NCBI GenBank assembly: GCA_015232555.1
Contig: JADFZJ010000033.1
Coordinates: 1-47,564, forward strand
DNA from: Desulfamplus sp.
Lineage (GTDB): Bacteria > Desulfobacterota > Desulfobacteria > Desulfobacterales > Desulfobacteraceae
DNA: 47,564 bases
Direction of reading: 5' to 3'
How positions within the stretch are numbered: the stretch's first letter is position 1; every line of letters begins with the position of its first letter. The notes under the pieces are model-generated. The model did not search any database. It had not been told where the DNA came from and worked only from the letters and a program-made list of their open reading frames with translations. The position numbers were made by a program, and so were the translations under genes. Below, in pieces: positions 1 to 47,564 of the stretch.

Positions 1-367
1 CCTATTTTGTAATAAGAAACTGGAATCCAATCGCAGAAGTGGCATTAAATAAACGAAACAACGCCAAAATACAGGAATCGTGTGTAAAAAAGGCTGCTTG
101 ATACTTTGATATAACTGGTTTATGTATTATTGGTAATAAATAGAATGAAATTATTCTAGAAATAACCTGGAAAAAGGAGACGAAACAACATAACCTCTTT
201 TTCAGGTTCAAGCGACAACTTCCTTGACATTCACCGTTAATTTGTACATTGGCATTTTTTTAAAAAAATAATATAAGAACAGTAATTTATTTTTATTGCT
301 AAAGCCGTCAGCTTGTATTTTTGTTATTTACTGTTAAACTTTAAAGAGTCAAAAGGAGAAAAGTCTA
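1..367. other. non-coding leader stretch at window edge
   Basis: No gene is supported here. The only open frame (complement of 2-211) is a short hydrophobic, AT-rich frame without a recognisable family and is probably chance. A TTGACA hexamer lies at 224-229 and could belong to a promoter for the lipoprotein gene at 368, but no convincing -10 follows at 16-18 bp. The ribosome binding site AAAGGAG of that gene is near 353-359. Confidence 0.5.
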
Positions 368-991
368 ATGAAGTCAATGCGAAGCACTTCAATATTAAAA
401 ATAGTTATACTGCTTTTTTGCTGTATAGGAATAGCTGCCTGTGCCGACAAATCTCAAAGTGTAAAATTAGTCCCAGACATACCTGTTGTGGAGAGTAATC
501 AAGGAAAGGGCAAGATGATTACTGTAAAGGTCATTGATAGAAGACCTAATAACGTAATCGGATACAGAGCATCATCAACAATATCAAGCGGAGGTGAGAT
601 AACCTTAAGCCAGAGTCTTGAAAAATTAGTGCTATACGAATCGATCAAGGGGCTTATGAAAAAAGGGTTCAACCCTTTAGCTTCTAAATCTGATCAATCA
701 GCCGTATTAACAATAGATATTCAGGAGTTCAGGTATTACACATCAACAAGTCAATGGACAGGTGCTGTTCATACCAGAGCCACTCTTAAAGCTAACGTCA
801 ATTTGAGCAACTCTAATCTGACTAAAAGATTTTATGAAAATGTCTATACAGTAAATAATGAAAAGAGAAATATTGTAGTTTCAACTGCTGCTCAGAATCA
901 AAAACTCATTAATGAGATGCTCAATGATATTATGCAAAAACTTTTAGATGACAATCAACTAATTGAATTTATGGGAAACTGGGCAGAATAA
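368..991 (+). CDS. YajG-like lipoprotein
   Basis: A 207-residue predicted outer-envelope lipoprotein. The N-terminus has a basic start, a hydrophobic stretch and a lipobox ending in Ile-Ala-Ala-Cys near residue 25, so it should be processed by signal peptidase II and lipid-anchored. The rest resembles the YajG family, a DUF-type periplasmic lipoprotein of unknown function; the spacing of the hydrophobic beta-strand-like segments and the length fit. An AAAGGAG site precedes the ATG; a second in-frame ATG three codons later is possible. It stands alone, convergent with the response regulator that follows. The family call is from sequence resemblance; function is unknown. Confidence 0.7.
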   Translation: MKSMRSTSILKIVILLFCCIGIAACADKSQSVKLVPDIPVVESNQGKGKMITVKVIDRRPNNVIGYRASSTISSGGEITLSQSLEKLVLYESIKGLMKKGFNPLASKSDQSAVLTIDIQEFRYYTSTSQWTGAVHTRATLKANVNLSNSNLTKRFYENVYTVNNEKRNIVVSTAAQNQKLINEMLNDIMQKLLDDNQLIEFMGNWAE

Positions 992-1053
992 AGTAACGGT
1001 TTATCCAGCGGAGTGTAGGGTGTGGGTCATTCTTAATGTGAAACACACCTGTC

Positions 1054-1764
1054 TTATTTATCGGGTTTTTCCTCAATAGATTCTCCTCCAGAGTTATAAT
1101 CTATATTCATTAATAGTTCATCATTGATATCATCGCATACTTCAGGATAAAGTCTTTTCATACAATCAGGGCAGATACCATGGCTGAACTGTGCTTGAGT
1201 ATATTTGCTGATATACGATTCGACCTGCTGCCAGTATCCTGCATCATCTCTTATCTTCTTGCAGCCCGCACAGATTGGCACAATGCCTCTAAGTGTATTG
1301 ATATGATTGAGTGCATCTTGAAGCTCAGCCACTTTTGCCGACAAGGCTGACTGCATCTCCAAAAGCCTCTGTCCGACATCTACACGAGCCTTAAGCTCTC
1401 CCATATCAAACGGCTTGGTCAGGTAATCATCAGCACCCGCATCTAATCCTGCAATTATATCAGCCTTATCACCTTTAGTGGTCAACATTATGATGTATGG
1501 TCTTGTAGCGTATAGCTCGTGTTCATAAGCATCTCCATTTTTATTCATACACATGGCACGAATCCTGCATAACACCTCCAGTCCATCAAGTATCGGCATC
1601 ATCCAGTCTATAATGGCAAGTTTAGGTGCGTTAGCCTCCTGAAGTTTGTTCAAAGCATCGACTCCATTTACGGTTACAACCACCTCATGTCCTATTCTGT
1701 TCAAAACACTGGCAAGCAAGGTGCGAGATAATAGATCGTCTTCAGCAATAAGTATCTTCATCAA
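1054..1764 (-). CDS. response regulator with C-terminal CxxC/CxxC module
   Basis: A 236-residue two-domain protein. Residues 1-125 are a receiver domain with the acidic pair Glu8-Asp9-Asp10, phospho-acceptor Asp53 and Lys117 in TKP, so it should be phosphorylatable. An insertion of about 17 residues sits around 72-88. A short coiled segment (about 130-155) leads to a conserved C-terminal module with Cys165-x2-Cys168 and Cys198-x2-Cys201, which could bind zinc. This module is often seen behind receivers or PAS domains in deltaproteobacteria; its role is not established. There is no DNA-binding or enzymatic output domain. It is the last gene of the leftward block, 33 bp after the deaminase gene, and may share its transcript. 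The cognate kinase is not in the window. Confidence 0.8.
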   Translation of the reverse strand: MMKILIAEDDLLSRTLLASVLNRIGHEVVVTVNGVDALNKLQEANAPKLAIIDWMMPILDGLEVLCRIRAMCMNKNGDAYEHELYATRPYIIMLTTKGDKADIIAGLDAGADDYLTKPFDMGELKARVDVGQRLLEMQSALSAKVAELQDALNHINTLRGIVPICAGCKKIRDDAGYWQQVESYISKYTQAQFSHGICPDCMKRLYPEVCDDINDELLMNIDYNSGGESIEEKPDK

Positions 1765-1797
1765 TTGTTCCTTCTATATTTCTTTTTATATTCAATA

Positions 1798-3192
1798 TTA
1801 CATTATCAGATGCCCTGCAAATTCAGTAGCTTTAATAAGAATAGAATCAAGATCAAGTGTGGTTATCTTTCTCTCATTTAAAACTATCTTTCCATCAATA
1901 ATAACGTCTTTTACATCTGCACCTGTAGCTGAATAAACAAGATGAGATATTGGATTATACATTGGAACTAAATGCGGTTTATGAGTATCTAATATAATGA
2001 GATCAGCTTTTTTGCCTATCTCTATAGAGCCTGTTATATCTCCAAGTCCAATTGCCTTTGCACCCTCAATAGTTGCCATTCTAACCACTGATAATACATC
2101 TAAAACACCAACATCATAACGGTGGATTTTATGAAGTTTTGCAGCTAAATCCATCTCAGTAAAAAGATCAAGATTGTTATTACTTGCACTGCCGTCTGTT
2201 CCAAGTCCTGTTGGGATTCCGGCTCGGATGAAATCAAGAACAGGAGCAATGCCTGAGCCAAGTTTCATGTTACTTTCAGGATTATGAGATATTGAAGAAC
2301 CCCTCTGCCTTATAATTTCAATATCCTCATCTGTTACCCATACGGTATGAACAAGGAGAGTATTTTGATCTAAAATGCCACAATCATCAAGATATTTAAC
2401 TGCTGTTGTCTGATATTGCTGCCTCATCTGCTCCTGTTCAGCTTTTGTTTCAGCAACATGAATCTGAAATAGAACACCTATATCTCGGGCTGCCTGTTTT
2501 GCACTTATAAGAGTCTCTTTAGAACAGGTATAAGGAGAGTGGCAAAATATTGAAGATGTTATTTTTGGATATCTGTTTTTGAATCGGCGGGCATAGTTTG
2601 CGGCATTTTCAACATTTAGAGATGGCTCAACTACTCCAGGAGCAGGAAAATCAATAACACCTTGACCAAGTACTGCCCTCATCCCTGATTTTTTGACCGC
2701 TTCTGCTACCGACTCTTCATGAAAATAGCCATCGCAGCATGTAGTAGTACCAGAAAGAAGCATTTCAGCACAGGAGAGCAAAGTGCCACACTGTACAGTC
2801 TCAGGCTGTATATATTTTTCTTCAAGTTTGAAAATATAGTCATTGAGCCATGTAATAAGCGGAATATCGTCGGCAAAGCCGCGAAACAGGGACATAGGCA
2901 AATGAGTATGGGTATTGACAAGACCCGGCATCACAATACCGCTTTTTGCATCAATCACACAAGCTGCATTTAATCCAGCCATCTCAGCAGTAGAGCCGAT
3001 TTTAATGATTATATCGGATTTTATTAAAACTGCTCCATTATCAATGATACGATTTTGAGGATCAACAGTGATAATCCTGCCGTTTTTGATCAGAATATCT
3101 CCGTCAGAAACATTCAAATTAGATGTATCTCCGTCAAAAGCCGCGGTCTCATCATGGAAGTTTTTTTTGCTGCTTTGATCTGATTTATTCAT
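1798..3192 (-). CDS. mtaD: 5-methylthioadenosine/S-adenosylhomocysteine deaminase
   Basis: A 464-residue amidohydrolase-superfamily enzyme. It deaminates the adenine of methylthioadenosine and S-adenosylhomocysteine to the inosine forms, which feeds methionine salvage and removes product inhibitors of SAM enzymes. Metal ligands are seen in HTHLPM (His95, His97), further conserved His residues in the FCHSPYTCS and HVAET stretches, and the substrate-pocket motif GTDGSASNN. The first 30 residues are an extra polar extension relative to the family. The start is supported by AAGG 7 bp upstream. The gene lies 12 bp after the ACT-domain gene, so the two are probably co-transcribed. MtaD-type specificity rather than another deaminase (for example guanine deaminase) is inferred from overall similarity. 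Confidence 0.85.
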   Translation of the reverse strand: MNKSDQSSKKNFHDETAAFDGDTSNLNVSDGDILIKNGRIITVDPQNRIIDNGAVLIKSDIIIKIGSTAEMAGLNAACVIDAKSGIVMPGLVNTHTHLPMSLFRGFADDIPLITWLNDYIFKLEEKYIQPETVQCGTLLSCAEMLLSGTTTCCDGYFHEESVAEAVKKSGMRAVLGQGVIDFPAPGVVEPSLNVENAANYARRFKNRYPKITSSIFCHSPYTCSKETLISAKQAARDIGVLFQIHVAETKAEQEQMRQQYQTTAVKYLDDCGILDQNTLLVHTVWVTDEDIEIIRQRGSSISHNPESNMKLGSGIAPVLDFIRAGIPTGLGTDGSASNNNLDLFTEMDLAAKLHKIHRYDVGVLDVLSVVRMATIEGAKAIGLGDITGSIEIGKKADLIILDTHKPHLVPMYNPISHLVYSATGADVKDVIIDGKIVLNERKITTLDLDSILIKATEFAGHLIM

Positions 3193-3204
3193 AATATACC
3201 TTCA

Positions 3205-3732
3205 TTAATCTAAGGATATCTCAACATGCAGTTTTTTGCCGAGACCTTCAAGTTCTCTTTTAATAATATCTGTAGTAACTCCATCTGGAAAGATCAAATC
3301 AATCGTCATAAGATAAAGTTCAGTTCCACTCTCAGGAGATGGTTTTGTCTGTGATTTTAAGGTGACGATATTAATCCTGTGTTCAGCAAAAAGTTTGCTC
3401 ACCTTATAGACAATACCTGCTTGATCAACGCCTTCGACTGATACCGTATGCCGATTACCATTGAGCTTATAATCTTTATGGTGAAAATCTAATGGACGGA
3501 TAAAAACTGAAATCCCTTTCTCTTTTTCAAGTCTTCTGCAATCTCTGTAAAGATTCTCTTCAAGCATCTCTCCTTGTCCTGATAAAAGAAGAATCAGCGT
3601 AAATTCATCTGCTAAAAGTCCCATCTGCGAATCTTCAAGGTTGCATCCATTCTCATAAATGATTCTTGAAACATCTGCCACGATTCCTGGTCTGTCTTTG
3701 CCAAAAGCGGTCATTATAAATTTTTTTTCCAT
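3205..3732 (-). CDS. ACT-domain protein, GcvR-like
   Basis: A 175-residue protein built of two ACT domains (about residues 5-80 and 93-172), each starting with a small-ligand-type strand, with GKDRPGIVADVS in the first and GVDQAGIVYKVS in the second. This is the architecture of glycine cleavage system transcriptional repressor GcvR and its relatives, which bind an amino acid and act through protein-protein contacts, not DNA. AAGGAG lies 8 bp before the ATG. It sits between acnA (58 bp) and the deaminase (12 bp) in one leftward run. No gcv genes are in the window, so the target is unknown. Confidence 0.8.
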   Translation of the reverse strand: MEKKFIMTAFGKDRPGIVADVSRIIYENGCNLEDSQMGLLADEFTLILLLSGQGEMLEENLYRDCRRLEKEKGISVFIRPLDFHHKDYKLNGNRHTVSVEGVDQAGIVYKVSKLFAEHRINIVTLKSQTKPSPESGTELYLMTIDLIFPDGVTTDIIKRELEGLGKKLHVEISLD

Positions 3733-3790
3733 GCTCTCTTCTCCTTAAAAAGTGTGACAATTTGCTTAACATAAAGTATATTAAGATATT

Positions 3791-6607
3791 TCAAGCAATA
3801 ATCTGCCTGAGCACATAGGGAAGAATCCCGCCATTTCTGTAATAGGCCAAATCAATGTGGTTATCTAAACGTGAAATCACACCAAATTCTATTGATGTAG
3901 AAATACCAATATTCGTTGATGTTGCACCACTGCTCCTGCCTGAAGCTCGATAAGCATTATCCTTCACTGCTGTTACCTTTAAAGTGCAGCCAGGTTCCAT
4001 ATCTGCAATGCCTTTAATGGTAAACGTCTCCCTACCCGTCAATCCTAAGGATTCATAGCTTTGATTATTGGCAAAGATTAAGGGTAATACTCCCATTCCC
4101 ACAAGATTGCTTCTGTGAATTCTTTCAAAAGATTGTGCAATAACTGCCCTGATACCTAAAAGATTTGTGCCTTTAGCTGCCCAATCTCTTGAAGAGCCTG
4201 TACCATACTCTTTTCCGCCAAGAACAATAAGAGGGGTTGATTCTTTTGCATAAGCCATTGCAGCATCAAACACTGAAGTGATAGTATTTTCAGGTATTTT
4301 GAGTGTAAAACTTCCCTGTTTGTCTGCAAGTTTATTCTTTATGCGGATATTCCCAAATGTTCCTCTCATCATAACCTCATGGTTTCCGCGTCTTGAACCA
4401 TAAGAGTTGAAATCCTCACGCTTTACTCCATGAGATTCCAAATATTTACCAGCAGGATAATCTTTTGGAATTGTACCAGCGGGAGAAATGTGATCTGTGG
4501 TGATTGAATCTCCAAGTATCAGCAGAGGTCTTGCATTTTCAATAGCACCTGGTAAAGATGGCTCGCGTTTAAACCCCTCAAAAAACGGTGGTCTTCTGAT
4601 ATAAAGAGAGTCCTTGTCCCACAAAAAAGTTTTACTTTCAGGAACATCAAGCTCCTGCCACAGTTTATCGCCTTTAAATATAGTGCCGTACTGCTCTGCA
4701 AAATACTCATTTTTAACATGTTTTGAGACAAGACTTGCAATCTCGCTGTCAGACGGCCAGATATCTTTCAGAAATATTGGTTTTGAGGAGCAGTTAGAGG
4801 AAGATGAAGAATTTGAGCTATCATTTTTTCTTGAGTAGCCAATCGGTTCTGTATCAAAATCAATATCAACCCTGCCAGCCAAAGCGTAAATAACCACAAG
4901 AATCGGGGACATCAGATAGTTTGCCTTGGTACTCTGATGAACTCTTGCCTCAAAGTTTCTGTTACCTGAAAGAACAGATGCCACTTTAAGGTCATTGGCT
5001 TTAATTGCATCTTCAACACCAGGGCAAAGAGGTCCACTGTTGCCAATACAAGTCATGCAGCCAAAACCTGCTATATGAAATCCTAACTGCTCAAGATAAG
5101 GCATAACTCCAGCAGCTTTTAGATAATCTTCTACCACCTTTGAGCCAGGTGAGAGAGATGTCTTTACAAACGCTGGAACCTCAAGCCCAAGTTCCACAGC
5201 TTTTTTTGCAGCAAGTCCAGCTCCAATCATAACACTTGGATTTGATGTGTTGGTGCAGGAGGTGATTGCTGCAATTACCACGCTGCCGTTTGTAATAGAT
5301 ACCTCTTTTGTGGTTACACTCTGTTTATCTTTGTCCATAGAAGCATCAACGCCAATTTTGTCAATAGAAGCATTAACGCCAATATTAATGTTAAGTTTAA
5401 CATTTGGATTTGCACCTGATTTAAACTCTTTTACAAAAGAATCCTTAACATCTGTAAGGTAAATTCTGTCCTGAGGTCTATATGGTCCCGCCACTGATGG
5501 TCTAATCTGAGAGAGATCAATTTCCACTGTTCTTGTAAATTCAATACTCTCATCTCCTGTGCAAAAGAGAGAACACTCTTTGCAGTAGGTTTCAACCCGT
5601 TGAGTCAGATGCTCTCTTCCTGTCATGGCAAGATAGTTGATTGTGTTCTGATCAACAGGAAAAAACCCCATGGTTGCACCATATTCAGGCGACATGTTGG
5701 CAATTGTGGCTCTGTCTGTCAAAGAGAGAGCTTTCATGCCAGAACCTGTAAACTCAACAAATTTCTCAACAACTTTCTCTTTTCTCAAGATATGAGTTAT
5801 GTGCAAAACAATATCTGTTGCCGTTACACAATCTGATGGTTTTCCTGTCAAACGAACACCAATAACATCAGGAAGCGTCATAAAATATGGCTGTCCTAAC
5901 ATTACTGCCTCTGCCTCAATTCCGCCCACACCCCAGCCAAGAACTCCAAGTCCATTAACCATAGTTGTGTGAGAGTCTGTACCGACAAGGGTATCTGGAA
6001 AGGCAATTTTTGCACCATCATCAGATTTACTTGTCACAACCTGAGCAAGATACTCAAGATTGACTTGATGGCAGATTCCAGAACCCGGGGGAACTACCCT
6101 GAAATTATCAAAACTCTTCTGTGCCCATTTAAGAAGGTTGTAACGCTCTATATTTCTTTTGTATTCCAAATCAACATTAAGAGTTGCGGCATTGGCTGTT
6201 CCATGAAAATCAACCTGAACTGAATGATCAATCACAAGATCAACAGGTACAAGAGGGTTTATCTTGTCAGGGTCAGCACCACTTTCTAAAACAGCATCTC
6301 TCATGGCTGCTAAATCAACCACTGCTGGAACTCCTGTAAAATCCTGCATCAGAACCCGTGCAGGGTGGAATGGAATCATAACTGGTTCGTCAGGTGAGTG
6401 CCTTCCCCAGTTAAGGACATTCACCACATCCTGCTCTCTGACCACATCTCCATCTAAATTTCGGAGTAGGTTCTCAAGCAGTATCCTGATGGAAAATGGT
6501 AATCTTTGAATATCTGCAATTCCCTTTTGCTCAAGCATTGAAATATTGCAGATTGTATATGTTTCACTATTAACATTCAGTATTTTTTTCGATTCAGGCA
6601 GGCTCAT
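3791..6607 (-). CDS. acnA: aconitate hydratase, AcnA type
   Basis: A 938-residue monomeric aconitase of the AcnA/IRP1 family, which interconverts citrate and isocitrate in the TCA cycle using a [4Fe-4S] cluster. Cluster cysteines are visible in SCTNTSNPS and GCMTCIGNSG, and the C-terminal swivel domain carries the GSSRDWAAKG motif. It is longer than the usual 890 or so residues because of two low-complexity insertions: an Ile-Gly-Val-Asp-Ala repeat near residue 410-430 and a Ser-rich stretch near 590-600. Both fall at surface linkers, so the enzyme is probably active. An AAAGGAG site precedes the ATG. It starts a leftward series continuing into the ACT and deaminase genes. Confidence 0.95.
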   Translation of the reverse strand: MSLPESKKILNVNSETYTICNISMLEQKGIADIQRLPFSIRILLENLLRNLDGDVVREQDVVNVLNWGRHSPDEPVMIPFHPARVLMQDFTGVPAVVDLAAMRDAVLESGADPDKINPLVPVDLVIDHSVQVDFHGTANAATLNVDLEYKRNIERYNLLKWAQKSFDNFRVVPPGSGICHQVNLEYLAQVVTSKSDDGAKIAFPDTLVGTDSHTTMVNGLGVLGWGVGGIEAEAVMLGQPYFMTLPDVIGVRLTGKPSDCVTATDIVLHITHILRKEKVVEKFVEFTGSGMKALSLTDRATIANMSPEYGATMGFFPVDQNTINYLAMTGREHLTQRVETYCKECSLFCTGDESIEFTRTVEIDLSQIRPSVAGPYRPQDRIYLTDVKDSFVKEFKSGANPNVKLNINIGVNASIDKIGVDASMDKDKQSVTTKEVSITNGSVVIAAITSCTNTSNPSVMIGAGLAAKKAVELGLEVPAFVKTSLSPGSKVVEDYLKAAGVMPYLEQLGFHIAGFGCMTCIGNSGPLCPGVEDAIKANDLKVASVLSGNRNFEARVHQSTKANYLMSPILVVIYALAGRVDIDFDTEPIGYSRKNDSSNSSSSSNCSSKPIFLKDIWPSDSEIASLVSKHVKNEYFAEQYGTIFKGDKLWQELDVPESKTFLWDKDSLYIRRPPFFEGFKREPSLPGAIENARPLLILGDSITTDHISPAGTIPKDYPAGKYLESHGVKREDFNSYGSRRGNHEVMMRGTFGNIRIKNKLADKQGSFTLKIPENTITSVFDAAMAYAKESTPLIVLGGKEYGTGSSRDWAAKGTNLLGIRAVIAQSFERIHRSNLVGMGVLPLIFANNQSYESLGLTGRETFTIKGIADMEPGCTLKVTAVKDNAYRASGRSSGATSTNIGISTSIEFGVISRLDNHIDLAYYRNGGILPYVLRQIIA
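5337..5390. repeat. 27 bp in-frame tandem duplication in acnA
   Basis: Two adjacent imperfect 27 bp units (5337-5363 and 5364-5390), both starting ATAGAAGCAT and containing AACGCCAAT. In the protein they give two nine-residue units of the form IGV-(N/D)-AS-(I/M)-DK. The position falls in a linker absent from typical aconitases. Confidence 0.85.
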
Positions 6608-6654
6608 TATAATCCGCTCCTTTGGGATTTATTCAATTTAGGGCTTAAGATACA

Positions 6655-6693
6655 GAAGTCCCCTCTCCATCGTTATTAAGAAAAGGGGACTTC
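6655..6693. repeat. 10 bp inverted repeat between ndk and acnA
   Basis: GAAGTCCCCT at 6655-6664 is matched by its perfect reverse complement at 6684-6693, with a 19 nt loop. No T-run follows on the leftward strand, so a classical intrinsic terminator is unlikely; it may be an attenuating or mRNA-stabilising hairpin in the ndk-acnA spacer. Confidence 0.6.
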
Positions 6694-6782
6694 AGGATGT
6701 GTTAAGATTTGACGGAATTTTAAACATTGTCAAATCTATTAAATAGATAACAATAGTATTGAAAAGGACTGTTGTTTATGAA

Positions 6783-7199
6783 TCAGCCTACTATCTCCAT
6801 GGTGCTGAAAAAATAGGCAATTTCAAAAGCTGCGGTCTCTGGTGCATCAGAGCCATGCACCACATTTTTTTCAATATCAGTTGCATAATCTCTTCTTATT
6901 GTTCCCTCTTCAGCATTCTTGAAGTTGGTGGCTCCCATAAGTTTTCTGTTTTTTGCAATGACATCATCACCCTCAAGAACCATAGCCACAATTGGTCCTG
7001 ATGTCATAAAGTCTGTCAGGCTTTTGAAAAAAGGTCTCTCTTTATGGACAGCGTAAAAACCTTCTGCCTGCTTCTGGCTCAGATGAAGCTTTTTCATTGC
7101 AACAACTTTAATGCCTGCCGTTTCAAAACGTTTGATAATTTCACCAATTATATTTTTGGCAACACCGTCGGGTTTAATCAGAGATAATGTTCTTTCCAT
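6783..7199 (-). CDS. ndk: nucleoside diphosphate kinase
   Basis: A 138-residue enzyme of full family length. It transfers the gamma phosphate of ATP to nucleoside diphosphates through a phosphohistidine. The active-site motif NVVHGSDA is intact with His115 as the acceptor, and the N-terminal [12 protein letters not shown] strand is canonical. It is transcribed leftwards, 175 bp ahead of acnA, with a hairpin in between. Confidence 0.95.
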
Positions 7200-7386
7200 T
7201 TATTAATATCCTTATTATTAATATTGAATATGTTAATTAAAACTACAAGGTAACTGTTTAATACAAAAAAATATTGTTGTTGTTATCACATAAAAGCGTT
7301 TCAAGTCAACATTTCCATCATTATCATAAAAGCAACTTTCAAAGATAATAAGGCAACTTAACAGTTATTATCCTCCTATGACATGC

Positions 7387-7415
7387 TTGACAATATGGTG
7401 CAGTGTGGTTAAGAT
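7387..7415 (+). promoter_or_regulatory. sigma-70-like promoter for the HesB-like selenoprotein gene
   Basis: A perfect TTGACA at 7387-7392 is followed after exactly 17 bp by TAAGAT (7410-7415, 4 of 6 to consensus). It points at the selenoprotein gene, whose ATG lies about 70 bp further on. The divergent spacer to ndk (7200-7487) holds no other gene. Confidence 0.6.
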
Positions 7416-7487
7416 ATTCGGAAATAAGCACAAGCGATTTGACAAACAAGTGCTGGATAAAATATAAATATTTAAGGAGAACCTACT

Positions 7488-7805
7488 ATGATTGACATGA
7501 CAAATGCTGCAACAACGCAGATTGAGGAATATTTTAGAGGAAAGGAGATTTCCCCTATTAGAATTTTTCTAAACTCAGGCGGGTGAGGTGGTCCATCCCT
7601 TGCTATGGCTCTGGATGAGCCTAAAAACAGTGACGATGTTTATGATGTAAAAGGTTTTAAGTTTGTTGTTGACAAAGAGTTTATGAAACAGGCTAAATTG
7701 ATTAAAATTGACTTTACAGGCATGGGATTCAAATTGGACTCTAAGATTGATTTTGGAGACTCTTCATGCTCAAGTTGTGGAACCAGCGGAAACTGTTGTT
7801 CCTGA
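7488..7805 (+). CDS. HesB/IscA-like selenoprotein (UGA read as Sec)
   Basis: Reading from ATG 7488 (AAGGAG 9 bp upstream) gives 105 residues if the in-frame TGA at 7584-7586 (codon 33) is decoded as selenocysteine. The peptide around it is Asn-Ser-Gly-Gly-Sec-Gly-Gly-Pro, where Cys-containing relatives have GGCGGP, and the same frame continues to a Cys-rich tail (CSSCGTSGNCC) that ends at TGA 7803. HesB/IscA proteins carry or assemble Fe-S clusters; the HesB-like selenoprotein family is known in deltaproteobacteria, with unproven function. A tRNA-Sec is encoded at 46209, and a plausible SECIS hairpin sits right after the UGA. An automatic gene call would start at 7605 and lose the active residue. 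It is monocistronic, with its own promoter and terminator. Confidence 0.9.
7590..7621 (+). promoter_or_regulatory. putative bacterial SECIS element
   Basis: Starting 3 nt after the UGA, GGUCCAUCC (7590-7598) can pair with GGAUGAGCC (7613-7621): eight pairs, one of them G-U, with one C-A mismatch. The loop is 14 nt (7599-7612) and contains a further small GC/GC pairing. Distance and size fit bacterial SECIS hairpins bound by SelB. Pairing was done by eye. Confidence 0.6.
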
Positions 7806-7859
7806 TCTTTTTGATATTATAGTCAGACAACTTTAAGTCTGATATGATAGAAGTTTTTA

Positions 7860-7889
7860 AAGGGTATTTCTATGGAGATACCCTTTTTT
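7860..7889 (+). terminator. intrinsic terminator after the selenoprotein gene
   Basis: AAGGGTATTTC pairs with GAGATACCCTT (one G-U pair) around a TATG loop and runs into six T residues at 7884-7889. A smaller hairpin TCAGAC/GTCTGA lies just upstream at 7823-7842. Confidence 0.9.
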
Positions 7890-8028
7890 ATTTAATCAGT
7901 TGACACTTTTCGAAGCAGTAATTAATACAGCGGGACCAGTCAACCCGAAAAAGCATTACTGCCTACCACTGCTTAACAGAATCAATTTAGAAGAGGTTTT
8001 ATAGCGTTTTTCAATTGATTGGATGATG

Positions 8029-8083
8029 AATAGAGTTGTTCCTAATTAATTATTATTATAAATTATTTAGGAACAACTCTATT
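8029..8083. repeat. 17 bp perfect inverted repeat downstream of pilD
   Basis: AATAGAGTTGTTCCTAA (8029-8045) and its exact reverse complement (8067-8083) flank an AT-rich 21 nt loop. The right arm overlaps the stop codon of the prepilin peptidase gene. There is no T-run on the leftward strand; it could still act as a terminator or a 3' stabiliser, or be a relic of a small repeat element. Confidence 0.75.
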
Positions 8084-8885
8084 ATATAAAATTGAAATAC
8101 AAAGATATAAGAAATTCTCCATGAAAGATATAAATCAATGCACCGCCAGCAAGGTATGGACCAAATGGAATCCTCAATTTTGAGTCAGCTTTTTGTGTAG
8201 CAAGCATTATGATAACACCTGCAACTGTTCCTAAAAGAGAAGATACAAATATTGTAAAGACAACCCCTTTCCAGCCAGTAGCAGCACCGATCATGGCAAG
8301 AAGTTTTATATCTCCCCCTCCCATTCCCTCATCTTTCCTGATGAGATAGTAGACAACAGCAACAAGATATAGACTTCCACCGCCCATAAGGATTCCAAGC
8401 ATGGTATCTATTATAGTAATTTGAGGCACAATAAGTGGTGCTAAGGCAAAAATAAAAATACCGCTAATTGATAAAATATCTGGTATGATTTGAAGGTCAA
8501 TGTCAATAACTGATATGACAATCAATACGGAAATAAATGCAAACCAGAAAATAGATTCAATGGTTAGTCCGAATTTAATAAATGTTGCTACAGCAAATAT
8601 TGCAGTAATAAACTCAACTAGCGGATACCTGACAGATATAGATGTATGACAGTTTTTGCATTTTCCAAAGAGTATGATAAAGCTGATAATAGGAATGTTT
8701 AGGTAAAATGGGATTGATGATTTACATACGGGGCAGAAGGAACCTGGAAAAACAATGGACTCCCCCTTTGGTATCCTGTAAATACAGACATTAAGAAAGC
8801 TGCCAATGGATGCTCCAAACACGAATACAGCGGCTATTATCGTTATATATGTCATGGCGTTAAATTGGCTCAGAGAGTTTAACAT
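8082..8885 (-). CDS. pilD: prepilin peptidase / N-methyltransferase
   Basis: A 267-residue polytopic inner-membrane aspartic protease that cleaves type IV prepilins and type II secretion pseudopilins and methylates the new N-terminus. Two zinc-binding CxxC pairs are seen in the cytoplasmic loop (CPVC near residue 46 and CKNC near 74), and the catalytic aspartates lie in DIDLQIIPD and GGGDIKL. The remaining sequence is hydrophobic helices. It is a single gene here; a likely client system is represented by the GspF-type gene at 16.5 kb. Confidence 0.95.
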   Translation of the reverse strand: MLNSLSQFNAMTYITIIAAVFVFGASIGSFLNVCIYRIPKGESIVFPGSFCPVCKSSIPFYLNIPIISFIILFGKCKNCHTSISVRYPLVEFITAIFAVATFIKFGLTIESIFWFAFISVLIVISVIDIDLQIIPDILSISGIFIFALAPLIVPQITIIDTMLGILMGGGSLYLVAVVYYLIRKDEGMGGGDIKLLAMIGAATGWKGVVFTIFVSSLLGTVAGVIIMLATQKADSKLRIPFGPYLAGGALIYIFHGEFLISLYFNFI

Positions 8886-9077
8886 TTTGTAGTATCCTTT
8901 ACATGAAAGTATCTCACAATATCTGTTGGGGCTTTCATTTATTGTGAGTGTTGATGTTATGAATTATTATTATCAATGATGTTGTAAAAAATATATAATG
9001 ATTTATTGTTAGGTCAATTTTTAGACTGATTAACCATTACTATGTAATAAAAAGAGCGTAAATATTAAGGAGCACAG

Positions 9078-11645
9078 ATGGCAGAAACAGATATTGATGA
9101 TCTTATAGATATAATCGAAAAAGAGGCGAGCATTGATGATATTCCCATACACATGCCTATGATGCCTGTAAGAGATGTCGTCATTTTTACAGACATGCTT
9201 TTACCTCTTTTTGTTGGACGTGACAAGTCGATCAAAGCAATAGAAGAGGCTGCCAAATCCAACAGATATATTTTTCTCTCTGCACAGAAAGATTCTGATC
9301 TTGAGAACCCGGGACAGGCTGATGTTTTTGAGATAGGTACAGTAGGAAAAATTCAGAAGATGCTTAAACTTCCTGATGGGCGTATCAAGGCATTGGTTCA
9401 GGGTATTATTAAGGGAAGGATTGAAAAATTTGAAAAAAAGAGAAATTGCTTTAAGGTAAAAATAGAAATTTTAAATGAGCTTGAACTTAAAGATTTTGGA
9501 ATTGAGGTTGAGGCTCTTATGCGTAACGTCAGAGAGAGCAGCGAGAAGATACTTGCACTCAGGGGAGAGTTATCAGGAGATGTGGGCATATTGCTTGAAC
9601 AGATTGAATCTCCGGGGAAGCTCGCTGATCTTGTGGCATCAAATTTACGTCTTAAAGTTCAGGATGCCCAGGATATCCTTGAGACAATGGATCAGAAGAA
9701 AAGACTTGAAAAGGTAAACGATTTTCTTGCCCGAGAACTTGAGCTTTCTACTGTTCAGGCGAAAATACAGACAAATGTAAAAGATGAGATATCAAAAACC
9801 CAGCGTGACTACTATTTGAGAGAGCAGGTTAAAGCTATTCACCGTGAACTCGGAGACGGGGATGATAAATTAGTTGAAATTGAGGAGTATAATCAGAAAA
9901 TCCGAAAGGCAAGAATGCCTGAAGAGTGTGAAAAAGAGGCATTCAGGCAGGTAAAACGGTTGGATCAAATGCACTCTGACTCTTCAGAAGCAGGTATTAT
10001 AAGAACTTATCTTGACTGTATTGTGGAGATGCCATGGATAAAATCAACCAAAGATTCTCTTGATATCAACAAGGCTGCCCAGGTTCTTGAACATAACCAC
10101 TATGGACTCGACAAAGTTAAAGAGAGAATCCTTGAATATCTAAGCGTTAGAAAGCTTAACCCTGATATGAAGGGTCAAATACTATGTTTCTCAGGCCCCC
10201 CTGGTGTTGGCAAAACCTCTCTTGGAAAGGCAATTGCCAAGGCAATGAAACGAAAATTTGTGAGAATATCACTTGGCGGGATAAGAGATGAAGCCGAAAT
10301 AAGAGGACACAGACGCACATATATAGGTGCAATGCCTGGACGGATTCTTCAGGGGCTGCGTCAATGTGGAACAAATAACCCTGTATTCATGCTGGACGAG
10401 ATTGACAAGTTAGGTAACGATTTCAGGGGAGACCCATCATCTGCACTTTTAGAAGCTCTTGATCCTGAGCAGAACTCAGAGTTCAGTGACCACTATCTTA
10501 ATATGCCATTTGATCTCTCAAAAGTTCTTTTTGTGCTCACAGCCAACATGACAGATACCATTCCATCTGCACTTTTGGACAGAATGGAAGTCATAAGGAT
10601 TACAGGCTACACTCGTGAAGAGAAGCTGGTGATTGCAAGAAAACACCTTTTGCCACGTCAGATTAAAGAAAATGGTCTGCTCAGACGTGCAGTCACTATT
10701 TCAGACGGTGCATTAGAAACTATCATTGCTGAATATACAATGGAAGCTGGACTACGGGAATTTGAACGTAAACTTGGAACAATATGCAGAAAAATTGCAA
10801 GGCAGGTTGCTGAAGGTAAAAAGGGAAAATTCAGTGTTACACAGCAGGGTCTGACAAAATTTTTAGGACCTCCTATCTATCTTACAGATATGGATCAAGA
10901 TGAGAGTCAAGCAGGACTTGTAACTGGTCTTGCCTGGACCGAATTTGGAGGAGAGACTTTATATATTGAGGTCTCGTTGTGTCATGGTAAGGGAGAACTC
11001 ACGGTAACAGGTCAGATTGGTGATGTTATGCAAGAGTCTGCACGGGCTGCATTTACATACACCAAGGCAAATATGGAGCGGTTTAATATTGACAAAGATG
11101 AGTTTGAAAACAAGGATATCCATATTCATGTCCCTTCAGGAGCAATTCCCAAGGATGGACCATCTGCTGGCATTGCAATGGCAACCGCACTTATCTCGGC
11201 ATTTACCGGAAAAATTGTGGACAATAAGGTTGCCATGACAGGCGAAATATCTTTGAGGGGCAGAGTTCTTCCAATTGGAGGACTTAAAGAGAAGGCTTTA
11301 GGTGCTTTGCAGGCTGGAATCAAAACCATTATTATTCCTGAAAAAAATAAAAAAGACCTTTATGATCTGCCTCAATCTCTGAAAAAAAAGCTCCATTTTA
11401 TATGTGTACAGAATTTGGATCAAGTTTTGGAGGTAGCTTTTATCAAACAGGATGAAGATGGTAAAGATCAAGGGATAGATAAGAGTAAAAAATCCGCAAC
11501 AGAAATAGATATGGGATCAGATTTAAATTCATCAGAGAAAGATACAGATTCAGATGTTCTATCGAAACCAGATATCGCAAAAGATTCAGATTCAATAACA
11601 TCAATAGATACGGAAGATGAGGCTGATGAAGATTCTTGCAGTTGA
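9078..11645 (+). CDS. lon: ATP-dependent protease Lon
   Basis: An 855-residue LonA protease: N-terminal substrate-binding domain (about 25-220), AAA+ module with Walker A GPPGVGKTS near residue 370 and Walker B FMLDEIDK, and a C-terminal serine protease domain with the catalytic Ser in PKDGPSAG near residue 695 and the Lys in GLKEKALGA about 43 residues later. It degrades damaged and regulatory proteins in the cytosol. A 60-residue acidic Asp/Ser-rich tail (beyond about residue 795) extends past the usual end. AAGGAG is placed before the ATG. Its 3' end overlaps tsaB by about 20 bp, suggesting coupled translation. Confidence 0.97.
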   Translation: MAETDIDDLIDIIEKEASIDDIPIHMPMMPVRDVVIFTDMLLPLFVGRDKSIKAIEEAAKSNRYIFLSAQKDSDLENPGQADVFEIGTVGKIQKMLKLPDGRIKALVQGIIKGRIEKFEKKRNCFKVKIEILNELELKDFGIEVEALMRNVRESSEKILALRGELSGDVGILLEQIESPGKLADLVASNLRLKVQDAQDILETMDQKKRLEKVNDFLARELELSTVQAKIQTNVKDEISKTQRDYYLREQVKAIHRELGDGDDKLVEIEEYNQKIRKARMPEECEKEAFRQVKRLDQMHSDSSEAGIIRTYLDCIVEMPWIKSTKDSLDINKAAQVLEHNHYGLDKVKERILEYLSVRKLNPDMKGQILCFSGPPGVGKTSLGKAIAKAMKRKFVRISLGGIRDEAEIRGHRRTYIGAMPGRILQGLRQCGTNNPVFMLDEIDKLGNDFRGDPSSALLEALDPEQNSEFSDHYLNMPFDLSKVLFVLTANMTDTIPSALLDRMEVIRITGYTREEKLVIARKHLLPRQIKENGLLRRAVTISDGALETIIAEYTMEAGLREFERKLGTICRKIARQVAEGKKGKFSVTQQGLTKFLGPPIYLTDMDQDESQAGLVTGLAWTEFGGETLYIEVSLCHGKGELTVTGQIGDVMQESARAAFTYTKANMERFNIDKDEFENKDIHIHVPSGAIPKDGPSAGIAMATALISAFTGKIVDNKVAMTGEISLRGRVLPIGGLKEKALGALQAGIKTIIIPEKNKKDLYDLPQSLKKKLHFICVQNLDQVLEVAFIKQDEDGKDQGIDKSKKSATEIDMGSDLNSSEKDTDSDVLSKPDIAKDSDSITSIDTEDEADEDSCS

Positions 11646-12321
11646 TACGGCTGAACAGAGCTGCTCTATTGCACTTGTAGAAGATAATGTGCCGATATCC
11701 CAATCATTTCTTATGAACAGAATGACACACTCCCGTACTTTGATGAATATTATTGTGCGTATGCTGGAAAAGGATGCTGGTATAACCATAGATGATGTAG
11801 ATGGCTTTGTCGCTGCCTGTGGACCTGGTAGCTTTACTGGACTGCGTATAGGTATCAGCATTGTGAAAGGTTTGTCATTTGCCACCTCAAAGCCTTCAGC
11901 AGGTGTATCAAGTCTTGATGGAATAGGATTTCAATTCATCTTTTCATCTGTCCCCGTATGTGTCATGATGGATGCTAAAAGGGGCGAGGTCTATTTTGCT
12001 CTCTATCGCTTCTGCAATGGCAGATTGGTTGACAAGAGTGAAGAACTTGTTATCTCTCCTGAAAAGGTACTTAAGATTGTCGGCTCTGATTTTTGTCTGT
12101 TTGCAGGCTCAGGTGCTGTAGCATTTCGTCCTCTGATTCAGAAGAATATGGATGATAAAGCTCTCTTTGTCCCCCCATTTCAGAATTTTATCAAAGCATC
12201 TGCGTTGGCTCATATTATTTTTGAGGACAATTCCCGATTATCTATGATGCCTAATGCAATTACCCCTGTTTATCTCAGGAGATCTGATGCAGAAATCAGC
12301 TATGATCAGCGGCACCGATGA
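11626..12321 (+). CDS. tsaB: tRNA threonylcarbamoyladenosine biosynthesis protein TsaB
   Basis: A 231-residue ASKHA-fold partner of TsaD and TsaE in making t6A37 on ANN-decoding tRNAs. The N-terminus MKILAVDTAEQSCS and the segment GPGSFTGLRIGISIVKGL are typical of the family. I prefer the ATG at 11626 because the family begins with this strand; an in-frame ATG at 11617 adds three residues. The start lies inside the end of lon. TsaD and TsaE are not in the window. Confidence 0.93.
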   Translation: MKILAVDTAEQSCSIALVEDNVPISQSFLMNRMTHSRTLMNIIVRMLEKDAGITIDDVDGFVAACGPGSFTGLRIGISIVKGLSFATSKPSAGVSSLDGIGFQFIFSSVPVCVMMDAKRGEVYFALYRFCNGRLVDKSEELVISPEKVLKIVGSDFCLFAGSGAVAFRPLIQKNMDDKALFVPPFQNFIKASALAHIIFEDNSRLSMMPNAITPVYLRRSDAEISYDQRHR

Positions 12322-12622
12322 GTTTTTTTTATTATTCAGGAGTTCAATCTAACAATAATTGTAGCGAAGCTGCTTATGTTCTTCTTGGAAATGTTTGTTT
12401 AATAAGCTCATCTCTGTTTGCTGAAGAATAAAACTGCTTTTGTCGACTGGTAAAGGTGCTTTTGTTGACAATAAATTGCCTGTCTGTTATTAACTCGGAA
12501 AAAATAATTGAGGCAGTTACATCTATAACAACTACTGCCTTCCTGATTTAAACAACAAAATTTCATAATCCAAGTGATCTACATAATTATGAAATTTGAA
12601 TTTTAACGGTAATAATTAAGAT
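12322..12622. other. intergenic region with promoter-like sequence
   Basis: About 300 bp without a gene. It holds a TTGACA at 12465-12470 followed after 17 bp by TATTAA (12488-12493), a likely promoter for psd. AGGCAGT (12511-12517) and its reverse complement (12534-12540) form a weak hairpin in the resulting leader. Confidence 0.5.
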
Positions 12623-13285
12623 ATGAATAAAACTGATTGGCCTTACAATTCTGCGATGCCTATTGCAGCACCTGGTCTTAAATTTATTATTACATCCATT
12701 ACTATAGCCGTACTACTTTTTTTATTGGGCTGGACTATTTTAGGATGTTTTGCCCTTTTTATAACAGTGTTTATATGTTGGTTTTTCAGAGATCCTGAAA
12801 GGGCTGTTCCTGATAGTATGAACTGTCTTGTGTCCCCTGCTGATGGTAAAATTATTGTTGTGGAGGAGATGTTAAATAATGACTTCACACATCAAGCCTG
12901 CATAAAGGTCAGTATCTTTATGAATGTATTTAATGTGCATGTGAACCGAATACCATTTAAAGGGGTGGTAGAAAATATCATTTATGTTCAGGGAAAATTT
13001 ATCAATGCTTCATTTGATAAAGCCTCTGAGCATAATGAGAGGAACGCATTGGTAATAAGAACGGATTCAGGTCTACTTTATGGTGTTGTGCAGATTGCAG
13101 GACTTATAGCAAGACGTATTATCTCGAATGTCGATATAGGTGACTCGGTGGAGCGTGGCAGCAGATATGGCATGATCTGCTTTGGCTCAAGACTTGATCT
13201 CTATCTGCCTTCAGACAGTAAAATAGCTGTTGCTAACGGGCAAAAGGTAGAGGCTGGAACAACTATTATAGCCTATTTGAATTAG
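12623..13285 (+). CDS. psd: phosphatidylserine decarboxylase proenzyme (short, Psd-A type)
   Basis: A 220-residue pyruvoyl enzyme that decarboxylates phosphatidylserine to phosphatidylethanolamine. Self-cleavage is expected between Gly188 and Ser189 in CFGSRLDLYLP, which generates the pyruvoyl group on the alpha chain. Two adjacent hydrophobic segments (about residues 19-55) anchor the protein in the membrane, followed by WFFRDPERAVP, a family signature. The length matches the short archaeal/anaerobe type. The ribosome binding site is weak. pssA is not adjacent. Confidence 0.92.
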   Translation: MNKTDWPYNSAMPIAAPGLKFIITSITIAVLLFLLGWTILGCFALFITVFICWFFRDPERAVPDSMNCLVSPADGKIIVVEEMLNNDFTHQACIKVSIFMNVFNVHVNRIPFKGVVENIIYVQGKFINASFDKASEHNERNALVIRTDSGLLYGVVQIAGLIARRIISNVDIGDSVERGSRYGMICFGSRLDLYLPSDSKIAVANGQKVEAGTTIIAYLN

Positions 13286-13321
13286 TGTTATTTAAAGTGT
13301 GTCGCCTCTGGTTTTGGAGGC

Positions 13322-13822
13322 ATGAATTGTGAAACTAAATGGAGAATAGAGAAGTTGGAGCAGATACCAATTACTATAGAAGGATTTAATGTTCTTAAAA
13401 AAGAGCTTGAAAGGCTTAAGACTATTGACAGACCTCAAAATATTAAGGCAATAGAAACAGCAAGAGCACACGGAGATCTTTCAGAAAATGCGGAGTTTGA
13501 TGCTGCCAAGGAGAGACAATCCTTTATTGAAGGGCGTATTGGTGAGTTGGGGTATAAAATAGCAAGTGCCAAAATCATTGATCCTGATACTGTGCCCAAA
13601 GATTGTGTAAGATTTGCTTCAAAGGTGCTTCTTGAGAATCTTGACTCTGAGGAGGAGGTTGAATATATGCTTGTGGGTCAAGAGGAATCAGACATATCAA
13701 AGGGAAAAATTTCTGTATCATCTCCTCTTGGAATGGCTCTGCTTGGTAAAAAACCTGGTGATGATGTTGTGTTACAAGCTCCCGGCGGTAAGCGTTCCTA
13801 TGAGATCATTGCTATTTTATAG
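13322..13822 (+). CDS. greA: transcription elongation factor GreA
   Basis: GreA rescues backtracked RNA polymerase by stimulating transcript cleavage. The N-terminal coiled coil with the acidic tip region (ARAHGDLSENAEFDAAKE) and the C-terminal FKBP-like domain ending in APGGKRSYEI are clear. The frame opens at ATG 13322, but GGAGG is only 1 nt from it. GreA proteins normally begin a few residues before the IPIT motif, so a TTG start at 13355 with GGAG 10 bp upstream (155 residues) is at least as likely. It is followed closely by rpoZ. Confidence 0.93.
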   Translation: MNCETKWRIEKLEQIPITIEGFNVLKKELERLKTIDRPQNIKAIETARAHGDLSENAEFDAAKERQSFIEGRIGELGYKIASAKIIDPDTVPKDCVRFASKVLLENLDSEEEVEYMLVGQEESDISKGKISVSSPLGMALLGKKPGDDVVLQAPGGKRSYEIIAIL

Positions 13823-13875
13823 TTATGGCATTATATTTAAGTATAACAATTGTGTAGTTAAATGGAGGATATATT

Positions 13876-14079
13876 TTGGCAAGAGTCACTATTGAAGATT
13901 GTCTTAAAAATGTACCAAGCAGATTTGCCCTTGTTCACATGGCAGCACAGCGTGTCAGACAGGTAAGAGAAGGTGCTGATTTTCTGGTTAAATCATCAAA
14001 AAATGAAGATGTGGTTACAGCTCTCAGAGAAATTGCAGCCAACAAAGTGGTTATTAAAATGGATACTGATAAGGAATGA
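13876..14079 (+). CDS. rpoZ: RNA polymerase omega subunit
   Basis: A 67-residue omega subunit that helps assembly of the beta-prime subunit. The start MARVTIEDCL and the RFALVHMAAQRVRQ segment are characteristic. Translation begins at TTG 13876, with GGAGG 7 bp upstream, so an ATG-only gene search would miss it. It lies 53 bp after greA and 69 bp before folE2. Confidence 0.95.
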   Translation: MARVTIEDCLKNVPSRFALVHMAAQRVRQVREGADFLVKSSKNEDVVTALREIAANKVVIKMDTDKE

Positions 14080-14148
14080 ACATAAAAAAAGAAAGATTGA
14101 TGAGATAAGTTAGCTTTAAATACTCACCAAATCTTTAAAGCAGACACC

Positions 14149-14943
14149 ATGATAGATATTCAAAAACAGCGTGATTATCGTAATATACCCATTGATAAGG
14201 TCGGCATCAAGGAGCTGCGATACCCCATAAAGGTGCTGGATAAAAGCAATGGAATGCAGTCTACAGTTGCAATGATCAACATGTATGTGAACCTTCCCCA
14301 TCAGGCAAAAGGGACTCACATGAGCAGGTTTGTTGAGATGCTTCACACTTTTCGATCCCAGGTATCCCTTGAATCATTAAGCCATATACTTGAAGATATG
14401 AAAAAAACCCTTGAAGCCCAATCATCCCATATTGAGATCACCTTTCCATATTTTGTGGAAAAGTCATCTCCTGTTACAGGGGCAAGAGGACTTATGGATT
14501 ACACCTGTTCAATCATAGGATCGTCAAGATCCTCAGATAAAAGCCGTGATCTGATGGTCATGGTTGGAGTTCCAATCACTTCTGTATGTCCATGTTCAAA
14601 AGAGATAAGTGAATTTGGTGCTCATAATCAGCGAGGAGAGGTTTTGGTAAGTACGAGGTTCAAGAAATTTATATGGATTGAAGATATTATTGCTGTTGTT
14701 GAGCAGGCTGCCTCATGCGATCTTTTCTCAGTGCTTAAACGTGAAGATGAAAAACATGTTACTGAACAGGCGTACCAGAATCCCAAGTTTGTTGAAGATG
14801 TTGTCCGTGATGTTGCCAAAGTTTTAATGGAAGATGAGAATATAACCTGGTTTTCAGTAAGTGCTGAAAACTTTGAGTCCATACATAATCACAGTGCCTA
14901 TGCCTATATTGAAAGAAAGAGGCTGCCTGTCAGTAAATCATAA
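14149..14943 (+). CDS. folE2: GTP cyclohydrolase I type 2 (FolE2/MptA family)
   Basis: A 264-residue metal-dependent enzyme that converts GTP to dihydroneopterin triphosphate, the first step of folate (and queuosine) synthesis. Family residues seen are Cys147 in VCPCSKEIS (metal ligand), His57 in GTHMSRF and His159-Asn160 in GAHNQRG. FolE2 uses metals other than zinc and is typical for bacteria lacking FolE1 or living with low zinc. The ribosome binding site is poor. The gene closes the greA-rpoZ-folE2 run, which ends at the terminator near 15010. Confidence 0.95.
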   Translation: MIDIQKQRDYRNIPIDKVGIKELRYPIKVLDKSNGMQSTVAMINMYVNLPHQAKGTHMSRFVEMLHTFRSQVSLESLSHILEDMKKTLEAQSSHIEITFPYFVEKSSPVTGARGLMDYTCSIIGSSRSSDKSRDLMVMVGVPITSVCPCSKEISEFGAHNQRGEVLVSTRFKKFIWIEDIIAVVEQAASCDLFSVLKREDEKHVTEQAYQNPKFVEDVVRDVAKVLMEDENITWFSVSAENFESIHNHSAYAYIERKRLPVSKS

Positions 14944-15003
14944 TACAGCATCACTCAGACAATCAACTAAAAATTCAGTAAAAATAACAAGTTAAGAACA
15001 TTC

Positions 15004-15035
15004 AGGGCACTGCATTTTGTGCCCTTTTATTTTTA
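15004..15035 (+). terminator. intrinsic terminator after folE2
   Basis: AGGGCAC (15004-15010) pairs with GTGCCCT (15019-15025) around an 8 nt loop, followed by TTTTATTTTT. The T-rich tract overlaps the stop codon of the convergent dacB gene. Confidence 0.85.
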
Positions 15036-16448
15036 TCTTTTCCCCTCATAAGCTAATACACTATTCCAGAGAAACTGCCTTATTTTATCATATCCTGCTC
15101 CAGCTTCATTAATCATAATCACAAATGGATATAATCCTTTAGATGTCTCAAAATATCCACATCTTGTTCTTACACCATTGAGAGTTCCTGTTTTATAATA
15201 CTCATTACCACCAATAGCCATATTGCCGCGAGCAATACGCATATCATCGCCGCTGTAAGCTACTTTAAGGATCTCACCCTCTATTGCTTCACTCTTCATA
15301 AGATGATAATCTGGTCTGAATCGTTTAAGCACCTTTACCATATCAGCAGGAGAGATTCTATTTTTTCGTGAAAGACCTGAGCCTTCAACAATGACAACAT
15401 TAGAATTTCCAGAGTCTGCATAGGCATGGTTTGAGTTCCTAAAGTTTGCCTGTTTAGACGCAGAGATGCCAACTACTCCTTTAGCATAATCAGCCACGGC
15501 AGCAACTCCCTTCTCAATAGTCGCTGGTGGAGAAAATGCTCGTGCACCAGCACTTAAAAAGAGTTGATTTGCCATAAAGTTACTCGAATACGCTAAAAGC
15601 CTTCTTGTTATCTCATCAATATCATAAGGAGAGATAAACTTATAAATGAGCCTGTCGCCGCGTGAGACAACACCTCTGGTTACCTGACCTTTTACTACTA
15701 TCCCCTCCTGTGAAAGAAAGTGTTGTATCAATATACCAGCATAAAGTCTGCTCTCCTCCTCAGATAAAACGACTCTTCCCCTTTTAAGTCCAGATGACCG
15801 AACTCTGTTCATAACAAATGGAAGCAAAGGAGTTTCAGGATCATCACTTATATAAGATTGTTCAGCCTTGCTGTATCTGAAAGCAACGGTGTTAAAATTG
15901 GCAGATAGAGCTCCAACAAAGGCATCGTAAGGGTTATTTGTGTCGGACTTTCCATCAATGTTAATGTCAGAAGCAAAAAATGAGTTGTCAACAATTACAT
16001 CATTTATAGATGTGATATTGATTGATTTTAGGATTGAACTTAGCTCACGGCAGGCATCATGGATAGTTGGAGAGGTAAAAAGCGGATCTCCATACCCTTT
16101 TATTTTAAGATTAATGTTTGAAGCATAGCGTTCTAAAAAAAAATCTGTTTTAAACCGATAATCCTCTCCAAAATAGTGGCGAGCAGAGAGGCTTGTCAGA
16201 ACTTTGAGTGTTGATGCAGGAACAAATCCTCTATTCTCATTCTGAGAACAGAGCACTTTGCCGTTTTCTGTGCAGAGAACTATTCCAGCATTATTATTAA
16301 GAGGTTGAGTATTTAATGTAGGTTTTTCATCAGCAAATGAATAGGTAACATTCAGAAGGGATATTGAGCAGAAACAATAGAGAGAAATAGAGAATAGATA
16401 CTTAGCTCTGATCCGATTTATTATGAAATTAAAAAACTCTCGTGTCAT
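15033..16448 (-). CDS. dacB: D-alanyl-D-alanine carboxypeptidase/endopeptidase (PBP4, S13 family)
   Basis: A 471-residue periplasmic peptidoglycan hydrolase of the DacB/PBP4 family. An N-terminal hydrophobic signal segment (about 16-38) precedes the SxxK motif Ser79-Thr-Leu-Lys82. The SxN motif is in AYSSNFMANQL (near residue 290) and KTG is at 419-421. All three penicillin-binding active-site motifs are present, so it should cleave D-Ala-D-Ala or cross-links. AAGGAA precedes the ATG. It follows gspF by 24 bp on the same strand and is probably co-transcribed. Confidence 0.93.
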   Translation of the reverse strand: MTREFFNFIINRIRAKYLFSISLYCFCSISLLNVTYSFADEKPTLNTQPLNNNAGIVLCTENGKVLCSQNENRGFVPASTLKVLTSLSARHYFGEDYRFKTDFFLERYASNINLKIKGYGDPLFTSPTIHDACRELSSILKSINITSINDVIVDNSFFASDINIDGKSDTNNPYDAFVGALSANFNTVAFRYSKAEQSYISDDPETPLLPFVMNRVRSSGLKRGRVVLSEEESRLYAGILIQHFLSQEGIVVKGQVTRGVVSRGDRLIYKFISPYDIDEITRRLLAYSSNFMANQLFLSAGARAFSPPATIEKGVAAVADYAKGVVGISASKQANFRNSNHAYADSGNSNVVIVEGSGLSRKNRISPADMVKVLKRFRPDYHLMKSEAIEGEILKVAYSGDDMRIARGNMAIGGNEYYKTGTLNGVRTRCGYFETSKGLYPFVIMINEAGAGYDKIRQFLWNSVLAYEGKR

Positions 16449-16472
16449 GGTAAATTTCCTTAAATATTATTA

Positions 16473-17705
16473 TTAACGTGCAAGTTGGTTCATCTCAAAG
16501 ATTGGCAGGCATATTGAAAGCACAATAAACCCGACCACTGCACCCATTACAAGTATGATGATAGGCTCAAGCAGTGCGGTCATTGCAATCAGACTTGACT
16601 CTGTCTCCTTTTCAAACAATTGAGCTGTTTTTTCAAGCATAAGTTCGAGTTTCCCGCTTTTTTCTCCAACCTTAATCATCTGTACTGCAAGAGGCGGAAA
16701 CTCTTTGCTGCCGTCAAGTGCATTGCCAAGGTCTCCACCCTGCTTTACAATCTCTGCTGCTACTGTGATTCTGTTTTTAATCACGCTATTGCCTGTAGTA
16801 TTTCTTGATATATCAAGGGCAGTGAGCATTGGAACACCATTTGCAAGAAGAGATGCAAGAATTCTTGAAAATCTGGCAACCGCATTTTTTTTTATCATCT
16901 TGCCGAGTTTGGGAATGGCAAGCAGAAATCTGTCAGTCATCTGTAATCCCGTTGGTGTTCTTCTAAAAGCATAAATCATAAAGGCAATAATAACCGGAAT
17001 CAGTATTACAATCCACCAGAAAGATTCAAAAAAAGAGCTTAGAGATATAAGCAGGCGGGTAGGAACGGGGAGTTGCTGATTTAGGTCGGTAAATATTTTG
17101 ATAATTCCCGGAACAATGTAAGTTATGAGAAATACAAGAACCACAATGCCTGTGATGCTCATCAAAATTGGGTATGCAAGAGATGTCTCTATTTTTTTGC
17201 GTGTCTCCTCCTGCTTTTCAGTGATATCAGCAAGCCGTTCCAGCACAAGCTCCAGCGTGCCTGACGACTCTCCTGCATTAACCATATTTATATAAACAGG
17301 AGAGAAAACTGATGGATATTGAGATAGTGCCTGAGAAAAACTTTTTCCTTCCTCAATTGACTCCTTGATTTTGGACAACACCCTCTGAAAAGCTTTGGAT
17401 TCTGTTTGCATAACAAGTGTAGAGACAGCGGTTACAAGAGGAAATCCTGCTGAAAGAAGGGTTGCAAGCTGACGCGTAACAATTGCGGTTTCAGACTTGC
17501 TGATTTTAGAAAAGATAACAGCATTTGGTAGTAATTTTATTAAGCGGTTATTTGTTGAGATTTCGCTTTTAATCTCACTAATTGATGTTGGAAAGATATT
17601 CTGTTGCCTAAGTTTTGAACCAGCAGACACAATACTGTCAGCATCAATGATGCCGTTTTTTCTTTTTCCATTACCTGTTAATGCACTGTATTCAAAAACA
17701 GTCAT
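16473..17705 (-). CDS. gspF: type II secretion / type IV pilus inner-membrane protein F
   Basis: A 410-residue inner-membrane platform protein of the GspF/PilC family. It has two repeated cytoplasmic T2SSF domains (starting around residues 60 and 265), each followed by hydrophobic segments (near 165-190, 215-240 and 370-400). I start it at MTVFEYSAL, where the family normally begins, with GGAG 9 bp upstream; an upstream in-frame ATG at 17735 adds ten residues. No other gsp or pil assembly gene is adjacent, so whether it serves secretion or pili cannot be decided. Prepilin peptidase at 8 kb would process the pseudopilins. Confidence 0.9.
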
Positions 17706-17730
17706 GCATCTTGTCTCCATACTTTCTTTT

Positions 17731-17838
17731 ATCATAGTGATGGTGTGAAATAATGGTCATATCCACCTGACTAAGATCAACACCGAGTTTAAGAGCATTC
17801 CTGCTAAATCCATCAGATGCACCAGTATATAAAAAAGC
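17731..17838 (-). pseudogene. fragment of a metallo-beta-lactamase-fold hydrolase
   Basis: Immediately upstream of gspF the leftward strand encodes about 35 residues with [18 protein letters not shown] and then IISHHHYD. This matches the stretch of MBL-fold hydrolases (dihydropterin-phosphate-synthase-like branch) that leads to the metal motif SHGHYDH. The match stops within that motif, the second half is missing, and a stop codon lies just upstream in the same frame. It has no start codon of its own. I read it as a relic of a deleted gene. Confidence 0.65.
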
Positions 17839-18104
17839 TCATATTAAAAAGTTAAATTTAAGATTAGAACAGAGCATAATTGAGGTAAATAATCAAGTAA
17901 AAGAACCCTTTTTATAAGCGTATTAATGACTTCTAAATTGTATTAAAAATTTGACTTATGACTTGATATCATATACTCTACAAATAGGAGCTATTCCAAG
18001 GAACATAAGCAGCTTTGCTCCAATTATTGTTGGATTGAAATTCCTGAATAATGAAATATTTTGGATTTGCTTATCACATCCATCCTAAAATAAGGAGAAT
18101 ATTT
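17839..18104. other. intergenic region upstream of the cytidylate-kinase-like gene
   Basis: No gene is visible. TTGACT at 17951-17956 and TATACT at 17972-17977 form a promoter-like pair with a short 15 bp spacer, pointing right. AAGGAG of the next gene lies just before 18105. Confidence 0.4.
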
Positions 18105-18770
18105 ATGACACGAGCCATTGATAAAATGATTGAGGAACAGATAAAACGTTGGGAATCGGAAAAAGATACCTCTAAATCCATAGCGAAAAACACTAATCTT
18201 ATTACCATTTCACGTGAATGTGGCAGTCGAGGACAGGAAGTCGCGAAAAAATTAGCGGAAAAAACGGGATTTGACATGTTTGACCGTGAAATTTTAGAAG
18301 CCATGCTTGAAGACTCTAAAAGCAACAAAGTGCTTTTAGAAACTTTGGATGAACGGTCAACAAATATTGTGGATGATATCGTATCTGCTCTGTTCAATGA
18401 GCATCATCTGTGGCCAGACGAGTACTCAAAATTACTGCTAAAAATTCTTAATACTATTGGGAAACATGGTAATGCTGTTATTTTAGGGAGAGGGGGCAAT
18501 TTTGCCTTAGAGAAACTTAATGTACTTAAAGTCAGAATTGTAGCTCCTGCTTCTATGAGGCTGGAATATATTAAAAAAACACGCGGGCTATCTTCTGATG
18601 ATGCAAAAAAATACATGGTTAGCACAGATTCCAATAGAAATGCTTTTGTAAAACGTTATTTTAACTGTGACCCTACAGATCCTTCCAACTATGACTTGGT
18701 ATTAAACACAGGGACTTTTTCTGTTGATAAGGTTGTCGAGTTGATTCAATTTGCTATCAAAGCAGATTAG
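18105..18770 (+). CDS. cytidylate kinase-like family protein
   Basis: A 221-residue member of the cytidylate-kinase-like family (AAA_26 type). The N-terminal signature LITISRECGSRGQEVAKKLAEKTG is where these proteins place the nucleotide-binding loop, and the middle has VILGRGGNFAL, followed by RIVAPASMRLEYI, in the lid region. The substrate of this family is not established; true CMP kinase activity is doubtful because the classical GxxxxGK loop is absent. The start at 18105 with AAGGAG 7 bp upstream is better than the ATG at 18051. It stands alone before tRNA-Val. Confidence 0.8.
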   Translation: MTRAIDKMIEEQIKRWESEKDTSKSIAKNTNLITISRECGSRGQEVAKKLAEKTGFDMFDREILEAMLEDSKSNKVLLETLDERSTNIVDDIVSALFNEHHLWPDEYSKLLLKILNTIGKHGNAVILGRGGNFALEKLNVLKVRIVAPASMRLEYIKKTRGLSSDDAKKYMVSTDSNRNAFVKRYFNCDPTDPSNYDLVLNTGTFSVDKVVELIQFAIKAD

Positions 18771-18864
18771 AGACCTGTTTTTTAGAGTTCTTTAAAAGAA
18801 TTCATGTTGAGTTTATTTGCTTGACACAAAATATAGGCAGTGCTATTTGTTTTTTATGAAATAA

Positions 18865-18940
18865 AGGTGCGTAACTCAGTTGGTAGAGTGCTACCTCGAC
18901 AAGGTAGAAGTCACCGGTTCGAGTCCGGTCGTGCCTACCA
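18865..18940 (+). tRNA. tRNA-Val (GAC)
   Basis: A 76 nt cloverleaf with encoded CCA. The acceptor strand AGGTGCG pairs with CGTGCCT with two G-U pairs, the anticodon stem CTACC/GGTAG encloses loop TCGACAA with anticodon GAC, and the T arm is ACCGG-TTCGAGT-CCGGT. It is a single gene followed by a strong terminator. Confidence 0.95.
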
Positions 18941-18971
18941 TTCAAACATTTTGAGTAGTGCAAAAACATAC

Positions 18972-19002
18972 AAAAAGCCCTGTAAATTCAGGGCTTTTTT
19001 GT
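18972..19002 (+). terminator. intrinsic terminator after tRNA-Val
   Basis: AAAAAGCCCTG pairs perfectly with CAGGGCTTTTT around a TAAATT loop and runs into a T tract. Confidence 0.95.
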
Positions 19003-19084
19003 TTTCTATTCTATTGTCTGATAACGTGTTGGACAACCGAATATGATGTTTAATAAAGGTTGTATTTTGTAAAGGTAATTTTAA

Positions 19085-20020
19085 ATGATAAACAGAAGGA
19101 TAAACGACAAAGTAACCTCCACAAAAGGGTTTAAACATCTCTACCCTTTTAAATCCAATTTCTTGACCATTGGCGTAAACATGATGCACTATCTTGACGA
19201 AGGGAGTGGGAAACCGGTTCTGATGCTGCATGGCAATCCCACATGGTCGTTCTATTTCAGGCATCTTATCAAAGAGTTGTCGACTGAATACAGAACCATA
19301 GTGCCTGACCATATCGGATGCGGCTTTTCAGATAAGCCTAATACATCTGATTATAATTATACACTAAAAAACAGAGTAAATGATATTGAGAGGCTTGTAA
19401 ATCATCTGCAACTTGAACCTGACCAAAAAATTTCCCTGATTGTCCATGACTGGGGAGGAATGATAGGGTTTGCATGGGCATTGCAAAATCTTGATAGGAT
19501 TGACAAGATTGTTATTACAAACACATCAGGCTTTTTTCTACCAAGTGAAAAAAAATTCCCATTACGGCTCTGGCTTATCAAATATCTCAAAGCGTTTGCT
19601 GTGCCCGCTGTTCTTGGTTTCAATATCTTTTCTCGAGCAGCCCTTTACATGGCACCGTTTAAAACGCTCTCAAACGATGTAAAAGAGGGTCTTACCGTCC
19701 CTTACAACTCATGGAAAAATAGAATTGCAACACTAAAATTTGTACAGGATATCCCAATTACAGTAAAAGATAAAAGCTATGAAGTTGTAAAATATGTGGA
19801 TACGAACCTTTCAAATCTCAAAAAAATCCCTATTATTATTTTATGGGGAGAGCATGACTTTGTCTTTGATCTCTCTTTTCTGAAAGAGTGGCAACTCAGA
19901 TTTCCCGAAGTTTCGGTCTATCTGTTTAAAGATGCTGGACACTATCTTTTTGAAGATAAACCCCATGAAACATCTGCTATTATCCGCAATTTTTTAACGA
20001 GTTCTAAGAAAAATGTTTAA
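19085..20020 (+). CDS. oleB: OleB-type beta-lactone decarboxylase (haloalkane dehalogenase family)
   Basis: A 311-residue alpha/beta hydrolase. The nucleophile elbow is HDWGGMIG with Asp122 as nucleophile, the oxyanion motif is HGNPTW (49-54), an acid lies in WGEHDFVFD near 258-262, and His286 is in DAGHYLFED. An Asp nucleophile marks the haloalkane dehalogenase/OleB branch, not esterases. The segments PDHIGCGFSDKP and SWKNRIATLKFVQDIP are close to OleB proteins. OleB decarboxylates the beta-lactone made by OleC to a long-chain cis-olefin. An OleC homologue lies 2.5 kb away in convergent orientation. OleA and OleD are not in the window. The specific activity is inferred from sequence resemblance. 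Confidence 0.8.
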   Translation: MINRRINDKVTSTKGFKHLYPFKSNFLTIGVNMMHYLDEGSGKPVLMLHGNPTWSFYFRHLIKELSTEYRTIVPDHIGCGFSDKPNTSDYNYTLKNRVNDIERLVNHLQLEPDQKISLIVHDWGGMIGFAWALQNLDRIDKIVITNTSGFFLPSEKKFPLRLWLIKYLKAFAVPAVLGFNIFSRAALYMAPFKTLSNDVKEGLTVPYNSWKNRIATLKFVQDIPITVKDKSYEVVKYVDTNLSNLKKIPIIILWGEHDFVFDLSFLKEWQLRFPEVSVYLFKDAGHYLFEDKPHETSAIIRNFLTSSKKNV

Positions 20021-20055
20021 AAGTAAAATGGAAATTTTAATTAAGGATATTCTGC

Positions 20056-21066
20056 ATGGCAAATAAAAGCTGGTCTGATCTCATAAAGGATCACAAAATA
20101 CTTATGATCATTGTTATTGTTGGTTTTTTCTTAATTGAGATTGAAATTTTTGCTGTGGCTGTTATGAAATCTGGCCGCCAGTCATGGATGAACATAATTG
20201 ATGATTCAGGTGAGGTTATATATCAGGTTAAAGGCTCTACACTAACCAATTTTAATAAATACTATTTTGAGAACACTTTTGGCTCAATTGACGACTATCA
20301 GGTGAAACTTGTAAGCGAAGATGTACCATTTCCATTCAGAGGATGGTTTGCATCGGCAATTGGAATTCCTGTAGGTCTGACTCTTCTTTTGGGATTTATA
20401 TTAAAAGCTGTAACAGTAATGCTTTACGGGAAAAAGAGCGGTGAAGATTATAGCGATTATCAAAAAGAGGTCTATAGTGAGTATGCGGATGACTCATTAA
20501 AAGATGGTGCTGAAACTAACAACAATAATCTTAATCAGTCTCAGTCTGGTTCAAAATCTCACAAGAGTGACATTAACTCCCGCAAAGCAGATATGAAATC
20601 TCACATAAAATTTGGCACAGCAGAAGGTCTTGGAAGTATCATGGATCAGATAAGTAGGCTAAATATATTTATCATAGGTTTTTTTATCATATCAGGCGTA
20701 ATGCTCTATTTAGTGATTCCAGATATGCTCACCTTTCTTGCTAAAGCAGGCATTGAAACCCTGCTGAACTTCAAGTGGTTTTTTATTGCCGTGTTTGCTG
20801 GGCTTTTTCTTCTGTTTGCGTGGTTCATGTATATGAAATATCAGCTTGCTACAAAAAGCATGGATGCACAGACTGAAATCAAAAAGTATGAGATTAAGAT
20901 GGAGTATGCAAAATTTAATACTCAAGCCGCTCTTGAGTATAAAAGAGCTACTGGTAAAGATGCCCCTGTAGCACTTCTAAGCTATTCAGATGTTGAGTAT
21001 GAAGAGGAAACAAGCGTTGGACAGAAGAGAGAAGAGACAACAAAAATAGATAATGAACAAAAATAG
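20056..21066 (+). CDS. membrane protein of unknown function
   Basis: A 336-residue protein I do not recognise. Hydrophobic segments lie near residues 14-36, 97-120, 200-222 and 232-255, so it has about four membrane spans. The loop between spans one and two contains an Asp-rich patch. A long polar, Asn/Ser/Lys-rich loop (about 135-195) separates spans two and three. The C-terminal 80 residues are charged and probably helical. It lies 35 bp after oleB and 25 bp before the DHH-CBS gene, so the three are likely co-transcribed. A role in placing a membrane or lipid product is conceivable but not shown. Confidence 0.7.
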   Translation: MANKSWSDLIKDHKILMIIVIVGFFLIEIEIFAVAVMKSGRQSWMNIIDDSGEVIYQVKGSTLTNFNKYYFENTFGSIDDYQVKLVSEDVPFPFRGWFASAIGIPVGLTLLLGFILKAVTVMLYGKKSGEDYSDYQKEVYSEYADDSLKDGAETNNNNLNQSQSGSKSHKSDINSRKADMKSHIKFGTAEGLGSIMDQISRLNIFIIGFFIISGVMLYLVIPDMLTFLAKAGIETLLNFKWFFIAVFAGLFLLFAWFMYMKYQLATKSMDAQTEIKKYEIKMEYAKFNTQAALEYKRATGKDAPVALLSYSDVEYEEETSVGQKREETTKIDNEQK

Positions 21067-21091
21067 GAGTAAAAAACAAACGGGGAATTTC

Positions 21092-22390
21092 ATGCAGATT
21101 ATAACAACCCACAAAGGAACTGATTTTGATGCTCTTGCTTCATTAGTTGCAGGGACAATCCTTTATCCTGGAGCCAGACCAGTTCTTCCAGGTTCTGTAA
21201 ATCCAAACCTTAAATCTTTTTTATCAATACACAAAGATCTGTTTGGGTTCTACTCTCCAAAAGAGATTAAACTCAATGAAGTCGGGACTCTTATTGTAGT
21301 TGATACAAACTCATGGAAAAGGCTTGATGGAATGGCACCCTTGCAAAAAAGGGATAATATAAAGATTATCAACTGGGATCACCATCTGCCAGGAGATATA
21401 GAAGCAGATGAGATTCATCGAGAAGAGGTTGGAGCGAACATAACTATTATGATTCGCGAGCTTGAACGGCAGCGAAAGCTGATTACTCCAATACAGGCAT
21501 CACTATTTTTGATAGGGCTTTATGAAGATACTGGAAATATGACCTTTACATCCACCACACCAAGCGATGCAAGGGCTGCGGCATATCTTCTTGAAAGAAA
21601 AGCTGATCTTCAAATTCTTTCGACATTTCTAAGACATGCTTACGGAAAAAAACAGAAAGATATTCTATTTGAGATGATACAGCATGCCCAGCGTCAGGAT
21701 ATTGGAGGTTTCAGCATCAGTATTTCACGAATGGATGTAGAGGGGCATATTCAAAATCTTTCGGTCGTTTTGCAGATGTATAGAGAGATTGTCAATGTTG
21801 ATGCGGCTTTTGGTATTTTCAGGGATACAGAGAGAGATACCTGCATGGTGATTGGCAGAAGCAACATAGAACAGCTCAATATTGGACTGATAATGAGAAG
21901 CATGGGAGGCGGAGGACATCCTGGTGCAGGGTCAGCTCTGCTTAAATCCACCAATCCTGATGTTATAGAAGAGATGATTATTGAGATGGTGAAAGGTAAT
22001 CAGCAGACATCTGTAATGTTGAGCGATATAATGTCATATCCTGTGGTTACTGTTTCTGAAGATACAACAGTTGATGAAGTGGCGATGATGTTAAGAGAGA
22101 CTGGCTGCTCAGGTGTTCCTGTAGTTGACAGCGAAGATCATATAGTGGGGATTATTTCAAGAAGGGATTTTAGAAAGATAAGAAAAGATAATCAGATGCA
22201 GTATCCAGTGAAGGCATTTATGAGCCGTGATGTAATTACTATTGAACATAACAAAAGTGCAATTGATGCGGCTAAACTTATGATAAAGCACGATATCGGA
22301 AGGATTCCTGTTATTAAAGATGACAAGATAATTGGTATTGTAACCCGCTCTGATGCAATGCTCTATTTTTATGATCTTCTGCCTGATTGA
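21092..22390 (+). CDS. DHH/DHHA1 phosphoesterase with paired CBS domains
   Basis: A 432-residue protein with an N-terminal DHH phosphoesterase domain (THKGTDFDALAS, then VVDTN and WDHHLPGD), a DHHA1 domain with GGGGHPGAGSA near residue 275-285, and two CBS domains to the end. The same DHH-DHHA1-CBS order occurs in long CCA/A-adding tRNA nucleotidyltransferases of deltaproteobacteria, but the nucleotidyltransferase part is missing here and the protein ends cleanly after the second CBS. It may be a nano-RNase or cyclic-dinucleotide-type phosphoesterase gated by adenine nucleotides at the CBS pair. I start at 21092 because the first beta-strand begins there and GGGGA lies upstream; the frame is open from 21053. 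Confidence 0.85.
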   Translation: MQIITTHKGTDFDALASLVAGTILYPGARPVLPGSVNPNLKSFLSIHKDLFGFYSPKEIKLNEVGTLIVVDTNSWKRLDGMAPLQKRDNIKIINWDHHLPGDIEADEIHREEVGANITIMIRELERQRKLITPIQASLFLIGLYEDTGNMTFTSTTPSDARAAAYLLERKADLQILSTFLRHAYGKKQKDILFEMIQHAQRQDIGGFSISISRMDVEGHIQNLSVVLQMYREIVNVDAAFGIFRDTERDTCMVIGRSNIEQLNIGLIMRSMGGGGHPGAGSALLKSTNPDVIEEMIIEMVKGNQQTSVMLSDIMSYPVVTVSEDTTVDEVAMMLRETGCSGVPVVDSEDHIVGIISRRDFRKIRKDNQMQYPVKAFMSRDVITIEHNKSAIDAAKLMIKHDIGRIPVIKDDKIIGIVTRSDAMLYFYDLLPD

Positions 22391-22496
22391 TGATGAAACT
22401 TAATTGATGAGTTGTTATAAACAGAGGGAGAAGCCGTAAGCAGATATATAAAAGGTTTCCCCTCCCCCCCCGTGCCGTAGTATCCTCTATAATTCA
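22391..22496. other. convergent intergenic spacer with poly-C run
   Basis: Between the convergent DHH-CBS and oleC genes. GAGGGAGAAGCC and GGTTTCCCCTC can form an imperfect hairpin that may terminate both transcripts, and a run of eight C residues lies at 22464-22471. Confidence 0.4.
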
Positions 22497-24191
22497 CTAC
22501 CTCCTCTCTATATCCTCTTCCAATGCCTCTTGACCAAGTTTTTTAGCTGCCCATACAGCAAGCTTTTCCCTGAATATTTTTGAGTTATGCCTGATATCAA
22601 CAGGAAACGACTTATGAATCAGAATATGCTCAATATCTTGTGTAAGCGGATGTGAGCCGGCTATTTCAAAAAGCTCTTCAATAAATGCTTCGCTCTCTTT
22701 GATTGGAATTGAGGGTTCAACACAGATAACAGGAGTCTGCGTCTCTTTGGGACCAATACCGACCAGAGCACTTCTGAATACATTTTTGTGGCTATTGAAG
22801 ATCGATTCACAGGGGATTGTGAACAGAGTTCCATTACGTGTTATTACCCGCTGACTCTTTCTTCCACAGAACCATATTCTACCCTTACCGTCCCGCCAGC
22901 CAAGATCGCCCATTCTATGCCATACAGTTCCATCATCATCATTAATTTTGGCAAACAGATCAGCTCTTGGTTCTTGAAAATAGTGCTGGGTTACAAGAGG
23001 TGCTTTTACAGTAATTTCACCCACATCATTAGCTTCAGCCAAAATATCATCTGACCATTTTCCAATATGCTCATCGCTGATTTTAATGATCTCTACTTGA
23101 GTATCGCAGATAGGACGACCAATACACATACCAAATCCCTGCTCACTAAGTTTTTTTGTCTCTTGCAGAATCTCATGGCTCCCAATTGATATAACAGGAA
23201 CCGCCTCTGTTGCCCCGTAAGGCGTATGAATTTCAGTTTCAGGATTTAGCATTGAGGAGAACTGTTCAATATTGGCAGGAGTTACAGGTGCTCCTGCAGA
23301 CACAACACGGCGTAATGACGGAAGAAGAACTTCATTTTCTTTACCATATTTGCCCACTCTATTAAGCAGAGCTGGCGAGGCAAACATATTGGTTACACCA
23401 TGATCTTCAATTGCTTCAATTATCTTTTCAGGGTTAGCAAGAGCGGGTTTTGTGGGGTCCATGTCTGGAATTACTGCTGTCATGCCAAGAGCTGGATCAA
23501 ATAGTGCAAAAAGTGGAAATGTTGGCAGATCAATCTCATCTTCTCCAATGTTAAAATGATTTTTTATCTGCCTTATCTGTGCGTCAAAGTTGTTATGGGT
23601 ATAAACAACACCTTTTGCGGGTCCAGTGCTTCCAGTAGTAAAGAGTATAGCGGCTGGCTCATCTCTAAATGTAGCAACTGTAGGAAATTGTTTATCTTCT
23701 GCTCTGAACAGATGCTGAAGTGAACAGCCGTTCCAAAACCATTTTCTTCCAGCAGTTATCCAGACTTTGACAGATTTAAAGTATTTGGGCATAAGCAGCC
23801 TTAATAAATGTGCCTTTGGAATACCAATAAACGCCTCTGGATGGCTCTGTTTAAAGCAGGAGAGCATCCTTCTGATTCCCATGCCAGGATCGACCACAAC
23901 CGGCACCGCTCCGATTTTAAAAAGTGCAAAGGTAGTGCAGAAAAAATCCATTCCCGGTGGAACCATAAGAATAGTTCTTGTTCCCCGTTTTATTCCAACT
24001 TCTCTCAAGCCATAGGCAAGATAATCAGATTCTATCTCAAGCTGGGAGAAAGTCATCTGACTGTAGAGCACTCGTCCATTATTATCTCTTGAGGCAGGAT
24101 AGACAACTGCCCTTTTGTATGGATATTTCATGCTGTTTTCTCTGAGCCAGTTAGAAATATTAACAGTGTCGCTCATCTCAGTATCATTCAT
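22497..24191 (-). CDS. oleC: OleC-type beta-lactone synthetase (AMP-binding enzyme)
   Basis: A 564-residue ANL-superfamily adenylating enzyme. The AMP-binding P-loop LFTTGSTGPAKGVVYTH is at residues 183-199, the adenine region GATEA at about 340 and the DLGWRDGKGRIWFCGR hinge at about 430. The segment FPLFALFDPALGMTAVIPDMDP is characteristic of OleC. OleC activates 2-alkyl-3-hydroxyalkanoic acids and closes them to a beta-lactone without CoA. With OleB nearby this gives two steps of long-chain olefin synthesis. A generic fatty acid-CoA ligase is the alternative. It is divergent from the DUF2868 gene. Confidence 0.8.
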   Translation of the reverse strand: MNDTEMSDTVNISNWLRENSMKYPYKRAVVYPASRDNNGRVLYSQMTFSQLEIESDYLAYGLREVGIKRGTRTILMVPPGMDFFCTTFALFKIGAVPVVVDPGMGIRRMLSCFKQSHPEAFIGIPKAHLLRLLMPKYFKSVKVWITAGRKWFWNGCSLQHLFRAEDKQFPTVATFRDEPAAILFTTGSTGPAKGVVYTHNNFDAQIRQIKNHFNIGEDEIDLPTFPLFALFDPALGMTAVIPDMDPTKPALANPEKIIEAIEDHGVTNMFASPALLNRVGKYGKENEVLLPSLRRVVSAGAPVTPANIEQFSSMLNPETEIHTPYGATEAVPVISIGSHEILQETKKLSEQGFGMCIGRPICDTQVEIIKISDEHIGKWSDDILAEANDVGEITVKAPLVTQHYFQEPRADLFAKINDDDGTVWHRMGDLGWRDGKGRIWFCGRKSQRVITRNGTLFTIPCESIFNSHKNVFRSALVGIGPKETQTPVICVEPSIPIKESEAFIEELFEIAGSHPLTQDIEHILIHKSFPVDIRHNSKIFREKLAVWAAKKLGQEALEEDIERR

Positions 24192-24409
24192 TGCTGTCTC
24201 TTTTTGTCTGAATAATTGAAGATAATATTTTGTATTTGGGCTGCCATTTTAATTTTTCATTGAATTTTTTGTATTTAATTCTTACCCCAGATTAGTTTCT
24301 TTGTAAACTTCAAACTGTTATTCCCTTAGATTTGCATATTACATTAAAGCAATGTATATTTTATAAAAAATAGAGTCAAATACCAAATCAAAGAGGTGTA
24401 ATTAAAGAG

Positions 24410-26224
24410 ATGAAATGGACAATAGGTCATATTATTGATTTTGAATATTTTTTACATCAAGACAGCAACTCAAATGATGAAGATTATCTAAAAAAAAGAG
24501 ATAAGGATATTTATCTTAACTATATATTGCCTAAAGCTAAAGGTATAGCCTCACGCAAACAGATGCTTCTGTTGTGGCTTGAAGCAATGAAAAGCGGTTG
24601 GTTTGTAAATAGTAGCAAAGAGAAAGAGAACCGCAGCGAAGAGCATAACAGAAAAAAAGAACAACACGGCACAATGACAGACAGCAATCTTTTTATTGGA
24701 GATATGTATGAAGAGTTTTTAAGTCTCTTAAAGATCGTTTTTGTGACTTTTGGCATTATGTCAGGAGTATTACTCTGTTTGACATTTTTCTCATACAGAG
24801 GTCTTCAGCCACTGAATGTAGCCTATTTTCTCACGCTCACTTTGCTTCCCCAAATTTGTCTTCTAACCATTTTAGCACTCTCTTTTTTTATTTCAAAATT
24901 TAACATTGTTAATAAAACAACGTTATTCCCCTACCCTCTTGTTGGCGTAATAATTGAAAATATATTTATGGCTATTATCCGAAGAGTATCAAGAAAACTT
25001 TCTGAAAAAAAGAGAGAGTCATTTTTGTCAGCCATCAGTGTTATCAAGCATGGGCAGCAGGTTTATGGACTCCTCTTTTTTTTGCCTATTTTTATTGTGA
25101 TGCAAATTTTTGGAATGGCTTTTAATGTTGGAGTTCTTTTATCAACTCTGTTTCGGGTTCTTTTTTTTGATACTGCCTTTGGATGGCAATCAACTCTTCA
25201 GATAAGCCCGCAGATAGTTGCAAAGATAGTTGAATTAACCGCACTTCCATGGGGTTGGATTCTGCCCGCTGGAGTTGGTTTTCCTGATCTTGAACAGATA
25301 ATTGGCAGCAGAATAATTCTAAAAGATGGCATCTATCATCTTACAACCAATGATCTTGTTTCATGGTGGCCTTTTTTGTCTCTGGCTGTTCTATTTTACG
25401 GTTTTTTGCCCAGATTTATAATGTTTATTTCTGGTAAATTTCTGCTGAAACGATCTCTTGAAGAGCAAAATTTTGATCACAGCGACTGTTCAAATCTTAT
25501 TCACCGTATGCTTAAAGCTGATGTTGTTGCAGAACAGCAGGAATATTATGAAGAGCCTGTTAGTAACTTTATCAAAACAGAACTGACTTTAAATCCTAAT
25601 GTTAAAGTTAAACAACCATCTATTTCTCTTGATATTAAACAACCACATATTCTTAATATAAAACCTGCTCTCAATCCAGATGTTGTAAAAAATAGAGGAA
25701 CTTCAATAAAAATAAGCCTTAAACCTTCTATTGCCCTTATTCCGTTTGATATCCATGATCTTATTGATTTTGAGACTTTCAAGCGTTTGATGCAGCAGAA
25801 TCATGGATATGATATTAGAAAAATAGTAGTTATAGGTATTGATTTTGATAAGGATATAGAGTGTATTGGAACCGCCTATAAAGAGAGAGCTTATTCCAAG
25901 TCAAAAGATATGCAAGATGGTGATCAAGAAAGTTGTGAATGGTCTATTGTGATACTTCAAGAGGCATGGCAACCTCCTATACGTGAAAACCTTAATTTGC
26001 TAAAATCCATCAGAAAGGCGGCAGATAAAAAAACACCTATAATCGTTACTCTGACAGGTATAGTGAATCTAAATAGCACTGGAGAAAATGCAGTTACAAA
26101 AGACAATAACAAAGATGCATCTGAAAATTTTTTCACACCTGTTGAGCAATCTGATTGGGAGATATGGAAAAATAAGTTATCAACAATTGCAGACCCGTGG
26201 CTTACTATTGAAAAGGTGGTGTAA
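24410..26224 (+). CDS. DUF2868 membrane protein
   Basis: A 604-residue protein of the DUF2868 family, function unknown. The N-terminal part (about 1-90) is soluble and polar, followed by hydrophobic spans near residues 115-135, 138-165, 220-258 and 325-348. The C-terminal half is soluble and includes a duplicated linker. It lies 2 bp before a DUF3482 GTPase gene, and the same pair occurs together in other proteobacteria, which points to a membrane-GTPase complex. The mechanism is unknown. A possible ribosome binding site (AAGAG or GAGGTG) lies before ATG 24410. Confidence 0.8.
   Translation: MKWTIGHIIDFEYFLHQDSNSNDEDYLKKRDKDIYLNYILPKAKGIASRKQMLLLWLEAMKSGWFVNSSKEKENRSEEHNRKKEQHGTMTDSNLFIGDMYEEFLSLLKIVFVTFGIMSGVLLCLTFFSYRGLQPLNVAYFLTLTLLPQICLLTILALSFFISKFNIVNKTTLFPYPLVGVIIENIFMAIIRRVSRKLSEKKRESFLSAISVIKHGQQVYGLLFFLPIFIVMQIFGMAFNVGVLLSTLFRVLFFDTAFGWQSTLQISPQIVAKIVELTALPWGWILPAGVGFPDLEQIIGSRIILKDGIYHLTTNDLVSWWPFLSLAVLFYGFLPRFIMFISGKFLLKRSLEEQNFDHSDCSNLIHRMLKADVVAEQQEYYEEPVSNFIKTELTLNPNVKVKQPSISLDIKQPHILNIKPALNPDVVKNRGTSIKISLKPSIALIPFDIHDLIDFETFKRLMQQNHGYDIRKIVVIGIDFDKDIECIGTAYKERAYSKSKDMQDGDQESCEWSIVILQEAWQPPIRENLNLLKSIRKAADKKTPIIVTLTGIVNLNSTGENAVTKDNNKDASENFFTPVEQSDWEIWKNKLSTIADPWLTIEKVV
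25608..25661. repeat. 27 bp in-frame tandem duplication in the DUF2868 gene
   Basis: Two adjacent imperfect 27 bp units (25608-25634, 25635-25661), both beginning TTAAACAACCA. They encode nine-residue units with the core IKQP, inside a longer linker made of Lys/Pro/Ile-rich motifs such as LNPNVKV and LNPDVV. Confidence 0.8.
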
Positions 26225-26226
26225 TT

Positions 26227-27714
26227 ATGGCTGTTGACATAAAATCTCAGTTAAATACAGAAAGAAATTTTGATTCTGAAAAAAGAAATCCTGAATCTGA
26301 GAAAAAAATTCCTGAATTTGCGATTATAGGTCATCCGAATGAAGGTAAATCATCGGTTGTCTCAACACTTGCAGAGGATGACTCAATTGCCATAAGCCCA
26401 ATTCCTGGAGAGACTGTTGTGTGTCAAGTTCTGCCTGTCATAATTGACGGTCAGGAGATTATCCGTTTTATTGATACTCCTGGATTTCAGAATCCAAGAG
26501 AGACTCTCGAATGGATGAAAAGCTACTCAGGTCCTGATGAATTCCTTCTTAAAAACTTTATTGAAACCCATCGTAACGATCCAGATTTCAAAGACGAATG
26601 CGAACTTCTATCGCCCGTTGAAAGAGGGGCTGGAATCATTTTTGTTGTTGATGGTTCAAGACCAGTAAGGCAGTCTGACAGAATCGAGATGGAAATTCTC
26701 AGAATGACGGGCAGACCCAGAATGTCAATTGTCAACTGCAAGGGGAACGAACCTGTCCATTTAAACCAGTGGCAGAATGAGTTCAGAAAACATTTTAACT
26801 CAATAAGGCAGTTTAATGCCCACAAGGCAACATGGTCAGAACGGATTGACCTGCTTGAAAGCCTTAAAGGTGTTGATCAAGAGTGGCAGCCAGCACTTAC
26901 CAAAGTTATTGAGTCATTCAAACAGGATTGGCAGCATAGAAACAGACTGACTGCAGCTATGACGGTTGAGATGTTAGAGCATATTCTAACCTTTACAGTA
27001 ACAGCTAATATTGGACAAAATGAGACATTCGAGGAGGTAAAAGATAGAGTTGAACAAGATTTTCGCAGCAAAGTTGAGGCAATGGAGAGACTAACGCATC
27101 AAAAGGTAAGAAAACTTTTTAGGCACAACATATTTAATTGTGAACTTCCAGCCAATTCAATCTTGCATGAGCCGCTTTTTAGCAAAAAGACATGGCAGTT
27201 TCTTGGACTGACTCCAAAAGAGGTTGCATTTGCTGCTGCCATGGCAGGTGGTGCAGCCGGGGTTGTGGTAGATGTAATTGCTGCTGGCATTACATTTGGT
27301 GTCTTTTCAGCTATAGGAGGAATTTTAGGAGCAGGTTCAGCTCTGTTAAGTGGCAGGCGTATTGCAGATTTGACATTCAATGGTGTCAAGCTTGGCAAAG
27401 ATCAGGTAAGAGTTGGTCCGATTGACAACATTCAGTTGATGTATATTTTGCTGGATAGGATGCTGATTTTTCATGCAAGTATTATAAATTGGGCACATGC
27501 CCGCAGGGAGTTTGAGCCAGAAATATTAAACCATAATATTTCTGAAAATCTTAAAAAAGGTATAACTGCTGGCTGGGATGGAGAGTCAAAAAAGATCTGT
27601 AACCGTTTTTTTCAAAATTTATGCGGAAAAAAGCGGGGCAAATCAGAGACTAACAAAATTCGAGAGAGTATGAAGTGGACTATTCTTCCTGCTCTGGAGA
27701 ATACAGTTTATTAA
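26227..27714 (+). CDS. GTPase with DUF3482 domain
   Basis: A 495-residue Era/dynamin-like GTPase. The G1 motif is GHPNEGKS with Lys41, G3 is DTPGF at 83-87, and the G4 position has NCKG (a weak NKxD) near residue 175. After the G domain a helical region leads to a Gly/Ala-rich hydrophobic segment (about 335-380), AAAMAGGAAGVVVDV followed by GGILGAGSALLSG, that could insert into a membrane. It is 2 bp from the DUF2868 gene and clearly co-transcribed. The pair may sense or remodel the inner membrane; this is inference. Its 3' end faces the HD-GYP gene 22 bp away. Confidence 0.85.
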   Translation: MAVDIKSQLNTERNFDSEKRNPESEKKIPEFAIIGHPNEGKSSVVSTLAEDDSIAISPIPGETVVCQVLPVIIDGQEIIRFIDTPGFQNPRETLEWMKSYSGPDEFLLKNFIETHRNDPDFKDECELLSPVERGAGIIFVVDGSRPVRQSDRIEMEILRMTGRPRMSIVNCKGNEPVHLNQWQNEFRKHFNSIRQFNAHKATWSERIDLLESLKGVDQEWQPALTKVIESFKQDWQHRNRLTAAMTVEMLEHILTFTVTANIGQNETFEEVKDRVEQDFRSKVEAMERLTHQKVRKLFRHNIFNCELPANSILHEPLFSKKTWQFLGLTPKEVAFAAAMAGGAAGVVVDVIAAGITFGVFSAIGGILGAGSALLSGRRIADLTFNGVKLGKDQVRVGPIDNIQLMYILLDRMLIFHASIINWAHARREFEPEILNHNISENLKKGITAGWDGESKKICNRFFQNLCGKKRGKSETNKIRESMKWTILPALENTVY

Positions 27715-27736
27715 AAATTACAATCTAAGTGCTGCA

Positions 27737-28831
27737 TCAACAGACACTCCTTAACAAGTTACAGTCCCAATTTTTTTTCAAATGTTCAGATGCTTTAATA
27801 CCGTCATTTTCCATCTGCTCCCACGTTTTTTTTATATATCTTATCTCAGGTTCAATGTTTAAAAAACACTGGACAAGCTCAGGATCAAAATGGCTTCCTG
27901 AATTTTTTATTATCTCCTCAATCGCCAGCTCAATTGACCATGCCTCTTTATATGGTCGTTTCATAGTCAAGGCATCAAAAACATCTGCCACAGCCACGCA
28001 TCTTGCAGATTCTGGTATATCTAATCCTTTAAGTTGATTTGGATAACCAGTGCCATTCCATTTTTCATGGTGGAACATAGCCACATCAGATGCCATGCAA
28101 AATAGAGGGGTATTTGATTTTGAAAGAATAGAGTAGCCAATTTTGGGGTGAGTCTTCATAGTTTTCCACTCATCGTCAGAGAGTGGTCCTGATTTTTTTA
28201 ATATTGAATCGGGTATGCCAACTTTTCCGATATCGTGCATAGCGGCTGCCAATTCAAGCATCTGTGCTCTTTCAATACTCCAGCCTCTGAAGCGAGCTAT
28301 GGCAGAAGAATATGAAGCCATTCTCCAGATATGCACACCAGTATCAGTGTCATTGTAATCACCAGCTTCTCCTAACATGAACACAGCAGACCGCTGGCTT
28401 GCCTCAAGTTCTGCTGTACGTTCAACTACCCTCTTTTCACATGCAATCTGTTGATCATGGAGGGCAAGATGAGTTGACACTCTGGCAAGAACTGTCATTT
28501 TAGCAACAGGCTTAGTAATATAATCAACTCCTCCTAACTCAAATCCACGACTCTCATCTTCTGTATCAGACATAGAAGTGATAAAAATTACAGGTATGTG
28601 AGCTGTATTTTTATCTGATTTAAGCCTTTTACATGCTTCATAACCATCCATCTGAGGCATCATTATATCCATCAGAATAATGTCTGGCATAACTTTCCTT
28701 GCAGCTTCTAAGGCATTAAGCCCGTTAATAGCAAAAGAGAGCTGATAATCTCCTGAAAGAATGTGACGCATAAGCTGGAGATTATTAGGTTCATCGTCAA
28801 CAACCAGCACCCGCCATTTGTGATCTTTCAT
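27737..28831 (-). CDS. response regulator with HD-GYP domain
   Basis: A 364-residue protein with a receiver (Asp12-Asp13, acceptor Asp55, Lys107) followed by a coiled linker (about 125-145) and an HD-GYP phosphodiesterase domain. The metal motif MHDIGKVGIPD (His199-Asp200) and HHEKWNGTGYP (254-264) are present; the usual HHExxDGxGYP has Asn here in place of Asp, a common tolerated variant. It should hydrolyse cyclic-di-GMP (or a related dinucleotide) on phosphorylation. It lies 110 bp downstream of the sigma-54 activator on the same strand. Confidence 0.92.
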   Translation of the reverse strand: MKDHKWRVLVVDDEPNNLQLMRHILSGDYQLSFAINGLNALEAARKVMPDIILMDIMMPQMDGYEACKRLKSDKNTAHIPVIFITSMSDTEDESRGFELGGVDYITKPVAKMTVLARVSTHLALHDQQIACEKRVVERTAELEASQRSAVFMLGEAGDYNDTDTGVHIWRMASYSSAIARFRGWSIERAQMLELAAAMHDIGKVGIPDSILKKSGPLSDDEWKTMKTHPKIGYSILSKSNTPLFCMASDVAMFHHEKWNGTGYPNQLKGLDIPESARCVAVADVFDALTMKRPYKEAWSIELAIEEIIKNSGSHFDPELVQCFLNIEPEIRYIKKTWEQMENDGIKASEHLKKNWDCNLLRSVC

Positions 28832-28941
28832 TCTATTTTCTCCTTATGGCTTTTCGATATTAAATTACCCGTTGATATGATACATAATCCCTGCCTAAAT
28901 TAGGATTTACGATGTTATTACTCTATATTTGCAGTTAGTCT

Positions 28942-30369
28942 TTATAATACTCTAAAATCCTCTTTTTTGATATCAAGCTGCTTCATTTTATTGTAAAACC
29001 CCCGAGGATGAATACCCGCAAGTTTTGCACCCTGCCCTACCCTGCCATTCACCTTTTTAAGTATCATTTGAATATATAACCGTTCAACATTGCTTAACAC
29101 CTCTGAAGTCACTTGAGGCAAAGTTTTATTATCCCATGATGCTGAGTTAAATATCTGATTTTCAATCGAAAGAGGATTGAGTTGAATTCCAGCAGGATTA
29201 AAAATACTTTCAGGAAGATCGTCTGGCTGCACTGTGTCTGTTCTGCAAAGAAGCATTGCCCGTTCAATTACATTCATAAGCTCTCTTACATTACCTGGCC
29301 ATTCATACTGGCTCATAAGTTGAACAGCCTCTTCTGATATTCCGATAACCTCCTTGCCGATTTTTTTGCGATAGTATGAGATAAAGTTGCGTATAAGTCC
29401 AGGAATGTCCTCTCTTCTGCGGCACAGCGGAGGAATTTTTAGAGATACAACGCTAATTCTGTAAAAGAGATCCTTGCGGAATCTGCCAAATTCAATCTCT
29501 TTTTCAAGGTCTTTATTGGTGGCAGCAATAACACGGACATCAACCCAGATTGGCTCTTCTCCGCCAATGGGTACAAACTCATAATCTTGAAGCACCCGCA
29601 AAAGTTTTGTCTGTAAATGAAGAGGCATATCCCCAATTTCGTCTAAAAAGATTGTCCCGTTGTGGGCAAGCTCAAACGCTCCGCGGCGTGCACGGATAGC
29701 ACCTGTAAAAGCTCCTTGTTCATGACCAAAAAGCTCTGTTTCAAGGAGCTGTTCAGGAAGAGCTGCTGTATTTACCGCAATAAAGGGACCGTTGGAGCGA
29801 GGTCCCTCTGCATGGATAGCCTTTGCAAGATGCTCTTTTCCTACACCTGTTTCACCTAAAATCAGAAGTGTTGAACTGCTGTTTACAACCTGCTGAACCT
29901 CTTCCATAAAAATCTGCATCTGTTGGCTGTCAGATACAAAATCGCTGATTTTAGGCTTTAGACGTCCTTTGCGATCATATCTGTCCATGAGATTAAACTG
30001 CCGCCGAGATTCCAAAATTGTCTCCATCGCCTCGGTCAGACTTGTGATAGAGATACCTGAATAGAGAACAGCATCAGCACCAGCAGCAAGCAGTTGGGCA
30101 TGATCTTCTGACGAGTCATTGGCATGAAGTACAATGGTCACGGGTTTCTCTGGAAGGTTATTTAATACAGATAGCCCCGATTCTATAGGCGTTGGAATCA
30201 TGGATTCGCTTATTAAAAATATATCTGCACAACTTCTCACAAGAGATTGCCACACTCCGTTATTCCTGCCAAATTTTTTGATTTGAACATCCGAAATCTC
30301 ATCTAACTTATCTACAATCTTTGATTCAAGTTTTTTATCTTTTATTGCTAATGCAAGTCTGAGCAGCAT
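28942..30369 (-). CDS. sigma-54-dependent activator with degenerate receiver
   Basis: A 475-residue NtrC-like enhancer-binding protein. Residues 1-125 have the shape of a receiver, but the acceptor Asp is replaced by Ser54 (FLISES) and the conserved Lys is absent (GADAVLYSG), so it is probably controlled by ligand or protein binding, not phosphorylation. The AAA+ domain has Walker A GETGVGKE (172-179), the sigma-54 contact loop GAFTGA (219-224) and FLDEIGD. The C-terminus (about 430-470) is a Fis-type helix-turn-helix. It is transcribed away from the SpeD-like operon across a 617 bp gap that carries a good -24/-12 promoter, so that operon is its likely target. Confidence 0.93.
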   Translation of the reverse strand: MLLRLALAIKDKKLESKIVDKLDEISDVQIKKFGRNNGVWQSLVRSCADIFLISESMIPTPIESGLSVLNNLPEKPVTIVLHANDSSEDHAQLLAAGADAVLYSGISITSLTEAMETILESRRQFNLMDRYDRKGRLKPKISDFVSDSQQMQIFMEEVQQVVNSSSTLLILGETGVGKEHLAKAIHAEGPRSNGPFIAVNTAALPEQLLETELFGHEQGAFTGAIRARRGAFELAHNGTIFLDEIGDMPLHLQTKLLRVLQDYEFVPIGGEEPIWVDVRVIAATNKDLEKEIEFGRFRKDLFYRISVVSLKIPPLCRRREDIPGLIRNFISYYRKKIGKEVIGISEEAVQLMSQYEWPGNVRELMNVIERAMLLCRTDTVQPDDLPESIFNPAGIQLNPLSIENQIFNSASWDNKTLPQVTSEVLSNVERLYIQMILKKVNGRVGQGAKLAGIHPRGFYNKMKQLDIKKEDFRVL

Positions 30370-30733
30370 GAACTTTTTCTCCTTTAAAATGGTATTTTTA
30401 TGCTACTTTACATCAATAATCTATCTTTGGGAATAAAAAAACTATAGCTATTTTAAACAATATTATATTTATATATAGTGATATCTGCTTGAAATTGGTA
30501 TTATTATACTGTTTTATATCAATGGCTATTCAGAATAACTCTTTGAACTCTATTTTTAAAATAATATCATGTCAATATCAGAAATTTTTTACCTAAAAAG
30601 AGAATTATAATCCTTGTTTTCTCCAGTTATTTTATGAAAAAATTATTTAAAAACAATAAACAGTATTTTTTTACTTAAATATATGATAATTAAACAAATA
30701 TAGATTAAAAGAAGTATTTAAATACTATTTTAC

Positions 30734-30765
30734 GAACAGTATAAGAAGCGATTGTTCGCTGAACA
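30734..30765. promoter_or_regulatory. putative activator binding sites (UAS)
   Basis: Three half-sites lie in a row: GAACA (30734-30738), TGTTC (30753-30757) and GAACA (30761-30765). The last two form the palindrome TGTTCGCTGAACA. They lie 50-80 bp upstream of the -24 element, near enough to be enhancer sites for the divergent activator, although many such sites are farther away. Confidence 0.5.
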
Positions 30766-30810
30766 AAATAAATTATTAATTAAATCAGGTCTCTATATTT
30801 TTTCACAACA

Positions 30811-30882
30811 GCATGGCACTAAATATGCTTAATGCCATGCTCATTAATAGAGTAATGAGTACAAATATTGTATAATATTTGT
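30811..30882. repeat. three inverted repeats around the start site and leader
   Basis: GCATGGCA (30811-30818) and TGCCATGC (30833-30840) bracket the sigma-54 element. CTCATTA/TAATGAG (30840-30846, 30853-30859) and ACAAATATT/AATATTTGT (30861-30869, 30874-30882) are perfect hairpins at the beginning of the predicted leader RNA. The first may be an operator; the others may be RNA elements. Confidence 0.65.
30814..30829 (+). promoter_or_regulatory. sigma-54 (-24/-12) promoter of the SpeD-like operon
   Basis: TGGCACTAAATATGCT has the invariant GG and GC with the required 10 bp between them and a full TGGCAC upstream half; only the first T of the TTGC half is A. The predicted start is near 30840, leaving a leader of about 147 nt. 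Confidence 0.75.
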
Positions 30883-30986
30883 ATCGTAACTTTATCTGAT
30901 TTTGGCTAAGTTGGTATTTATTTACAGATTTTTATAACATGAAATTTATTAAAAATAATAATAAAATAGTAAAAAGGAGATATAAA

Positions 30987-31376
30987 ATGGGAATTTCACC
31001 GATTAGAAAAATTGATCTTGCCGAAGATGTCTGGGGTATTGCATCCTCTATTGATATATATGAATGCAATCCTGAGAAGATCAGGGATCCTGAGTATATA
31101 AAACAATTTGTAAAGGATTTGTGTGATCTGATTGAGATGAAGAGGTTTGGAGAGACTCAGGTTGTCCATTTTGGAGAAGATGAGAAAGTTGCGGGTTTTT
31201 CAATGGTACAGTTGATTGAGACATCACTTATTTCAGCCCATTTTGCAAATCTTACCAATGCCACATATTTAGATGTGTTTAGTTGCAAACCCTATGATCC
31301 TGAAGTTGTGAAAAATTTTGCCCAGGGATATTTTGAAGGTAAAGAGACCATACTTAATGTAAGTTATAGGAAATAG
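30987..31376 (+). CDS. SpeD-like pyruvoyl decarboxylase homologue
   Basis: A 129-residue protein with the fold signature of bacterial S-adenosylmethionine decarboxylase. Ser80 (in IETSLISAHF), His85 and Cys100 (DVFSC) keep the exact spacing of the Ser63, His68 and Cys83 of characterised SpeD, so self-cleavage between Thr79 and Ser80 to form a pyruvoyl group is plausible. However, the usual Glu before the Ser is Thr, the following His is Leu, and the Pro-Glu after the His is Asn-Leu, so AdoMet is probably not the substrate. SpeD homologues acting on ornithine or arginine are known. AAAGGAG precedes ATG 30987; the upstream ATG at 30939 has none. It is the first gene of a four-gene operon. Confidence 0.8.
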   Translation: MGISPIRKIDLAEDVWGIASSIDIYECNPEKIRDPEYIKQFVKDLCDLIEMKRFGETQVVHFGEDEKVAGFSMVQLIETSLISAHFANLTNATYLDVFSCKPYDPEVVKNFAQGYFEGKETILNVSYRK

Positions 31377-31380
31377 AACA

Positions 31381-32418
31381 ATGCCGTCAAACATTCGCAT
31401 TGTAAGCGATATTAATGAATGTGCATATTTATGGCAAAAATACTACCCAGTTGAATGTCTCTTTGATCTTTGGCAGGTCAGAGAGACATTTGCTAAAATT
31501 TACAGCAGGGAGAACTTTTTTGTTGTCCATGAAACGCATGGCAGGGTAAACGGACTGCTTCCTCTATGCAGAATTACTGAAACTGCCAACATTACAACGG
31601 GTAATATAAATCAAGTCAACTATCTGTCTGAAACAGTTGATAAAGTTGAACCCCAATCCGAAATAGTTACTTATATGTTTTTTCCGGGTGAGATATGGAA
31701 CAACCGAACATGGATGGAGCAGAATAAGATTGTTGCTGAAAATAGTGATGTTATGCTTAAGATGCTATTGGCGGTTCAGGCTAATTCAGATTCAGAATAT
31801 AATAAGATTAATGCTGATATTAGATATCTGAGTATAGACTATTTAAAACAATTTCCATATCAATTTAATAATAACTTTACTTCTGACGAAACTGGTTATC
31901 TGTTTTATCCTGCAAATTATGATTACAGCTATGAAAAATATCTTGCTTCATTTGCAGGCAAATCGAGAAAAAAAATCTTGTCAGAAATAACGGCACTTGA
32001 ACAGCAGGGTCTCTCTTTTAGATACGATAATCTTGAAGATTTAGACGTAATGTTGCAATTTAATATAAATAATTTTGGAGCGTATGGATATTTTAATGAC
32101 TCAAGATTTTTAACTGCCTTTAAAATACTTGCTAATTTTTTGCATGAACAGAAAATGTTGAGAGTTGTTACGGTGCTCATAAATAACGAAATTGCAGCGG
32201 TTGATATGGGTGCTGTATGGAATAATAACTGTATCATGTTAGCAGGCGGAACTAACAAAAACTTTCTCGGGGTTGCCAAACTTATCAATCTTCACCATAT
32301 TGAATGGGCATGTTCTGATAGGATTGACTCTATTGATTTTCTGTGTGGAGATTTTGGGTGGAAAGAGCGGTTTCATCTAACTCCAAGACCTCTTTATCAG
32401 ATAATCTTAAATTACTAA
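31381..32418 (+). CDS. GNAT/FemAB-like acyltransferase
   Basis: A 345-residue protein whose C-terminal half (about 185-340) resembles the CelD/BioF2-like acetyltransferase domain: the basic helix FAGKSRKKI (191-199), the strand RVVTVLINNEIAAVDMG and the closing segment FLCGDFGWKERF (320-331). The N-terminal half probably is the matching second GNAT-like half typical of FemAB-type enzymes. Such enzymes transfer acyl or aminoacyl groups to an amine. It begins 4 bp after the SpeD-like gene. The donor and acceptor are unknown; in this setting the acceptor may be the amine formed by the decarboxylases. Confidence 0.8.
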   Translation: MPSNIRIVSDINECAYLWQKYYPVECLFDLWQVRETFAKIYSRENFFVVHETHGRVNGLLPLCRITETANITTGNINQVNYLSETVDKVEPQSEIVTYMFFPGEIWNNRTWMEQNKIVAENSDVMLKMLLAVQANSDSEYNKINADIRYLSIDYLKQFPYQFNNNFTSDETGYLFYPANYDYSYEKYLASFAGKSRKKILSEITALEQQGLSFRYDNLEDLDVMLQFNINNFGAYGYFNDSRFLTAFKILANFLHEQKMLRVVTVLINNEIAAVDMGAVWNNNCIMLAGGTNKNFLGVAKLINLHHIEWACSDRIDSIDFLCGDFGWKERFHLTPRPLYQIILNY

Positions 32419-32444
32419 TATTTTTATATGAAAGTCTTTTAAAA

Positions 32445-33875
32445 ATGAGTACCCAAAGAGTTCTGGTTGTAGGAACAACATCAGATTATATTGATATTAT
32501 TCGCCATAAATACCCTTCTAAAAGCCTTCTTTTTATCACTTCTCCAGCAATAAGAGATAAGGCAACTGAAGAGAAACCAGAGCCAGACGAGGAGCTTTTG
32601 TGTGAACTTGATGTAGCTTATGATCATCTTGAAACTGTAATCATCCTTATTCGTCAGCATCTTGAATCGTATAATATCTCTTTGAAAGGCATTGTCTGCT
32701 TTGACTGCGAATCAATGCCTCTTGCTGCCAATATTGCGGCTGCATTTTGTCTGCCCTATCCATCAATAGAGGCTGTTATGGCGTGTCGGGACAAATCAAT
32801 TACCAGAAAATTGTGGCACGCAAATCAAGTTCCATGCCCTCAATATGCAAGGGTAAGCTCAGCGGCTCAGGCTGTTGATTTTTTTGAAAATTTGTCTGAT
32901 GAAACTTCTATTTGTGTGTTAAAACCTGTTGACAGCAGCGGAAGTGAACGGGTTTTTAAGTGCAGTACAGCAAAAGAGTGTGAAACCGCATACAACATTA
33001 TCTGTAAACCACAAGAGTCGCCTGATATTATAATTGAAACCTATGTGGAGGGAACTGAATACAGTTGTGATTTTATAATTGATGACACAGCGTGCTTAAG
33101 ACATACAGATAATATAACGCAGAAAGTCTATGAGAGTCAGGTTATTCCCATCAGATTGACCAGAAAGATACCAGCCCCTATTCCTATATTTGGCACTATA
33201 ATGGCTTATGAAATTGTAGATTTTTTATCTGAAAATGAAAATTGTTCTCAAAATGTTTTTCCTGCCAGTTGTTTTTCCTCTTCTTCTGAAAATTTTTCGA
33301 TAAACGATCTTCTCCCTATTTTAGCAAAGGCTGCAAAATCACTTGGTATCACAAGGTCAATCTGTATGGTTGATTTTATTGTAAAAGATACTCTTCTTAA
33401 GGAAGGGGTTATTCAAAATGGTAACACCAAAAGTAACAACCCGCAAAATCATGGCGAAAGTTATGACAGCATAGCACTGCTTGAAATGGCTCCAAGACCT
33501 GGAGGAGATTGCCTTCCATGGCTTATCCAGCGTTCCATGAATATCGATATTTTGAAACTAACCCTTGATTTTGCCTGCAAGCAGAAGTCTATTTTTAATA
33601 ATGATATTCATAAACAACCTTGTAATCTTGTTGGTCTAAGAATCCATGCCAACAAAGCTGGGATTTTAAAATCTATTGATATAAGTATGGTTAAGTCAGA
33701 TTCCCGAGTTAGAGAGATTTTTATAAAACGTAAACCAGGGGATCAAATTATTCTGCCTCCTCAAAATTACGATTCATGGAATATGGGGCATATTATTTTT
33801 GAACCTTATGAAGATACTCCTTGTAAAGATCAGTGCATGGAACTTTTATCAATATTGAAAATAAAAATAGTATAA
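32445..33875 (+). CDS. ATP-grasp carboxylate-amine ligase
   Basis: A 476-residue ATP-grasp enzyme. The N-terminal domain (1-110) starts with a Rossmann-like strand RVLVVG, and the ATP-grasp part shows CRDKSITRKLW (114-124), VLKPVDSSGSERV (158-170, Lys160 for ATP), ETYVEGTEYSCD (198-209) and the Mg-binding LEMAPRPGGD (346-355). It should form an amide (or peptide) bond through an acyl phosphate. Ser/Asn-rich insertions occur near 265-285 and 325-340. I start at ATG 32445, 26 bp after the previous stop, because the fold begins there; the frame is open from 32343 inside the acyltransferase gene. Confidence 0.88.
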   Translation: MSTQRVLVVGTTSDYIDIIRHKYPSKSLLFITSPAIRDKATEEKPEPDEELLCELDVAYDHLETVIILIRQHLESYNISLKGIVCFDCESMPLAANIAAAFCLPYPSIEAVMACRDKSITRKLWHANQVPCPQYARVSSAAQAVDFFENLSDETSICVLKPVDSSGSERVFKCSTAKECETAYNIICKPQESPDIIIETYVEGTEYSCDFIIDDTACLRHTDNITQKVYESQVIPIRLTRKIPAPIPIFGTIMAYEIVDFLSENENCSQNVFPASCFSSSSENFSINDLLPILAKAAKSLGITRSICMVDFIVKDTLLKEGVIQNGNTKSNNPQNHGESYDSIALLEMAPRPGGDCLPWLIQRSMNIDILKLTLDFACKQKSIFNNDIHKQPCNLVGLRIHANKAGILKSIDISMVKSDSRVREIFIKRKPGDQIILPPQNYDSWNMGHIIFEPYEDTPCKDQCMELLSILKIKIV

Positions 33876-33900
33876 GGAAGAACAGAAGGCGAGGTTTAAA

Positions 33901-35253
33901 ATGGTTGATTCATCAGAAGATAAACAAAAAATATTGCAGCAGATTCAGGCTATTTTGAATCAGAATACACCTCTGCTGCCAGATAGCACTCTGCATGATT
34001 TTGTTGAAGCCAATTTTAGAAAAGGGAGGCAGATTCTCCATACCATCGGCGGTCATCTGACTCCCTGTTACCTGTTTGAACCAGGTATCGTTATAGCCAG
34101 AGCCAAAACATTCAAGAGAGCTTTTCAGCAGAACCTGCCTGATACGGGATTCTATTTTGCCATGAAAAGCAACAACTTTCTTGATGTTTCAAAAACAATT
34201 CTTGGATGTGGTTTTGGTTTAGATGTCTCAAGCGGTGCTGAACTTGAAACTGCATTGGAGCTTGGTGCTGATGATATCGTATTCAGCGGTCCAGGAAAAA
34301 CAGCACAAGAGCTTGATATTGCAGTTGTTAACCACAAAAAGGTTGTGGTGTTGATGGATAGTCTCTCCGAGATGAAACGGCTTGAGAAACGGGCTGCACG
34401 TATAGGGAAAAATATCAGAGCGGGAGTTAGGCTCACAACAGAACCTCATGGACTGTGGCGAAAATTTGGAATACTCAAAGAGGATTTACAGTCATTTATC
34501 AATGAGTCAAAGAGATATGGACATATCAGGCTTCAGGGGATTCAGTTCCATTCAAGCTGGAATATGGGACCTGAGCGGCAGATAGCATTTATAAAAGAGT
34601 TAGGACAGACTCTTGCGAGTTTAACACCTGAAGAGCGTGAGATTATAAAATTCATTGATATAGGCGGCGGTTACTGGCCTGAACAGGGAGAGTGGCTTCA
34701 ACCTGGAGGAACGCCTCAAGGCGTGCTGCGAAATGCTGTTTTTTCAGCCTCTTCCGCATTATCTTTGGATGGTTTATCATCATCTTCTTCTGCTGCATAT
34801 CCTCACTATCTCAACGCTTCAACATCAATTGAGACTTTTGCCCGTGAGTTAAGCAGTGCCATCTGTGAACATATTCAGAGCCTTATCTCATGTAAAATCT
34901 GTTTTGAGCCTGGCAGATTGATATGCAATGACAGTATGCACATTATCCTTAAAGTTATGGACAAAAAATATGACGATCTGGTTATTACTGATGGCGGAAC
35001 TAATGCTGTAGGGTGGGAGCGTTTTGAAACAGATTACTGCCCAATTTTAAATATCTCGCGTCCAGCAATGACAGAAAGAGAGTGTCTTATTACTGGTTCT
35101 CTTTGCACCCCTCACGATCTTTGGGGATACAGTTACTGGGGAAAAGAGATACATGAGGGCGATCTACTGATGATTCCTGAGCAGGGAGCTTACACATACA
35201 GTCTGCGTCAAAATTTTATTAAGGCTCTACCGCAAGTTATCTCATTTCCATAA
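33901..35253 (+). CDS. fold-type III PLP decarboxylase (LysA/ODC superfamily)
   Basis: A 450-residue alanine-racemase-fold decarboxylase. PLP-binding Lys89 is in FAMKSNN, followed by DVSSGAEL, His217 in FHSSWNMGPERQ, the phosphate loop GGGYWP (255-260) and EPGRLI (336-341). The second-chain residues Cys402 and Asp406 (LCTPHDLWG) and Tyr431 (GAYTYS) are present, so it should be active. The specificity stretch is not that of diaminopimelate decarboxylase (FHSSWN in place of HIGSQ). BtrK-like enzymes acting on ligated amino acids are a relevant parallel. It closes the operon, 25 bp after the ATP-grasp gene. Confidence 0.88.
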   Translation: MVDSSEDKQKILQQIQAILNQNTPLLPDSTLHDFVEANFRKGRQILHTIGGHLTPCYLFEPGIVIARAKTFKRAFQQNLPDTGFYFAMKSNNFLDVSKTILGCGFGLDVSSGAELETALELGADDIVFSGPGKTAQELDIAVVNHKKVVVLMDSLSEMKRLEKRAARIGKNIRAGVRLTTEPHGLWRKFGILKEDLQSFINESKRYGHIRLQGIQFHSSWNMGPERQIAFIKELGQTLASLTPEEREIIKFIDIGGGYWPEQGEWLQPGGTPQGVLRNAVFSASSALSLDGLSSSSSAAYPHYLNASTSIETFARELSSAICEHIQSLISCKICFEPGRLICNDSMHIILKVMDKKYDDLVITDGGTNAVGWERFETDYCPILNISRPAMTERECLITGSLCTPHDLWGYSYWGKEIHEGDLLMIPEQGAYTYSLRQNFIKALPQVISFP

Positions 35254-35254
35254 C

Positions 35255-35306
35255 ATAACGCTAAATCCTCTATTAATAGTATAGAAGATTTAGCGTTATA
35301 ATTTTT
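35255..35306 (+). terminator. intrinsic terminator of the SpeD-like operon
   Basis: ATAACGCTAAATC (35255-35267) pairs perfectly with GATTTAGCGTTAT (35287-35299), with extra CTAT/ATAG pairing inside, and is followed by AATTTTT. It lies right after the decarboxylase stop. Confidence 0.88.
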
Positions 35307-35383
35307 ATCAGTAGCGTTTAATATTATTAATTAAATTTTTTTAATCGTTTTTAAAGGCAAATTGCTGAGGAGAGAGTTTATTA

Positions 35384-35866
35384 TTACCAGTTAAACATAG
35401 TTTCATATCCACGACGATTGACAATCTCATCCTGCAATTTGTAAAAGCGGTTTCCAACAATTCCTGCGAGATTGCACATCATAATATAACCAAACTTTGT
35501 ATCTTTTTCACATATTCCTTTAAGACCAGATGCGTCTATTGTAATAATCTTGCAGGTTCTTGAATTACAGTAAGATGAGAGTCTTATTTTATGAGGCGGA
35601 ACAAGGCTTGACCATATAAATGCTCTGCCCTGAGGCACTGAAGATATGGTATTTTTATCTGATGTAGAATTTCCCGGCATATCAAATCTTAAATCCACCT
35701 GCCCCTCTAATACGATACAAAGATATTTCGCATCTTCTCCTTCGGAAAAAATTTTATCTCCCCTGCGAAACTCTTTTATATCGCAATACTTTTGAATCTC
35801 TTCAAAGTGATCGTTATCCAAGCCTTTAAAAATTTCAGATTGTTCAAGAAAATCAAGATTCACCAT
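35384..35866 (-). CDS. single-domain cyclic-nucleotide-binding protein
   Basis: A 160-residue protein that is essentially one cNMP-binding (CAP-like) beta-barrel: FKGLDNDHFEEI, then RRGDKIFSEGEDAKYLCIVLEGQVDL. The phosphate-binding cassette (GE..A...R) is poorly conserved, so ligand binding is uncertain. There is no helix-turn-helix, so it is not a Crp-type regulator by itself. The start at 35866 has GGAGG 7 bp upstream; an in-frame ATG at 35902 lacks one. Small proteins like this are common in deltaproteobacteria; the partner is unknown. Confidence 0.8.
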   Translation of the reverse strand: MVNLDFLEQSEIFKGLDNDHFEEIQKYCDIKEFRRGDKIFSEGEDAKYLCIVLEGQVDLRFDMPGNSTSDKNTISSVPQGRAFIWSSLVPPHKIRLSSYCNSRTCKIITIDASGLKGICEKDTKFGYIMMCNLAGIVGNRFYKLQDEIVNRRGYETMFNW

Positions 35867-35977
35867 AGGTATTCCTCCTTGTCTTGTGCTGGTTGTGTGC
35901 AATGTAAAACGGCAATTTAAAAATTCGGACTCTATTGAATTACAAAGGAACAGTTACTTTAAAACGACTCAAAATGT

Positions 35978-36391
35978 TCAGGCATAATACGAGGGATTCT
36001 GCTTTTGAAATAGGATAAAAGCAGAATCTAAATTTTCAAACTCTACTGAATGGTGAGGACATCCATTTCTGGTACAGAAGTTTATTTTGCCCCCGATATC
36101 CAAATTCAGTGTTGCTACAGGTGCATTACATGAAGAACAGACCTTCTTAATAGGGAATGGCTGCTGACACTTAGGACAGAAGCAGTCCACCACTGTATCT
36201 GGAATATCTTCAACATTTACAAACTTTTTCTGATAACTTCCGTAAATCTGACTAAGATAAACCTTACCAGATTTACCGCTGATTTTTGCCGAAATTTCGA
36301 TAGCTGGAAGATCGTCAATCTTTACTCCCTGAATCATCAATGATTTCTGGCAGGATGGGCAATTTACTTCAACTTTAATCTGACTATTCAT
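35978..36391 (-). CDS. zinc-ribbon protein of unknown function
   Basis: A 137-residue protein with four cysteine clusters: CPSC (about 12-15), CPKC (about 72-75), CSSC (about 85-88) and CTRNGCPHH (about 107-115). This suggests two zinc ribbons. The segment between the first two is beta-rich and polar. I start it at 36391, with AGGAGG 9 bp upstream, because the longer frame runs into prmA. It lies 32 bp downstream of prmA on the same strand and is likely co-transcribed. I do not recognise a named family. Confidence 0.75.
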   Translation of the reverse strand: MNSQIKVEVNCPSCQKSLMIQGVKIDDLPAIEISAKISGKSGKVYLSQIYGSYQKKFVNVEDIPDTVVDCFCPKCQQPFPIKKVCSSCNAPVATLNLDIGGKINFCTRNGCPHHSVEFENLDSAFILFQKQNPSYYA

Positions 36392-36423
36392 AATGCCATA
36401 CCTCCTTTTATTAATGAATATCA

Positions 36424-37350
36424 TTATTTTTTTGCTGCAATTGCAATCCACTCACCTTCATTTTTTACATCTAAGATTGCAAATCCATTATGGTTAAGGC
36501 ATTCTTTTACTGCTTGTTCTCTATCTTTAATAATACCAGATAGTATGACAATACCATCTTTTTTTAGAGAAGTTTTCATTTCAGACATTATATCAATTAA
36601 AACCTCTGCAATGATATTAGCAGAAATCAGATCAAATTGAAACATATCAGATTTTGATATATATTGCTCTAAGGTAGCTATCTTAACCTCAAATCGCTCA
36701 GACGAAATAGCATTTTTTATAATATTTTCAGATGCCACTTGAATTGCAACCTCATCAATATCAATTCCGACAAGATAAGATGCCCCAAGTTTTGCCGCTG
36801 CAATCATCAAAATACCTGAACCTGTGCCAACATCAAGAAAATTATCTCCAGATTGTAGGTATCGTTCAATAAACGATATGCACATTGATGTTGTAGGGTG
36901 AGTGCCTGTTCCAAATGCCATACCCGGATCAAGCTCAATTACAATATCATTTGCTGCTTGCTTAAATTCTCTCCATGCAGGTTTAATGACAATTCTATCT
37001 GTAATTCTGGACACATGAAAAAAACTCTTCCACGACTCTGCCCAATCCTCTTGATCCACGATGTAAGTTTGAATAGTAACTTTAATGCCTGACGCCTTAA
37101 TCTCTTCAGCCCGTTTTTTTATTTGCTTGAGCGTCTCAATTGAGGAGTCAGTATTTGGTATATACCCTGAAATATATATCTCATCTGGTATAGGCAGAGC
37201 ATCGCTTCCAAATCCTTCAGTAGGCTCTTCAAGCGGCACCTGACATACTACGCCTGTAAGACCTAATGAGAAGAAGATGTCAGATACCATCTCTTCTCCA
37301 AATGCAATGTCATCAGACTCAAAAAGAGCTTTTACATGTATCCATTTCAT
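36424..37350 (-). CDS. prmA: ribosomal protein L11 methyltransferase
   Basis: A 308-residue SAM-dependent methyltransferase that trimethylates L11. The N-terminal substrate-recognition domain (MKWIHVKALFESDDIAFGEEMVS) is followed by the FGTGTHPTT motif and SAM-binding DVGTGSGIL near residue 172, then GIDIDEVAI and the NIIAEVL motif. It is of full length. Confidence 0.92.
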   Translation of the reverse strand: MKWIHVKALFESDDIAFGEEMVSDIFFSLGLTGVVCQVPLEEPTEGFGSDALPIPDEIYISGYIPNTDSSIETLKQIKKRAEEIKASGIKVTIQTYIVDQEDWAESWKSFFHVSRITDRIVIKPAWREFKQAANDIVIELDPGMAFGTGTHPTTSMCISFIERYLQSGDNFLDVGTGSGILMIAAAKLGASYLVGIDIDEVAIQVASENIIKNAISSERFEVKIATLEQYISKSDMFQFDLISANIIAEVLIDIMSEMKTSLKKDGIVILSGIIKDREQAVKECLNHNGFAILDVKNEGEWIAIAAKK

Positions 37351-37429
37351 GGCTGTATATGGTCCATTTTTGTCAAATCATAAAAAAATAGAAAGAATAT
37401 GAGTATAGCTTTTTGAGTTTTTATTGAAA

Positions 37430-37457
37430 GTAGAGATGCACGGCCGTGCGTCTCTAC
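37430..37457. repeat. 28 bp near-perfect intergenic palindrome
   Basis: GTAGAGATGCACGG and its reverse complement (one G-U mismatch) abut with no loop. Palindromes of the GTAGAGAC...GTCTCTAC type are dispersed intergenic repeats in cyanobacteria and some other bacteria. This copy lies between prmA and the hydrolase gene. Confidence 0.8.
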
Positions 37458-37500
37458 AGTTTGGATTAAATCTAAAAAGGCTACGTGCAAACGATATTGC

Positions 37501-38388
37501 TCACACATTCCCGATATGTCTCAAGATCGTATCAGAAATCTCTTCCCACCATGCGTTAGGGCTGGGCATTGCATGACCCATACCTTTTATTATCTTCAAT
37601 TCTGCCACTGGGATTGCCCCTGCTGTTGCCTCTCCTCCAGATAGAGGAACCAAAGGATCGTCATCTCCATGTATAACAAGTGCGGGGACTTTCATGTTTT
37701 TGAGATATGGAGTTCTATCTTTTTGTGTAAGAATTGCAAGATATTGGCGGGCAATACCATCTTGATAAAAAGAGCGGTCATAAGAATTTGCTGCTAAATT
37801 CCTGTGAAACTCTTGATCAAACGGCAACCCATTTCCATAGGCTAATCTGAAAAATTTAGTCATATGTTCAATATAACCGTCGCGTTCAACAGGAGCTGGA
37901 GCAAGCATAGCCTCCATAGCCTCTTTTGTTGGTTGAAATGCCCTGTTTTCTCCAGGATGGCTGTAAATAGATATCAGACTCAATATCCGATCAGGATGTT
38001 TGACAGCAAAAGTCTGGGCAATAAACCCACCCATTGACATACCACAAACATGAGCTTTATTGATATTAAGAAAATCAAGCAATCCTGCTGTATCGTCTGC
38101 CATATCATCAAGCGAGTATGGAACTGTCTCTGCTTTACCCACAAATAGAGCAAACATTTTCTGCATAATTTCTTGCATGCTCATCCCATTGCACTTTGTT
38201 GATAATCCGATATCTCTGTTATCAAACCTTACCACATAATAGCCATTATCAGCTAATTTTTGACAAAATCTACTATCCCATACAATAAGTTGAATACCAA
38301 GCCCTGCAATCAGCAATATTGCCTTATCTGATAGATTGCCAAATGTTTCATACTCAATATCTATACCATTACTTTTAGCGATTGCCAT
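37501..38388 (-). CDS. alpha/beta hydrolase
   Basis: A 295-residue serine hydrolase of the RdmC/esterase-like branch. The nucleophile elbow is GMSMGG (Ser near 118), the strand before has LLIAGLG (oxyanion), the acid is in HGDDDPLVP, and a His lies in KGMGHAMPSPNAW. No signal peptide is visible. The ATG abuts the stop of the GIY-YIG gene (TAA directly followed by ATG), with GGAG 8 bp upstream inside that gene, so translation is probably coupled. The substrate is unknown. Confidence 0.85.
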   Translation of the reverse strand: MAIAKSNGIDIEYETFGNLSDKAILLIAGLGIQLIVWDSRFCQKLADNGYYVVRFDNRDIGLSTKCNGMSMQEIMQKMFALFVGKAETVPYSLDDMADDTAGLLDFLNINKAHVCGMSMGGFIAQTFAVKHPDRILSLISIYSHPGENRAFQPTKEAMEAMLAPAPVERDGYIEHMTKFFRLAYGNGLPFDQEFHRNLAANSYDRSFYQDGIARQYLAILTQKDRTPYLKNMKVPALVIHGDDDPLVPLSGGEATAGAIPVAELKIIKGMGHAMPSPNAWWEEISDTILRHIGNV

Positions 38389-39237
38389 TTATTTTACTCC
38401 TAAAGGATTGTATATATTGTGTTCTCTTTCTAAAAAATCATCAATCCATTTATTGTAACTTATAACACGGCTAAGTTTATGATTAGTAATCAATGGTAAT
38501 ATTATTTTATGAAAAAAATCTTTATTTTTCATTGATTGCAACCCATAAGCAAAATTTCCACATTTAATTTTAAACTCATCAAATCCATATAAATCCGTTA
38601 AATCAATTGGAGTATCCATTAGGTTTTCAATGCCTTGTAATATATACTGTTTATACTCGTGATCAAATTGAATGTCTTCTACAACCAATTCAGACCACAA
38701 GTAATACCTATTGTATCTACAACTTTTTGGTTTTCCACCAAATATTAACACAACACTCGAGCCAAGCATGTTTATTGCGACTCGTTTTTTTGTAAAAATT
38801 CCATAGTTTGCGTTTTCAGTTGTTATTGAATCATCATCTGATTCCCCAGGTATATAACCCATTCTTTCAAAACTATGATATTGTAAAAAACATTGTGTTT
38901 TTTGTAGATCTCTTTTGGGGAAAATTGGATTGATTCCCATAAGCTGTACATTGTATTGAGGTTTTAACTTATTAATATAATAAGTCTCTCGCTCAATCAG
39001 TTTTTTCGCATCACAATTTTCGATAATCTCAAAATTAAAATTTCCAAAAACTCCCTTTTTGTTAACTTGTTCTCTTAAATTATATTTTGCAAACGCCATT
39101 CTAATAATTGATTCATTGGAATGCTCGGTCAATGCCATTGTATGAGCTTTCCATCTCGTAAAAATGTCACGTGATTGCCCAATATAAAACTTTCCATTTA
39201 TTAAATTTGTAATTTTATATATACCTGTTTGCCTCAT
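38389..39237 (-). CDS. GIY-YIG nuclease domain protein
   Basis: A 282-residue protein with an N-terminal GIY-YIG endonuclease domain: GIYKITN, FYIGQS, Arg in FTRWKAH, the catalytic Glu in LIERETYYI and Asn in QYNVQ. All catalytic residues are present. The domain resembles that of phage and intron-encoded nucleases. The remaining 170 residues, aromatic-rich, have no family I recognise and may bind DNA. It sits between alaS (34 bp upstream) and the hydrolase (0 bp), and may be a late insertion in this operon. Confidence 0.8.
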   Translation of the reverse strand: MRQTGIYKITNLINGKFYIGQSRDIFTRWKAHTMALTEHSNESIIRMAFAKYNLREQVNKKGVFGNFNFEIIENCDAKKLIERETYYINKLKPQYNVQLMGINPIFPKRDLQKTQCFLQYHSFERMGYIPGESDDDSITTENANYGIFTKKRVAINMLGSSVVLIFGGKPKSCRYNRYYLWSELVVEDIQFDHEYKQYILQGIENLMDTPIDLTDLYGFDEFKIKCGNFAYGLQSMKNKDFFHKIILPLITNHKLSRVISYNKWIDDFLEREHNIYNPLGVK

Positions 39238-39271
39238 GAGGAAGCCTAAAAATATATTTTATAACTATAAT

Positions 39272-42073
39272 TTACAGCTCATATATAGATTTAAGTGCTT
39301 CGGCTAAATACTCAGGCTTTGTTCCGCCTGCCTGAGCCATATCTGATCTTCCACCACCACCACCGCCAACAATTGCAGCAGCTTTTTTCACGATATTTCC
39401 AGCATGAAATCTGCCTGTCATATCTTGAGTAACTACGCAGGTAAGAAGTGCCTTTCCACCTGATTCTGCACCAAGCAGAACAACCCCAGAACCAATTTTT
39501 GCCTTAAATTTGTCTGCTAAATCACGCATCTGGGACGGATTATCAATATCAACTTTTTTTGCCAGTACTTTTACGCCATTTATCTCTCTTATATCATCTG
39601 AAATATTATCAACTGATTTTGATGCTATTTGGGCTTTAAGGCTTAAAATTTCCTTTTCAGCAGCTTTGTGCTCATTTAAAAGAGTCTCTATTTTTGCATA
39701 CAGAGCAAAGCCTAAAGAGATACTGCCCTGTGTCTGAGCTTTAATAACAGATGCACTCTTTTGGATCATGGTGATATTTTCCTGAATATATTCAACAGCT
39801 TTTCCACCTGTTAAAGCCTCAATACGCCGCACTCCTGATGCAATTCCAGCCTCAGAGACAATCTGGAACAGACCAATATTACCTGTTCTGCCTGTATGAG
39901 TTCCACCGCAAAGCTCTCTGCTGAAATCTCCCATTGAGACAACACGCACCTTGTCACCATATTTTTCTTCAAACAGAGCGGTTGCACCTGATTTAACAGC
40001 TTCTTCTATCTCCATCTCTACTGTTTCTAAAGGGACATTTTGGCGGATATGATCATTAACATCTTTCTCAATTGCAAGGCTCTCATCTCTGCTGATTGGT
40101 GAGAAGTGGGTAAAGTCAAATCTGAATCTTTCACTTGTAACAAGAGAACCAGCCTGCTTAACATGATTTCCAAGAACCTTACGCAAAGCTGAGTGCAGAA
40201 GGTGAGTTGCAGTATGATTACAAGCTGTAGCCGCACGGTTTTTAGCATCTACTTTAAGCACAACATCTTTATCTTTTTTTAATATACCGCTCTCTACAAC
40301 CCCTCTGTGAATCCTAATGCCAGATGGATCAGAAATTGTGTTGTTAATTCTAACTCTGACTCTGAACTTGCCATCTTTTGGGCATGTTATATCTGCTGAA
40401 CAGCCAACTCCTTCTAAAAATCCACAATCTCCAGCTTGACCGCCTGATTCAGCGTAAAACGGTGTTTTTTCTGTTACAATTTCAATTGCATCTCCTTTTG
40501 ATGCAGATTCAACTGCTTTGCCGTCTTTAACAATCAGTAGCATTTTTGATTGTGTCTCAAGCTCATCATATCCAGTAAATATAGTTTTAACGCCTTCAGA
40601 TGTAAGAGATTTAAAAGCCTCACTCACACCAGCAAAGGTTTTAGAGCTTTTTGAACGGGCTTTCTGCTCGTCCATTGCTTTATGGTAACCAGCCATATCA
40701 AGTGTGATGTCAGTTCCTTTTAGGATATCAGTTATAATATCAACTGGAAAGCCGAAGGTGTCGTAAAGTTTGAATATAACATCTCCGGGTATCTCTTTTT
40801 TATAGCTCTTATTTTCACCCGCAGCACAGATTTGTCCGCCTGTATTTTTCTCAATCTCATCGATGGTCTCTTTTAAAAGTTTAAGCCCTACATCAAGAGT
40901 TTCAGAAAATTTTATCTCCTCATTTTTTACCACATTAAGAATAAATTCAGCAGACTCTTTAAGCTCTGGATATGCCTCATGCATCATATCAAACACAGTA
41001 GCAACGGTTTCATGCAAAAAAGGTTCAGTAAGTCCTATATAACGACCATATCTGATGGCTCTTCTCATAATGCGGCGTAAAACATAACCTCTTCCTTCAT
41101 TTGATGGCAAAATGCCGTCACAGATAAGAAAAGCTGTAGCTCTGCTATGATCCGCAATTACCTTTTTGGCAACTTCACTCTCTTTGTTGGAAATTTGACT
41201 CCCTCTGTAACTCTCTTTTTGGGCAATTTGACCATCTTTGGAATCTCTTTGCCTATTTCCTGAACGTGCTGAAACTTTGTCCATAAGTTCTGAAACTTTA
41301 TCCATAATCGGGATAAATAGATCAGTGTCGTAATTTGTAGGAACATTCTGAAGAACAGAGACAATTCGCTCAAGCCCTAAACCAGTGTCAATACTCGGTT
41401 TTGGAAGAGGTTTCATATTGCCTGAAGCATCTCTTTCAAACTGCATAAAGACCAAATTCCAAAGCTCAAGATAGCGATCGCAATCACAGCCTACTGCACA
41501 ATTTGGATTGTTGCAGCCGAATTCTTCGCCTCTGTCAATGTGAATCTCACTGCAAGGACCGCATGGACCAGTATCTCCCATTGCCCAAAAGTTATCTTTT
41601 TCGCCAAGTCTTACGATTCTATCTTCTGGCACACCTATCTTATCTCGCCATAAGTTGTATGCTTCATCATCATCTTGAAAGACAGAAACCCACAGTTTTT
41701 CAGGCGGGAGTCCATAGCCATTGGTCTTGTCAGTTAAAAGCTCCCAGCCATAGGCAATTGCCTTTTCCTTGAAATAGTCACCAAAAGAGAAGTTTCCAAG
41801 CATCTCAAAAAAGGTGTGGTGACGGGCAGTATATCCCACATTCTCAAGATCATTGTGCTTGCCGCCTGCTCGTACACATTTCTGAGAAGTTACTGCTGTG
41901 GAATATTCCCTTTTTTCATCCCCTGTAAATACTCGTTTAAACTGCACCATGCCAGCATTTGTAAATAAAAGGGTTGGATCATCTTGCGGCACAAGAGAGG
42001 AGCTTCTTACCACTTGATGTTGATTTTTTTTAAAGTATTCTATAAATATCCTGCGAGCCTCTTTACCTGTCAT
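39272..42073 (-). CDS. alaS: alanyl-tRNA synthetase
   Basis: A 933-residue class II synthetase that charges tRNA-Ala. The N-terminal catalytic domain (TGKEARRIFIEYF, then FTNAGMVQFK), editing domain (NHTATHLLHSAL and CGGTHTGRTG zinc ligands) and C-terminal DHHA1-like Gly-rich GGGGGGRSDMAQAGG are all present. I start at 42073, with AAGGAG 6 bp upstream; the frame is open to 42133, but the family starts at MTGKEAR. It exceeds the usual 875 residues because of a low-complexity insertion of about 45 residues near residue 255-300. It lies 62 bp after recA. Confidence 0.95.
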   Translation of the reverse strand: MTGKEARRIFIEYFKKNQHQVVRSSSLVPQDDPTLLFTNAGMVQFKRVFTGDEKREYSTAVTSQKCVRAGGKHNDLENVGYTARHHTFFEMLGNFSFGDYFKEKAIAYGWELLTDKTNGYGLPPEKLWVSVFQDDDEAYNLWRDKIGVPEDRIVRLGEKDNFWAMGDTGPCGPCSEIHIDRGEEFGCNNPNCAVGCDCDRYLELWNLVFMQFERDASGNMKPLPKPSIDTGLGLERIVSVLQNVPTNYDTDLFIPIMDKVSELMDKVSARSGNRQRDSKDGQIAQKESYRGSQISNKESEVAKKVIADHSRATAFLICDGILPSNEGRGYVLRRIMRRAIRYGRYIGLTEPFLHETVATVFDMMHEAYPELKESAEFILNVVKNEEIKFSETLDVGLKLLKETIDEIEKNTGGQICAAGENKSYKKEIPGDVIFKLYDTFGFPVDIITDILKGTDITLDMAGYHKAMDEQKARSKSSKTFAGVSEAFKSLTSEGVKTIFTGYDELETQSKMLLIVKDGKAVESASKGDAIEIVTEKTPFYAESGGQAGDCGFLEGVGCSADITCPKDGKFRVRVRINNTISDPSGIRIHRGVVESGILKKDKDVVLKVDAKNRAATACNHTATHLLHSALRKVLGNHVKQAGSLVTSERFRFDFTHFSPISRDESLAIEKDVNDHIRQNVPLETVEMEIEEAVKSGATALFEEKYGDKVRVVSMGDFSRELCGGTHTGRTGNIGLFQIVSEAGIASGVRRIEALTGGKAVEYIQENITMIQKSASVIKAQTQGSISLGFALYAKIETLLNEHKAAEKEILSLKAQIASKSVDNISDDIREINGVKVLAKKVDIDNPSQMRDLADKFKAKIGSGVVLLGAESGGKALLTCVVTQDMTGRFHAGNIVKKAAAIVGGGGGGRSDMAQAGGTKPEYLAEALKSIYEL
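41177..41310. repeat. two tandem-duplication arrays inside alaS
   Basis: Units 41177-41209 and 41210-41242 are imperfect 33 bp repeats (both starting ACTCTCTTT, with AATTTGAC inside). Units 41269-41289 and 41290-41310 are 21 bp repeats of CTGAAACTTTGTCCATAAGTT type. They encode 11-residue units around QKES and QISNKES and seven-residue units MDKVSEL/MDKVSAR. Confidence 0.85.
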
Positions 42074-42135
42074 TGTTAACTCCTTAAACCGATGTGGATA
42101 ATTCTTATGCCGATTTCCCTTCTCATTCTCCACTC

Positions 42136-43248
42136 CTATTCTGATATAGATGATTCTGACACTACTGACTGAGATGCTTTTGTTTTTGACGCTGCTGTGG
42201 CTGTTGGTATTGCAGCAGGGGCAGATTGTCCTGCTGTTACCGCTGGCTTAATAGAACCTATACCAAGATTTTCCCTTACGCTTGATTCAATTTTTTCAAA
42301 CACATCAGGGTTTTCATCAAAAAATGCTTTTACATTCTGCCTCCCCTGCCCCATCCTCTCACCTTGATATGAATACCACGATCCGCTCTTTTCAACAATA
42401 TTAAGGTCAACAGCCATATCAAGAAGATCTCCAGTTTGAGAAATTCCCTCCCCATACATAATATCAAACTCAACCGACTTAAACGGAGGAGCAAGTTTGT
42501 TTTTTACAACACTCACTTTGGTTCTGTTTCCAATAGTATCCTGACCCTCTTTTATTGCGGCAGCTCTTCTGATTTCTAAACGAACAGATGCGTAAAATTT
42601 AAGTGCGTTACCGCCTGTTGTGGTTTCAGGGTTTCCATACACAACACCAATTTTCATTCTTATCTGGTTTATAAAAATCACAGTGGTATTGGTTCGAGAC
42701 ATTGTTGCAGTAAGTTTTCTCAATGCCTGCGACATAAGCCGTGCCTGAAGTCCCATGTGAGAGTCTCCCATCTCACCCTCGATTTCGGCTCGTGGGACAA
42801 GTGCTGCCACAGAGTCAATAACAATAATATCAATTGCCCCGCTTCTGACCAGCATATCAGCTATTTCAAGAGCCTGCTCACCAGTATCTGGCTGAGAGAC
42901 AAGAAGCTCGTCACAGTCAACTCCCAATTTTTTAGCATAGGCTGTGTCAAGAGCGTGTTCCGCATCAATAAATGCAGCAATCCCACCTTTTTTCTGGGAC
43001 TCTGCCACAGCATGAAGAGCAAGCGTGGTCTTTCCTGACGATTCAGGACCATAGATTTCAATAACTCTGCCTCTTGGATATCCGCCTATTCCCAACGCTT
43101 TATCAAGTGCTAATGAACCAGAATGGATAACTGGCACCTCTTGAACAGCCCGCTCTCCAAGCTTCATAATAGCACCTTTTCCAAACTGACGCTCAATCTG
43201 GCTCATGGCTGATTTAACTGCCTTTTCTCTCTCTGTGGCATCTACCAT
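42136..43248 (-). CDS. recA: recombinase RecA
   Basis: A 370-residue DNA strand-exchange protein. Walker [10 protein letters not shown] is near residue 68-76, followed by [26 protein letters not shown]-type loop L2 region (only the core is quoted: IRMKIGV, GGNALKF). The C-terminus has an Ala/Thr/Ser-rich tail of about 40 residues in place of the usual acidic tail, ending ESSISE. It drives homologous recombination and SOS induction. It is followed by alaS, as in several proteobacteria. AAGGAG precedes the ATG. Confidence 0.97.
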
Positions 43249-43411
43249 TAAAGTTTCTCCTTATATTTCTATTTTTATTATAGTGTTAGTAACTGCTGAT
43301 CCCATATTGTTATCCTCATTAGATATTTGGTTGGGACTGTAATAAAAAAGCACAATTTATGAGCAAGTATAGTATATCAAATTTTATGAATTTAGCAGGT
43401 CAGTTACCTAT

Positions 43412-44749
43412 CTATGAATTTAATTTGGCTTTATCTATCAAAAAATAGACATCCTTAATAGGTATATTTTTCTTTTTAGCTATATCACGGCACACTTCAT
43501 ACTCAGGTATTATCCTATTTTTTCCGTCTGGGTCTGTTATCTGTTTTGCATTAACGTTACCAAATTCAGTCTCTATCTCAACACTTTTTCTGGCAAGAAC
43601 TGCTCGTTCTGTCTTGTAGAATCTCACTCCTGATGATGTGCTTTCTGTCAAAACTATCTCAATAAGCTCTTCAAGTTTCTCTTTGCAGCAGATAACCTCA
43701 AGCCTGAAAGCGGGTCTATTCTTTTTCATAAATAAGGGGGAGCAAGATACATCTAACGCACCATTAGCAAAAAGTTTTTCCATGATGTAACCTGCTATTT
43801 CTGGATTCATATCATCAATTGAAGTCTCAACAACATAAACAGTTTCAATGAAAATATTAGGGTTAATCTCTAAATTGATATTGGAATCAATGCGGTTAGA
43901 ATCTTTTATTTTAACATCTTCGCCTGTGATTATACGCAAAACATTGGGCAATCCATCTGCTGATGATTTTCGTTTACCAGAACCATATCCTGTGCTTTTA
44001 ATTACCATTTCAGGAATATCACCAAACTCCTGAGCCATCGTAGTGATAATTGCGGCACCAGTGGGTGTTACAGTCTCCATATCGCAGTTAGATGGCTTTA
44101 CAGGAATTCCTTTGAGTATTTTGAGAGTTGCTGGTGCAGGAATTGGTATCACGCCATGAGAACATTTTACAGAGTCTTTGCCAAGAGAGGGAACTGAGCC
44201 GTAAATCTTTGTAATTCCAAGATATTCTGCACAAAGAAAAGCTCCTGTAATATCCACAATTGCATCTACTCCGCCAACTTCGTGAAAATGAACTTTTTCA
44301 ATCTCTGTTCCATGAATCTTTGATTCTGCTAAAGCTATTTTTTCAAACGCTTTAAGAGTTGACGATTTAACATACTCTGAAAATGGTGAGTTTGAAATAA
44401 GCTCTTTAATCTGACTATAATTTCTGGAGTGGTGATGGTGATGCTCTATTGAATGGAAATGGTTATGATCTGCGTTATCATTATTTAAAGATTTATGATC
44501 AAAATGGTGGTGATTGTTATGATGATGGTGGTGATGCTCATCTGAATCATCAAAATATTTTTCATCAACAAACAGATTTACAGCTTTAATTCCGTTATGC
44601 CAAATATTTTCGGCTCTTATATCGACATCAGGCAGAGGCATTCTTCTAAATTGCTCTTTAAGCCATTCAACTGGAACACCTAAATCTACAAACGCACCAA
44701 GAACCATATCTCCGCTAATACCTGAGAACATATCAAAATAGGCAATCAT
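43412..44749 (-). CDS. larC: nickel-pincer cofactor biosynthesis protein LarC
   Basis: A 445-residue nickel insertase that completes the nickel-pincer nucleotide of lactate racemase and relatives. MIAYFDMFSGISGDM at the start and SHGVIPIPAPATLKIL in the middle are family marks, and a His/Asn-rich metal-binding region lies at about 75-110. LarC1 and LarC2 are joined in one frame, without the programmed frameshift known in Lactobacillus. larA, larB and larE are not in the window. The start overlaps the stop of the peptidase gene by 1 nt. Confidence 0.93.
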   Translation of the reverse strand: MIAYFDMFSGISGDMVLGAFVDLGVPVEWLKEQFRRMPLPDVDIRAENIWHNGIKAVNLFVDEKYFDDSDEHHHHHHNNHHHFDHKSLNNDNADHNHFHSIEHHHHHSRNYSQIKELISNSPFSEYVKSSTLKAFEKIALAESKIHGTEIEKVHFHEVGGVDAIVDITGAFLCAEYLGITKIYGSVPSLGKDSVKCSHGVIPIPAPATLKILKGIPVKPSNCDMETVTPTGAAIITTMAQEFGDIPEMVIKSTGYGSGKRKSSADGLPNVLRIITGEDVKIKDSNRIDSNINLEINPNIFIETVYVVETSIDDMNPEIAGYIMEKLFANGALDVSCSPLFMKKNRPAFRLEVICCKEKLEELIEIVLTESTSSGVRFYKTERAVLARKSVEIETEFGNVNAKQITDPDGKNRIIPEYEVCRDIAKKKNIPIKDVYFLIDKAKLNS

Positions 44750-45960
44750 TATTTTACGACACCTTCTGTTCCCATAATGCCAAGTGCATGGATTCGCAAA
44801 ATTTCAATCAGCAGACGGGTTGTGTTTTCCATGTCTTCAAGTTTTATAGATTCGCGAACAGTATGCACATCTGTCATTCCTGTGCCTAAAACTCCTGTTA
44901 CAACGCCTTTGCCGAAAAAAATATTGGCATCAGCTCCTCCGCCGATTGTTTTAGAACTCATCTCCTTTCCAAGATTTGCTGCTGCCTGCCTCGCAAGCAT
45001 CACAACAGGGTGATTATCAGGAATATTAGTTGCTGGAAAATCATGCTCAAGCTCTATCTCAAGTTTCGGCAGGTCATTAGCAAAAATTTTATTACATTTT
45101 TGTTTCTCATAAGCACTTTTTATATTACAGTCACTATTTTTATATGAACTTATAACATTATGAAATGTTGTAAGAATAGTTTCTGTTACAGATTCAAGTT
45201 TTTGTTTATCATGACTTCTTACCTCTCCGTGAATTGTTACAAGATCAGGCACAATGTTAGTTGCCTTTCCACCTTGAATTTTGCCGATGTTGCAGGTTGT
45301 TTCATGGTCAATCCTGCCAAGTTCTAATTGAGCTATTGCTTTAGATGCAAGAGAAATAGCATTTATGCCTTTTTCTGGTGATGCTCCAGCATGTGCATCT
45401 TTGCCATGAACTTTAATGATAAAGCGGTTGGCATGAGGTGCTCTTGTAACAATACCTTCTGTATCTGTTGAATCAAGAATATATCCTATTTTTGACTCAA
45501 TCATGCTTAGATCAAAATGCTTTGCTCCCCAAAGTCCTATCTCTTCACACACTGTAAAAACAACCTCAACTGGAGGACAAGGAAGGTTATTCTCTCTAAT
45601 TACATCCATCACCTCAAGAATAATAGCAAGGGCAGATTTATCGTCAGAACCAAGTATCGTTGTGCCATCGCTTCTGAATATGCCGTCTTTGAAAGTAACT
45701 TTAACCCCTCTTCCTGGCTCAACTGTATCCATGTGTCCAGATAGCATAATTGGTGGGACAGCCTTATTACCTTCGAATTTTGCAATAAGGTTTCCGCAGT
45801 TACCGCCTATTTTTTCACCAGCATTATCCATATTAACTTCAGCACCAATTCCTGTTAATATATCTTTTAGCTTTGCAGCAATATCAGCCTCTTCCTTAGA
45901 GACTGAGTCAATCTGTGCAAGCATTATGAACCTTTGCTTTATTCTCTCGCTGTTTATCAT
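44749..45960 (-). CDS. M20 family metallopeptidase (PepT-like)
   Basis: A 403-residue zinc peptidase. Metal and catalytic residues are in LSGHMDTVEPG, ILGSDDKSALA and CEEIGLWGAK, with a dimerisation domain in the middle (GKDAHAGASPEKG) and a C-terminal GGGADANIF motif. It resembles PepT-like tri/dipeptidases of the M20B subgroup, which would act on small peptides in the cytosol. An insertion with Lys/Asn/Tyr occurs near residue 280-300. It overlaps larC by 1 nt (TAATG), so translation is coupled. Confidence 0.88.
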   Translation of the reverse strand: MINSERIKQRFIMLAQIDSVSKEEADIAAKLKDILTGIGAEVNMDNAGEKIGGNCGNLIAKFEGNKAVPPIMLSGHMDTVEPGRGVKVTFKDGIFRSDGTTILGSDDKSALAIILEVMDVIRENNLPCPPVEVVFTVCEEIGLWGAKHFDLSMIESKIGYILDSTDTEGIVTRAPHANRFIIKVHGKDAHAGASPEKGINAISLASKAIAQLELGRIDHETTCNIGKIQGGKATNIVPDLVTIHGEVRSHDKQKLESVTETILTTFHNVISSYKNSDCNIKSAYEKQKCNKIFANDLPKLEIELEHDFPATNIPDNHPVVMLARQAAANLGKEMSSKTIGGGADANIFFGKGVVTGVLGTGMTDVHTVRESIKLEDMENTTRLLIEILRIHALGIMGTEGVVK

Positions 45961-45974
45961 CTAAGGACTCCCGT

Positions 45975-46021
45975 ATATAATTACATATTATAAATCCTGC
46001 ATATAATTAGACATTATAAAT
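45975..46021. repeat. two 21 bp direct repeats upstream of tRNA-Sec
   Basis: ATATAATTA-CAT-ATTATAAAT at 45975-45995 recurs as ATATAATTA-GAC-ATTATAAAT at 46001-46021, 26 bp apart start to start. They lie just before the M20 peptidase gene's start (transcribed leftwards) and could be paired operator sites. Confidence 0.7.
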
Positions 46022-46151
46022 AATTGTAATTCGTTATTTAAGTTAGTTTAATAAAAAGTAAACCTTTTAGTTAGAGTTTAGTTTTTAGTGAAAAATGGCT
46101 GAATCTTATACACAAATAAATTATTATCTCAAGTTTTGAATTAAAAACAAA

Positions 46152-46178
46152 TTGACAAAACAGGGCAATATATATAAA
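46152..46178 (+). promoter_or_regulatory. promoter-like sequence ahead of tRNA-Sec
   Basis: TTGACA (46152-46157) and TATAAA (46173-46178) with a short 15 bp spacer, about 30 bp before the tRNA. Neighbouring AT-rich alternatives give a longer spacer but poorer -10 hexamers. Confidence 0.4.
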
Positions 46179-46208
46179 TGATTTCATAAAATTTTTAAGA
46201 CTCTTTTT

Positions 46209-46306
46209 GGAAGTGCCCGGCTCACTGGTGGGGCCCTCGGACTTCAAATCCGATGTGGGGTGCTAAAACCGTCCCGGGTGGGTTCGATTCCCATGCACTT
46301 CCGCCA
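46209..46306 (+). tRNA. selC: tRNA-Sec (TCA)
   Basis: A 98 nt gene with encoded CCA. The acceptor stem is 8 bp (GGAAGTGC/GCACTTCC), the anticodon stem TCGGA/TCCGA encloses loop CTTCAAA with anticodon TCA at 46244-46246, the variable arm is long, and the T loop is TTCGATT. These features (8 bp acceptor, long arm, UGA-reading anticodon) identify selenocysteine tRNA. It supports the Sec codon of the HesB-like gene. selA, selB and selD are not in the window. Confidence 0.95.
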
Positions 46307-46389
46307 AATTATCTTTCATTGAAGACAGTTAAGATTTACACCTCCATAGTGTCCGCTACTCAAAAAAATAGACTTAATGTAACACAAAT

Positions 46390-46777
46390 GTCGGTAACAA
46401 GAAAAACAAAAAAATGAATTTGGTTAGCACTGGACAGAAAGACCCGTGAAATTATCGGGGTTCATGTGGGCAGTCGAGAGTATTCTGGAGCACAATCCCT
46501 TTGGGAAAGCCTGCCTCCGGTTTATCGACAATGTGCAGTATGCTATACAGATTTTTGGTCTGCATATAACAAGATATTTCCCCAAAAAAGACATCATAAA
46601 GCTGTCAGTAAAGAATCTGGTCATACAAATCATATTGAACGCTTTAACAATACGATGCGTCAAAGAATTTCCAGATTAGTGAGAAATACGCTCTCGTTTT
46701 CAAAGAAACTTGAGAACCACATTGGAGCAAATTACCATATATGGAAATTATATTTCATCAATAACTGTATATGGTAA
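46390..46777 (+). pseudogene. IS1-family transposase remnant
   Basis: The C-terminal part of an IS1-type DDE transposase: VGNKKNK, then WLALDRKTREIIGVHVGSRE, TDFWSAY, and NHIERFNNTMRQR followed by LVRNTLSFSK. The N-terminal zinc-finger half is missing. In the A-run at 46408-46414 one extra base shifts the frame, and a TGA at 46415 stands where the family has Trp, so the gene is dead. No terminal inverted repeats are evident. It begins about 80 bp after tRNA-Sec. Confidence 0.85.
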
Positions 46778-46834
46778 TTTAGGGATAAAGAGGGTTGGTG
46801 GAGTGGGGATTATTTCAAGACGATGAAGCCCACT

Positions 46835-47564
46835 TTAAATATTATTACTCACGGGCAGACATATTGTAAATGTCGTTCCCTCTCCTAACCTACTTTCAAC
46901 TCTGATGTCTCCACTGTGTTCCTTTATAAAACCATAGCAGACAGATAAGCCAAGCCCCACACCTTTCACAGTGTCTGTTTTTGTGGTGAAAAAAGAGTCA
47001 AATATTTTTTCTAAATGCTCCTCTTTAATGCCTGTTCCGGTGTCTGAGAGAATGATCCTGACTTTATGGCTGTCATATTCTGTGGTTATCGTAAGATTTC
47101 CCCCTTCTGGCATGGCATCCATTGCATTGGAAATCATGTTGAGAAAAACCTGCCTCAACTGATCTTTAGAAGCATTTACCATTGGAAGATTTTCTGCAAA
47201 ATGGTACTCAAATTTTACACTGTTTTCCCTAAATCTTTTTTCATAAAGCAGGATTATCTCATCTAACACAGTATTAATATTGATATTTATCTTTTTCTCT
47301 TGATCTGGTTTTGAAAAAGAGAGCATTTTCTTAAGCATGTCGGCAAGCCGCATTGTTTCAGAGATCGACATGTCAAGAAGTTTACGTCTTTTATTCTGAG
47401 GAGAAATTTCTGTTTTCATCAATTCTAAAGTATTCATTATACCAAACAATGGATTATTTAACTCATGGGCAATCTGGGAAGTAAGCCGTCCCATTGCAGC
47501 AAGTTTTTCAGATTGAAGCAACTGCTGACGTGTTTCACCCAGTTTTCGTTCCATAGCCAGCCGC
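46835..47564 (-). CDS. sensor histidine kinase (5' end outside the window)
   Basis: The C-terminal 242 residues of a histidine kinase, open to the window edge. A coiled-coil leads into the H-box SQIAHELNNPLFG with the phosphorylated His, then a HATPase domain with N-box NMISNAMDAMPEGG, G1 DTGTGIKEEHLEKIF and G2 GVGLGLSVCYGF. The kinase core is complete and should be active. Sensing domains must lie beyond 47564; the internal ATG at 47554 is not the likely start. The partner regulator is unknown. Confidence 0.92.
   Translation of the reverse strand, partial: RLAMERKLGETRQQLLQSEKLAAMGRLTSQIAHELNNPLFGIMNTLELMKTEISPQNKRRKLLDMSISETMRLADMLKKMLSFSKPDQEKKINININTVLDEIILLYEKRFRENSVKFEYHFAENLPMVNASKDQLRQVFLNMISNAMDAMPEGGNLTITTEYDSHKVRIILSDTGTGIKEEHLEKIFDSFFTTKTDTVKGVGLGLSVCYGFIKEHSGDIRVESRLGEGTTFTICLPVSNNI

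Follow-up and report, generated by a model that had tools for sequence, protein, structure and literature searches.

A conserved four-gene operon in Desulfamplus that might produce a putrescine-derived amide

Four genes from a Desulfamplus species, a sulphate-reducing bacterium, have very likely been selected as a unit, because their order is constant over six phyla labels and they have their own sigma-54 control. That the four genes constitute one sigma-54-controlled pathway to a putrescine-derived amide is, in our judgement, an evenly balanced proposition. The genes are located on contig JADFZJ010000033.1 (GCA_015232555.1), in a window of 47,564 nucleotides, which is the whole stretch of DNA that was analysed. 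As the preliminary description had claimed, they are tightly spaced, and ORF calls place them adjacent to each other on the plus strand with intergenic gaps of 4, 26 and 25 bp. The operon and its surroundings include the following features.

28942 to 30369, minus strand: divergent sigma-54-dependent activator, 475 amino acids, the likely operon regulator (Sigma54_activat and HTH_8)
30814 to 30829, plus strand: sigma-54 (-24/-12) promoter-like site (consensus score against shuffles)
30987 to 31376, plus strand: gene 1, likely a SpeDC-type pyruvoyl-dependent ornithine decarboxylase, 129 amino acids (AdoMet_dc and diagnostic residues)
31381 to 32418, plus strand: gene 2, putative tandem-GNAT, FemX-like transferase, 345 amino acids (Acetyltransf_6, AlphaFold2, Foldseek)
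32445 to 33875, plus strand: gene 3, predicted ATP-grasp amide ligase resembling L-amino-acid ligases, 476 amino acids (PDB profile, Foldseek)
33901 to 35253, plus strand: gene 4, predicted fold-type III PLP decarboxylase with an LCTPxD motif, 450 amino acids (invariant residues, profile matches)
35255 to 35299, plus strand: terminator-like hairpin (inverted repeat and folding energy)

From 143 relatives we kept 80 loci, of which 62 were usable, with 3.5 kb or more of sequence upstream of gene 4, the other 18 being too short. The order 1-2-3-4 on a single strand is found in 48 of these 62 loci (including one in decay), and genes 3 and 4 form a single fused ORF in two further loci, both from one genome. 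Full-order records are labelled Desulfobacterota, Nitrospirae, Planctomycetota, Armatimonadetes, Krumholzibacteriia and Omnitrophota. Desulfobacter latus and Desulfospira joergensenii are cultivated relatives that carry the operon. The four families are therefore co-located far beyond Desulfamplus, and the possibility, raised at the outset, that no other genome would hold them together was not borne out. Many of the records are MAGs, and in the tree of gene 1 (129 columns, bootstrap unsettled) two Planctomycetota-labelled loci (L162 and L171) cluster with loci from Desulfobacterota, which might reflect transfer or wrong binning.

The unit is not invariable. Gene 1 is missing from 11 of the 62 usable loci, which keep genes 2-3-4, and a search at 1e-5 found no SpeDC in 7 of these 11 genomes, suggesting that putrescine from SpeDC is not always needed. 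One locus (L118) keeps genes 1-2-4 in a genome that yields no gene 3 at 1e-20, and the L147 genome has gene 4 without gene 3. In Desulfoluna limicola, gene 1 (pyruvoyl Ser to Ala) and gene 3 (a large deletion) have decayed jointly. Gene 1 evolves most slowly of the four (median identity 0.71 versus 0.41-0.53 for the others), and its identities track those of genes 2-4 weakly (rho 0.35-0.38), compared with rho values of 0.56-0.67 among genes 2-4.

Besides the regulator, every neighbour family occurs in at most 8 of 93 loci, so that exporters, receptors and carrier proteins do not recur beside the operon; for carrier proteins this holds for neighbours only, among which ACPs of fewer than 70 amino acids could escape detection. 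A full butirosin-type pathway was rejected because no carrier protein family recurs among these neighbours. A citrate synthase gene is located near gene 4 in 7 of the 93 loci (6 genomes). A plasmid or viral origin was likewise rejected: the 93 plasmid records with a gene 4 match at 1e-5 all fall below 60% identity, and none of three viral-contig candidates encoded a relative.

One promoter and one terminator had been proposed. The sigma-54-like site before gene 1, TGGCACTAAATATGCT, agrees with 10 of 12 positions of the consensus, a value reached by 0 of 200 Markov shuffles, whereas sigma-70-like matches in the promoter scan do not rise above shuffles (25 versus a mean of 19.8, sd 4.3). Among relatives with a divergent regulator, the best sigma-54 site is matched by no more than 5 of 100 shuffles in 33 of 44 cases. 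The divergent upstream gene matches Sigma54_activat (7.2e-68) and the Fis-type HTH_8 (1.3e-6), and the sigma-54 activator family is present in 33 of 41 neighbourhoods of a first set and in 47 of 93 of a second set that includes duplicates and short contigs. The hairpin after gene 4 has 19-nucleotide inverted-repeat arms that are 95% complementary and a folding energy of -20.9 kcal/mol (z -5.4), but it is absent from the list of a consensus terminator scan.

Gene 1 had been described as a SpeD-like pyruvoyl enzyme. Its family is as stated (Pfam AdoMet_dc, 4.4e-22), but diagnostic residues lead us to correct the function, and the product is likely a SpeDC-type pyruvoyl ornithine decarboxylase. 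The protein carries Gln75, Thr79, Phe86 and Tyr94, plus Ser80, His85 and Cys100. Gln, Thr, Phe and Tyr are given as diagnostic of SpeDC in PMC10407285, and they are present in 69 of 69 operon copies of gene 1, as are the His and Cys; the pyruvoyl Ser is present in 68. We placed these columns ourselves and checked them against the N-terminal domains of SpeD-SpeDC fusions, which differ at all four positions (Val/Ile, Glu, Ala and Ala). The C-terminal domain of the fusion from Desulfotignum phosphitoxidans is a proven ornithine decarboxylase. Putrescine is thus the likely product. We rejected an AdoMet decarboxylase function because gene 1 scores 29.5 bits against TIGR03330 (Bsu-type AdoMet decarboxylase), below the cut-off of 75.65, because the Desulfamplus genome (96.34% complete) has no match to Spermine_synth (PF01564, spermidine synthase), and because the SpeDC residues are present. 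A PDB sequence search with gene 1 gave no meaningful relative.

This genome has a single AdoMet_dc gene, and gene 1 is the only ornithine/arginine decarboxylase found in it among families other than PvlArgDC. It also has NspC and carboxynorspermidine-synthase-like genes, which could be users of the putrescine from gene 1. A number of relatives keep the operon gene 1 alongside a separate SpeD-SpeDC fusion gene, suggesting a separate use of its putrescine.

Gene 3 had been proposed to be an amide-forming ATP-grasp enzyme, and profile and structure comparisons agree, placing it closest to L-amino-acid ligases. It matches ATP-grasp_3 (Pfam, 5.4e-8), and the ATP-grasp catalytic residues Lys160, Ser165-Glu168, Glu205, Asp310, Glu347 and Arg351 are invariant in 28 sequences. 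Its profile retrieves 4dim (7.9e-28) and 3vot (5.1e-24) from the PDB, and its AlphaFold2 model (pLDDT 85.7) matches 3vot in Foldseek (2.5e-25); the LAL_C2 domain falls below its cut-off (16.1 bits versus 29.4).

Gene 4 matches Orn_Arg_deC_N (Pfam, 2.3e-22), and Lys89, His217, Gly255-257, Glu336, Arg339, Cys402-Thr-Pro404, Asp406 and Tyr431 are invariant in 20 sequences. PDB profile matches include 7kh2, 6knh (which we take to be SbnH) and 7ru7/BtrK. A C-terminal LCTPxD motif is common to gene 4, BtrK and 6knh, and the BtrK likeness noted earlier is upheld by it; the motif is missing from FslC, the top PDB match, and the Desulfamplus LysA carries LCENxD in its place. BtrK and LysA-type enzymes score close to the best match, and gene 4 falls short of the cut-offs for both NF041039 (FslC N-citrylornithine decarboxylase; 70.2 bits, cut-off 500) and TIGR01048 (LysA; 125.7 bits, cut-off 297.9). 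We rejected the idea that gene 4 is the LysA or NspC of the genome, as both of those genes are located elsewhere.

Gene 2 was expected to be GNAT/FemAB-like, and a tandem GNAT fold is indeed predicted (AlphaFold2 model with pLDDT 88.1; Foldseek, TM about 0.5). The protein matches Acetyltransf_6 (1.6e-15), whereas FemAB_like (0.015) is under its cut-off, and a PDB sequence search gave no meaningful relative. Its best Foldseek matches are FemX (5.1e-11), and the model thus most resembles a tandem GNAT that is nearer to FemX than to a typical acetyltransferase. CoA-using tandem GNATs are also among the matches. This FemX likeness would make an aminoacyl-tRNA donor at least as likely as acyl-CoA.

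These assignments suggest the following route. Gene 1, a pyruvoyl SpeDC, would very plausibly convert L-ornithine to putrescine. Gene 3 may activate a carboxylate as an acyl phosphate and join it to an amine, in the most economical form linking putrescine to the side-chain carboxyl of glutamate or aspartate. Gene 4 might then strip the still-free alpha-carboxyl from the conjugate to give, for example, 4-aminobutyryl- or beta-alanyl-putrescine, a step modelled on BtrK, which decarboxylates ACP-bound glutamate. Lastly, gene 2 could cap an amine, with either tRNA as the donor of an aminoacyl group or a thioester as the donor of an acyl group. The pathway thus probably runs by ligation and then decarboxylation to an aminoacylated or acylated putrescine, and the product would probably stay inside the cell. 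The exact variant (side-chain ligation, decarboxylation and capping) is about half as likely as the general one-pathway reading. The earlier idea of an acylated amine or amide made by ligation, decarboxylation and acylation is supported in part, by the co-location, the gene 3-4 fusion, the ligase and the BtrK likeness, with the roles of genes 1 and 2 amended.

The case for one pathway is made by the gene order in 48 of 62 loci, which extends to five phyla labels besides Desulfobacterota, by the fusion of genes 3 and 4 in both copies of one genome, by shared sigma-54 control and by the joint decay of genes 1 and 3. It also draws on the SpeDC residues of gene 1 and its retention beside SpeD-SpeDC fusions, on the single AdoMet_dc and missing Spermine_synth of the Desulfamplus genome, on the LCTPxD motif of gene 4, on the ligase likeness of gene 3 and on the lack of any recurrent exporter, receptor or carrier protein neighbour. 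Against it stand the 11 loci without gene 1 and the L118 and L147 genomes without gene 3, the weak correlation of gene 1 with genes 2-4, the NspC and carboxynorspermidine-synthase-like genes that could take the putrescine, the lack of LCTPxD in FslC and the CoA-using GNATs in the Foldseek list.

Some of this evidence bears on other readings. The survival of genes 2-3-4 without gene 1, and their better mutual correlation, would fit a pseudo-dipeptide scheme that follows E-64 in combining an acid, an amino acid and an amine: genes 2 and 3 build a small peptide-like amide, a second amine is provided or trimmed by gene 4, and putrescine is just one block or unused. We regard this as unlikely. Gene 3 does resemble dipeptide ligases and gene 2 aminoacyl-tRNA-dependent peptide synthases, but gene 1 is the slowest-evolving gene and heads the operon in 48 of 62 loci. 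Moreover, a PLP decarboxylase requires a free alpha-amine next to the carboxyl, which the C-terminus of an ordinary alpha-peptide does not offer. The E-64 pathway likewise uses an ATP-grasp ligase and putrescine, according to an excerpt of PMC12568646. The loci that lack gene 1 also agree with there being no single product, gene 1 giving putrescine for spermidine and being co-transcribed with an independent 2-3-4 pathway for convenience or common regulation. This we consider quite unlikely, even though gene 1 is the sole ornithine/arginine decarboxylase found (PvlArgDC outside the search) and the genome has NspC and a carboxynorspermidine-synthase-like gene, given the retention of gene 1 beside SpeD-SpeDC fusions and the constant order over six phyla labels.

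A citryl-amine (carboxylate siderophore-like) pathway, in which gene 3 would join citrate and an amino acid and gene 4 would decarboxylate the conjugate, as for rhizoferrin or staphyloferrin B, appears very improbable. The best PDB profile match of gene 4 is an N-citrylornithine decarboxylase, followed by 6knh, and citrate synthase genes occur near gene 4 as counted above. However, BtrK and LysA-type enzymes match nearly as well, no family of NIS synthetases, exporters or receptors is recurrent next to the operon in the 93 loci, and genes 1 and 2 are left without a role.

Returning to the one-pathway reading, its boldest form is that of a capped, 4-aminobutyryl- or beta-alanyl-putrescine-like aminoacyl-polyamine amide that belongs to an undescribed, ancient, widely shared and sigma-54-controlled class of bacterial metabolites, serving as a new polyamine or protective solute inside anaerobes. 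We hold this to be doubtful. The preliminary description knew of no pathway with this exact set, and we found no complete match, nor any account of the gene set or of what it makes, in the literature searched, although a prediction in the 2009 Iyer survey is possible. That work by Iyer and colleagues is said to cover operons for ATP-grasp and GNAT amidoligases. An excerpt of its 2010 companion survey (PMC2922099) does not contain the word decarboxylase. If a polyamine amide is made, it would be a new branch of polyamine metabolism and would give the operon SpeDC a role in genomes that also have a SpeD-SpeDC fusion, and the four small soluble enzymes would be amenable to direct testing in E. 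coli.

Several known systems resemble parts of the operon. In butirosin side-chain synthesis, BtrJ is an ATP-grasp enzyme and BtrK a decarboxylase, and the operon shares such a ligase and a decarboxylase with the LCTPxD motif; BtrJ is likened by role, with BtrK alone compared in sequence. The operon adds a FemX-like protein and a pyruvoyl decarboxylase, and has no recurring carrier protein family among its neighbours. FslC and the 6knh/SbnH type are the two best PDB profile matches of gene 4. SbnH decarboxylates a conjugated amino acid, as does FslC according to its PDB name, but FslC has no LCTP motif, and the operon has no siderophore synthetase. For gene 3, the best matches by both fold and profile are the L-amino-acid ligases BL00235, RizA and BacD, at about 13-18% identity in Foldseek alignments. 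FemX and Sbb17-type aminoacyl-tRNA-dependent transferases are the best fold matches of gene 2 (TM about 0.5 and rmsd about 6 A, at 11-14% identity). The fungal E-64 pathway, as excerpted in PMC12568646, similarly takes an ATP-grasp ligase and a putrescine-type amine to an amide, but with other families: the amine is handled by an amide synthetase of the ANL family, and the epoxide is made by an oxygenase. Closest to gene 1 are the SpeDC ornithine decarboxylases of the PMC10407285 excerpt, which share the four residues and Ser/His/Cys and have same-family fusions in relatives. The SpeDC clusters given there pair with SpeD/SpeE, CASDH/CASDC or HSS, whereas in the Desulfamplus operon its partners are a ligase, a FemX-like protein and a second decarboxylase.

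The tight spacing of four genes noted in the preliminary description holds, with gaps of 4, 26 and 25 bp between same-strand ORFs. The operon and its control elements are arranged as follows.

28942-30369, divergent: regulator gene, sigma-54 activator (Sigma54_activat, 7.2e-68)
30814-30829: sigma-54-like site, equalled in 0 of 200 shuffles
30860-30883: leader inverted repeat, perfect over 10 bp (TACAAATATT/AATATTTGTA), after the sigma-54 site and before gene 1
30987-31376, + strand: gene 1, SpeDC-type decarboxylase (Pfam AdoMet_dc)
31381-32418, + strand: gene 2, FemX-like tandem GNAT (Pfam Acetyltransf_6)
32445-33875, + strand: gene 3, ATP-grasp ligase (Pfam ATP-grasp)
33901-35253, + strand: gene 4, fold-type III PLP decarboxylase (Pfam Orn/DAP/Arg decarboxylase)
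35255-35299: hairpin (fold z -5.4)

A first set of 41 neighbourhoods contains the regulator family in 33 cases; a second set, which counts duplicates and short contigs, contains it in 47 of 93. When the regulator lies divergently upstream (44 relatives), a good sigma-54-like site, equalled in at most 5 of 100 shuffles, is found in 33 cases, and no site passes that level in the other 11. Sigma-70-like sites in the window occur at chance level. Loci of relatives that lack the regulator (L094, L127, L138, L140, L142, L146 and L160) carry, as judged by eye, a TetR-like gene upstream of the operon on the same strand.

A highly charged ORF of about 53-80 aa, likely the first gene of the operon, follows the sigma-54 site and precedes gene 1 at L054/L168 and at 30 other distinct loci. 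With the core KFKxxYDEDxxWED...KRR, it occurs in 41 rows, which by eye represent 31 distinct loci, and a sigma-54-like site scoring at least 9 lies 50-84 nt upstream in 27 of these rows. The 53-aa group exhibits 580 silent and 399 replacing single-base codon differences, a ratio of 0.69 versus an expected 5.3 (11 rows, whose pairs are not independent). The small ORF has no match in Pfam or NCBIfam, and in the window no copy was found ahead of gene 1.

Scanning 84,980 species genomes yielded 143 relatives, 80 of which were kept; 62 of these loci are usable, having 3.5 kb or more of contig upstream of gene 4. The preliminary description took the four families to belong together, and they are co-located in other genomes, with the order 1-2-3-4 at 48 of the 62 usable loci. 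The remaining orders are 2-3-4 (seven), 1-2-4 (three), gene 4 alone (three) and 3-4 (one). In two loci counted as 1-2-4 (L109 and L110, one genome), genes 3 and 4 are fused into a single reading frame (865 or 938 aa), and gene 3 is genuinely absent from the third (L118).

Among named relatives, Desulfamplus is closest. Gene 4 relatives occur in 44 of 98 relatives (1e-20) and in 15 of the 395 genomes sampled across the phylum (1e-40). Full-order records are labelled Nitrospirae (L119), Planctomycetota, including Phycisphaerae, Sedimentisphaerales and Pirellulales (L127, L138, L152, L162, L171), Armatimonadota (L133, L176), Krumholzibacteriia (L146) and Omnitrophota (L157, L179), and the rest of the 48 bear the names Desulfobacterota, Deltaproteobacteria or Proteobacteria. 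Parts of the gene set appear in Lentisphaerae and Zixiibacteriota records. In one Lentisphaerae genome, genes 2 and 3 share a contig with gene 4 at a distance of about 50 kb; they adjoin an ORF that, judged by eye, resembles the regulator. At L150 from Desulfoluna limicola, one of the 48, the pyruvoyl Ser of gene 1 is changed to Ala and only 146 aa of gene 3 remain; all four genes are intact in D. butyratoxydans (L149), and gene 1 remnants occur in other relatives.

In PMC10407285, Gln, Thr, Phe and Tyr are given as diagnostic residues of SpeDC ornithine decarboxylases, and the C-terminal domain of a SpeD-SpeDC fusion from Desulfotignum phosphitoxidans is shown to be an ornithine decarboxylase. 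All four residues, along with the catalytic His and Cys, are present in 69 of 69 operon copies of gene 1, and the pyruvoyl serine in 68. The N-terminal domains of the fusions carry Val/Ile, Glu, Ala and Ala at the diagnostic positions (14 of 14). These fusions sit elsewhere in the relatives' genomes and are 51-64% identical to gene 1 if intact and 33-41% if degraded. Their SpeDC domains (L198-L211, L131, L153) form one clade nested in the operon copies (bootstrap not settled), as if taken from an operon-like gene.

The window's genome has a single AdoMet_dc; it lacks Spermine_synth and OKR_DC, and nothing in it scores over cut-off as SpeA. On another contig (L229:4397-8118), genes for a carboxynorspermidine-synthase-like protein (426.9 bits, under the cut-off of 800), NspC (461.8 bits) and an agmatinase-like protein (171.4 versus a cut-off of 174.3) stand in a row. 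An arginine decarboxylase would fit the agmatinase-like neighbour, and none was found in this genome by searches for OKR_DC and SpeA.

Several results run against the putrescine-based pathway proposed below. Gene 1 is missing at 11 of the 62 usable loci. At 1e-5, seven of these 11 genomes gave no match to SpeDC, and the other four hold one distant match (29%), two fusions and one detached copy at 72%. Across 47 loci, pairwise identities of gene 1 correlate weakly with those of genes 2-4 (rho 0.35-0.38), whereas the latter correlate with one another at 0.56-0.67; gene 1 is the least variable (median identities 0.71, 0.46, 0.41 and 0.53 for genes 1-4). Therefore, genes 2-3-4 make up the core, with gene 1 supplying putrescine as the usual though not the sole input. 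A C39-like peptidase gene lies just downstream of gene 4 at L122, L123, L129, L140, L154 and L156, corresponding to 6 of the 11 loci without gene 1 versus 0 of the 51 with it (Fisher p 7.5e-6, relatedness not corrected), and this peptidase may replace a step.

In Foldseek, the gene 2 model (AlphaFold2, pLDDT 88.1) matches FemX best (5.1e-11); Sbb17 and Sba18, which are aminoacyl-tRNA-dependent peptide synthases, and MprF come lower in the list. These matches have a TM of about 0.5, and the list also includes tandem GNATs that use CoA, such as VipF. The ATP-grasp residues of gene 3 are invariant in 28 sequences. Its top profile matches are 4dim and the L-amino-acid ligase 3vot, and its model (pLDDT 85.7) is structurally closest to 3vot, 4dim, RizA and BacD.

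In the pathway we propose, gene 1 would supply putrescine, gene 3 would form an amide, gene 4 would act on the conjugate, and gene 2 would cap it. The putrescine step is the sole one that rests on a characterised close homologue; family membership suggests ligation, conjugate decarboxylation and capping. Apart from the regulator, no family reaches more than 8 of the 93 neighbourhoods and no exporter or carrier protein recurs (genes of at least 70 aa counted), consistent with a product that stays inside the cell. At L087, L088, L098, L120, L128, L158 and L171 (L088 and L158 being one genome), gene 4 is followed at a short distance by a citrate synthase gene. Downstream of the operon and near it, L087, L088 and L158 also carry two ORFs resembling D-Ala-D-Ala ligases and one resembling lysine aminomutase (by eye), grouped with GNAT-histone deacetylase and GNAT-arginase fusions.

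Each of the four enzymes belongs to a known superfamily. No description of the four-gene combination was found in the literature searched, which lay mostly outside subscription papers such as the 2009 amidoligase-operon survey, and a bold reading is that the operon product could represent a new metabolite class. Gene 4 keeps its PLP-site residues unchanged across 20 sequences, and its best profile matches are N-citrylornithine decarboxylase (7kh2, 7.7e-38), 6knh (SbnH, 2.1e-36) and BtrK (7ru7, 2.1e-35). Both BtrK and SbnH use substrates in which the amino acid is already attached by its side chain. The ligase is predicted to precede the decarboxylase because of these relatives and the gene 3/4 fusion. 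Gene 4 shares LCTPxD with 6knh and BtrK, whereas 7kh2 has SCMQHD and LysA of the window's genome has LCENID at this position.
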